This document shows positions 1 through 33,749 of a stretch of 33,749 nt of DNA, in pieces. Source of the stretch: Rubrivivax sp. SCN 70-15 (GTDB taxonomy: Bacteria; Pseudomonadota; Gammaproteobacteria; Burkholderiales; Burkholderiaceae_C). Each line of letters starts with the position of its first letter. The stretch's first letter is position 1. Position numbers and translations under genes: made by a program. The notes beneath the pieces are model-generated. The model saw only the letters and a list, made by a program, of their open reading frames with translations, was not told the origin of the DNA and made no database searches. The stretch is from assembly GCA_001725505.1 (NCBI GenBank), contig MEGM01000093.1, positions 1 to 33,749 on the forward strand, in the 5' to 3' direction.

Positions 1-381
1 CTCGGCCCCGACTGGGCCGCCCTGCGCCTGGCCACCGGCGCGGACCGGCGCATCGAGCTGCGTCTGCGCGCGCTGCGCGACCACCTGGCCGACTGCCTCG
101 TGACGCTGCCGGCGCTGTGCGAGCGCGGCGCGCCGGCCGCGATCCACTTCTGGTTCGCCAACCTCGAGGGCTTGCGGCTCGAGATGTTCCCGCGCCTGCA
201 GGCCGGCTACGCGGCCTGGCGCGCGGGCGACGGCGGGCGTGCGCTCGACGCCGCGGTCCGGGCCGGGCAGGAGCACTGGTCCGCGCTCGGTGCGCAGGCC
301 GTCGCGCTCTACCGGCGCGACGGCGAGCAGGCGCGCGAGCCGCTCGCCGCGCTGCTGACGGCGGCCACCGCGAACTGCTGA
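1..381 (+). CDS. C-terminal part of an unidentified protein (5' end outside window)
   Basis: The frame is open from the first base to the TGA at 379-381, so this is the last 126 residues of a longer protein. The visible part is Ala/Arg/Leu-rich and looks all-helical, with no membrane segment. A stretch around residues 55-75 (HFWFANLEGLRLEMFP) is the most distinctive part. The helical character would fit the ligand-binding half of a one-component regulator, such as the FCD domain of a GntR protein, but I see no diagnostic metal-binding pattern and do not assign it. It converges on the minus-strand gene that ends at 385, with only 3 nt between the stops. Confidence 0.6.
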   Translation, partial: LGPDWAALRLATGADRRIELRLRALRDHLADCLVTLPALCERGAPAAIHFWFANLEGLRLEMFPRLQAGYAAWRAGDGGRALDAAVRAGQEHWSALGAQAVALYRRDGEQAREPLAALLTAATANC

Positions 382-384
382 TCC

Positions 385-1029
385 TCAGCTGCCCAGCGGG
401 TGCGGCATCAGGCTGATCTTGGTGCAGAACGCGAGCTGGTCGAACAGGCCGTAGACCGGCGTCGGGCCGCTGTAGGCGCTGGAGAAGATCACCTTGACGA
501 TGTCGGCCGACGCCGATGAATGGATCAGCGTCTGCCACGAGCCGTAGCCCGGGTCGCCGTAGGCGAGCGGGTAGTAGACGCGACCGAGCACCTTGCCGTC
601 GGCGTTGTAGGCCTCGAGGAAGGGGCGCGCGGTCGGCGTCGACATGAACTCGGGCGGTAGCACGATCTTGGCGTCGACCGAGACCCAGCGTTGCGGCCGG
701 GTGAAGCTGGCCTCGACGCCGCCCTGGCGGGCGTCGAAGAAGCCGAGCGCCGGCGGCGCGACGACCGAGACGCAGTTCGGTGCGCTCTCGACGCCCCAGA
801 CCGCGCGCGCGTAGGAACTCCAGCGCCGCGGCGGGTTGTTCGTCACCGACGCGAACGTCACGCCCTTGGACGCGTAATGGGTGTCGACGATGGCGCCGTC
901 GGCGACGTCGTCGAAGTCGATGACGGTGGCCTCGCCGAAATCGATCGGCGGGCGCAGGCCGGGCGGGCGCAGCCCGGGAGGACGCGGCTTGACGAGGCCG
1001 GTGTTGAGCAAGTCGACCACTCTGGTCAT
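385..1029 (-). CDS. Hypothetical protein with beta-sandwich (lectin-like) character
   Basis: This encodes 214 residues. The start ATG at 1029 has a GGGAG ribosome-binding site about 6 nt upstream. Residues 14-28 carry a proline-rich double repeat (PPGLR PPGLR PP). The segment IDFDDVADGAIVDTHYASKG followed by VTFAS is typical of secreted beta-sandwich proteins of the PEP-CTERM/lectin-like type, where it forms the first strands. No signal peptide and no PEP-CTERM anchor are visible, so secretion is not supported by the sequence. The two cysteines are far apart. It lies 120 nt downstream of the yeeE gene on the same strand and may or may not share its transcript. Function is unknown. Confidence 0.65.
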   Translation of the reverse strand: MTRVVDLLNTGLVKPRPPGLRPPGLRPPIDFGEATVIDFDDVADGAIVDTHYASKGVTFASVTNNPPRRWSSYARAVWGVESAPNCVSVVAPPALGFFDARQGGVEASFTRPQRWVSVDAKIVLPPEFMSTPTARPFLEAYNADGKVLGRVYYPLAYGDPGYGSWQTLIHSSASADIVKVIFSSAYSGPTPVYGLFDQLAFCTKISLMPHPLGS

Positions 1030-1149
1030 GTCGGACTCCCATGAACTCGAACGAGTTCGATGGTGCCGGGCGCAGGATCCGGCGCGTTGCGCAGAATCAA
1101 GGCCGCTCTCGCACCGGCTTCCGGCCGTGCCGGGGCCGGCCCGCGTGGA

Positions 1150-2271
1150 TCAGGCGGCGCGTTCCTCGCGCCAGCTGATGTACTTCATCGTCGCGACCGC
1201 GCCGCCGATGATGCTCGCGAGCGCGAGGAACGATCCGACCGCCAGCGTCGAGACCCCGCTCAGGCCCTGGCCGATGGTGCAGCCCAGCGCAGTGACGCCG
1301 CCGAAGCCCATCAGCACCGCCCCGAAGAGCTGGCTGCGCAGGTCGGCGAACGACGCGAAGCCTTCCCAGCGGAACTTGTGCGTGTACAGCGCGTAGGCCG
1401 CCGAGCCGAGCACGACGCCGATCACGGTGGCGATGCCGAAGCTCGGATGCATGGACTGGTCGGTCCACAGCAGCAGCATCTCGAGCGAGTAGGCGGTCGG
1501 ACCGACGAAGCTCAGCGATTCGATCGTGTGCGAGTTGGTCGCGAAGTACCCGGTCTCGAGCGTGTCCGGGTTCTCGCCGTAGCCCAGGTGGCCCGACAGG
1601 TACCAGCCGAGCACGACGATCAGGCCGAGCGCGATCGCGCCGCCGATCTGCCAGCCGTTGCTGCGGAAGCGCTTGTCCTTGAAGACGAAGACCAGCAGCG
1701 CGACGGCGATCACGCCCGCCGTCGCGGCGAGCGCGGTGCCCGCGGGCAGCCCGGTCGCATGCGACACCAGCGAGGCCAGGCTTTCGTCCTTCAGCCCGAG
1801 CGAACCGAGGTTCAGCGCCACCGGGTCGAGGTAGCTCGCACGCCACTGGCCGAACAGGCCCTTCAGCGTCATGTAGGCCGAGATCGCGAGGAAGGTCAGC
1901 ACGACCAGCGAGCGCAGGCTGCCGCCGCCGAAGCGGACCAGGTTCTTGTTCGCGCAGCCGCCGGCCAGGCTCATGCCGACGCCGAACAGCAGCCCGCCGA
2001 CGAGCAGCGAGAGCCAGCGCACCGTGGGCTGCTGGTAGACCGACTTCATCAGGTCGACCTGGCCGGTGGCCTGCAGCGCGCTGGCGCCGATCAGCGCCAC
2101 CGCGATCGCCAGCAGCCACATCCGCATCCGGTTCCAGTGGCCGATGTTGACGATGTCGGAGACCGCTCCCATCGTGCAGAAGTTGGTCTTGTTGGCGACC
2201 GCGCCGAACACGAAGGCGAGCACGAATCCCCCCCAGACGACCAGGGCAGCGGGGTTGGCGGCAGAAGGCAT
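1150..2271 (-). CDS. YeeE/YedE family (TsuA-like) sulfur-compound transporter
   Basis: An inner-membrane protein of 373 residues with about nine or ten hydrophobic helices. It shows the YeeE/YedE (DUF395) hallmarks: an early NKTNFCTMG motif, GGCANKNLVRFGGGSL near the middle, and GCTIGQGLSG near the C-terminus. In the characterised family member TsuA, conserved cysteines in such motifs relay thiosulfate through the membrane, so uptake of thiosulfate or a related sulfur compound is the likely role. I chose the ATG at 2271, which has GAGGAA 8 nt upstream, over the longer frame that begins at 2313. It is the last gene of the tusA-dsrE2-DUF302-yeeE operon, 46 nt after the DUF302 gene, and this context supports sulfur trafficking. 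The exact substrate is inferred. Confidence 0.9.
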   Translation of the reverse strand: MPSAANPAALVVWGGFVLAFVFGAVANKTNFCTMGAVSDIVNIGHWNRMRMWLLAIAVALIGASALQATGQVDLMKSVYQQPTVRWLSLLVGGLLFGVGMSLAGGCANKNLVRFGGGSLRSLVVLTFLAISAYMTLKGLFGQWRASYLDPVALNLGSLGLKDESLASLVSHATGLPAGTALAATAGVIAVALLVFVFKDKRFRSNGWQIGGAIALGLIVVLGWYLSGHLGYGENPDTLETGYFATNSHTIESLSFVGPTAYSLEMLLLWTDQSMHPSFGIATVIGVVLGSAAYALYTHKFRWEGFASFADLRSQLFGAVLMGFGGVTALGCTIGQGLSGVSTLAVGSFLALASIIGGAVATMKYISWREERAA

Positions 2272-2317
2272 CGTCAGGTTCCTCGGGCTGTGCGGGCCGG
2301 CCAGGCCCGCCACGGAT

Positions 2318-3187
2318 TCAAGGGTTGCCGGCGACCCGGCCGAGCATCTGCTGGATCAGGTCGGGCGCGCGTGCGATGCGCATGAACTGGCCCAGGCCCA
2401 GCGCCGGCCAGGACAGCGCGATGCGGTAGCGAGCATACAAGGCATAGGCCTTGTTGCCGACGATGTAGATCTCGTACGGCAGCGCGGCCACGTTGTCGGG
2501 GCCGATCGTGCCCACCCACCAGGCCTCGCCATGCTCGGGGTCGTTCATCGCGACGCCGAAGAGCGCGAGCTTCGCGCCCGGCATCGTGACCTCGTAGACT
2601 GGCGCCGTCCTCGCGACGCCCTTGGCGAGGTTGTCGTGCACGGTGCGCACGGCGTCGTCGAAGCTCGCGAAGCTGGCCAGCTCGTTGCGCGACGACTCGA
2701 TGCGCTCCATGCCGAACATGTAGTGGTAGCTCGGCAGGTCGGCCGCCGGCACGTCGCCGCCGAACGGCGTGCCCGCGCCCAGCGCGTGCGCCAGCCGTGC
2801 CTGCACCGAGCGGATCGCCGGCTGCGCGGCGTCGAACGCGCTGCGCAGCGTCGCGCGGTACCAGTAGTCCGGGTTCATGTACGAGACCGTGCCGTCGCTC
2901 TTGATGCCCACGCGCAGCACGGCGGCGACGATCGCGACGCCGCCGGCGGCGCGCACGGCGTCGAGCATCGCCGGGTCGGTGACGACGACGCTGGCGTAGG
3001 CGTCGAGGCCGCGCGGACGGTGGCTGCCGACGACGGTGAAGCCGTCGGCGCGCAGCGCCTGCTCGACCCGGCTCACCAGCGCCGGCAGGTCGGCCGCGGG
3101 CAGCGGCGTGCCGGTGACGTAGGGCTGGACCGCGAAGGCAGCGGGCGCGAAGAGCAGAACGAACAGCGCCAGGAAGACCTGTCTCAT
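2318..3187 (-). CDS. Periplasmic DUF302-like protein
   Basis: This encodes 289 residues with a clear signal peptide (MRQVFLALFVLLFAPAAFA, probable cleavage after AFA), so the mature protein should be periplasmic. The N-terminal half contains an alpha/beta segment (VEQALRADGFTVVG) of the kind seen in DUF302 domains. The C-terminal half ends with LPYEIYIVGNKAYALYARYR followed by IALSWPALG, a pattern I associate with DUF302 proteins of sulfur-oxidation loci. The start has GAGGTGA about 6 nt upstream. It sits between dsrE2 (102 nt) and the yeeE transporter (46 nt). Its biochemical role is unknown; handling a sulfur compound before uptake is an inference from position. Confidence 0.8.
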   Translation of the reverse strand: MRQVFLALFVLLFAPAAFAVQPYVTGTPLPAADLPALVSRVEQALRADGFTVVGSHRPRGLDAYASVVVTDPAMLDAVRAAGGVAIVAAVLRVGIKSDGTVSYMNPDYWYRATLRSAFDAAQPAIRSVQARLAHALGAGTPFGGDVPAADLPSYHYMFGMERIESSRNELASFASFDDAVRTVHDNLAKGVARTAPVYEVTMPGAKLALFGVAMNDPEHGEAWWVGTIGPDNVAALPYEIYIVGNKAYALYARYRIALSWPALGLGQFMRIARAPDLIQQMLGRVAGNP

Positions 3188-3289
3188 GCGGTCACCTCGT
3201 CGAAGGCAGTCTGTGGGAGGCGCTGCCCGGCCCCGCGACCTGGCGGCAGACGGTCCGGGCCCTGGTCACGGCAGCGCCGGACGCGGCGC

Positions 3290-3760
3290 TCAGATGAACA
3301 GGCAGACGTCGGTCTCGCCGGCGAACTTCATGAAGGTCGCTGCGCCGCCGTACTCGATGCCGTCGATGAAGTCGGACTTGTCGAACTCGAACAGGTCCAC
3401 CGTCATCTGGCAGGCGATGAACTTGACGTCGGCCTCCTGGCAGAGGTCGCGCAGCTCGGTCAGCGATGCGACGCCCTTCTTCTTCATCTTGGCCTTCATC
3501 ATCGACGTCGCCATCGCCTCCATGCCGGGCAGCATCGAGACCACCACCGGCATCGGCACCGGCATCGGCATCGCCGGGTTGCCGATCGGGCTGATCGCGA
3601 TCCCGCTCAGGTCCTTGCGCAGCAGCTGCAGGCCGTAGAAGGTGAAGAAGATCTGCACTTCCCAGCCCAGGGCGGCCGCGGTCGAAGCCAGGATGAGGGG
3701 AGGGTACGCCATGTCCAGCGCACCCTTGGTGGCGATGATCGCCATCTTCTTCGCAGCCAT
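3290..3760 (-). CDS. dsrE2: DsrE2-type sulfur carrier protein (DsrE/DsrF/DrsH-like)
   Basis: This encodes 156 residues, the usual size for DsrE2. The N-terminus (KKMAIIATKGALDMAYPPLI) and the segment VKFIACQMTVDLFEF contain the family signature, with Cys138 of the CQMT motif as the probable persulfide-carrying cysteine. The middle has a Met/Pro-rich hydrophobic stretch (PIGNPAMPMPVPMP) that in DsrE2 proteins is thought to associate with the membrane. The start has GGAG 8 nt upstream. It directly follows tusA (36 nt). In rhd-tusA-dsrE2 clusters these proteins pass sulfane sulfur between carriers for oxidation or biosynthesis, but here no rhodanese gene is adjacent. Confidence 0.9.
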   Translation of the reverse strand: MAAKKMAIIATKGALDMAYPPLILASTAAALGWEVQIFFTFYGLQLLRKDLSGIAISPIGNPAMPMPVPMPVVVSMLPGMEAMATSMMKAKMKKKGVASLTELRDLCQEADVKFIACQMTVDLFEFDKSDFIDGIEYGGAATFMKFAGETDVCLFI

Positions 3761-3796
3761 GAAGACTCCGTGCTCGTGTCGAGGCGCGCGGCGCCG

Positions 3797-4024
3797 TCAG
3801 GCCTTCTTGAGGAAGAAGACGTACTTGCTGTTCTCGGTGCTCTGCTCGAGCAGCGTGTTGCCGGTCTGCTCGGCAAAGGCCTGCATGTCGCAAACCGAGC
3901 CGGGATCGGTGGCGACGACGCGCAGGACCTGGCCCGAGGCCATGTCGGCGAGCGACTTCTTCGTCTTCACGATCGGCAGCGGGCAGGACAGGCCCGAGGC
4001 GTCGAATTCCTTGTCGAACTTCAT
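3797..4024 (-). CDS. tusA: TusA-family sulfurtransferase
   Basis: This encodes 75 residues, typical of TusA. The signature CPxP motif is present as SCPLPIVKTKKSL, with Cys14 the expected sulfur-carrying residue, followed by the usual GQVLRVVATDPGS strand-helix. A second cysteine lies in the VCDMQAF segment. The ATG at 4024 is preceded by GGAGA about 7 nt upstream. It is the first gene of the minus-strand sulfur operon, so its promoter lies in the 451-nt region shared with the divergent fluoride operon. The DsrE2 partner encoded next to it is its likely exchange partner. This could serve thiosulfate or sulfane-sulfur oxidation rather than tRNA thiolation. Confidence 0.93.
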   Translation of the reverse strand: MKFDKEFDASGLSCPLPIVKTKKSLADMASGQVLRVVATDPGSVCDMQAFAEQTGNTLLEQSTENSKYVFFLKKA

Positions 4025-4131
4025 TGCGTGTCTCCAGGTTGCCGTAGAACCGCGCTGGGCGGCAGGGCCATTATTGTTCGTCGGCGGCCGTTGCGCCGGG
4101 CACGGCGCGGACGCGGCTCCGGGCCGCCCAT

Positions 4132-4181
4132 GGCATCTATTAGCGCGGTTGGGCCACCTTGGCGTCTATTACCGCGATGGG
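4132..4181. repeat. Pair of imperfect direct repeats, possible operator
   Basis: GGCATCTATTAGCGCG (from 4132) and GGCGTCTATTACCGCG (from 4161) recur with a 29-nt period, and each is followed by a T/G-rich end with GGG. They lie upstream of both tusA and the fluoride riboswitch. Paired direct repeats near three helical turns apart are a common layout for a regulator site. No regulator is identified, and the repeats may equally overlap promoter elements. Confidence 0.4.
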
Positions 4182-4347
4182 TGATGTTGCGTAGCCCATG
4201 TGGGTAGTGTGGTCTGGCACGGCCCGTGGGCGTGCAGCGAAGGGGCGAGGCCGTCGGCGCGGCAGCCCCTGCTTCGTCCGCGTCGGTGAGGCGGCAGTTC
4301 GGGCCGCAGGCCTGCACGGACCGTCCTCGGGCCGACGTTATAGTCGC

Positions 4348-4412
4348 GGCCCTGGAGATGGCATGCCTCCATGAACCGCCGCGTCAGCGGCTGATGATGC
4401 CTGCGCTGGGCC
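4348..4412 (+). promoter_or_regulatory. Fluoride riboswitch (crcB motif)
   Basis: The segment GGAGATGGCATGCCTCCATG followed by AACCGCC and GGCTGATGATGCCT matches the crcB-motif consensus as seen in Pseudomonas. The pairings are all visible: GGAG 4354-4357 with CTCC 4367-4370; CCGC 4376-4379 with GCGG 4387-4390; and the pseudoknot GGCAT 4360-4364 with ATGCC 4397-4401. An outer pairing GGCCC 4348-4352 with GGGCC 4408-4412 can close the element. It lies 64 nt upstream of crcB, the gene this riboswitch class most often controls, so fluoride binding should turn on export. Confidence 0.93.
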
Positions 4413-4439
4413 GGACCGGTGCGCGGGTGGTGCGTCCGG
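4411..4439 (+). promoter_or_regulatory. Hairpin overlapping the riboswitch 3' edge, candidate expression platform
   Basis: CCGGAC (4411-4416) and GTCCGG (4434-4439) form a perfect six-pair stem. The left arm shares two bases with the GGGCC that closes the fluoride aptamer at 4408-4412, so the two structures compete. No T-tract follows, so a plain intrinsic terminator is unlikely. Control of translation or of Rho access is more plausible. Confidence 0.4.
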
Positions 4440-4475
4440 GTCGGGTGTGTCGATCGCAAAGCAACGGACGCCTTC

Positions 4476-4859
4476 ATGTTCACCTCCATCCTTGCCATCG
4501 GCCTGGGCGCCGCGATCGGCGCCGTGCTGCGCTGGCAGCTCAGCGTCTGGCTCAATGCGCTGTTTCCAGCCATCCCGCCCGGCACGCTGGCGGCCAACCT
4601 GCTCGGCGCCTACATCATCGGCGTGGCGATCGCCCTGTTCGCGCGCCACCCGGCCTGGGCGCCCGAATGGCGGCTGTTCATCATCACCGGGATGATGGGC
4701 GGCCTGACGACGTTCTCGACCTTCTCGGCCGAGGTCTCGACGTTGTTGCAGCAGGGCCGCATCGCCTGGGCCGGCGCCGAGATCGCGGTCCACGTCGTGG
4801 GTTCGGTCATGCTGACCCTGCTCGGCATGGCCAGCGTCGTCGCCGTCCAGCGCCTGTGA
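4476..4859 (+). CDS. crcB: CrcB/Fluc fluoride channel
   Basis: This encodes 127 residues with four hydrophobic helices. Family motifs are present: [10 protein letters not shown] at the N-terminus, [14 protein letters not shown] in helix 2, and [12 protein letters not shown] in helix 3, which includes the Thr/Ser/Phe residues lining the pore. Fluc proteins work as antiparallel dimers in the inner membrane and let fluoride leave the cell. I chose the ATG at 4476 because the family starts close to the first helix; the longer frame from 4419 would run into the riboswitch hairpin. The ribosome-binding site is weak, in keeping with control by the upstream fluoride riboswitch. It is the first gene of crcB-DUF190-MFS. 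Confidence 0.96.
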
Positions 4860-4878
4860 TTCCCGCGGAGATTCGCCC

Positions 4879-5196
4879 ATGCAAGGCTTCCAGCTCACCT
4901 TCTACACGCAACAGGACCGCCGCCATGGCCACCAGCCGCTCGGCGAATGGCTGCTCGAGGAGGCCCGGCGCCTGGGCATCTCCGGCGCGACGCTGTCGAA
5001 CGCGGCCGAGGGCTATGGCCATGGCGGCAAGCTGCACTCGGCGCATTTCTTCGAGCTCGCCGAACAGCCGGTGCAGGTGATGATGGCGGTCGAATCGGCC
5101 GACGCCGACCGCTTCTTCGCGCGCCTGAAGGACGAAGGCGTCGACGTCTTCTACGTCAAGACACCGATCGAATTCGGCATGACCGGCGGCGCCTGA
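4879..5196 (+). CDS. DUF190 (PII-like) protein
   Basis: This encodes 105 residues of the DUF190 family, which adopts a PII-like ferredoxin fold. The N-terminus (FQLTFYTQQDRRHGHQPLGE) is the family's usual opening, the segment GATLSNAAEGYGHGGKLHS is its characteristic loop, and the C-terminal VFYVKTPIEFG is also typical. DUF190 genes often lie next to crcB, and a regulatory or nucleotide-sensing role has been proposed for them, but the function is not settled. The gene begins 19 nt after crcB with a GGAG site upstream. Its stop overlaps the start of the MFS gene (TGATG), which indicates translational coupling within one fluoride-induced operon. Confidence 0.93.
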   Translation: MQGFQLTFYTQQDRRHGHQPLGEWLLEEARRLGISGATLSNAAEGYGHGGKLHSAHFFELAEQPVQVMMAVESADADRFFARLKDEGVDVFYVKTPIEFGMTGGA

Positions 5197-6371
5197 TGTG
5201 GCAGGCGCTGCGCGCTCTGCCGCGCACGGTCTGGCTGATCGGACTGATCAGCCTGGTCAACGATTCGGCGTCGGAGATGCTGTACCCGCTGATCCCGCTG
5301 TACCTCGCGTCGGTGCTGATGTCCGGCCCGCGCGTGCTCGGCTTCATCGAGGGCGTCGCCGAGGCCACGGCCAGCCTGCTCAAGCTGTTCTCCGGCGTCG
5401 TCGTCGACCGCACCCGGCGCGGCAAGCCCTGGATCGTGGTCGGCTACGCGCTGGCCGGGCTCGGGCGCCCGCTGATCGCCTTCGTCGGCAGCTGGCCCTG
5501 GCTGTTCGTGATCCGCTTCTCCGACCGCGTCGGCAAGGGCCTGCGCACCTCGCCGCGCGACGCCTTGCTCGCCGCGAGCGCCGGGCCCGAGCGGCGCGGG
5601 CTGGCCTTCGGCGTCCATCGCGCGATGGACAACGCCGGCGCGGTGGTCGGGCCGGTGCTGGCGGCCACGCTCCTGGGCACCGGGATGGCGCTGCGCGACG
5701 TGTTCCTGTGGTCCTTCGTGCCGGGCGTGATCTGCTTGGCGCTCTCGCTCGCGATCCGCGAGCCGGCGCAGCCGCTGCCGCGCCAGGCGCGCCGCACGCG
5801 CTGGAAGTTCGGTGAGCTGCCCCCGGTGCTGCGCCGCTACCTGACGGTGGTCGCGTTGTTCACGCTCGGCAACTCGTCGAACATGTTCCTGCTGCTGCGC
5901 GCGCGCGAACTCGGGCTGACCGAGGCGCAGGTGCCGCTGCTGTGGGCCGGAGTCTCCGCGGTGGCGATGCTGCTGTCGACGCCGCTGTCCGGGCTGTCCG
6001 ACCGCTTCGGGCGCAAGCGCTTCCTGGTCGGCGGCTACCTCGCCTACGCCGCCGTCTATCTCGCGCTGGCACGGCTGCGCACCGACGGCGCGGAGATGCT
6101 CGCGCTGTACGCGCTCTACGGCGTGTTCCTCGGCGCCACCGAGGGCGTCGAGAAGGCGATGGTCGCCGACCTCGCGCCGGCCGACGGCACCGGTGCAGCC
6201 TTCGGCTGGTTCAACCTCGTCGCCGGCATCATGCTGCTGCCGGCTTCCATCCTGTTCGGCTGGCTGTACCAGACGTTCTCGGCCATGCTCGCCTTCAGCG
6301 TGTCGGGATGCCTGGCGCTCGCGGCGGCCGCACTGCTGCTGGCGTGGGTGCACCCGCCGGCGCGCGCCTGA
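5196..6371 (+). CDS. MFS transporter, third gene of the fluoride operon
   Basis: This encodes 391 residues with about twelve membrane helices in two halves. The N-terminal half begins LISLVNDSASEMLYPLIPLY and has a motif-A-like loop (VVDRTRRGKPW). The second half has a matching loop (GLSDRFGRKR). A conserved RFSDRVGKGLRTSPRDALLA segment in the first half places it in a family of uncharacterised proteobacterial MFS carriers. I chose the ATG at 5196 because it overlaps the DUF190 stop as TGATG and because family members begin just before the first helix; the frame upstream is an overlap with DUF190. Being behind a fluoride riboswitch, it may take part in fluoride or acid tolerance, but the substrate is unknown. 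Confidence 0.9.
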   Translation: MWQALRALPRTVWLIGLISLVNDSASEMLYPLIPLYLASVLMSGPRVLGFIEGVAEATASLLKLFSGVVVDRTRRGKPWIVVGYALAGLGRPLIAFVGSWPWLFVIRFSDRVGKGLRTSPRDALLAASAGPERRGLAFGVHRAMDNAGAVVGPVLAATLLGTGMALRDVFLWSFVPGVICLALSLAIREPAQPLPRQARRTRWKFGELPPVLRRYLTVVALFTLGNSSNMFLLLRARELGLTEAQVPLLWAGVSAVAMLLSTPLSGLSDRFGRKRFLVGGYLAYAAVYLALARLRTDGAEMLALYALYGVFLGATEGVEKAMVADLAPADGTGAAFGWFNLVAGIMLLPASILFGWLYQTFSAMLAFSVSGCLALAAAALLLAWVHPPARA

Positions 6372-6398
6372 CCGGCCGCGTGCCCGCGGGGCGGGCGT

Positions 6399-6887
6399 TC
6401 AGGACTTCGGTGCCGCCGGCCCGGCCGGCATCACCACCGGGGCCTTCGTGACGCGCACCTTGCCGCCGGTGGTGACGAGGATCACCGCGTCGCCCGGGTT
6501 GAAGGTCTCGCTGCCCTTGGCCTGGACGATCGCGCGCCGCTCGCCATTGCGCAGCTGAACCAGGATCTCCTCGGCCTGCTCGCGCGTGCCCATGCGCTCG
6601 GCCGCGTTGCCGATCACGCCGCCGACGACCGCGCCGATGACGCCGACCGCGAGCGACTCGCGGCTGCCGCCGACGCTGCTGCCGGCGACGCCGCCGACGA
6701 CGCCGCCGGCGGCGGCACCGATGCCGCTCTGCGAGCCCTCGACGACCACCGGCCGCACCGACAGCACGGTCGCGTCGAGCACCGTGCTCATGCGCTGCGC
6801 ATCGCGCGGGCTGATGACGTCCGGGCTCGTGGTGCTGCAGCCGCCGAACACGGCGAGCAGGGCAGCGACGGCGATCACGCGCTTCAT
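6399..6887 (-). CDS. Glycine-zipper outer-membrane lipoprotein (SlyB/Pcp-like)
   Basis: This encodes 162 residues. The signal peptide MKRVIAVAALLAVFGGC ends in a lipobox (FGG-Cys17), so the protein should be lipid-anchored, probably in the outer membrane. Residues about 54-98 form a glycine zipper (GIGAAAGGVVGGVAGSSVGG and GVIGAVVGGVIGN), the hallmark of SlyB/Pcp-type proteins. The C-terminal part (LVQLRNGERRAIVQ to FNPGDAVILVTTGGKVRV) looks like the small beta domain found after the zipper in SlyB. I chose the ATG at 6887 because AGGAG lies upstream and the lipoprotein signal starts there; the frame extends upstream to 6911. It converges with the MFS gene, with 27 nt between them. SlyB proteins support envelope stability. 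Confidence 0.88.
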   Translation of the reverse strand: MKRVIAVAALLAVFGGCSTTSPDVISPRDAQRMSTVLDATVLSVRPVVVEGSQSGIGAAAGGVVGGVAGSSVGGSRESLAVGVIGAVVGGVIGNAAERMGTREQAEEILVQLRNGERRAIVQAKGSETFNPGDAVILVTTGGKVRVTKAPVVMPAGPAAPKS

Positions 6888-7023
6888 CGAAAGATCTCCT
6901 TGACGGTCCATGGGGGCGATCGGGGCGCGCCCGATCCTGATGCGCAGGATGTTCGCAGATCGGCGCCGGCGTCGTCGCGTGCCGCGCGCCCCGGCCCGTA
7001 AAGTTGTGTTGCCTTTCGGCGCT

Positions 7024-7581
7024 TCAGCCGTGCAGCCGGCTGCTGCGCGGCACCGACGCGAGCAGGAAGTCCATCTGGTCGGCCAGGATGCGCCGGCCGC
7101 GCAGGATCATGTCCTCGTGCAGGCTGGGCACGTACGGCAGGTAGAGCAGGCTCATGCGTGCCTCCTCGGGCATCCGGCTGCCCTTGCGCCCGTTGCAGCC
7201 GCGGCAGGCGGTGATGCAGTTCATCCAGCTGTCGGCGCCACCGCGCGAGACCGGTCGGATGTGCTCGCGCGTCAGCTCGTCGAAATGGAAATGCCCGCCG
7301 CAATAGGCGCAGACATGGCGGTCGCGCACGAACAGCTTGGGGTTGCTCAGCGCCGGCGTCTGGCGCCAGGCGCGCGTGGGCACCGCGCCGCGCACCGCGA
7401 CGATCGGGTGCACCTCGATGCGCGACTGCAGCCCGGTCGTGCGCTGGATGCCGCCGCGCAGCACCTGGAACGCATGGCCCAGCGTCCACGCGACGCTGTC
7501 GCTGGCATACAGCAGCGCAGCCTCCTTGGCCGTGATCCAGGCCTGCGGGCGCCCGGAAACATCGAGTTGCAGCACGTCCAT
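7024..7581 (-). CDS. HNH endonuclease family protein
   Basis: This encodes 185 residues. The HNH core lies in the middle. LFVRDRHVCAYCG provides the first CxxC zinc pair, FDELTREHIRPVSRGGADSW carries the catalytic DE-H segment, the N of MNCITACRGCNGRKG the following Asn, and CRGC the second zinc pair. The N-terminal third (residues 1-75) is a conserved non-catalytic extension seen in stand-alone proteobacterial HNH proteins. The ATG at 7581 has AGGAG about 8 nt upstream. It is divergent from the protease-FHA pair, 81 nt away. There is no associated restriction methylase or phage terminase nearby, so the role is unknown. The same frame runs open for a further 1.4 kb upstream, but that is antisense to the protease gene. 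Confidence 0.92.
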   Translation of the reverse strand: MDVLQLDVSGRPQAWITAKEAALLYASDSVAWTLGHAFQVLRGGIQRTTGLQSRIEVHPIVAVRGAVPTRAWRQTPALSNPKLFVRDRHVCAYCGGHFHFDELTREHIRPVSRGGADSWMNCITACRGCNGRKGSRMPEEARMSLLYLPYVPSLHEDMILRGRRILADQMDFLLASVPRSSRLHG

Positions 7582-7651
7582 CGAACGTTCTCCTGCACAA
7601 AGGATACCAAGACGACGATGACCGCTGCCATCGCCGCCCCGGCGCTTCGAT

Positions 7652-7657
7652 GACAAT
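7652..7657 (+). promoter_or_regulatory. Candidate -10 box for a leaderless protease transcript
   Basis: GACAAT lies 5 nt before the ATG at 7663, so transcription would begin at or next to the start codon. There is no Shine-Dalgarno sequence in the interval. The same arrangement recurs in front of several other genes in the window. No good -35 match is visible. Confidence 0.45.
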
Positions 7658-7662
7658 GGCTC

Positions 7663-9018
7663 ATGCTGTCGATCGAGCGCTGTCGGCCGGCCCTGATCGG
7701 GGCCGGTCTCGTTTTCTGGGCCGCTCTCGCGGCCGCAGCGGCGGCCCCCGCGTTGCTGCCGCAGGCGCCCGCCGCCAGCGCGACCGACGGCAGCCAGCGC
7801 GCCTTCGCCGGCGCGCGCGAGAAGCTGCTCCAGGTGCGCACGCTGCTGCGCGGACAGGACAGCCAGGCCTCGGTCGGCTCGGCTTTCCTCGTCAGCGACG
7901 ACGGCCTGCTCGTCACCAACTACCACGTCGTCAGCCAGTACGCGCTGCAGCCGGCGCAGTACCGGCTGGTGTTCGCCACCGCCGACGGCCGCCAGGGCGC
8001 GCTGCAGCTGCTCGACGTCGACGTCGTGCACGACCTCGCGTTGCTCAGGCCGGCCGATCCGGCGCTGCTCGCCGGTCGCGGCAAGCTCGAGTTCCGGCCG
8101 GCCTCGGAGCCGCTGCTTCGCGGCGAGCGGATCCGCTCGCTGGGCAACCCGCTCGACGTCGGCTTCGCCGTCGTCGAGGGCGCCTACAACGGCGTCGTCG
8201 AGCGCAGTTTCCTGCCGACGATCTTCTTCGGTGGTTCGCTCTCGGCGGGCATGAGCGGCGGCCCGGCGCTCGACGACCAGGGCCGCGTGGTCGGCATCAA
8301 CGTCGCGACCCGGCGCGACGGCGAGCAGGTCAGCTTCCTGGTGCCGGCATCGTTCGCGCAGGCGCTGCTGCAGCGCAGCCGCGACGCCAAGCCGGTCACC
8401 GAGCCGATGTACCCGCGCCTGGTCGCGCAGCTCCTCGTGCACCAGGACGCGCTGACGAAGGCCTTCCTCGCCCAGCCCTGGCGGCCGGCGGGCAACGCGC
8501 ATTACCGGATCCCGGTGCCGCAGGAACAGTTCATGCGCTGCTGGGGGCGCAGCACGCCGCCCGAGTCGCGCGGGCTGCAGTTCGAGCGCTCGGACTGCGC
8601 GATGGACAGCCGCATCTACATCAACGGCGCGCTGCTCACCGGTTACCTCGCCGTGCGCCACGAAGCCTACGACGGCCGGCGCATCGGCGAGCTGCGCTTC
8701 CTCGAGCGCTATTCGCAGAGCTTTCGCAACGAGTTCTTCGGCACCGGCAACCGCCAGCAGACGCCGCCGCAATGCGAGGAGCGCACCGTCGCCGGCGACG
8801 GCCTGCCGCTGCGCGCGGTGCTGTGCCTGCGGGCGTACAAGAAGCTCGTCGGCCTGTACGACATGAGCCTGCTCGTCGCGACGCTGGACGGCACCGAGAC
8901 CGGCGCGCAAGGCCGCTTCGACGTCTTCGGCGTCTCGTTCGACAACGCGCAGCGGCTGGCCGCGCATTACCTGGCCGGCTTCGGCGTCGTCGGTGCCGGC
9001 CGCAAGGGGGCGCCATGA
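7663..9018 (+). CDS. Trypsin-like serine protease (S1C-type), secreted, without PDZ domain
   Basis: This encodes 451 residues. A hydrophobic N-terminus (LIGAGLVFWAALAAAAAAP) is a signal peptide or anchor, placing the protease in the periplasm. The protease domain covers about residues 65-240 with a full triad: His88 in TNYHVV, Asp124 in VHDLALL, and Ser198 in GMSGGPALD. Residues 250-451 do not look like PDZ domains. They form an unfamiliar domain with several cysteines (Cys274, Cys287, Cys366, Cys387) that could be disulfide-bonded. The gene overlaps the following FHA gene by 4 nt (ATGA), so the two are translationally coupled. It resembles DegP/HtrA only in the catalytic domain, and its target is unknown. 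Confidence 0.9.
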   Translation: MLSIERCRPALIGAGLVFWAALAAAAAAPALLPQAPAASATDGSQRAFAGAREKLLQVRTLLRGQDSQASVGSAFLVSDDGLLVTNYHVVSQYALQPAQYRLVFATADGRQGALQLLDVDVVHDLALLRPADPALLAGRGKLEFRPASEPLLRGERIRSLGNPLDVGFAVVEGAYNGVVERSFLPTIFFGGSLSAGMSGGPALDDQGRVVGINVATRRDGEQVSFLVPASFAQALLQRSRDAKPVTEPMYPRLVAQLLVHQDALTKAFLAQPWRPAGNAHYRIPVPQEQFMRCWGRSTPPESRGLQFERSDCAMDSRIYINGALLTGYLAVRHEAYDGRRIGELRFLERYSQSFRNEFFGTGNRQQTPPQCEERTVAGDGLPLRAVLCLRAYKKLVGLYDMSLLVATLDGTETGAQGRFDVFGVSFDNAQRLAAHYLAGFGVVGAGRKGAP

Positions 9019-10004
9019 CGGCGCCGCTGGCCCTCGTCGAGCTGCTCGACCGCGACGGGCGCGTGCGCCGCGCGCTGCCGGTCACGAACTGGCCGTTGCG
9101 CATCGGGCGCGCGATCGACAACGACCTCGTGCTCGACGACCCGCACGTCGCGCCTTATCACGCGCGCATCGAGGCCGGCGACGACGGGCTGCCATGGCTC
9201 GTGGCCCTGCCGAGCGTGAACGGGGTCCAGGTCGGCCGGCGCCGGCTCGCTGCCGGCGAGCGCACCCGGCTCACCGGCGCCGACCTGGGCTGGACCGTCG
9301 GTACCGCGAGGCTGCGCGCGCGGCTGGCCGGCGAACCGCTCGCACCCGAGCGCGCGCTGCACGTCGAGACCGGGCAGGGCGCGACGATCGGGTTCGCGCT
9401 GGCGCTGTGGGCCTGGCAGCTGGCGGCGCAGGCGATCCGGCTCGACCCCGGCGCCAAGCTCACCGAATGGCTCGCGCCGCTGTTCGGCGTGCCGGCCAGC
9501 GTCGCCGGCTGGTGCCTGGCCTGGGCGCTCGCGTCCAAGCTGTTCCAGCAGCGCTTCGACTTCTGGGCGCATGTCGCGGTGGCGGTGCGCTTCCTGCTCG
9601 GCATCGAGGTCGCCGGGTTCGTGCTCGACGGCGTCGCTGCGGTCACCTCCTGGGACGCGCTGTCGCGCATCAGCGGCGGCGTCGAGGCGGCGATCGGCGT
9701 CGCGATGATCTGGGCCCATGCGCGCCTGGTGCTGCCGGGCCGCGCCCGCGCACTCGCGCTGTTCGCGACCGCGGCCTACGTCGTCGGCGCCGGCATCGTC
9801 GTGACGCAGAACCTGCAGCGCAACGACCGCGTCTTCACCGAGCTGTATTCGGCGACGCTGCCGCCGCCCGGGCTGCTCTGGGCGAAGCCGGTCGCACCCG
9901 AGGTCTTCGTGCGCGATGCCGCCGCGCTGCGCGAGCGCCTGGACCGCAGCGTGCGCGACGCGCAGGCCGAGCAGAAGGGCAGCGAGGCCGACGCCGGCGA
10001 CTGA
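9015..10004 (+). CDS. FHA-domain integral membrane protein
   Basis: This encodes 329 residues. Residues about 10-95 form an FHA domain. WPLRIGRAIDNDLVLDD is the phosphothreonine-loop signature with its conserved Gly-Arg, followed by HVAPYHARIE with the Ser/His region and VNGVQVGRRRL with the conserved Asn-Gly. From about residue 125 to 265 there are about five hydrophobic helices. The C-terminus (VFVRDAAALRERLDRSVRDA) is a charged, probably coiled segment. The FHA domain should lie in the cytoplasm and read threonine phosphorylation. Its start overlaps the stop of the protease gene (ATGA), which implies a common function: a cytoplasmic sensor partnered with a periplasmic protease. No kinase or phosphatase gene is visible nearby. 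Confidence 0.88.
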   Translation: MTAPLALVELLDRDGRVRRALPVTNWPLRIGRAIDNDLVLDDPHVAPYHARIEAGDDGLPWLVALPSVNGVQVGRRRLAAGERTRLTGADLGWTVGTARLRARLAGEPLAPERALHVETGQGATIGFALALWAWQLAAQAIRLDPGAKLTEWLAPLFGVPASVAGWCLAWALASKLFQQRFDFWAHVAVAVRFLLGIEVAGFVLDGVAAVTSWDALSRISGGVEAAIGVAMIWAHARLVLPGRARALALFATAAYVVGAGIVVTQNLQRNDRVFTELYSATLPPPGLLWAKPVAPEVFVRDAAALRERLDRSVRDAQAEQKGSEADAGD

Positions 10005-10094
10005 GCGTCGCGCCACGGGGCGGCCGTTTAGGACATCGCCCCTAAAAAATATTCGCCCTCGGGGAGCGCGCGAGCGTCCGTTCTCGGCAAAATA

Positions 10095-10106
10095 GAACGA
10101 TCGTTC
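10095..10106. promoter_or_regulatory. Palindromic TetR-type operator upstream of the TetR fusion gene
   Basis: GAACGATCGTTC is a perfect 12-bp palindrome centred 29 nt before the ATG at 10129. TetR regulators of fatty-acid degradation commonly bind such AACGxxCGTT palindromes. The adjacent AT-rich GCAAAATA just upstream is the likely -10 region, so a protein bound here would block the promoter. Autoregulation by the TetR half of the downstream gene is inferred. Confidence 0.7.
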
Positions 10107-10128
10107 GATTCGCTCGGGTTTGCCATCC

Positions 10129-12564
10129 ATGACTGCTGCCGTCTCGCCCGCGCCCGCCGCGCCGCGCACCCTGCAAAAAGGGCAGCAGACGCGTGCCGCG
10201 ATCCTGGACGCCGCGCTCGGCCTGGCCTCGCACATGGGGCTCGAGGGCCTGTCGATCGGCGCGCTTGCCGAAGTCACGCGCATGAGCAAGTCCGGCGTCT
10301 TCGCCCATTTCGGCTCGCGCGAGGAACTGCAGATCTCGGTCGTGCGCGAGTACCACCGCCGCTTCGAGGACGAGGTGTTCTTCCCGGCGATGCGCGAGCC
10401 GCGCGGCCTGCCGCGGCTGCGCGCGCTGTTCGAGCGCTGGGTTCGCCGCGTCTCGCAGGAACTGGACTCGGGCTGCATCTACATCAGCGGCGCGGTCGAG
10501 TTCGATGACCGTCCCGGCCCGGTGCGCGACGCGCTGGCTTCGATGGTGCGCGCCTGGCAGCAGGCGCTCGAGCGCGCGATCGAGCAGGCGGTGGCCGAGG
10601 GCCATTTGCGCACCGACACCGACCCGGCACAGATGCTGTTCGAGATCCACGGCCTGATCCTCGCGCTGCACCACGACGCGCGCTTCCTGCGCAACCCCGG
10701 CGTCGTCGACCGCGCGCGCGCCGGCTTCGAGCGTGTCGTCGAGCATTACCAGGCGCCGGCGGCCGCCGTTCCCATGGCCCAGTACCACCCGCCGCTGCGC
10801 GACATGCAGTTCGTGCTGCACGAGCTGCTCGGCGCCGCCGACACGCTGAAGGCCTTGCCGCGCCACGCCGAGGTCGACGCCGAGACGATCAACGCGGTGC
10901 TCGAAGAAGCCGGCAAGTTCGCCGCCGGGGTCGTCTTCCCGCTCAACATCAGCGGCGACGAGGAGGGCTGCACCCTCGACAAGGCGACGCACGAGGTGCG
11001 CGCGCCCAAGGGCTTCAGGAAGGCCTACGCGAGCTACGTCGAGGGCGGCTGGCCGGCGCTGAGCTGCGACCCCGAATACGGCGGCCAGGGCCTGCCGATC
11101 GTGCTGAACCAGTGCCTGTTCGAGATGCTGAACTCGGCCAACCAGGCCTGGACGATGTACCCCGGCCTGTCGCACGGCGCCTACGAATGCCTGAAGGCGC
11201 ACGGCACCGACGAGCAGCGCCGCACCTACCTGCCCAAGCTGGTGAGCGGGGTCTGGACCGGCACGATGTGCCTGACCGAACCGCACTGCGGCACCGACCT
11301 CGGCCTGCTGCGCACCAAGGCGGAGCCGCAGCCCGACGGCCGCTACAAGCTCAGCGGCCAGAAGATCTTCATCTCGGCCGGCGAGCACGACCTGACCGAG
11401 AACATCGTCCACCTCGTGCTGGCCCGGTTGCCCGACGCGCCCGCTGGCAGCAAGGGCATCTCGCTCTTCGTCGTGCCCAAGTTCAGCGTCAACGCCGACG
11501 GCTCGCTGGGCGAGCGCAACGCGATCTTCTGCAGCGCGATCGAGCACAAGATGGGCATCCACGGCAACGCGACCTGCCAGATGATGCTCGACGGCGCGCT
11601 CGGCACGCTGGTCGGCGAGCCGCACCGCGGCCTGGCCGCGATGTTCGTGATGATGAACGCGGCGCGGCTGGGCGTGGGCAACCAGTCGCTCGGGCTGACC
11701 GAGGTCGCCTACCAGAATGCGGTCGCCTACGCGAAGGACCGCATCCAGATGCGCAGCCTGTCGGGCCCGAAGGCGAAGGACAAGCCGGCCGATCCGATCA
11801 TCGTCCACCCCGACGTGCGCAAGATGCTGCTCACCGCGCGCGCCTACGCCGAGGGCGGCCGTGCGCTCGCGATCTGGACCGCGCTGCAGATCGACCGGGA
11901 ACTCTCGAGCGACGACGAGGACGAACGCAAGGACGCTGCCGACCTGGTGGCGCTGATCACGCCGATCATCAAGGCCTTCCTCACCGACAACGGCTGGATC
12001 GCGACCTCGCACTGCATGCAGGTCTTCGGCGGCCACGGCTACATCCGTGAATGGGGCATGGAGCAGTACGTGCGCGACGCCCGCATCAACATGATCTACG
12101 AGGGCACGAACACGATCCAGTCGCTGGACCTGCTGGGGCGCAAGGTGCTGGCCGACAACGGCGCCAAGCTGAAGAAGTTCGGCAAGCTCGTCGCCGACTT
12201 CGTCGAGGCCGAAGGCGTGAACGAGGCGATGCAGGAGTTCGTCAACCCGCTCGCCGACCTCGGCGACAAGCTGACCAAGCTGACCACCGAACTCGGCATG
12301 AAGGCCTTCGCGAACCCCGACGAGGTGGGCGGCGCCGCGGTCGACTACCTGCGCGTCGCGGGCCACCTGGTCTTCGCCTACTTCTGGGCACGCATGGCCA
12401 AGGTCGCGCTCGACAAGCAGGCCTCGGGCGACCCGTTCTACACCGCCAAGCTGCACACCGCGCGCTTCTACTTCGCCAAGCTGCTGCCCGAGACCGCGGG
12501 GCTGATCCGCAGCGCGCGCGCCGGCGTCGCGCCGCTGCTCGCGATGGACGAAGCGCTGTTCTGA
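10129..12564 (+). CDS. TetR regulator fused in frame to an acyl-CoA dehydrogenase
   Basis: This encodes 811 residues in one uninterrupted frame. Residues 1-205 are a complete TetR protein: a helix-turn-helix at about 41-65 (LSIGALAEVTRMSKSGVFAH, then FGSREEL) and a helical ligand domain. A short Ala/Pro linker (QAPAAAVP) leads to Met216, where a complete 596-residue acyl-CoA dehydrogenase of the FadE/DmdC-like type begins with its usual MAQYHPPLRDMQFVLHEL. In that half I see the FAD-site segment CLTEPHCGTDLG, the catalytic Glu658 in MIYEGTNTIQ, and the long C-terminal extension. These are normally two adjacent genes. No Shine-Dalgarno precedes Met216 (nt 10774), though internal initiation cannot be excluded. 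I used the ATG at 10129; an in-frame TTG lies at 10120. It heads the beta-oxidation cluster. Confidence 0.9.
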   Translation: MTAAVSPAPAAPRTLQKGQQTRAAILDAALGLASHMGLEGLSIGALAEVTRMSKSGVFAHFGSREELQISVVREYHRRFEDEVFFPAMREPRGLPRLRALFERWVRRVSQELDSGCIYISGAVEFDDRPGPVRDALASMVRAWQQALERAIEQAVAEGHLRTDTDPAQMLFEIHGLILALHHDARFLRNPGVVDRARAGFERVVEHYQAPAAAVPMAQYHPPLRDMQFVLHELLGAADTLKALPRHAEVDAETINAVLEEAGKFAAGVVFPLNISGDEEGCTLDKATHEVRAPKGFRKAYASYVEGGWPALSCDPEYGGQGLPIVLNQCLFEMLNSANQAWTMYPGLSHGAYECLKAHGTDEQRRTYLPKLVSGVWTGTMCLTEPHCGTDLGLLRTKAEPQPDGRYKLSGQKIFISAGEHDLTENIVHLVLARLPDAPAGSKGISLFVVPKFSVNADGSLGERNAIFCSAIEHKMGIHGNATCQMMLDGALGTLVGEPHRGLAAMFVMMNAARLGVGNQSLGLTEVAYQNAVAYAKDRIQMRSLSGPKAKDKPADPIIVHPDVRKMLLTARAYAEGGRALAIWTALQIDRELSSDDEDERKDAADLVALITPIIKAFLTDNGWIATSHCMQVFGGHGYIREWGMEQYVRDARINMIYEGTNTIQSLDLLGRKVLADNGAKLKKFGKLVADFVEAEGVNEAMQEFVNPLADLGDKLTKLTTELGMKAFANPDEVGGAAVDYLRVAGHLVFAYFWARMAKVALDKQASGDPFYTAKLHTARFYFAKLLPETAGLIRSARAGVAPLLAMDEALF

Positions 12565-12596
12565 TTCCGTCACGACGTAAGCCCAGGAGACCGACG

Positions 12597-13028
12597 ATGA
12601 AGACCCCCCTTGCCGCGCTGCTGCTCGCCGCGGCCGCCCCGCTGGCCTGGGCCCAGGCCACGCCCGTGGGGCTGTGGAAGACGATCGACGACGAGACGCA
12701 TCAGGCCAAGTCGCTGGTGCGCATCGTCGACGACGGCGGCGTGCTCAGCGGCAGGATCGACAAGCTGCTCGACCCGGCCAAGCAGGACGCGAAGTGCGAG
12801 AAGTGCAGCGACGCGCGCAAGGACCAGCCGGTGCTCGGGATGACCATCCTCGACGGCGTGAAGAAGCATGCCGACGAGCCCTACTGGGACGGCGGCAAGA
12901 TCCTCGACCCGAACAACGGCAAGACCTACCGCGTGCGCCTGACGCCGATGGACGGCGGCAAGGAGCTGCAGGTGCGCGGCTACTTCGGCCCGTTCTACCG
13001 CAACCAGGTCTGGCAGCGGGTGGAATGA
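12597..13028 (+). CDS. DUF2147 secreted protein
   Basis: This encodes 143 residues with a signal peptide (MKTPLAALLLAAAAPLAWA, cleavage after AWA), so the protein is exported. The mature part has the DUF2147 pattern: PVGLWKTIDDETHQAKSLVR at the start, a GRIDKLLDP strand, a Cys-x-x-Cys pair (KCEKCSD), the segment WDGGKILDPNNGKTYR, and RGYFGPFYRNQVWQR at the end. The family has a small beta-barrel fold of unknown function and is often found next to fatty-acid degradation genes in Burkholderiales. The ATG has AGGAGA 6 nt upstream. It begins 32 nt after the dehydrogenase fusion and precedes the fadB-like gene, so it is probably in the same operon. Confidence 0.93.
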   Translation: MKTPLAALLLAAAAPLAWAQATPVGLWKTIDDETHQAKSLVRIVDDGGVLSGRIDKLLDPAKQDAKCEKCSDARKDQPVLGMTILDGVKKHADEPYWDGGKILDPNNGKTYRVRLTPMDGGKELQVRGYFGPFYRNQVWQRVE

Positions 13029-13030
13029 CG

Positions 13031-13099
13031 CCCCCACGCTCCCTCCCGGTCGCTGCCCCCCGAGGGGGCGTCTTGCTTCGGACCGGCGAAGCCGGGTCC
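13031..13099. repeat. REP-like double-hairpin repeat, copy a
   Basis: Copy a starts CCCCCACGC and has a first hairpin GCCCCC-CGA-GGGGGC (13055-13069). A second imperfect hairpin follows, GGACCGGC-GAA-GCCGGGTCC (13080-13099). It lies in the gap between the DUF2147 gene and the fadB-like gene. Three further copies share the layout at 13298-13376, 15664-15737 and 31474-31547. Confidence 0.8.
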
Positions 13100-13172
13100 G
13101 CGCAAGGCCTTGATCGACGGGCGGGCTTACCGCGCCGGTGAACGACGAAGCATTGAACCCGAAGGAATGTCC

Positions 13173-15659
13173 ATGAGTCGATTTCTGGTCCGCAAGGTCG
13201 CCGTCCTCGGCGCCGGCGTGATGGGGGCGCAGATCGCCGCCCATCTGGCCAACTGCAACGTCCCGGTGGTGTTGTTCGACCTGCCGGTGAACCCGGGCCC
13301 CCAGGCGACGCCTTCGTCGTCGCCGCCCCCCGAGGGGGGCGGCTCGCCCGGCAAAGCCGGATCGAGCCAAGGTCCCAAGAACGGCATCGTCGCGAAGGCC
13401 GTCGAGGGGCTGAAGAAGCTCAAGCCCGCACCGCTGGGCGTGCCCGAGCTGGCGTCACGCATCCAGCAGGCCAACTACGAGGAGCACCTCGCGCTGCTCG
13501 CCGATTGCGACCTCGTGATCGAGGCGATCGCCGAGCGCATGGACTGGAAGCTCGACCTGTACCAGCGCATCGCGCCGGCGCTCGCACCGCACGCGATCGT
13601 CGCGTCCAACACCTCGGGGCTGTCGATCGGCAAGCTCGCCCAGGCGCTGCCCGAGGCGATGCGGCCGCGCTTCTGCGGCATCCACTTCTTCAACCCGCCG
13701 CGCTACATGGCGCTGGTCGAGCTGATCGCCACGCCTTCGACGCGGCCCGAGATCCTCGACCAGCTCGAGACCTTCGTCACCAGCACGCTCGGCAAGAGCG
13801 TCGTGCGCGCGAAGGACACGCCGAACTTCATCGCGAACCGGGTCGGCATCGCCGGCATGCTGGCGACGATGAAGGAGGCCGAGACCTTCGGCCTGAGCGT
13901 CGACGTCGTCGACGACCTCACCGGCAAGAAGCTGGGTCGCGCCAGCTCGGGCACCTTCCGCACCGCCGACGTCGTGGGCCTGGACACGATGGCGCACGTC
14001 GTCAGGACGATGCAGGACAACCTGAAGGACGACCCGTTCTACGCGACCTATGCCACGCCGCCGGTGCTGGCCACGCTGATCGAGAAGGGCGCGCTGGGTC
14101 AGAAGAGCGGCGCCGGTTTCTACAAGAAGGTGGGCAAGGACATCCTGCGCCTGGACCCGGCCGCGGGCGACCACGTGCAGGGGCAGCAAGCAGGCACTTA
14201 CGTGCCTGCGGGCAAGAAGGCCGACGAGATCGTCGCGCGCATGCTCAAGAAGCCCGCCGCCGAGCGTCTCAAGCTGCTGCGCGAGAGCAGCAACCCGCAA
14301 GCCCAGTTCCTTTGGGCGATCCTGCGCGACGCCTTCCACTACGCCGCGGTGCACCTGGCCGAGATCGCCGACAGCGCGCGCGACGTCGACTTCGCGATGC
14401 GCTGGGGCTTCGGCATGCAGCAGGGGCCGTTCGAGCTCTGGCAGGACGCCGGCTGGCAGCAGGTGGCGCAGTGGGTCAAGGCCGACATCGATGCCGGCAA
14501 GGCGCAGAGTTCGGCGCCGCTGCCTGACTGGGTCTTCGACGGGCGCACCGGGGTGCACACGCCCGAAGGCTCGTGGAGCCCGAGCCGCAAGACCTACGTG
14601 CCGCGCAGCACTCTGCCGGTCTACTCCCGCCAGCTCTTCCCCGAGAACGTCTCGGGCAGCGCGGCCGGCGCGCCGCTGAAGAGCGGCACCGAGGTCTTCA
14701 GGAACGACGAGATCCGCGTCTGGACGCCCGACGGCGAGGTGCTCGTCGCGAGCATCACGGCCAAGCTGCACCTGATCGGCCCGCTCGTCACCGAGGGCCT
14801 GCTGAAGGCGGTCGAGCTCGCCGAGACCGGCTACCAGGGCCTGGTGATCTGGTCGCCCGACGACGTGTTCTCGGCCGGCGCCAACCTCGAGGCGCTGATG
14901 CCGGTGTTCATGAAGTCCGGCGCGAAGGGCATCGCGCCGGAGGAGAAGAAGCTTCAGGACGCGATGCTGCGCATCCGCTACGCCCAGGTGCCGGTGGTCA
15001 GCGCGATCCGCGGCCTCGCGCTCGGCGGCGGCTGCGAGCTGGCGCTCTACAGCGCGCGCCGCGTCGCGCACATGGAGAGCTACATCGGCCTGGTCGAGGT
15101 CGGCGTCGGGCTGATCCCGGGCGGCGGCGGCCTGGCATGCATTGCGCGCCGCGCCGCCGAGATGGCGGCCGCGGGGAATGCGAACGCCGACATCCTGAAG
15201 TTCGTCACCGACGGCTTCACGAACGCGGCGATGGCCAAGGTCGGCACGAGCGCGATCGAATCGAAGAAGCTCGGCTACCTGCTCGACGGCGACGTCATCG
15301 TGCCGCACAAGGACGAGCTGCTGTTCGTCGCGATCACGCAGGCCAGGGCGATGGCCGCGAGCGGCTGGCGTGCGCCGGCGCGCGCGCCGTTCCCGGTGGC
15401 CGGGCGCAGCGCGATCGCAACCATCAAGGGCCAGCTCGCGAACATGCGCGACGGCGGCTTCATCAGCGCGCACGACTTCCACATCTCGACGCTGATCGCC
15501 GAGGTCGTCTGCGGCGGCGATGTCGACGCCGGCTCGCTGGTGACCGAGGAGTACCTGATGGCGATGGAGCGGCAGCGCTTCTGCGCGCTGCTCGAGCACC
15601 CGAAGAGCCAGGAACGCATCATGGGCATGCTGTCCACGGGCAAACCCGTGAGGAATTGA
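13173..15659 (+). CDS. 3-hydroxyacyl-CoA dehydrogenase/enoyl-CoA hydratase (FadN-type) with repeat-derived insertion
   Basis: This encodes 828 residues and should carry out the hydration and NAD-dependent dehydrogenation steps of beta-oxidation. The N-terminal Rossmann domain has VAVLGAGVMG (Gly13, Gly15, Gly18). The dehydrogenase domain contains the ASNTSGLSI and GIHFFNPPRYM motifs with the catalytic His. The C-terminal crotonase domain shows IRGLALGGGCELALY (about 605-619) and GLIPGGGG. This dehydrogenase-first order is FadN-like rather than E. coli FadB-like. Residues 44-68 are a Pro/Ser/Gly-rich insertion encoded by an intergenic repeat, placed between FDLPVNPGP and KNGIVAKAVEG, which are close together in relatives. 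I chose the ATG at 13173, with AAGGAA 5 nt upstream, over 13167 and 13110. A thiolase follows. Confidence 0.93.
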   Translation: MSRFLVRKVAVLGAGVMGAQIAAHLANCNVPVVLFDLPVNPGPQATPSSSPPPEGGGSPGKAGSSQGPKNGIVAKAVEGLKKLKPAPLGVPELASRIQQANYEEHLALLADCDLVIEAIAERMDWKLDLYQRIAPALAPHAIVASNTSGLSIGKLAQALPEAMRPRFCGIHFFNPPRYMALVELIATPSTRPEILDQLETFVTSTLGKSVVRAKDTPNFIANRVGIAGMLATMKEAETFGLSVDVVDDLTGKKLGRASSGTFRTADVVGLDTMAHVVRTMQDNLKDDPFYATYATPPVLATLIEKGALGQKSGAGFYKKVGKDILRLDPAAGDHVQGQQAGTYVPAGKKADEIVARMLKKPAAERLKLLRESSNPQAQFLWAILRDAFHYAAVHLAEIADSARDVDFAMRWGFGMQQGPFELWQDAGWQQVAQWVKADIDAGKAQSSAPLPDWVFDGRTGVHTPEGSWSPSRKTYVPRSTLPVYSRQLFPENVSGSAAGAPLKSGTEVFRNDEIRVWTPDGEVLVASITAKLHLIGPLVTEGLLKAVELAETGYQGLVIWSPDDVFSAGANLEALMPVFMKSGAKGIAPEEKKLQDAMLRIRYAQVPVVSAIRGLALGGGCELALYSARRVAHMESYIGLVEVGVGLIPGGGGLACIARRAAEMAAAGNANADILKFVTDGFTNAAMAKVGTSAIESKKLGYLLDGDVIVPHKDELLFVAITQARAMAASGWRAPARAPFPVAGRSAIATIKGQLANMRDGGFISAHDFHISTLIAEVVCGGDVDAGSLVTEEYLMAMERQRFCALLEHPKSQERIMGMLSTGKPVRN
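13298..13376. repeat. REP-like double-hairpin repeat inside the fadB-like coding sequence, copy b
   Basis: The element begins with CCCCCAGGC as the intergenic copies do. It has a perfect first hairpin GCCGCCCCCC-GA-GGGGGGCGGC (13322-13343) and a second hairpin with outer arms GGCTCG (13341-13346) and CGAGCC (13363-13368) around CCGGC-AAA-GCCGG. The part that adds residues, 13302-13376, is 75 nt long, exactly 25 codons, and has no stop in the coding frame. It appears to be a recent insertion tolerated by the protein. Confidence 0.85.
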
Positions 15660-15663
15660 GCCA

Positions 15664-15737
15664 CCCCCGCAGCGCCTGCGGCGCTCCCCCTCGAGGGGGC
15701 GACGCCCGCGGACCGGCGGAGCCGGATCCGCGGCGTC
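15664..15737. repeat. REP-like double-hairpin repeat, copy c
   Basis: It fills most of the 102-nt gap between the fadB-like gene and the thiolase. The first hairpin is the perfect palindrome CCCCCTCGAGGGGG (15686-15699). The second has arms GACGCC and GGCGTC, extended by CGCGGA with TCCGCG, around CCGGC-GGA-GCCGG (15701-15737). An additional small hairpin, GCGCC-TGC-GGCGC, lies at 15672-15684. It could act as a transcript-processing or attenuation element between operon genes, but this is not shown. Confidence 0.8.
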
Positions 15738-15761
15738 CGCTGGTCAATTTGGAGCACTGAA

Positions 15762-16964
15762 ATGAGCACGAAACAAGTCCAGGACGCGTACATCGTCGCC
15801 GCCACCCGCACGCCGATCGGCAGGAGCGGCCGCGGATTCTTCCGCAACACCCGCCCCGACGACCTGCTCGTCGCCGCGGTGCGCCACGCGCTGGCCCAGG
15901 TGCCGACGCTGGACCCGAAGGCGATCGAGGACGCGATCGTCGGCTGCAGCTTCCCCGAGGGCGAGCAGGGCATGAACATGGCGCGAGTCGCGATGGTCCT
16001 CGCCGGCCTGCCGCACTCGGTGGCCGGCGTCACCGTGAACCGCTTTTGCGCGAGCGGCCTGACCGCGCTGGCGATGGCGGCCGACCGCATCCGCGTCGGC
16101 GAGGCCGACGTGATGATCGCCGGCGGCGCCGAGAGCATGAGCCTGGTGCCGATGGGCGGCAACAAGCCGAGCTTCAACCCCGAGGTCTTCGCCAAGGACG
16201 AGAACGTCGGCATCGCCTACGGCATGGGCCTCACTGCCGAGAAGGTCGCGGCGCAGTGGAAGGTCAGCCGCGAGGCGCAGGACGCGTTCGCGCTGCAGTC
16301 GCACCAGCGTGCGCTGAAGGCGCAGGCCGCGGGCGAGTTCAGCGACGAGACGACGCCCGTCACCGTGGTCGACCGTTTCCCCGACCTTGCCACCGGCGAG
16401 GCGGCGACGAAGACGCGCACCGTGACGCTGGACGAAGGCGCGCGCCCGGACACCAGCCTCGAAGGCCTGGCGCGGCTCAAGCCTGTCTTTGCGGCCAAAG
16501 GCAGCGTCACCGCCGGCAACAGCAGCCAGACCAGCGACGGCGCCGGCGCGCTGATCCTGGCCAGCGAGAAGGCCGTCAAGACCTTCGGCCTGACGCCGCT
16601 GGCGCGCTTCGTCAGCTTTGCGGTGCGTGGCGTGGCGCCCGAGATCATGGGCATCGGCCCGATCGAGGCCATCCCGGCCGCGCTGCGTTACGCCGGGCTG
16701 AAGCTCGACGACCTGGGCTGGATCGAGCTCAACGAGGCCTTCGCCGCGCAGTCGCTGGCGGTCATCGACACCCTCGGCCTCGATCCGGCGAAGGTCAATC
16801 CGATCGGCGGCGCGATCGCGCTCGGCCACCCGCTCGGCGCCACCGGCGCGATCCGCGCCGCGACCGTGGTCCACGCGCTGCGCCGCCACCGGCTGAAGTA
16901 CGGCATGGTCACGATGTGCGTGGGCATGGGGCAGGGCGCCGCCGGCATCATCGAACGCGTATGA
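15762..16964 (+). CDS. fadA: Acetyl-CoA C-acyltransferase (thiolase)
   Basis: This encodes 400 residues, the normal length for a degradative thiolase, which catalyses the thiolytic cleavage that ends each beta-oxidation cycle. The acylated cysteine is Cys96 in VNRFCASGL. NEAFAAQSLAV provides the conserved Asn-Glu segment, His356 lies in GGAIALGHPLGATG, and Cys386, the general base, in TMCVGMGQGAAG. All catalytic residues are present. The start has GGAG about 7 nt upstream. It follows the fadB-like gene after a 102-nt gap occupied by a repeat, and the crotonase gene begins 10 nt downstream, so the genes form one functional set. The symbol reflects function; sequence alone does not separate it from other acetyl-CoA acyltransferases. 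Confidence 0.95.
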   Translation: MSTKQVQDAYIVAATRTPIGRSGRGFFRNTRPDDLLVAAVRHALAQVPTLDPKAIEDAIVGCSFPEGEQGMNMARVAMVLAGLPHSVAGVTVNRFCASGLTALAMAADRIRVGEADVMIAGGAESMSLVPMGGNKPSFNPEVFAKDENVGIAYGMGLTAEKVAAQWKVSREAQDAFALQSHQRALKAQAAGEFSDETTPVTVVDRFPDLATGEAATKTRTVTLDEGARPDTSLEGLARLKPVFAAKGSVTAGNSSQTSDGAGALILASEKAVKTFGLTPLARFVSFAVRGVAPEIMGIGPIEAIPAALRYAGLKLDDLGWIELNEAFAAQSLAVIDTLGLDPAKVNPIGGAIALGHPLGATGAIRAATVVHALRRHRLKYGMVTMCVGMGQGAAGIIERV

Positions 16965-16974
16965 AGGAGTCGCG

Positions 16975-17748
16975 ATGAGCATCAAGACCGCAGTCCTGAA
17001 CGGCGTCGCGACGATCGAGATCGCGCGCCCGGAGAAGAAGAACGCGCTCACCGTCGCGATGTACCAGGCGATGGCCGACGCGCTGGTCGCCGCGACCGCC
17101 GATGCCGCGGTGCGCGCGGTGCTGATCACCGGCCAGCCCGGCATCTTCACCTCGGGCAACGACATCGAGGACTTCATGTCCCGCCCGCCCGGCCAGGGCA
17201 GCGACGCGGCGGACTCGCCGGTGTTCCGCTTCATGCGCGCGCTGCTCGACTGCGACAAGCCGGTCGTCGCGGCCGTCACCGGCGCGGCCATCGGCATCGG
17301 CACGACGATGCTGCTGCACTGCGACTTCGTCTACGTTTCCGACGAGGCGCGCCTGGCGATGCCCTTTGTCAGCCTGGGCCTCGTGCCCGAATTCGCGTCC
17401 AGCCTGCTCGTGCCGCAGCTGATGGGGCACGCGCGCGCGGCCGAGAAGCTGCTGCTCGGCGACCCGTTCACGCCCGAGCAGGCGGTCGAGTTCGGCCTCG
17501 CCAACGCGGTGCTGCCGGCGGGCGAGGTGGTGAACCACGCGCGTCGCGTCGCCGAGCGTTTCAACGCGCTGCCGCCGGGCGCGGTGCGCGAAGCCAAGCA
17601 GCTGCTGCGTGCGCCGCAGCGCGACGCGGTGCTGAACACGATCCGCACCGAAGGCGAGCGCTTCGCGGCGCGCCTGCGCAGCCCCGAGGCGATGGAGGCC
17701 TTCCAGGCCTTCTTCCAGAAGCGCAAGCCGGACTTCTCGAAGTTCTGA
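16975..17748 (+). CDS. Crotonase-family protein, possibly an enoyl-CoA isomerase
   Basis: This encodes 257 residues of the enoyl-CoA hydratase/isomerase fold. The oxyanion-hole segments are FTSGNDIEDF (about 58-67) and GAAIGIGTTM (103-112). In the active-site loop MPFVSLGLVPEFASS the position that holds the first catalytic Glu of classical hydratases appears to be Phe131. Glu139 sits where the isomerase PECI has its catalytic Glu (PEG-x-SS). That pattern suggests delta3,delta2-enoyl-CoA isomerase activity, needed for unsaturated fatty acids, rather than hydratase activity, and the adjacent FadN-type protein already supplies hydratase. The ATG has AAGGAG upstream and begins 10 nt after the thiolase. 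The residue argument is an alignment by eye and needs confirmation. Confidence 0.9.
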   Translation: MSIKTAVLNGVATIEIARPEKKNALTVAMYQAMADALVAATADAAVRAVLITGQPGIFTSGNDIEDFMSRPPGQGSDAADSPVFRFMRALLDCDKPVVAAVTGAAIGIGTTMLLHCDFVYVSDEARLAMPFVSLGLVPEFASSLLVPQLMGHARAAEKLLLGDPFTPEQAVEFGLANAVLPAGEVVNHARRVAERFNALPPGAVREAKQLLRAPQRDAVLNTIRTEGERFAARLRSPEAMEAFQAFFQKRKPDFSKF

Positions 17749-18312
17749 TGGGCCGCCCCGGCGCGCACCTCATGGCTCGCCGCGACCTGCGTCCCGTGGC
17801 TGCTGTCGGCCCCTGGCGGCCGTTCGCGCCGCGTGCGGGCCTGGGCGACGTTCAGCGTGAGCCGGCAGCCCGGCGGTGCGTTCTCCGGTCCACGCTCGCG
17901 GGCGACCGGCTGCTGTCCCCTGCCGTGACCTCGTCAACGCCTTCTTCACTTGCCAGCGGGAGACGCGACCGCGAATGGCCCCTGCGCCCGCACCCCCGGG
18001 CCACCGTCTCCTGCCACCGCCGCGGCGTGCATCCGGAGTCGCAGGGCGGTGGTGGTACCCGCGGGCGCAGGGACCATTCGCGGTCGCCACGACGCGAGCA
18101 CGAAGAAGGCGGTGTTGAAGCCACCGCCAGTCGAATGCCGTGGCAGTGCCCCGCGAGCGAGGCCCGGAGAACGCGGGTGCCGCCGGCGACCTGCCGCAGC
18201 GGCGCCCGCACGCGCGAGCCACGCATGTCCGCAACGGGGCGCCTGCTGTCGCTTGCAGGGGCCGGGCGTCGCTCCATATCGGGGCCCGGAGCGGGATGCA
18301 GGAGCCATTGAA
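17749..18312. other. Gene-free region containing a large palindrome
   Basis: These 564 nt between the crotonase and the SGNH hydrolase hold no convincing gene. Open frames exist on both strands, but they are Arg/Pro/Ser-rich, and the plus and minus frames read similar peptides (both include DREW-LRP) because the DNA is an inverted repeat. The ribosome-binding site for the SGNH gene (AGGAG, 18300-18304) is at the downstream end. Confidence 0.75.
17831..18213. repeat. Large imperfect palindrome of about 380 bp
   Basis: Three nested arm pairs share a centre near 18022-18026. The inner arms 17965-17991 and 18061-18087 match at 26 of 27 positions (left arm begins GCGACCGCGAATGG). The outer arms 17878-17902 and 18150-18174 match at 23 of 25 (left arm begins GCGTTCTCCGG). 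GCGTGCGGGC at 17831-17840 pairs with GCCCGCACGC at 18204-18213. The sequence between arms is partly complementary as well (for example CTTCTTC with GAAGAAG). This is far beyond a terminator. It could be a non-autonomous mobile element or a structured RNA. No terminal target duplication was identified. Confidence 0.8.
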
Positions 18313-19074
18313 ATGTCGCTGACGGCCAAGCTCCTGCTGAGCCCGCTGCTCGTCGCGCAGGCCTTGCACACGCGCCGGAAGCTGCCGCGGCTGCCCGAGG
18401 CCGAGGGCGAGCGTCGTGGCATGGTCGGCGAAGGCGTGCCGCTGCGCCTGCTGATCGCGGGCGACTCTTCGGCCGCCGGCGTCGGCGTCGTCAGCCAGCG
18501 CGACGCCCTGGCCGGGCAGCTGTCGGCGCGGCTCGCCGAGGCCTGCGTGGCGCGCGTGCATTGGCGCCTGGTCGCGCAGAGCGGGCTGACCACGGCGCAG
18601 ACGCTGCACCTGCTGCAGCGCGAGGTGTCGGGGCACGACACGCAGCGCGACGGGCCCCGGCACTTCGACATCGCCGTCGTCGTCACCGGCGTCAACGACG
18701 TCGTCGATCAGGTGCCCTCGCACCGCGCCGTCGGTGCGCGCGAGGCGCTCGCGAACTGGCTGCGCAATGCCCACGGCGTGCACCACGTCGTTTTCGCGCC
18801 GCTGCCGCCGGTGCACGAATTCCCCGGGCTGCCGCAGCCGCTGCGCTGGGTGGCGGGCAGCGACGCGCGCCGCCACGACGCCGCGATGGCGCGCTGGGCG
18901 GCCACGCGTGGCGACGTCTCGCGCGTCGAGATGGAAGTGCAGCTCAACCGGGGCGTGATGGCCAGCGACGGATTCCACCCCGGCGAGCCGGTCTACCGGC
19001 AGTGCGCCGGGGCCATCGCGCACCACATCGCCACCCGCGTGTGGCCTCACGTTCCCAAGGAGACCGCGTCATGA
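18313..19074 (+). CDS. SGNH/GDSL-family hydrolase
   Basis: This encodes 253 residues of the SGNH hydrolase fold, a serine esterase or lipase family. Ser52 lies in the block-I motif LLIAGDSSAAG. The Gly and Asn of the oxyanion hole fit LVAQSGLTTAQT and VTGVNDVVDQ, and the catalytic Asp/His pair is in ASDGFHPGEPVYRQ near the C-terminus. The N-terminus (LTAKLLLSPLLVAQALH) is hydrophobic and may be a membrane anchor. I chose the ATG at 18313 because AGGAG is 8 nt upstream. Its stop overlaps the start of the SDR gene (ATGA), so the two are coupled. Activity on an acyl ester linked to the neighbouring fatty-acid pathway is plausible but unproven. Confidence 0.92.
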   Translation: MSLTAKLLLSPLLVAQALHTRRKLPRLPEAEGERRGMVGEGVPLRLLIAGDSSAAGVGVVSQRDALAGQLSARLAEACVARVHWRLVAQSGLTTAQTLHLLQREVSGHDTQRDGPRHFDIAVVVTGVNDVVDQVPSHRAVGAREALANWLRNAHGVHHVVFAPLPPVHEFPGLPQPLRWVAGSDARRHDAAMARWAATRGDVSRVEMEVQLNRGVMASDGFHPGEPVYRQCAGAIAHHIATRVWPHVPKETAS

Positions 19075-19907
19075 CCCGCAGCCTGCAAGGCAAGACCCTC
19101 GTCGTCACCGGCGCCAGCCGCGGCATCGGCCTGGCGATCGCGAAACGCGCCGCCGCCGACGGTGCCAACCTGGTGCTGCTGGCCAAGACCACCGAGCCGA
19201 ATCCGAAGCTGCCGGGCACGCTGTACAGCGCGGCGGCCGAGGTCGAGGCCGCCGGCGGCCAGGCACTGCCGGTGCCCACCGACATACGCGACGAGGCCGC
19301 GGTCGCCGCCGCGGTGCAGGCCGCGGTGGCTCGCTTCGGCGGCATCGACATCCTGGTGAACAACGCGAGCGCGATCAGCCTGACGCCGACGCCGGCAACG
19401 CCGATGAAGCGCTTCGACCTGATGTTCGGCGTCAACGTGCGCGGCACCTACTGCTGCACCCAGGCCTGCCTGCCCGAGCTGATCAAGAGCGCGCAGGCGG
19501 GCCGCAACCCGCACGTGCTGAACATGAGCCCGCCGCTGTCGATGCGCGAGCACTGGTTCAAGGGCCACGTCGCCTACACGATGGCCAAGTACGGCATGAG
19601 CGAGTGCACGCTCGGCCACGCCGGCGAGTTCCGCCCGCACGGCATCGCGGTGAACAGCCTGTGGCCGCGCACCGCGATCGCCACCGCCGCGCTGCAGATG
19701 ATCCCCGGCGTCGACCTGAAGCTGTGCCGCAAGCCCGAGATCCTGGCCGACGCCGCGTGGTGGATCCTGACCAGCGACGCGAAGGCCACGACCGGCAGGT
19801 TCTTCATCGACGACGAACTGCTCGCCCACCACGGCATCCACGACCTGGACCAGTACGCGGTGACGCCGGGGACGACGAAGTTCATCCCCGACTTCTTCGT
19901 CGATTAG
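19071..19907 (+). CDS. Short-chain dehydrogenase/reductase (HSDL2-like)
   Basis: This encodes 278 residues of an NAD(P)-dependent oxidoreductase. The cofactor motif TGASRGIG is at residues 13-20, NNAS is the structural motif, and the catalytic residues are Ser153 (NMSPP) and Tyr169/Lys173 (AYTMAKYG). The long insertion after the first helix (LAKTTEPNPKLPGTLYSAAA) and the C-terminal FFIDDELLA segment are typical of the branch related to hydroxysteroid dehydrogenase-like 2, which acts on lipids. The start overlaps the SGNH hydrolase stop (ATGA) and has AAGGAGA upstream. It is the last gene of the plus-strand lipid cluster and converges with the glutaredoxin-like gene, with a 12-nt gap. Confidence 0.94.
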   Translation: MTRSLQGKTLVVTGASRGIGLAIAKRAAADGANLVLLAKTTEPNPKLPGTLYSAAAEVEAAGGQALPVPTDIRDEAAVAAAVQAAVARFGGIDILVNNASAISLTPTPATPMKRFDLMFGVNVRGTYCCTQACLPELIKSAQAGRNPHVLNMSPPLSMREHWFKGHVAYTMAKYGMSECTLGHAGEFRPHGIAVNSLWPRTAIATAALQMIPGVDLKLCRKPEILADAAWWILTSDAKATTGRFFIDDELLAHHGIHDLDQYAVTPGTTKFIPDFFVD

Positions 19908-19919
19908 GACCTGTTCACG

Positions 19920-20264
19920 CTACTCGAGCCGTGCGAAGAACGAGTCGTAGGCCAGCTCGCTGTAGCCGCGCAGCTGCTCGCCCTTGAACACGAGCAGTGG
20001 CACGCCACCGCCGCCGGCCGCGGCATAGGCGGCCTTGCCTTCCGGCGAGTCGATGTCCACGTCCTTGTACTTCACCCTCACGCGCGCCAGATAGGCGCGG
20101 GCCTGCCGGCAGTAGGCGCACCACGACGCGCTGAAGAGAACGACCTCGGTCGACGGTGCCGCGGCCGGGCGAACGAGCTGGGCCTGGGCGTCGGTCGGCG
20201 CGCGCGGCGTCTGGGCCGTGGCCGTGGTGGCCGCCAGCAGCAGGATCCATGGCAGTGGTTTCAT
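19920..20264 (-). CDS. Secreted glutaredoxin-like thioredoxin-fold protein
   Basis: This encodes 114 residues. The N-terminus MKPLPWILLLAATTATAQ is a signal peptide, so the mature protein should be periplasmic. A glutaredoxin-like domain follows, with VVLFSASWCAYCRQARAYL containing the redox pair Cys49 and Cys52, the segment VDIDSPEGKAAY, and the cis-proline loop GGGVPLLVFKG. This combination suggests a periplasmic disulfide exchange protein, though glutaredoxins are normally cytoplasmic. The start at 20264 is chosen for the signal peptide; the frame is open upstream to 20345 and no strong Shine-Dalgarno is visible. It converges with the SDR gene. Confidence 0.88.
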   Translation of the reverse strand: MKPLPWILLLAATTATAQTPRAPTDAQAQLVRPAAAPSTEVVLFSASWCAYCRQARAYLARVRVKYKDVDIDSPEGKAAYAAAGGGGVPLLVFKGEQLRGYSELAYDSFFARLE

Positions 20265-20362
20265 CGCGTGGACATCGCTCTGGGTGGGTTGCGTGAGGCT
20301 CGAGGTGGCGCAAGGCCGGCCTGCCGAAGGCCGGCCCGGTGCCATTTTGAGGCAGGCGTGCG

Positions 20363-20470
20363 TCAGGACAGGAGCCCGGGGTTGAGCCGCCAGACGGCGA
20401 ACGTCAATCCGAACCAGCCGACGAGGCCGGCCGCCTGGCGCGATATCGACGTTGGTACGGAGCGGTTCAC
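20363..20470 (-). pseudogene. Possible remnant of tspO (first about 25 codons only)
   Basis: A 35-codon frame starts with a GTG that overlaps the stop of the upstream gene (GTGA) and reads TSISRQAAGLVGWFGLTFAV before ending in WRLNPGLLS. The segment RQAAGLVGWFGLTFA resembles the opening of bacterial TspO/tryptophan-rich sensory proteins, which in relatives begin with a similar RQAxGLxGW stretch followed by five helices. Those helices are missing here: a stop comes after 35 residues and no continuation is found in other frames. It may be a tspO truncated by deletion, or a small single-helix protein. The resemblance is short and from memory, so the call is tentative. Confidence 0.3.
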
Positions 20471-21180
20471 CGGCGGCCTGGCTCCGAGCGGGCGGGCGCC
20501 ACGGCGCCGACTTCGGCGCTGGCCAGTGCGTAGCTCGTGCGGTAGATCGCGCTCGTCACGTCGCGCGCGCCGCGCATCGACGGCAGGCCCTGGGCGCACA
20601 GCCGTTGCGTCCAGTCTGCAACGGCACCGTCGTCGTAGCCGGTGACGATGATTGCCGAGTCGAGGCCGCGGTCGGCGCCGCGGATGCGCTGCTCGTGGGT
20701 CATCGCAGCGGGGCGTGCGCCGCGCAACAGATGCGCGCTGCCCAGGCCGGGCGATCCCGGAACGGCCGGAAGGGTCTCTTCCAGCAGCGCGCGCAGCAGG
20801 CTCGCAGCGCTGGCGTCGTCGGGGCTGAAGCGGATCAAGGCGGCGGTGCCGCCCTGGCCGCAGCCGAAGCTGCCGAGGACCGAGCACAAGCCCCGGCTCA
20901 TGCCGCGGTAGAACGGCATGACGCGCTGGGTCCAGGGCGTCGGATCGTTCAGCCTCGCGAGATAGGCCTCGGACGAGAGCGTCTCGAGATCCTGGACCTC
21001 GTAGACGACCATGTATCGCGGCGTACCTGCCGTGGCAACCCACCTCGTGCCGCGGAGGAACCCGGGGATCGACAGCCGTTCGGGGAGATGTTCGTGCGTG
21101 TGCCACCGATCGTGTTCGTCGATCGCCTCGGGGGCGACATCGAACGACAACAGCATGGCCGCGGAGCCGAGCAGGGGCAT
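20467..21180 (-). CDS. NIPSNAP/EthD-like (dimeric alpha-beta barrel) protein
   Basis: This encodes 237 residues. The opening MLLSFDVAPEAIDEHDRWH followed by THEHLPERLSIPGFLRG, and the strand RYMVVYEVQD, are typical of ferredoxin-like proteins in the NIPSNAP/EthD group, whose first helix carries a WHxxEH motif. A second weaker repeat of the fold may occupy the C-terminal half. There is no signal peptide or membrane segment. The start is taken at 21180; Met9 (21156) is an alternative. It lies 17 nt downstream of the cupin gene on the same strand, so the two probably form an operon acting on a small organic substrate, perhaps in detoxification. The substrate cannot be read from the sequence. Confidence 0.8.
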   Translation of the reverse strand: MPLLGSAAMLLSFDVAPEAIDEHDRWHTHEHLPERLSIPGFLRGTRWVATAGTPRYMVVYEVQDLETLSSEAYLARLNDPTPWTQRVMPFYRGMSRGLCSVLGSFGCGQGGTAALIRFSPDDASAASLLRALLEETLPAVPGSPGLGSAHLLRGARPAAMTHEQRIRGADRGLDSAIIVTGYDDGAVADWTQRLCAQGLPSMRGARDVTSAIYRTSYALASAEVGAVAPARSEPGRR

Positions 21181-21197
21181 GAGGGTCCGGTGAAGGG

Positions 21198-21629
21198 TCA
21201 GGCGTCGGTCGGCGCCGGGCCGGCGTCCGGCTGAAACGGAACGACCTTGTCCTGCTCTGCGGGGTCGTTGCGGGCAATGACGGCGCGCGCAGCAAGGGTC
21301 GGACTCAGGTTCTGCGCTTCGTGAGGCACACCGGGCGGAACGAAGAGAAACTCGCCGGCCTCCGAGACCGTCTCGTGTTCGAGGTTCGGACCCCAGCGCG
21401 TGAGGACCCTGCCTTCAAGCACATAGATCCCGGTTTCGTGGCCGACGTGAACGTGGGGCTCGGCCTTGGCGCCCGGCGGGATGAGCACCAGATGCATGGA
21501 CAGGCCCCGGGAACCGACGGTCGCGCCCGAGATGCCGACGAAGTAGGGCAGGCGCTGGAGCGACAGGACCTCCCGCTCGGGGCGGACCGCGACGACGCGA
21601 TTCAGCGGCGACGAGTCATCGTCAGGCAT
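21198..21629 (-). CDS. Single-domain cupin protein
   Basis: This encodes 143 residues with one cupin barrel. Motif 1 is HVHVGHETGIYVLEGRV, which supplies two His and a Glu for metal binding. Motif 2 is GEFLFVPPGVPHEAQNLS, with the third His. The cytoplasmic N-terminus has no signal peptide. The start ATG at 21629 has no clear Shine-Dalgarno. The neighbouring NIPSNAP-like gene follows after 17 nt. Small cupins of this type act as dioxygenases, isomerases or sensors for small ligands, and no finer assignment is possible. It lies 72 nt downstream of the brnA gene in the same direction. Confidence 0.88.
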   Translation of the reverse strand: MPDDDSSPLNRVVAVRPEREVLSLQRLPYFVGISGATVGSRGLSMHLVLIPPGAKAEPHVHVGHETGIYVLEGRVLTRWGPNLEHETVSEAGEFLFVPPGVPHEAQNLSPTLAARAVIARNDPAEQDKVVPFQPDAGPAPTDA

Positions 21630-21701
21630 GGGTTTTGGGGCCGTGCGGGCGGGCGTTCGTTGTGGGGCAGGTCAGCGTCGCGGGTCAGCTCGGGCGAGAG
21701 G

Positions 21702-21995
21702 TCAAGTTTCGCTCTTGGCGCGTCGAACCGGGGTCTTGGCGAGGCGCTCCGCCATGCGGGTTTGCCAGCCCGGCCCGGTGGCGCGCCAACGGGCGACCAC
21801 TTCGGCCGGCAGCCGCAGACTGATGAGTTGACGCGGATTCGCGGAGCGCGGTCGACCCCCGCGCTTGACGACAGCTCGGGCGAGCATTTCGTCAGTGAGT
21901 TCGGGGAGTTCCTTGTACTCGGCTGGCTTGACGACGTGCGCATCCACGCGGGCCAAGTCAGAGCCCAAGGTACGGCGCGAGGCGGGTTTGCTCAC
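21702..21995 (-). CDS. brnA: BrnA-family antitoxin
   Basis: This encodes 97 residues beginning at the GTG at 21995, with AAAGG about 9 nt upstream. The N-terminal half is acidic and probably disordered (HVVKPAEYKELPELTDEMLA), and is where BrnA binds its toxin. The C-terminal half is a ribbon-helix-helix DNA-binding domain with RGGRPRSANPRQLISLRLP as the strand and EVVARWRATGPGWQTRMAER as the helices. BrnA neutralises the BrnT ribonuclease and represses the operon through this domain. The gene overlaps brnT by 38 nt. I rejected the longer frame to 22109 because it only reads brnT in another frame. Confidence 0.9.
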   Translation of the reverse strand: MSKPASRRTLGSDLARVDAHVVKPAEYKELPELTDEMLARAVVKRGGRPRSANPRQLISLRLPAEVVARWRATGPGWQTRMAERLAKTPVRRAKSET

Positions 21996-22233
21996 GATCG
22001 TTGGCCTTTCGCATGCTGAAGATGTGGCGCACCGAGCCACGCGGGGTGTAGCCGACCACGACGAGCCTGCCGGCGAGCAGGCCGAAGCACAGGATTCGGC
22101 GTTCACCATAGTTCTTGCGCGTGTCCTCGACCTCGACCGTCAGCCCCTGAAAGACCTCAACGGCGTCTTCGAAGTCCAGCCCACGCTCGGCAAGTGTCTT
22201 GTCGCGTTTGGCCGGATCGTAGGCGATGCGCAC
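21958..22233 (-). CDS. brnT: BrnT-family ribonuclease toxin
   Basis: This encodes 91 residues, the usual BrnT size. The start is GTG at 22233 and gives MRIAYDPAKRDKTLAERGLD followed by FEDAVEVF, the family's opening. ILCFGLLAGRLVVVGYTPRG and VRHIFSMRKANDREQ supply the RelE-like beta sheet and the catalytic Arg/Lys/Glu residues expected of an mRNA-cutting toxin. No Shine-Dalgarno precedes the start; the -10 box TACAAT ends 5 nt before it, so the transcript may be leaderless. brnA follows with a 38-nt overlap. Toxin-first order is standard for brnTA. Confidence 0.93.
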   Translation of the reverse strand: MRIAYDPAKRDKTLAERGLDFEDAVEVFQGLTVEVEDTRKNYGERRILCFGLLAGRLVVVGYTPRGSVRHIFSMRKANDREQTRLAPYLGL

Positions 22234-22235
22234 GG

Positions 22236-22268
22236 GTTATTGTAGCTACGATAACCAGCGCGGGCCAA
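22236..22268 (-). promoter_or_regulatory. brnTA promoter and palindromic operator
   Basis: GTTATTGTAGCTACGATAAC (22236-22255) is a 20-bp palindrome with a single mismatched pair. On the minus strand it contains the -10 box TACAAT (22244-22239). TTGGCC (22268-22263) is a fair -35, with 18 nt between the boxes. A repressor bound to the palindrome would cover the -10, which fits the known autorepression of brnTA by BrnA. Confidence 0.8.
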
Positions 22269-22700
22269 TGGGTCTGCGACGCCGAGGCCATACGCGTGCG
22301 GGGGCGGTGAAGCCAGAGTTCGAGCGTCGCTTGCCATAGTGCGTCGGATCGAGCGAATACGAAGGGTTTAGACAGCTTGTTGTCGCGACATGCTGAGCCA
22401 CACATGCCAGCCAACGGTCAAAGCAAACTATCGCCAAGTTCGAGCCACTCAGGCTGTGGAGTACGCGTAGGTCGTTCGCTCACGACGCATGACTTGATAT
22501 AGACGACAACCTTACGCCGCTTTGCGCGACGCTTGTCGTCCAACCCGGGGGCCAGAAGCGGCTGCAAGTCTTTGTCTCATCGGCACTTCTTCCCTGCTTG
22601 ACGGGATGTCCATCCGGTACTGACTTTCCTGCCGAAGGTGTCGCTCGCGGCAGCCCGGTCCTGCGCGGCGATGCGGCGCCGTCCGTCGCCCCGCCCCGCC
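22269..22700. other. Gene-free, less GC-rich segment
   Basis: These 432 nt between brnT and the thioesterase gene contain no gene I can support. The base composition is visibly less GC-rich than the rest of the window, in keeping with acquired or decaying DNA next to a toxin-antitoxin pair. One inverted repeat, GACGACAA (22502-22509) with TTGTCGTC (22533-22540), is present. No integrase gene or convincing attachment site was found. Confidence 0.6.
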
Positions 22701-23123
22701 TCAGCGCTGCAGCGGCCGCGGCACGCCCTGGGCGTCGATCGCGACATAGGTCAGCGTCGCCTCGGTGACCTTCACCACCTGCGGCTGCTCGGGGTTGCGC
22801 TCGGCATAGACCTCGACCTCGACGGTCACCGAGGTGTTGCCCACGCGCGTGACGCGGGCGTAGAAGCTGAGCAGGTCGCCGACCGAGACCGGCTGCTTGA
22901 ACAGGAACTGGTTCACCGCGACGGTGGCGATGCGTCCGCGCGCGATGCGCGCCGGCAGCACCGCGCCGGCGAGGTCGACCTGGGCCATGATCCAGCCGCC
23001 GAAGATGTCGCCATTGGCGTTCGCGTCCGCCGGCATCGGCATCACGCGCAGCACCAGTTCGCGCCCGCCGGACAGCGCGTTCGGGCCGCCCAGGGGCTGG
23101 AAGCGCGGGTCGGGTTCGGTCAT
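22701..23123 (-). CDS. Acyl-CoA thioesterase (YciA-like hotdog fold)
   Basis: This encodes 140 residues with one hotdog domain. The catalytic segment NANGDIFGGWIMAQVDLAGA has the Asn-x-x-Gly-Asp-x-x-Gly-Gly pattern of YciA-type thioesterases, whose Asp/Gly region hydrolyses acyl-CoA. VTRVGNTSVTVEVEVYAE is the second family motif. The enzyme should be cytoplasmic and hexameric, releasing free acids from CoA. I chose the ATG at 23123; 23132 is also possible because neither has a clear Shine-Dalgarno. It is divergent from the Atm1-type exporter, with only about 35 nt separating the two starts. Confidence 0.93.
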   Translation of the reverse strand: MTEPDPRFQPLGGPNALSGGRELVLRVMPMPADANANGDIFGGWIMAQVDLAGAVLPARIARGRIATVAVNQFLFKQPVSVGDLLSFYARVTRVGNTSVTVEVEVYAERNPEQPQVVKVTEATLTYVAIDAQGVPRPLQR

Positions 23124-23146
23124 CGGCGGCATCCCGGTGGCGCGGC

Positions 23147-23209
23147 GACAATTGCCGCATGTTCGAAGACACCACTGTAGCCGCTGTGCCGAGCGGCGCA
23201 GCGCGCTGA
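23147..23209 (+). promoter_or_regulatory. -10 box and 16-codon leader frame before the ABC exporter
   Basis: GACAAT (23147-23152) lies 6 nt before an ATG at 23159 that opens a 16-codon frame (MFEDTTVAAVPSGAAR). Its TGA overlaps the exporter's ATG as TGATG (23207-23211). A leaderless mini-frame that couples translation to the exporter fits the layout. The exporter start itself has no Shine-Dalgarno. Confidence 0.4.
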
Positions 23210-25026
23210 TGCGCTCGCAGGCGCGCACCCTGCCGGCGCTGCCCGCCGGCGACGAGCCTGGCGCCGCGCGCTCCGACTGGCACACGCTGGCCAAGCTGCT
23301 GCCCTACCTGTGGAACTACCGCTGGCGGGTCGGGATCGCGCTGCTGTTCCTGATCGGCGCGAAGGTCGCCAACGTCGGTGTGCCGCTGCTGCTGAAGAAG
23401 CTGGTCGACGCGCTGTCGATCAAGCCCGGAGACCCGCAGGCGCTGCTGGTCGTTCCGGTCGGGCTGGTGGTGGCCTACGGCGCGCTGCGGCTGTCGACCT
23501 CGCTCTTCACCGAGCTGCGCGAACTGACCTTCGCGAAGGCCACCGAGGGCACGGCGCGGACGATCTCGCTCCAGGTCTTCCGCCATCTGCACGCCTTGAG
23601 CCTGCGCTTCCACCTCGAGCGCCAGACCGGCGGCATGACGCGCGACATCGAGCGCGGCACGCGTGCCGTCCATTCGCTGATCTCGTACTCGATCTACAGC
23701 ATCTTCCCGACGCTGATCGAGGTCACGCTGGTGCTGACGCTGCTGGCGGTGAAGTTCGACGTCTGGTTCGCCGGCATCACGGTCGTCGCGCTGGTGTTCT
23801 ACATCGGCTTCACGATCAGCATCACCGAGTGGCGCACGCAGTTCCGGCGCCAGATGAACGAGATCGACTCGACTGCCAATTCGCGCGCGATCGACGCCTT
23901 GCTCAACTACGAGACCGTCAAGTACTTCAACAACGAGGACTTCGAGGCGAAGCGCTACGACGAGAACCTCGAGAAGCTGCGCCGCGCCGCGCTCAAGAGC
24001 CAGAGCACGCTGAGCCTGCTCAACGCCGGCCAGCAGATGATCATCGCGATCGCGCTGGTGACGATGCTCTGGCGCGCCACCGTCGGTGTTGCGGCCGGGC
24101 GGCTGACGCTGGGCGACCTGGTGATGATCAACGCCTTCATGATCCAGCTCTACATCCCGCTCAACTTCCTGGGCGTGATCTACCGCGAGCTCAAGCAGTC
24201 GCTGACCGACCTGGACAAGATGTTCCAGCTGCTCGCGAAGAACCGCGAGGTCGACGACCGGCCCGGCGCGCCGCCGCTGCGCGTCACCGAAGGCCATGTG
24301 CGCTTCGAGCGGGTCAGCTTTGCTTACGAGCCGGCGCGGCCGATCCTGCACGACGTGAGCTTCGAGATCCCGCCCGGCAGGACGGTGGCGGTGGTGGGCC
24401 CGTCGGGCGCGGGCAAGAGCACGCTGGCGCGGCTGCTCTACCGCTTCTACGACATCGACGCCGGCGCGATCACGATCGACGGCCAGGACATCCGCGGCGT
24501 CACGCAGACCAGCCTGCGCGCGGCGATCGGCATCGTGCCGCAGGACACGGTGCTGTTCAACGACACGGTCGAATACAACATCGCCTACGGCCGCCCGGGC
24601 GCGACGCACGCCCAGGTCGAGGCGGTCGCGCGTGCCGCCCACATCCACGACTTCATCGCCGCGACGCCCAGAGGCTACGAGACGGTGGTCGGCGAGCGCG
24701 GGCTCAAGCTCAGCGGCGGCGAGAAGCAGCGCGTCGCGATCGCGCGCACGCTGCTGAAGAACCCGCCGATCCTGATCTTCGACGAGGCGACCTCGGCGCT
24801 CGATTCGGCCAACGAGCGCGCGATCCAGGCCGAGCTGCGCCGGCTGTCGCAGGGCAAGACCGCACTCGTCATCGCGCACCGCCTGAGCACCGTCGTCGAC
24901 GCGCACGAGATCATCGTCCTCGAGGCCGGCCGCGTCGTCGAGCGCGGGCCGCACGTCGAACTGCTCGAGCGCGGCGGGCGCTACGCCGAGATGTGGCGGC
25001 TGCAGCAGAGCGGGCGCGATGACTGA
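23209..25026 (+). CDS. Atm1-type ABC exporter (fused membrane and ATPase domains)
   Basis: This encodes 605 residues. The membrane domain (about 25-320) has six helices, with the Atm1-family [20 protein letters not shown] segment in the intracellular loop. The ATPase domain has Walker [10 protein letters not shown] at 397-405, the signature [13 protein letters not shown], Walker [13 protein letters not shown] and the switch His in IAHRLS. Two copies form the working exporter in the inner membrane. Bacterial Atm1 proteins export glutathione-metal or glutathione persulfide conjugates and are linked to heavy-metal tolerance. I chose the ATG at 23209 because the upstream frame only overlaps the thioesterase gene antisense. 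The start overlaps the leader frame's stop. Confidence 0.94.
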
Positions 25027-25086
25027 CGCTGCAGGCTGCGAACCGATGCCCAAGGCGCGGGCGCGAGCCCTGCAAGGATCGAACCC

Positions 25087-26172
25087 TTGGCCACGCTGAT
25101 CGAGCTGCTGAGCCGCGAACCGGCCGACGCGCTATGGACTGCGCTCGCCGCCGCGGCGCTGCTGTTGCTGACGTTGATCACGATGCGCGTGCTGCGCGCG
25201 GCGGCGGTGCGCAAGGTCAGCCACCGGACGATCCTCGGCCTGGTCATTCGCCGCACCGAGGCGCCGGTGCAGGCCGTCGTCTCGCTGGCCGTGATGCACA
25301 TGGTCTGCCAGGCGGCGCCGCAGCGGCTGTGGCTGATCGGCTCGCTGCGCCACGTGACGTTGGTGCTGCTGATCGGCGCGATCACCTGGCTGCTGCTGCG
25401 TGTCGTGCGCGTGACGCGCGAGTCCGTGGCCGAGCTGAACCCCGTCGACACGGCCGACAACCTGCTCGCGCGCTCGCGCATCACGCAGGTGCGGGTGCTC
25501 ACGCGCACGTTGAATGTCGTGATCCTGTGCGTCGGGCTCGCGCTCGCGCTGATGACCTTCCCCAGCGTGCGCCAGATCGGTGCCAGCCTGCTCGCGTCGG
25601 CCGGCATTGCCGGGCTCGCAGTGGGCCTCGCGGCGCGGCCGGTGATCGGCAACCTGCTGGCCGGGCTGCAGATCGCACTGTCCCAGCCCATCCGCATCGA
25701 CGACGTTCTCGTCATCGAGGGCGAATGGGGGCGTGTCGAGGAGATCACGGGCACCTATGTCGTCGTCGCGATCTGGGACCAGCGCCGGCTCGTCGTGCCG
25801 CTGCAGTACTTCATCGAGAAGCCGTTCCAGAACTGGACCCGGCAGACCTCGGAGCTGCTCGGCAGCGTGATGCTGTGGGTGGACTACCGGATGCCGGTCG
25901 AGCCGGTGCGCGCCGAGCTGAAGCGGCTGTGCAGCGCGGACCCGGACTGGGACGGCCGCGTCGCGAACGTCCAGGTGACCGAGACCAGCGCGACGGCGAT
26001 GCAGCTTCGCATCCTCGTCTCGTCGGCAGACTCGGGGCGCAACTGGGACCTGCGCTGCCGTGTGCGCGAAGGCCTGATCGGCTTCATCGCGCGGGAGCAC
26101 CCGGCCTGCCTGCCGCAATTGCGCGCCGAACTCGTCGGCGCGCACGCGGCAACAGCGCCGCCACCGCCCTAA
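25087..26172 (+). CDS. MscS-family mechanosensitive channel
   Basis: This encodes 361 residues. It begins with TTG at 25087, chosen because AAGGA lies 8 nt upstream and the first helix follows at once. Four hydrophobic helices cover residues 15-170, then the pore helix and beta domain follow: SLLASAGIAGLAVGLAARPV, NLLAGLQIALSQPIRIDDVL and WGRVEEITGTYVVVAIWDQR are classic MscS signatures. The C-terminal alpha/beta domain continues to residue 350. The channel opens under membrane tension to release solutes during hypo-osmotic shock. It follows the exporter with a 60-nt gap, and the LysR gene begins 11 nt downstream. Confidence 0.94.
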   Translation: MATLIELLSREPADALWTALAAAALLLLTLITMRVLRAAAVRKVSHRTILGLVIRRTEAPVQAVVSLAVMHMVCQAAPQRLWLIGSLRHVTLVLLIGAITWLLLRVVRVTRESVAELNPVDTADNLLARSRITQVRVLTRTLNVVILCVGLALALMTFPSVRQIGASLLASAGIAGLAVGLAARPVIGNLLAGLQIALSQPIRIDDVLVIEGEWGRVEEITGTYVVVAIWDQRRLVVPLQYFIEKPFQNWTRQTSELLGSVMLWVDYRMPVEPVRAELKRLCSADPDWDGRVANVQVTETSATAMQLRILVSSADSGRNWDLRCRVREGLIGFIAREHPACLPQLRAELVGAHAATAPPPP

Positions 26173-26175
26173 ACT
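26170..26175 (+). promoter_or_regulatory. Candidate -10 box for a leaderless LysR transcript
   Basis: TAAACT overlaps the MscS stop codon and lies 8 nt before the GTG at 26184. There is no Shine-Dalgarno between them, so a leaderless message is likely, although read-through from the MscS gene could also supply expression. Confidence 0.35.
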
Positions 26176-26183
26176 GCACGATC

Positions 26184-27098
26184 GTGGAAACCAAGTGGCT
26201 CGAAGACTTCGTGAGCCTGGCCGAGACGCGCAGCTTCTCGCGCTCGGCGCAGTTGCGCCATGTCACGCAGCCCGCGTTCTCGCGCCGCATCCAGGCGCTC
26301 GAGGCCTGGACCGGCATCGACCTCGTCGACCGCAGTTCGTACCCGACGCGGCTGACGCCGGCCGGCGAGACCTTCCACGCCCAGGCGCTGGAGGTGCTGG
26401 GCGCGCTGCAGGCGGCGCGCAACATGATGCGCTCGCACCAGGCGGCAGGGCACGACATGATCGAGTTCGCGGTGCCGCACACGCTGGCGTTCACCTTCTT
26501 CCCGCACTGGCTGATGGATCTGCGCCAGCGCTTCGGCGCGCTCAAGTGCCGGCTCACCGCGCTCAACGTGCACGACGCCGTGCTGCGCCTGACCGAAGGC
26601 GGCTGTGACCTGCTGATCGCCTACCACCACCCATCGCAGCCGCTGCAGCTCGCACCCGAACGCTACGAGATGCTCAGCCTGGGCAGCGAGACGCTGGCCC
26701 CGTACGCGAAGGCCGACGCCGACGGCGCACCGCTGTTCCGCCTGCCCGGCCGCGCCAGCGAGCGCGTGCCCTTCCTGAGCTACGCGTCGGGTGCCTACAT
26801 GGCGCGCCTGGTCGAGCTGATCCTCAAGCAGGCGAGCGAGCCGGCGGCGCTGGATTCGATCTACGAGACCGACATGGCCGAGGGCCTGAAGGCGATGGCG
26901 CTCGAAGGCCATGGCCTGGCCTTCCTGCCCGTCAGCTCGGTGCGCAAGGAACTGCGGTCGCGCCGGCTCGTGCCGGCCGCGCCCTCGGGCAGCTTCGAGC
27001 TGACGATGGAGGTGCGCGCCTACCGCGAGCGGCCCGAGGTGGTGCGGCACGCCAAGCCCGGCGCGGTCGCGCTCTGGGACTTCCTCAGCCGGTCGTGA
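26184..27098 (+). CDS. LysR-family regulator, HypT/YjiE-like
   Basis: This encodes 304 residues starting at a GTG. The winged helix-turn-helix covers about residues 1-62: ETKWLEDFVSLAETRSFSRS and HVTQPAFSRRIQALEAWTG. This opening closely resembles E. coli HypT (YjiE), the hypochlorite-responsive LysR protein. The effector domain follows from about residue 90, with LLIAYHHPSQPLQL and FLSYASGAYMARLVELIL also aligning with HypT. Its position 166 nt upstream of the amino-acid ABC operon, in the same direction, makes it a candidate regulator of that transporter, although LysR regulators more often sit divergent from their targets. The HypT relationship is judged from memory, and oxidant sensing is not demonstrated. 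Confidence 0.9.
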   Translation: METKWLEDFVSLAETRSFSRSAQLRHVTQPAFSRRIQALEAWTGIDLVDRSSYPTRLTPAGETFHAQALEVLGALQAARNMMRSHQAAGHDMIEFAVPHTLAFTFFPHWLMDLRQRFGALKCRLTALNVHDAVLRLTEGGCDLLIAYHHPSQPLQLAPERYEMLSLGSETLAPYAKADADGAPLFRLPGRASERVPFLSYASGAYMARLVELILKQASEPAALDSIYETDMAEGLKAMALEGHGLAFLPVSSVRKELRSRRLVPAAPSGSFELTMEVRAYRERPEVVRHAKPGAVALWDFLSRS

Positions 27099-27195
27099 GT
27101 GTGCGCCCCGACGCCGGCCGGAGCCGGCCGTCCGGCGCCGGAATCGCGGTAGGCGACGCCGTCAGGTGGCCCCGGGCCCGCGGGCTTCTACCGGG

Positions 27196-27223
27196 TTCTG
27201 GCTCATATATGGCTCCGTAGAAT
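27196..27223 (+). promoter_or_regulatory. Candidate promoter of the amino-acid ABC operon
   Basis: TAGAAT at 27218-27223 is a good -10 match. TTCTGG at 27196-27201 is a weak -35, with 16 nt between the boxes. The spacer contains the palindrome CATATATG (27204-27211). The substrate-binding protein gene starts 41 nt downstream at 27265 with GGAGA before it. Confidence 0.5.
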
Positions 27224-27264
27224 CAGAAATGGCTGTCACGCCAGGATTCGACGGAGAAATCACG

Positions 27265-28158
27265 ATGAAGAAGTCCCTGCTGTTCGTTGCCGCGCTGCTC
27301 GCGTTCGGTGTCCAGGCCCAGGCCGACACCCTGGCCAAGATCAAGGCGAGCGGTGCCGCCACGATGGGCGTGCGCGAGTCGTCGGGTGCGCTCTCGTACA
27401 CGCTGGGCGACGGCAAGTTCGCCGGTTTCCACGTCGAGATCTGCCAGCGCGTGCTGGCCGACGTGCAAAAGCAGCTCGGCCTGGCCAGGCTCGACGTCAA
27501 ATACCAGCCGGTGACCTCGCAGAACCGGATTCCGCTGGTCGCGAACGGCACCGTCGACATCGAGTGCGGCTCGACGACGAACAACGCGGCGCGCCAGAAG
27601 GACGTCGCGTTTGCCGTCACCACCTTCGTCGAGGAGGTGCGCATCGCGGTGAAGGCCGATTCCGGCATCGGCTCGATCGCCCAGCTCAACGGCAAGACGG
27701 TGGCCACGACGACCGGCACGACCTCGGTGCAGCTGCTGCGCAAGAACGAACGTGCCCGCGGCATCGAGTTCAAGGAACTGTTCGGCAAGGACCACGCCGA
27801 CAGCTTCCTGCTGCTCGAGTCCGGCCGCGCCGATGCCTTCGTGATGGACGGCCAGATCCTGGCCGGCAACATCGCCAAGGCGAAGAACCCGGCGGCGTTC
27901 AAGATCGTCGGCGAGCCGCTGTCGGTGGAGCCGATCGCGATCATGATCCGCAAGGACGACCCGGCGTTCAAGAAGGCGGTCGACGACAGCATCGTCGCGA
28001 TGATGAAGTCGGGCGAGATCGCCAGGCTCTACGACAAGTGGTTCATGCAGCCGATCCCGCCGACGAACACGCGCGTCGGCCTGCCGCTGAGCGACGCGAC
28101 GAAGGACGCCTGGGCGCACCCGAACGACAAGCCGGTCGAGGACTACGCGCAGAAGTAA
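27265..28158 (+). CDS. gltI: Amino-acid ABC transporter substrate-binding protein (glutamate/aspartate type)
   Basis: This encodes 297 residues with a signal peptide (MKKSLLFVAALLAFGVQAQA, cleavage after AQA). The mature protein begins DTLAKIKASGAATMGVRESS and belongs to the SBP_bac_3 family. VKYQPVTSQNRIPLVANGTV and DIECGSTTNNAARQKDVAF are characteristic of the GltI branch that binds glutamate and aspartate in the periplasm. The start at 27265 is chosen for GGAGA upstream and the signal peptide. It is followed by the two permeases and the ATPase in the gltI-J-K-L order. Substrate specificity is inferred from family resemblance. Confidence 0.93.
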   Translation: MKKSLLFVAALLAFGVQAQADTLAKIKASGAATMGVRESSGALSYTLGDGKFAGFHVEICQRVLADVQKQLGLARLDVKYQPVTSQNRIPLVANGTVDIECGSTTNNAARQKDVAFAVTTFVEEVRIAVKADSGIGSIAQLNGKTVATTTGTTSVQLLRKNERARGIEFKELFGKDHADSFLLLESGRADAFVMDGQILAGNIAKAKNPAAFKIVGEPLSVEPIAIMIRKDDPAFKKAVDDSIVAMMKSGEIARLYDKWFMQPIPPTNTRVGLPLSDATKDAWAHPNDKPVEDYAQK

Positions 28159-28326
28159 GGGCGCGCCAGCGTCGGCGGCGCGGCCCGCACCGCGGGCCGG
28201 CCCCGGCCGCACTCGCGAAGGAGCTTCTGCAAGGAGACGACCAGCGGCCGCCAGGTCGCGGGCTGCTTCGGCCATGGCGGCGACGTCACCTACCTGGACT
28301 GGCTGCTGTCGTCCTGGGGCTGGACG

Positions 28327-28941
28327 ATGTCGGTCGCGGTGCTGGGGATGCTCGTCGCGATCGTGTTCGGCACGCTGGTCGGCATCGCACGCACCACGCC
28401 CGACCGGCGTCTGGTCTTCGTCGGCAACGCCTGGACCGAGCTGTTCCGCAACATCCCGCTGCTGGTCCAGATCTTCCTCTGGTACCACGTGCTGCCGTCG
28501 CTGTTCCTGCCCTTGCGTGCGCTGCCCGGCTTCGTGCTCGTGGTCTTCGCGCTGGGCTTCTTCACGTCGGCGCGCATCTCCGAGCAGGTGAAGGCGGGGA
28601 TCCAGAGCCTGCCGCGCGGCCAGCGCGAGGCCGGGCTGGCGATGGGGCTGACGCTGGCGCAGACCTACCGCTACGTGCTGCTGCCGCGGGCGTTCCGGAT
28701 CATCGTGCCGCCCCTCACGAGCGAGGCGATGAACATCGTCAAGAACTCGTCCGTCGCGTTCGCGGTGAGCATCGCCGAGCTGACCATGTTCGCGCTCCAG
28801 GCCGGCGAGGAGACCGGACAGAACATCGAGATGTACCTGGCGGTGACGCTGCTGTACTTCGTCTCCGCGTTCGCGATCAACCGCGGCATGCTGGTCGTCG
28901 AGAGCCGCGTGCGCGTGCCCGGAATGATCGGCGCCAAGTGA
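28327..28941 (+). CDS. gltJ: Amino-acid ABC permease (GltJ-like), N-terminus uncertain
   Basis: From the ATG at 28327 this encodes 204 residues. The permease signature is present (GIQSLPRGQREAGLAMGLTL, the EAA loop), along with ELFRNIPLLVQIFLWYHVLP. Homology begins earlier: the same frame reads DVTYLDWLLSSWGWT from about 28282, matching the usual GltJ start region, but no ATG, GTG or TTG occurs in that frame before 28327. A strong Shine-Dalgarno (AAGGAG, 28231-28236) is followed at the right distance by ACC AGC rather than a start codon. Starting at 28327 keeps most of the first helix. The real start may be a rare codon, or the sequence may have lost it. The stop overlaps the next start (TGATG). 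Confidence 0.8.
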   Translation: MSVAVLGMLVAIVFGTLVGIARTTPDRRLVFVGNAWTELFRNIPLLVQIFLWYHVLPSLFLPLRALPGFVLVVFALGFFTSARISEQVKAGIQSLPRGQREAGLAMGLTLAQTYRYVLLPRAFRIIVPPLTSEAMNIVKNSSVAFAVSIAELTMFALQAGEETGQNIEMYLAVTLLYFVSAFAINRGMLVVESRVRVPGMIGAK

Positions 28942-29606
28942 TGGACCTGGACTTCGGCTTCCTGACCTGGGGCGTGATCCAGAGCTTCGTGCTCAAGGGC
29001 CTGGTGTTCTCGGTCCAGCTCACGATCGTCGCGATGGTCGGCGGCATCGCGCTGGGCACGCTGCTCGCGCTGATGCGGCTGTCGGGCCGGCGCGCCCTCG
29101 TGACGGGGGCCGCGGCCTACGTCAACACGATGCGCTCGATCCCGCTCGTGATGGTGATCCTGTGGTTCTTCCTCCTCATCCCGCTGCTGCTCGGCCGGCC
29201 GCTGGGGGCCGAACTGTCGGCGGTGGTGACCTTCACGCTGTTCGAGGCGGCGTACTACTCGGAGATCATGCGCGCCGGCATCCAGAGCGTGCCGCGGGGC
29301 CAGGTCCACGCCGGCTACGCGGTGGGCATGAGCTACGCGCAGACGATGCGGCTGATCGTCCTGCCGCAGGCCTTTCGCAACATGCTGCCGGTGCTGCTGA
29401 CGCAGACCATCATCCTGTTCCAGGACACCTCGCTGGTCTATGCGATCGGCGCCTACGATCTGCTCAAGGGCTTCGAGATCGCGGGCAAGAACTTCAACCG
29501 CCCGGTCGAGACCTACCTCGTCGCGGCCGTCGTCTATTTCGTGATCTGCTTTTCGCTCAGCCTGCTGGTGCGCCGGCTTCAGGCCAGAATCGCCATCATC
29601 CGCTAG
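28941..29606 (+). CDS. gltK: Amino-acid ABC permease (GltK-like)
   Basis: This encodes 221 residues with five membrane helices. The opening [20 protein letters not shown] is typical of GltK. The EAA loop for contact with the ATPase is [20 protein letters not shown], and [20 protein letters not shown] is the conserved arginine-containing family motif. It pairs with the GltJ-like permease to form the membrane channel. The start overlaps the previous stop as TGATG, so the two permeases are translationally coupled and made in equal amounts. The ATPase gene begins 10 nt downstream. Confidence 0.94.
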
Positions 29607-29616
29607 GGTTCCTCCG

Positions 29617-30351
29617 ATGATCGACATCCGCAACGTCAGCAAGTGGTACGGCAGCTTCCAGGTGCTGACCGACTGCACGACGAGCATCCGCAAGGGCGAG
29701 GTCGTCGTCGTCTGCGGGCCATCGGGCTCGGGCAAGAGCACGCTGATCAAGACCGTCAACGCGCTCGAGCCGTTCCAGAAGGGCGACATCGTCGTCGACG
29801 GCATCAGCCTCAAGGACCCGAAGACGAACCTGCCCCGCTTGCGTGCACGCGTCGGCATGGTGTTCCAGCATTTCGAGCTCTTTCCGCACCTGAGCGTGAC
29901 CGAGAACCTGACGCTGGCGCAGGTCAAGGTGCTCGGCCGCAGCCCGGCCGACGCGCTCGAACGCGGGCTGAGGATGCTCGAGCGCGTCGGGCTGACGGCG
30001 CACAAGGACAAGTTCCCGGGTCAGCTCTCCGGCGGCCAGCAGCAGCGCGTGGCGATCGCGCGCGCGCTGAGCATGGACCCGATCGTGATGCTCTTCGACG
30101 AGCCGACCTCGGCGCTCGACCCCGAGATGGTCGGCGAGGTGCTCGACGTGATGGTCGGCCTCGCCCAGGAGGGCATGACGATGATGGTCGTCACGCACGA
30201 GATGGGCTTCGCGAAGAAGGTCAGCCACCGCGTGGTCTTCATGGACGCCGGCCGCATCGTCGAGGACTGCCGCAAGGAAGACTTCTTCGGCGACCCCGAC
30301 GCGCGCACGCCGCGCGCACGCGACTTCCTGTCCAAGATCCTGCAGCACTGA
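29617..30351 (+). CDS. gltL: Amino-acid ABC transporter ATP-binding protein (GltL/GlnQ-like)
   Basis: This encodes 244 residues, a complete ATPase. Walker A is GPSGSGKST (34-42), the Q-loop is [16 protein letters not shown], the signature [15 protein letters not shown], Walker [15 protein letters not shown], and the switch His lies in VTHEMGF. The spacing and the [16 protein letters not shown] segment are typical of the polar amino-acid uptake branch. It powers import by the two preceding permeases. It begins 10 nt after gltK without a strong Shine-Dalgarno, so reinitiation is likely. pyrC follows 90 nt downstream with its own promoter-like sequence. Confidence 0.95.
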
Positions 30352-30428
30352 AGGCCCGGGCGCGTCCCGCGCGCACGGGCGGGTCCGAGCGGCCGCCTGC
30401 GCGCCGCGGCGAACGATTGCGGCAATGG

Positions 30429-30434
30429 GACAAT
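30429..30434 (+). promoter_or_regulatory. Candidate -10 box for a leaderless pyrC transcript
   Basis: GACAAT lies 7 nt before the pyrC ATG at 30442 (GGGACAATCGCGCCCATG), with no Shine-Dalgarno in the interval. The same box and spacing precede the protease gene and the exporter leader. Confidence 0.45.
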
Positions 30435-30441
30435 CGCGCCC

Positions 30442-31471
30442 ATGGCCCAGACGCTAACGATCACCCGCCCCGACGACTGGCACCTGCACCTGCGCGACGG
30501 CGCGGCGCTGGCCGCCGTGCTGCCGTTCACCGCGCAGCAGTTCGCACGTGCGATCGTGATGCCCAATCTGCGCCCGCCGGTGACGACGACGGCGCAGGCG
30601 CAGGCCTACCGCGAGCGCATCGTCGCCGCGCTGCCGGCCGGCGCGGCGTTCGAGCCGCTGATGACGCTGTACCTCACCGACAACACGCCGCCCGACGAGA
30701 TCCGGCGCGCGAAGGCGGCCGGCATCGTCGCCGTCAAGCTCTACCCGGCCGGCGCGACGACGAACAGCGACGCCGGCGTGACCGACCTGAGCCGCTGCCG
30801 CACGACGCTCGAGGCGATGCAGCGCGAAGGCCTGCTGCTGCTCGTGCACGGCGAGGTCACCGACCCCGAGGTCGACGTCTTCGACCGCGAGGCGGTGTTC
30901 ATCGAGCGCGTGATGCAGCCGCTGCGGCGCGACTTCCCCGAACTGAAGGTCGTGTTCGAGCACATCACGACGCAGGACGCCGCCGACTACGTGGCCGGCA
31001 GCGACGCACACACCGCGGCGACGATCACCGCGCACCACCTGCTGTACAGCCGCAACGCGCTTTTCGCCGGCGGACTGCGGCCGCATTACTACTGCCTGCC
31101 GGTGCTCAAGCGCGAGCGGCACCGGCGCGCGCTCGTCGCCGCCGCGACCTCGGGGTCGAACAGGTTCTTCCGAGGCAACGACAGCGCATGCCGCGGCGAT
31201 GAAGGAGCAGTCGGTCTGCGGCGCCGGCTGCTTCACGGCACCGGCGGCGCTGGAGCTGTACGCCGAGGCCTTCGAAGCTGCCGGCGCGCTCGACAGGCTC
31301 GAGGGCTTCGCCAGCTTCCACGGCCCCGACTTCTACGGCCTGGCGCGCAACCGGGGCAGCGTGACGCTGCGCCGCGAGCCCTGGGTCCTGCCCGAGGCGC
31401 TGCCCTTCGGCGACGCGCTCATCAAGCCGCTGCGCGCCGGCGAAACCCTGAACTGGAAACTGCCATCATGA
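30442..31471 (+). pseudogene. pyrC: Dihydroorotase (pyrC) disrupted by a frameshift
   Basis: PyrC closes carbamoyl-aspartate to dihydroorotate in pyrimidine synthesis. The first 248 codons read a normal class II dihydroorotase: His14 and His16 in [10 protein letters not shown], the carbamylated Lys99 in VKLYPAGAT, and His in LVHGEV and EHITT. At about 31168-31192 the expected [17 protein letters not shown] reads FFRGNDSA and then shifts frame. The rest, from [20 protein letters not shown] to LNWKL, is intact in another frame (31199-31471). The change fits loss of 5 nt (probably CCGCA in GCGCACCGCATGC) plus three nearby substitutions. The remainder looks well conserved, so this is either a very recent lesion or a sequence error. 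Without the frameshift the product would be about 344 residues, the usual length. Confidence 0.9.
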
Positions 31472-31473
31472 AA

Positions 31474-31547
31474 CCCCCAAGCCCACTTCGTTCGCGCCCC
31501 CCCGAGGGGGAGGTCGATGCCCTTCGGGTGGCCGGACGGGCATCGAC
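31474..31547. repeat. REP-like double-hairpin repeat abutting the NYN gene start, copy d
   Basis: It starts CCCCCAAGC, has the first hairpin CCCCC-CGA-GGGGG (within 31496-31510), and a second hairpin with perfect ten-base arms GTCGATGCCC (31513-31522) and GGGCATCGAC (31538-31547). The right arm ends at the base before the ATG at 31548, so the hairpin occupies the place where a ribosome-binding site would be. Confidence 0.8.
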
Positions 31548-32462
31548 ATGACGACCGAACGCGTGATGCTCCTCATCGATGCCGACAACGTCTCGGTCGA
31601 CGTGATGGAGCAGGCGGTCAAGCTGCTGCTCAACCAGCACGGCGCCTTGCACGTGCGCCGCGCCTACTGCACCGCCGAGAGCGCGGTCAAGCACCAGGCG
31701 ATCTTCAAGCGGCTGTCGATCAAGCCGATGGTCAACCTGGCCGCGGGCAAGAACTCGACCGACATCGCGCTGGCGGTCGACGCGATCGACCTCGTGCTCG
31801 CCGAGCGCCCCGACGTGGTCGTCATCGCGTCGTCGGATTCCGACTTCGCGCCGCTGGTGGCGCGGCTGCGCGAGAAGGGCTGCGTCGTGCGCGGCATCGG
31901 CCAGCGCGGCAAGACCGGCGACGAGACGCAGGACGCCTACGACGATTTCACGGTGCTCGAGCACCACCCGGCCAGCACCGGCACCGTGCGCGCCCCGGCC
32001 AAGCGGGCGGCGGCGAAGGCGCCGGCGGCGAAGAAGGCCGCCGCGAAGAAGGTCCCGGCCAAGAAGACGGCGGCGACGAAGGCCGCGGCGAAGAAGTCGC
32101 CGGCACGCAAGACCGCAGGCCGCAAGACCGCAGCGCCGGCGGTCGACATCAAGCCGCCGGCGGTTGTCGAGGACGCACCACCCGCCGCGGCGCTGCGCAA
32201 CCCGACCACCCGTCCCGAGCCGCTCGAGACCGATCCGGGGCCGTCGGGCCGGCGCGGCAGCGCATCGGTCACTGCAGTGCTGGCCTGCCTGCCCGAGCTC
32301 GCCGCGGGCCAGGCGCTGGCGCTCAACGTGGCCGTGCAGCGGCTGCGCGAGGCCCAGCTGCTGGGCAAGAACAGCTCGTCGCTGAAGCTGTTCTCGCAGC
32401 TGGAGGATCGCTTCGAGCTGCTGCCGCCGGACAAGCCGTCGCAGGTCCGGCTGCGGCGCTGA
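31548..32462 (+). CDS. NYN-domain protein with histone H1-like linker and OST-HTH-like C-terminus
   Basis: This encodes 304 residues. Residues 5-140 are an NYN (PIN-like) nuclease domain: LLIDADNVS carries Asp11 and Asp13, Asp72 lies in [11 protein letters not shown], and Asp97/Asp99 in [10 protein letters not shown], the expected metal-binding cluster for an RNase. Residues about 149-197 are a Lys/Ala/Pro linker ([17 protein letters not shown] and more) like histone H1 tails, which binds nucleic acid non-specifically. The C-terminal part ([12 protein letters not shown] to [11 protein letters not shown]) resembles an OST-HTH/LOTUS winged helix, a proposed RNA-binding domain that often accompanies NYN. 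Start at 31548 has no Shine-Dalgarno, only the repeat's hairpin. Cytoplasmic; the RNA target is unknown. Confidence 0.9.
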
Positions 32463-32524
32463 TCCAAGCCCCTTCACGGCCCGGGCCCGACGGCGGCCGG
32501 GGCTTGAATCGAGCCTCGGCGCCC

Positions 32525-32530
32525 TAACAT
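32525..32530 (+). promoter_or_regulatory. Candidate -10 box for htpX
   Basis: TAACAT lies 7 nt before a GTG at 32538. Transcription could start at that GTG. The GTG is in frame with htpX and would add 12 residues ([12 protein letters not shown]) before the usual first Met. Confidence 0.35.
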
Positions 32531-32573
32531 CCGCGCTGTGTTCCTGAGGGGCGTCGTCGCCGACGCCGTGACC

Positions 32574-33446
32574 ATGAAGCGCGTGATCCTGTTCCTCGTG
32601 ACCAACCTGGCCGTGATGCTGGTGCTGGGCATCGTCGCCAACCTGCTCGGCGTGAACCGCTTCCTGAGCGCCAACGGGTTGAACCTGGGCCAGCTGCTCG
32701 GCTTTGCGCTCGTGTTCGGCTTCGGCGGCGCCTTCGTCTCGCTGCTGATGAGCAAGCCGATCGCCAAGTGGAGCACCGGCGCGGTCGTCATCAACGACTC
32801 GACCGACCCGACGCACCGCTGGATCGTTGGCGTCGTGCAGCGCTTCGCGGGCAAGGCCGGCATCGGCATGCCCGAGGTCGCGATCTTCGAGGGCGAGCCG
32901 AACGCGTTCGCGACCGGCGCGTTCCGCAACTCGGCGCTCGTCGCCGTCTCGACCGGGCTGCTGCGCAACATGAGCCGCGACGAGGTCGAGGCCGTGATCG
33001 GGCACGAGGTCAGCCATGTTTCGAACGGCGACATGGTGACGATGACGCTGATACAGGGCGTGATGAACACCTTCGTCGTCTTCCTGTCGCGCGTGATCGG
33101 CTACTTCGTCGACAAGGTCGTGCTGCGCAACGAGCGCGAAGGCCCGGGCGTCGGCTACTACATCACGACCGTCGTGCTCGACATCGCGCTGGGCGTGCTC
33201 GCCGCGATCATCGTCGCCGCCTTCTCCCGCCACCGCGAATACCGCGCCGATGCCGGTGCCGCGGCGCTGATGGGCAGCAAGCAGCCGATGATCAACGCGC
33301 TCGCGCGGCTGGGCGGTCTCGACCCCGGCCAGCTGCCGCAGTCGGTGGCGACGATGGGCATCAACAGCCGGCCGAGCGGGCTGATGGCGCTGTTCGCGAG
33401 CCATCCGCCGATCGAGGACCGGATCCGCGCGCTGCAGCAGGCCTGA
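32574..33446 (+). CDS. htpX: HtpX membrane metalloprotease
   Basis: This encodes 290 residues, the family's usual length. Two N-terminal helices ([20 protein letters not shown] and [18 protein letters not shown]) anchor it in the inner membrane. The zinc motif is HEVSH at 144-148, with the third ligand Glu in [11 protein letters not shown]. Two more helices lie between these motifs. HtpX degrades damaged membrane proteins together with FtsH. I chose the ATG at 32574 because HtpX proteins begin MKRxxLF; an in-frame GTG at 32538 is an alternative, possibly leaderless, start. It lies 111 nt after the NYN gene. Confidence 0.95.
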
Positions 33447-33456
33447 GCGCGGGCGG

Positions 33457-33476
33457 TGCCGTCCGCATGGACGGCA
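33457..33476. promoter_or_regulatory. Stem-loop after htpX
   Basis: TGCCGTCC (33457-33464) and GGACGGCA (33469-33476) form a perfect eight-pair stem with the loop GCAT, 10 nt after the htpX stop. No T-tract follows. The right arm overlaps CATACT (33475-33480), which is 7 nt before the next gene's ATG and could be its -10, so the structure may be a terminator, an operator or both. Confidence 0.4.
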
Positions 33477-33487
33477 TACTCGAGGCG

Positions 33488-33691
33488 ATGTCGGTCTCGC
33501 GCTGGATCTGGTGGCTGGGGGTCGTGCTCGCGTTCGCCGCCGGCATGGCGCTCGCGCTGCACTGGGCGCCGCGCACCGTCAGCATCCCGGCCGCGGCACA
33601 GCCGGCGGCGTCGGCACCGCGGCCCTTCGTCGCGCCGCCGGCCGAGGCCGCACGGCGCGTTCCGGGGCGACGCCTGGTGGCCGGCGCCTGA
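33488..33691 (+). CDS. Small single-helix membrane protein
   Basis: This encodes 67 residues from the ATG at 33488; another in-frame ATG at 33467 would add seven. The N-terminal third is one hydrophobic helix (WIWWLGVVLAFAAGMALALH), and the rest is an Ala/Pro-rich tail (SIPAAAQPAASAPRPFVAPP) that would lie outside or inside the membrane. I do not recognise a family. A -10-like CATACT 7 nt before the ATG and the absence of a Shine-Dalgarno match the leaderless pattern seen elsewhere here. The frame and composition support a real gene, but with modest certainty. Confidence 0.5.
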   Translation: MSVSRWIWWLGVVLAFAAGMALALHWAPRTVSIPAAAQPAASAPRPFVAPPAEAARRVPGRRLVAGA

Positions 33692-33749
33692 TACCGACTT
33701 GCGATCGATCGAGCAGGAACGAGGGGCCGCTCGCGGCCCGGAGCGGCCG

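Follow-up and report, generated by a model that had tools for sequence, protein, structure and literature searches.

Proteases of the HtrA type usually carry their own means of control in the form of PDZ domains, sensors of misfolded periplasmic proteins. In MarP, a membrane-tethered protease of the periplasm, a trypsin-like part and a multi-helix membrane part are combined in one chain, and we know of no FHA domain in this protein. Five residues, Gly, Arg, Ser, His and Asn, are retained in the FHA domains that bind phosphothreonine in the canonical manner (PMC4238996). In the threonine phosphorylation pathway of the type VI secretion system (T6SS), the FHA protein Fha/TagH activates the envelope machine after Ser/Thr phosphorylation (PMC5995506), while the FHA fold of PrgH from the type III secretion system (T3SS) is regarded as phospho-independent (PMC3635987).

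The window analysed here, the whole stretch of 33,749 nucleotides from Rubrivivax sp. SCN 70-15, carries a two-gene locus in which a protease is joined to an FHA protein of the membrane. The protease gene (gene 1; 7663..9018, +) is an open reading frame of 451 aa encoding an exported trypsin-like (Trypsin_2/S1C) serine protease, and the FHA/membrane partner gene (gene 2; 9015..10004, +) is an open reading frame of 329 aa with an FHA domain (PF00498). The stop of gene 1 and the start of gene 2 overlap in ATGA (9015..9018, +), so that the translation of the two genes is probably coupled. The first-pass annotation, made from the sequence alone, had described a signal-bearing trypsin-like protease with an intact triad, no PDZ domain and a cysteine-bearing unknown C-terminal domain, overlapping by ATGA with an FHA protein of about five membrane helices. 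The open reading frames, Pfam, hydropathy and the AlphaFold models are in accordance with this description. The absence of a kinase nearby was also confirmed, as the contig of the window contains no Pkinase or PP2C match; elsewhere in the same genome 9 Pkinase and 2 PP2C_2 matches are found. Upstream of the pair, a terminator-like inverted repeat of 17 pairs (7606-7643, -) separates the protease gene from a divergent HNH endonuclease gene (about 7024-7581, -). Downstream, one open frame (10120-12564, +) encodes a TetR regulator fused to an acyl-CoA dehydrogenase; a stop codon parts the two in 20 relatives having both genes, and the fusion may be real or an assembly error. No plasmid carriage of the pair was found.

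The protease begins with a signal-peptide region and linker (residues 1-40; 7663..7782, +), read from the sequence and modelled with low confidence. A hydrophobic N-terminus precedes the protease domain in 61/66 distant homologues, many of them with A-x-A sites, and this export signal indicates that the protease is not cytoplasmic; the other distant homologues have N-termini with long Pro/Ala-rich linkers. The Trypsin_2 match spans residues 72-212 (Pfam PF13365, E=7e-24), and the Pfam scan revealed no PDZ domain. The catalytic triad of His88 (7924-7926, +), Asp124 (8032-8034, +) and Ser198 in GMSGGP (8254-8256, +) is invariant in an alignment of 56 diverse homologues. The AlphaFold model of the protease has a pLDDT of 89, and in a structure search the fold of its protease domain matched DegS delta-PDZ, Deg1 and HtrA1.

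The C-terminal domain (residues 245-441; 8395..8985, +) comprises about 195 aa and is delimited by a conserved alignment and a confident model, with a helix and antiparallel strands predicted. Its four cysteines, Cys293, Cys312, Cys371 and Cys388, are invariant in the same alignment; they would suit the oxidising periplasm and may be of the disulphide type. No Pfam family was matched in 25 members, bar two chance-level matches, and no PDB sequence match was obtained, so that a known family from Pfam, NCBIfam or PDB sequence was rejected for this domain. The whole-model fold search was dominated by the protease domain; the match to RsgI9 S1C-NTF2 covered more columns of the protease model but with an rmsd of about 17. 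Since the C-terminal domain occupies the position held by PDZ in HtrA proteins, it is likely a docking or control domain of the protease.

The partner carries at its N-terminus a cytoplasmic FHA domain (residues 6-106; 9030..9332, +), with a Pfam match at residues 29-87 (E=4e-9; 37.3 bits against a gathering cut-off of 20.7) and a fold that matched the FHA domains of GarA, OdhI, MDC1 and FhaA in the structure search. Family hydropathy, the positive-inside pattern and the model place five transmembrane helices at residues 122-142, 150-178, 183-211, 214-239 and 241-270 (9378..9824, +), and the AlphaFold model, with a pLDDT of 92, contains the same five helices. The family-average percentage of K+R along the loops and tail is 5.7, 13.9, 3.4, 18.5 and 7.8. 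This alternation of low and high values indicates an N-in/C-out partner with the FHA domain cytoplasmic and the tail periplasmic. The FHA domain and the protease are thus predicted, from the sequence and the model, to lie on opposite sides of the membrane, with the tail on the side of the protease. The predicted periplasmic tail (residues 271-329; 9825..10001, +) bears a Y..xL..P motif, which is also present in partners devoid of the FHA domain.

The association of the two genes was then followed across genomes. The pair is adjacent in all of the approximately 190 fetched loci of sufficient length, from roughly 35 families of Pseudomonadota, which rules out rare adjacency and bears out the co-occurrence that the first-pass annotation left to be searched for. 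In the GTDB genus of the window the protease lies directly upstream of the FHA relative in 29/29 loci (contig-edge loci excluded). Among 110 further loci, from genera including Rubrivivax, Aquincola, Methylibium, Ideonella, Piscinibacter, Caldimonas, Roseateles and Rhizobacter, the partner follows the protease immediately in 108, and the remaining 2 stop at a contig edge. The profile of the C-terminal domain matched 44/399 genomes of the order, including a broken fragment in G141 that was rejected as a real protease (a weak match of 33 aa with stops), and 24/369 genomes of the class sample; with the matches in additional classes of the phylum, the total comes to about 35 families. In every distant locus fetched the partner adjoins the protease, overlapping it or lying within about 140 bases.

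The reciprocal search was in agreement with this result. In the same 399 order genomes, full-length matches of the partner profile were obtained only where the protease is present, and no intact lone partner was found. G317 and G172 were dismissed as partners without a protease, which was found alongside on reading the DNA, and G325 and one G330 copy were dismissed as contig-edge fragments. G172 holds two copies of the pair (L218 and L219). Across the relatives and distant loci, no further gene accompanies the pair consistently. A fatty-acid oxidation cluster follows the pair in part of the genus and other neighbours are found elsewhere; the TetR, acyl-CoA dehydrogenase, DUF2147 and 3-HCDH neighbours were rejected as functional partners, being kept only in part of the genus and absent from the distant loci. 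The linked kinase or phosphatase genes expected in other genomes did not appear among the neighbours conserved across relatives.

The adjacency of protease and partner is far beyond chance and the pairing is obligate, which leads to the strong conclusion that the two proteins form a functional unit. An ordinary secreted HtrA-type housekeeping protease lying next to an unrelated membrane protein would account for the standard S1C fold of the protease domain. The conservation of the pair contradicts this explanation, since the two genes stay together across about 35 families while no other neighbour does; together with the lack of PDZ and the family-specific C-terminal domain, this makes it hardly credible. 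The reciprocal pairing excludes a neighbourhood due to chance or to housekeeping. The pair is thus obligate and widespread, and its proteins lie within the inner membrane or on opposite sides of it. No paper describing it was found in the open-access literature; the first-pass annotation likewise knew of no named system with this composition.

The reading we prefer, at a probability of about one in two, is that the pair is a dedicated trans-envelope proteolysis module in which the partner has the role of tether or gate for the protease, and the FHA domain that of a separable input. The five-helix partner would use its periplasmic tail and loops to tether and gate the protease, and a cytoplasmic ligand would dock at its FHA domain inside the cell. 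The ancestral ligand may have been a protein phosphorylated on threonine by an unlinked kinase, with phosphate recognition altered in the clade of the window by the change of Ser to Ala. Docking at the FHA domain would then change the activity or localisation of the protease across the membrane. A more specific form of this reading, that a phosphorylation signal of cytoplasmic Ser/Thr kinases, passed through the five-helix FHA protein, switches the dedicated periplasmic protease on or off as an undescribed, phylum-wide system, is tentative, with the odds leaning against it.

The residues of the FHA site bear on the nature of this input and on the alternatives. Gly31, Arg32, His49 and Asn69-Gly70 are kept in the window and conserved at 91-98% in 56 diverse members; Arg32, His49 and Asn69-Gly70, at 91-95%, rank with the most conserved positions of the partner. 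The retention of Arg and Asn speaks for the binding of some ligand by the FHA domain. The phosphate-contacting Ser is replaced by Ala46 (9150-9152) in the window and by Ala in 75/76 close relatives, and among the 56 diverse members this position holds Ala in 30, Ser in 17, Cys in 7 and an acidic residue in 2. The equivalent change of Ser to Ala in MupFHA (S55A) severely disrupted binding to the kinase PknQ (PMC4238996), and PrgH with Ala at the proposed phosphothreonine-site residues still supports normal secretion (PMC3635987). Given these precedents, reading of phosphothreonine is not to be assumed in the clade of the window, and that phosphothreonine is the cytoplasmic input of the window's own system is doubtful. 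Alternatively, the FHA domain may serve docking or oligomerisation independently of phosphorylation, as in PrgH/YscD, with the partner acting as a scaffold that positions the protease at the inner membrane and no Ser/Thr kinase signal involved. The Ala, Cys or acidic residue in 39/56 members, the normal secretion of PrgH and a weak Yop-YscD_cpl match favour this scaffold. The high conservation of Arg32, His49 and Asn69-Gly70, which a pure scaffold would not need, stands against it.

The kinase content of the genomes also cuts both ways. In family f199 the protease and the membrane part of the partner persist in 12/12 genomes, and in 6/12 the partner consists only of the membrane part and tail (197-266 aa; L207, L211, L214, L177, L215 and L216); the FHA site is degraded in other f199 genomes. 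Mapped onto the protease tree, the outright losses of FHA take at least three changes, and well-supported branches force two of these. Such losses, with the rest of the pair persisting, speak for a scaffold, but they fall in a kinase-poor family: 7/12 of the f199 genomes have no Pkinase match and 5/12 have one partial match of 40-53 bits, whereas Ser/Thr kinases are encoded in 38/38 tested pair-bearing genomes outside f199. This distribution fits a membrane-protease core able to function by itself, to which a cytoplasmic FHA would add an input dependent on kinases. The f39 lineage (L043, L044 and L047) is a counter-example: its two tested genomes encode 9-12 kinases, yet Arg, His and Asn-Gly of the FHA site are lost and the pair is kept. 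The link between kinases and FHA therefore rests essentially on one clade, and the degraded site in this kinase-rich lineage again favours the scaffold, which overall we consider on the unlikely side. A further alternative makes the partner a regulatory substrate whose periplasmic tail is cut by the protease, releasing or altering the FHA portion in an outside-to-inside manner similar to regulated intramembrane proteolysis. The conservation of the tail motif, even in FHA-less partners, and the predicted location of tail and protease on one side of the membrane would suit such cleavage. It is nevertheless improbable, because an inward signal via FHA would be pointless in the retained FHA-less partners and neither an intramembrane protease nor a transcription factor is kept in linkage with the pair.

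The first-pass annotation had suggested that the pair may link a kinase signal inside to proteolysis outside. A module for control across the membrane remains the natural reading, and it is the step of reading phosphothreonine that is weakened, by Ala46, by the dispensability of FHA in f199 and by its degradation in f39; the retained site residues, the kinases of the 38 genomes and the loss of FHA where kinases are scarce speak for that step. Joined inseparably to a cytoplasmic-FHA membrane protein, the PDZ-less protease would give inside-to-outside control of envelope proteolysis and, if this is true, a testable output for part of the large set of orphan Ser/Thr kinases in Pseudomonadota. The pair also defines two domains without curated families, the four-Cys C-terminal domain of the protease and the five-helix membrane domain, and it is present in cultured strains, such as Piscinibacter (Ideonella) sakaiensis 201-F6 and Aquincola tertiaricarbonis, and therefore directly testable.

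Comparison with known systems places the pair apart from each of them. The AVAST anti-phage protease Avs1b shares a trypsin-like domain, seen as a weak shared-domain match in 3/56 members, and differs in that no other gene is conserved next to the protease-partner pair. Fha/TagH resembles the partner as an FHA protein at an envelope system, but the partner scores 28 bits against a TIGR03354 cut-off of 120, and no T6SS genes or linked kinase or phosphatase are conserved near the pair. YscD/PrgH/MxiG of the T3SS inner ring are likewise inner-membrane proteins whose cytoplasmic N-terminus adopts the FHA fold, in many cases lacking a phosphothreonine site (PMC3635987). YscD/PrgH have a single transmembrane helix, a periplasmic ring domain and a T3SS locus, whereas the partner has five helices and no ring domain, scores 26.3 bits with Yop-YscD_cpl (PF16697; cut-off 33.2) and has no secretion genes conserved near the pair. 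MarP shows the same association of a trypsin-like protease with a multi-helix membrane part, though in the window these are two polypeptides and the score is 31 bits against a cut-off of 250. DegS, DegP and DegQ of the HtrA (Do) family share the periplasmic S1C trypsin-like domain with its His-Asp-Ser triad, and HtrA models are matched by all 56 protease members; the window protease lies far below the curated cut-offs (TIGR02037, 56 against 416 bits; TIGR02038, 41 against 423 bits). In place of the one or two C-terminal PDZ domains of that family, it has a unique four-Cys domain, and its regulator is a separate membrane protein.
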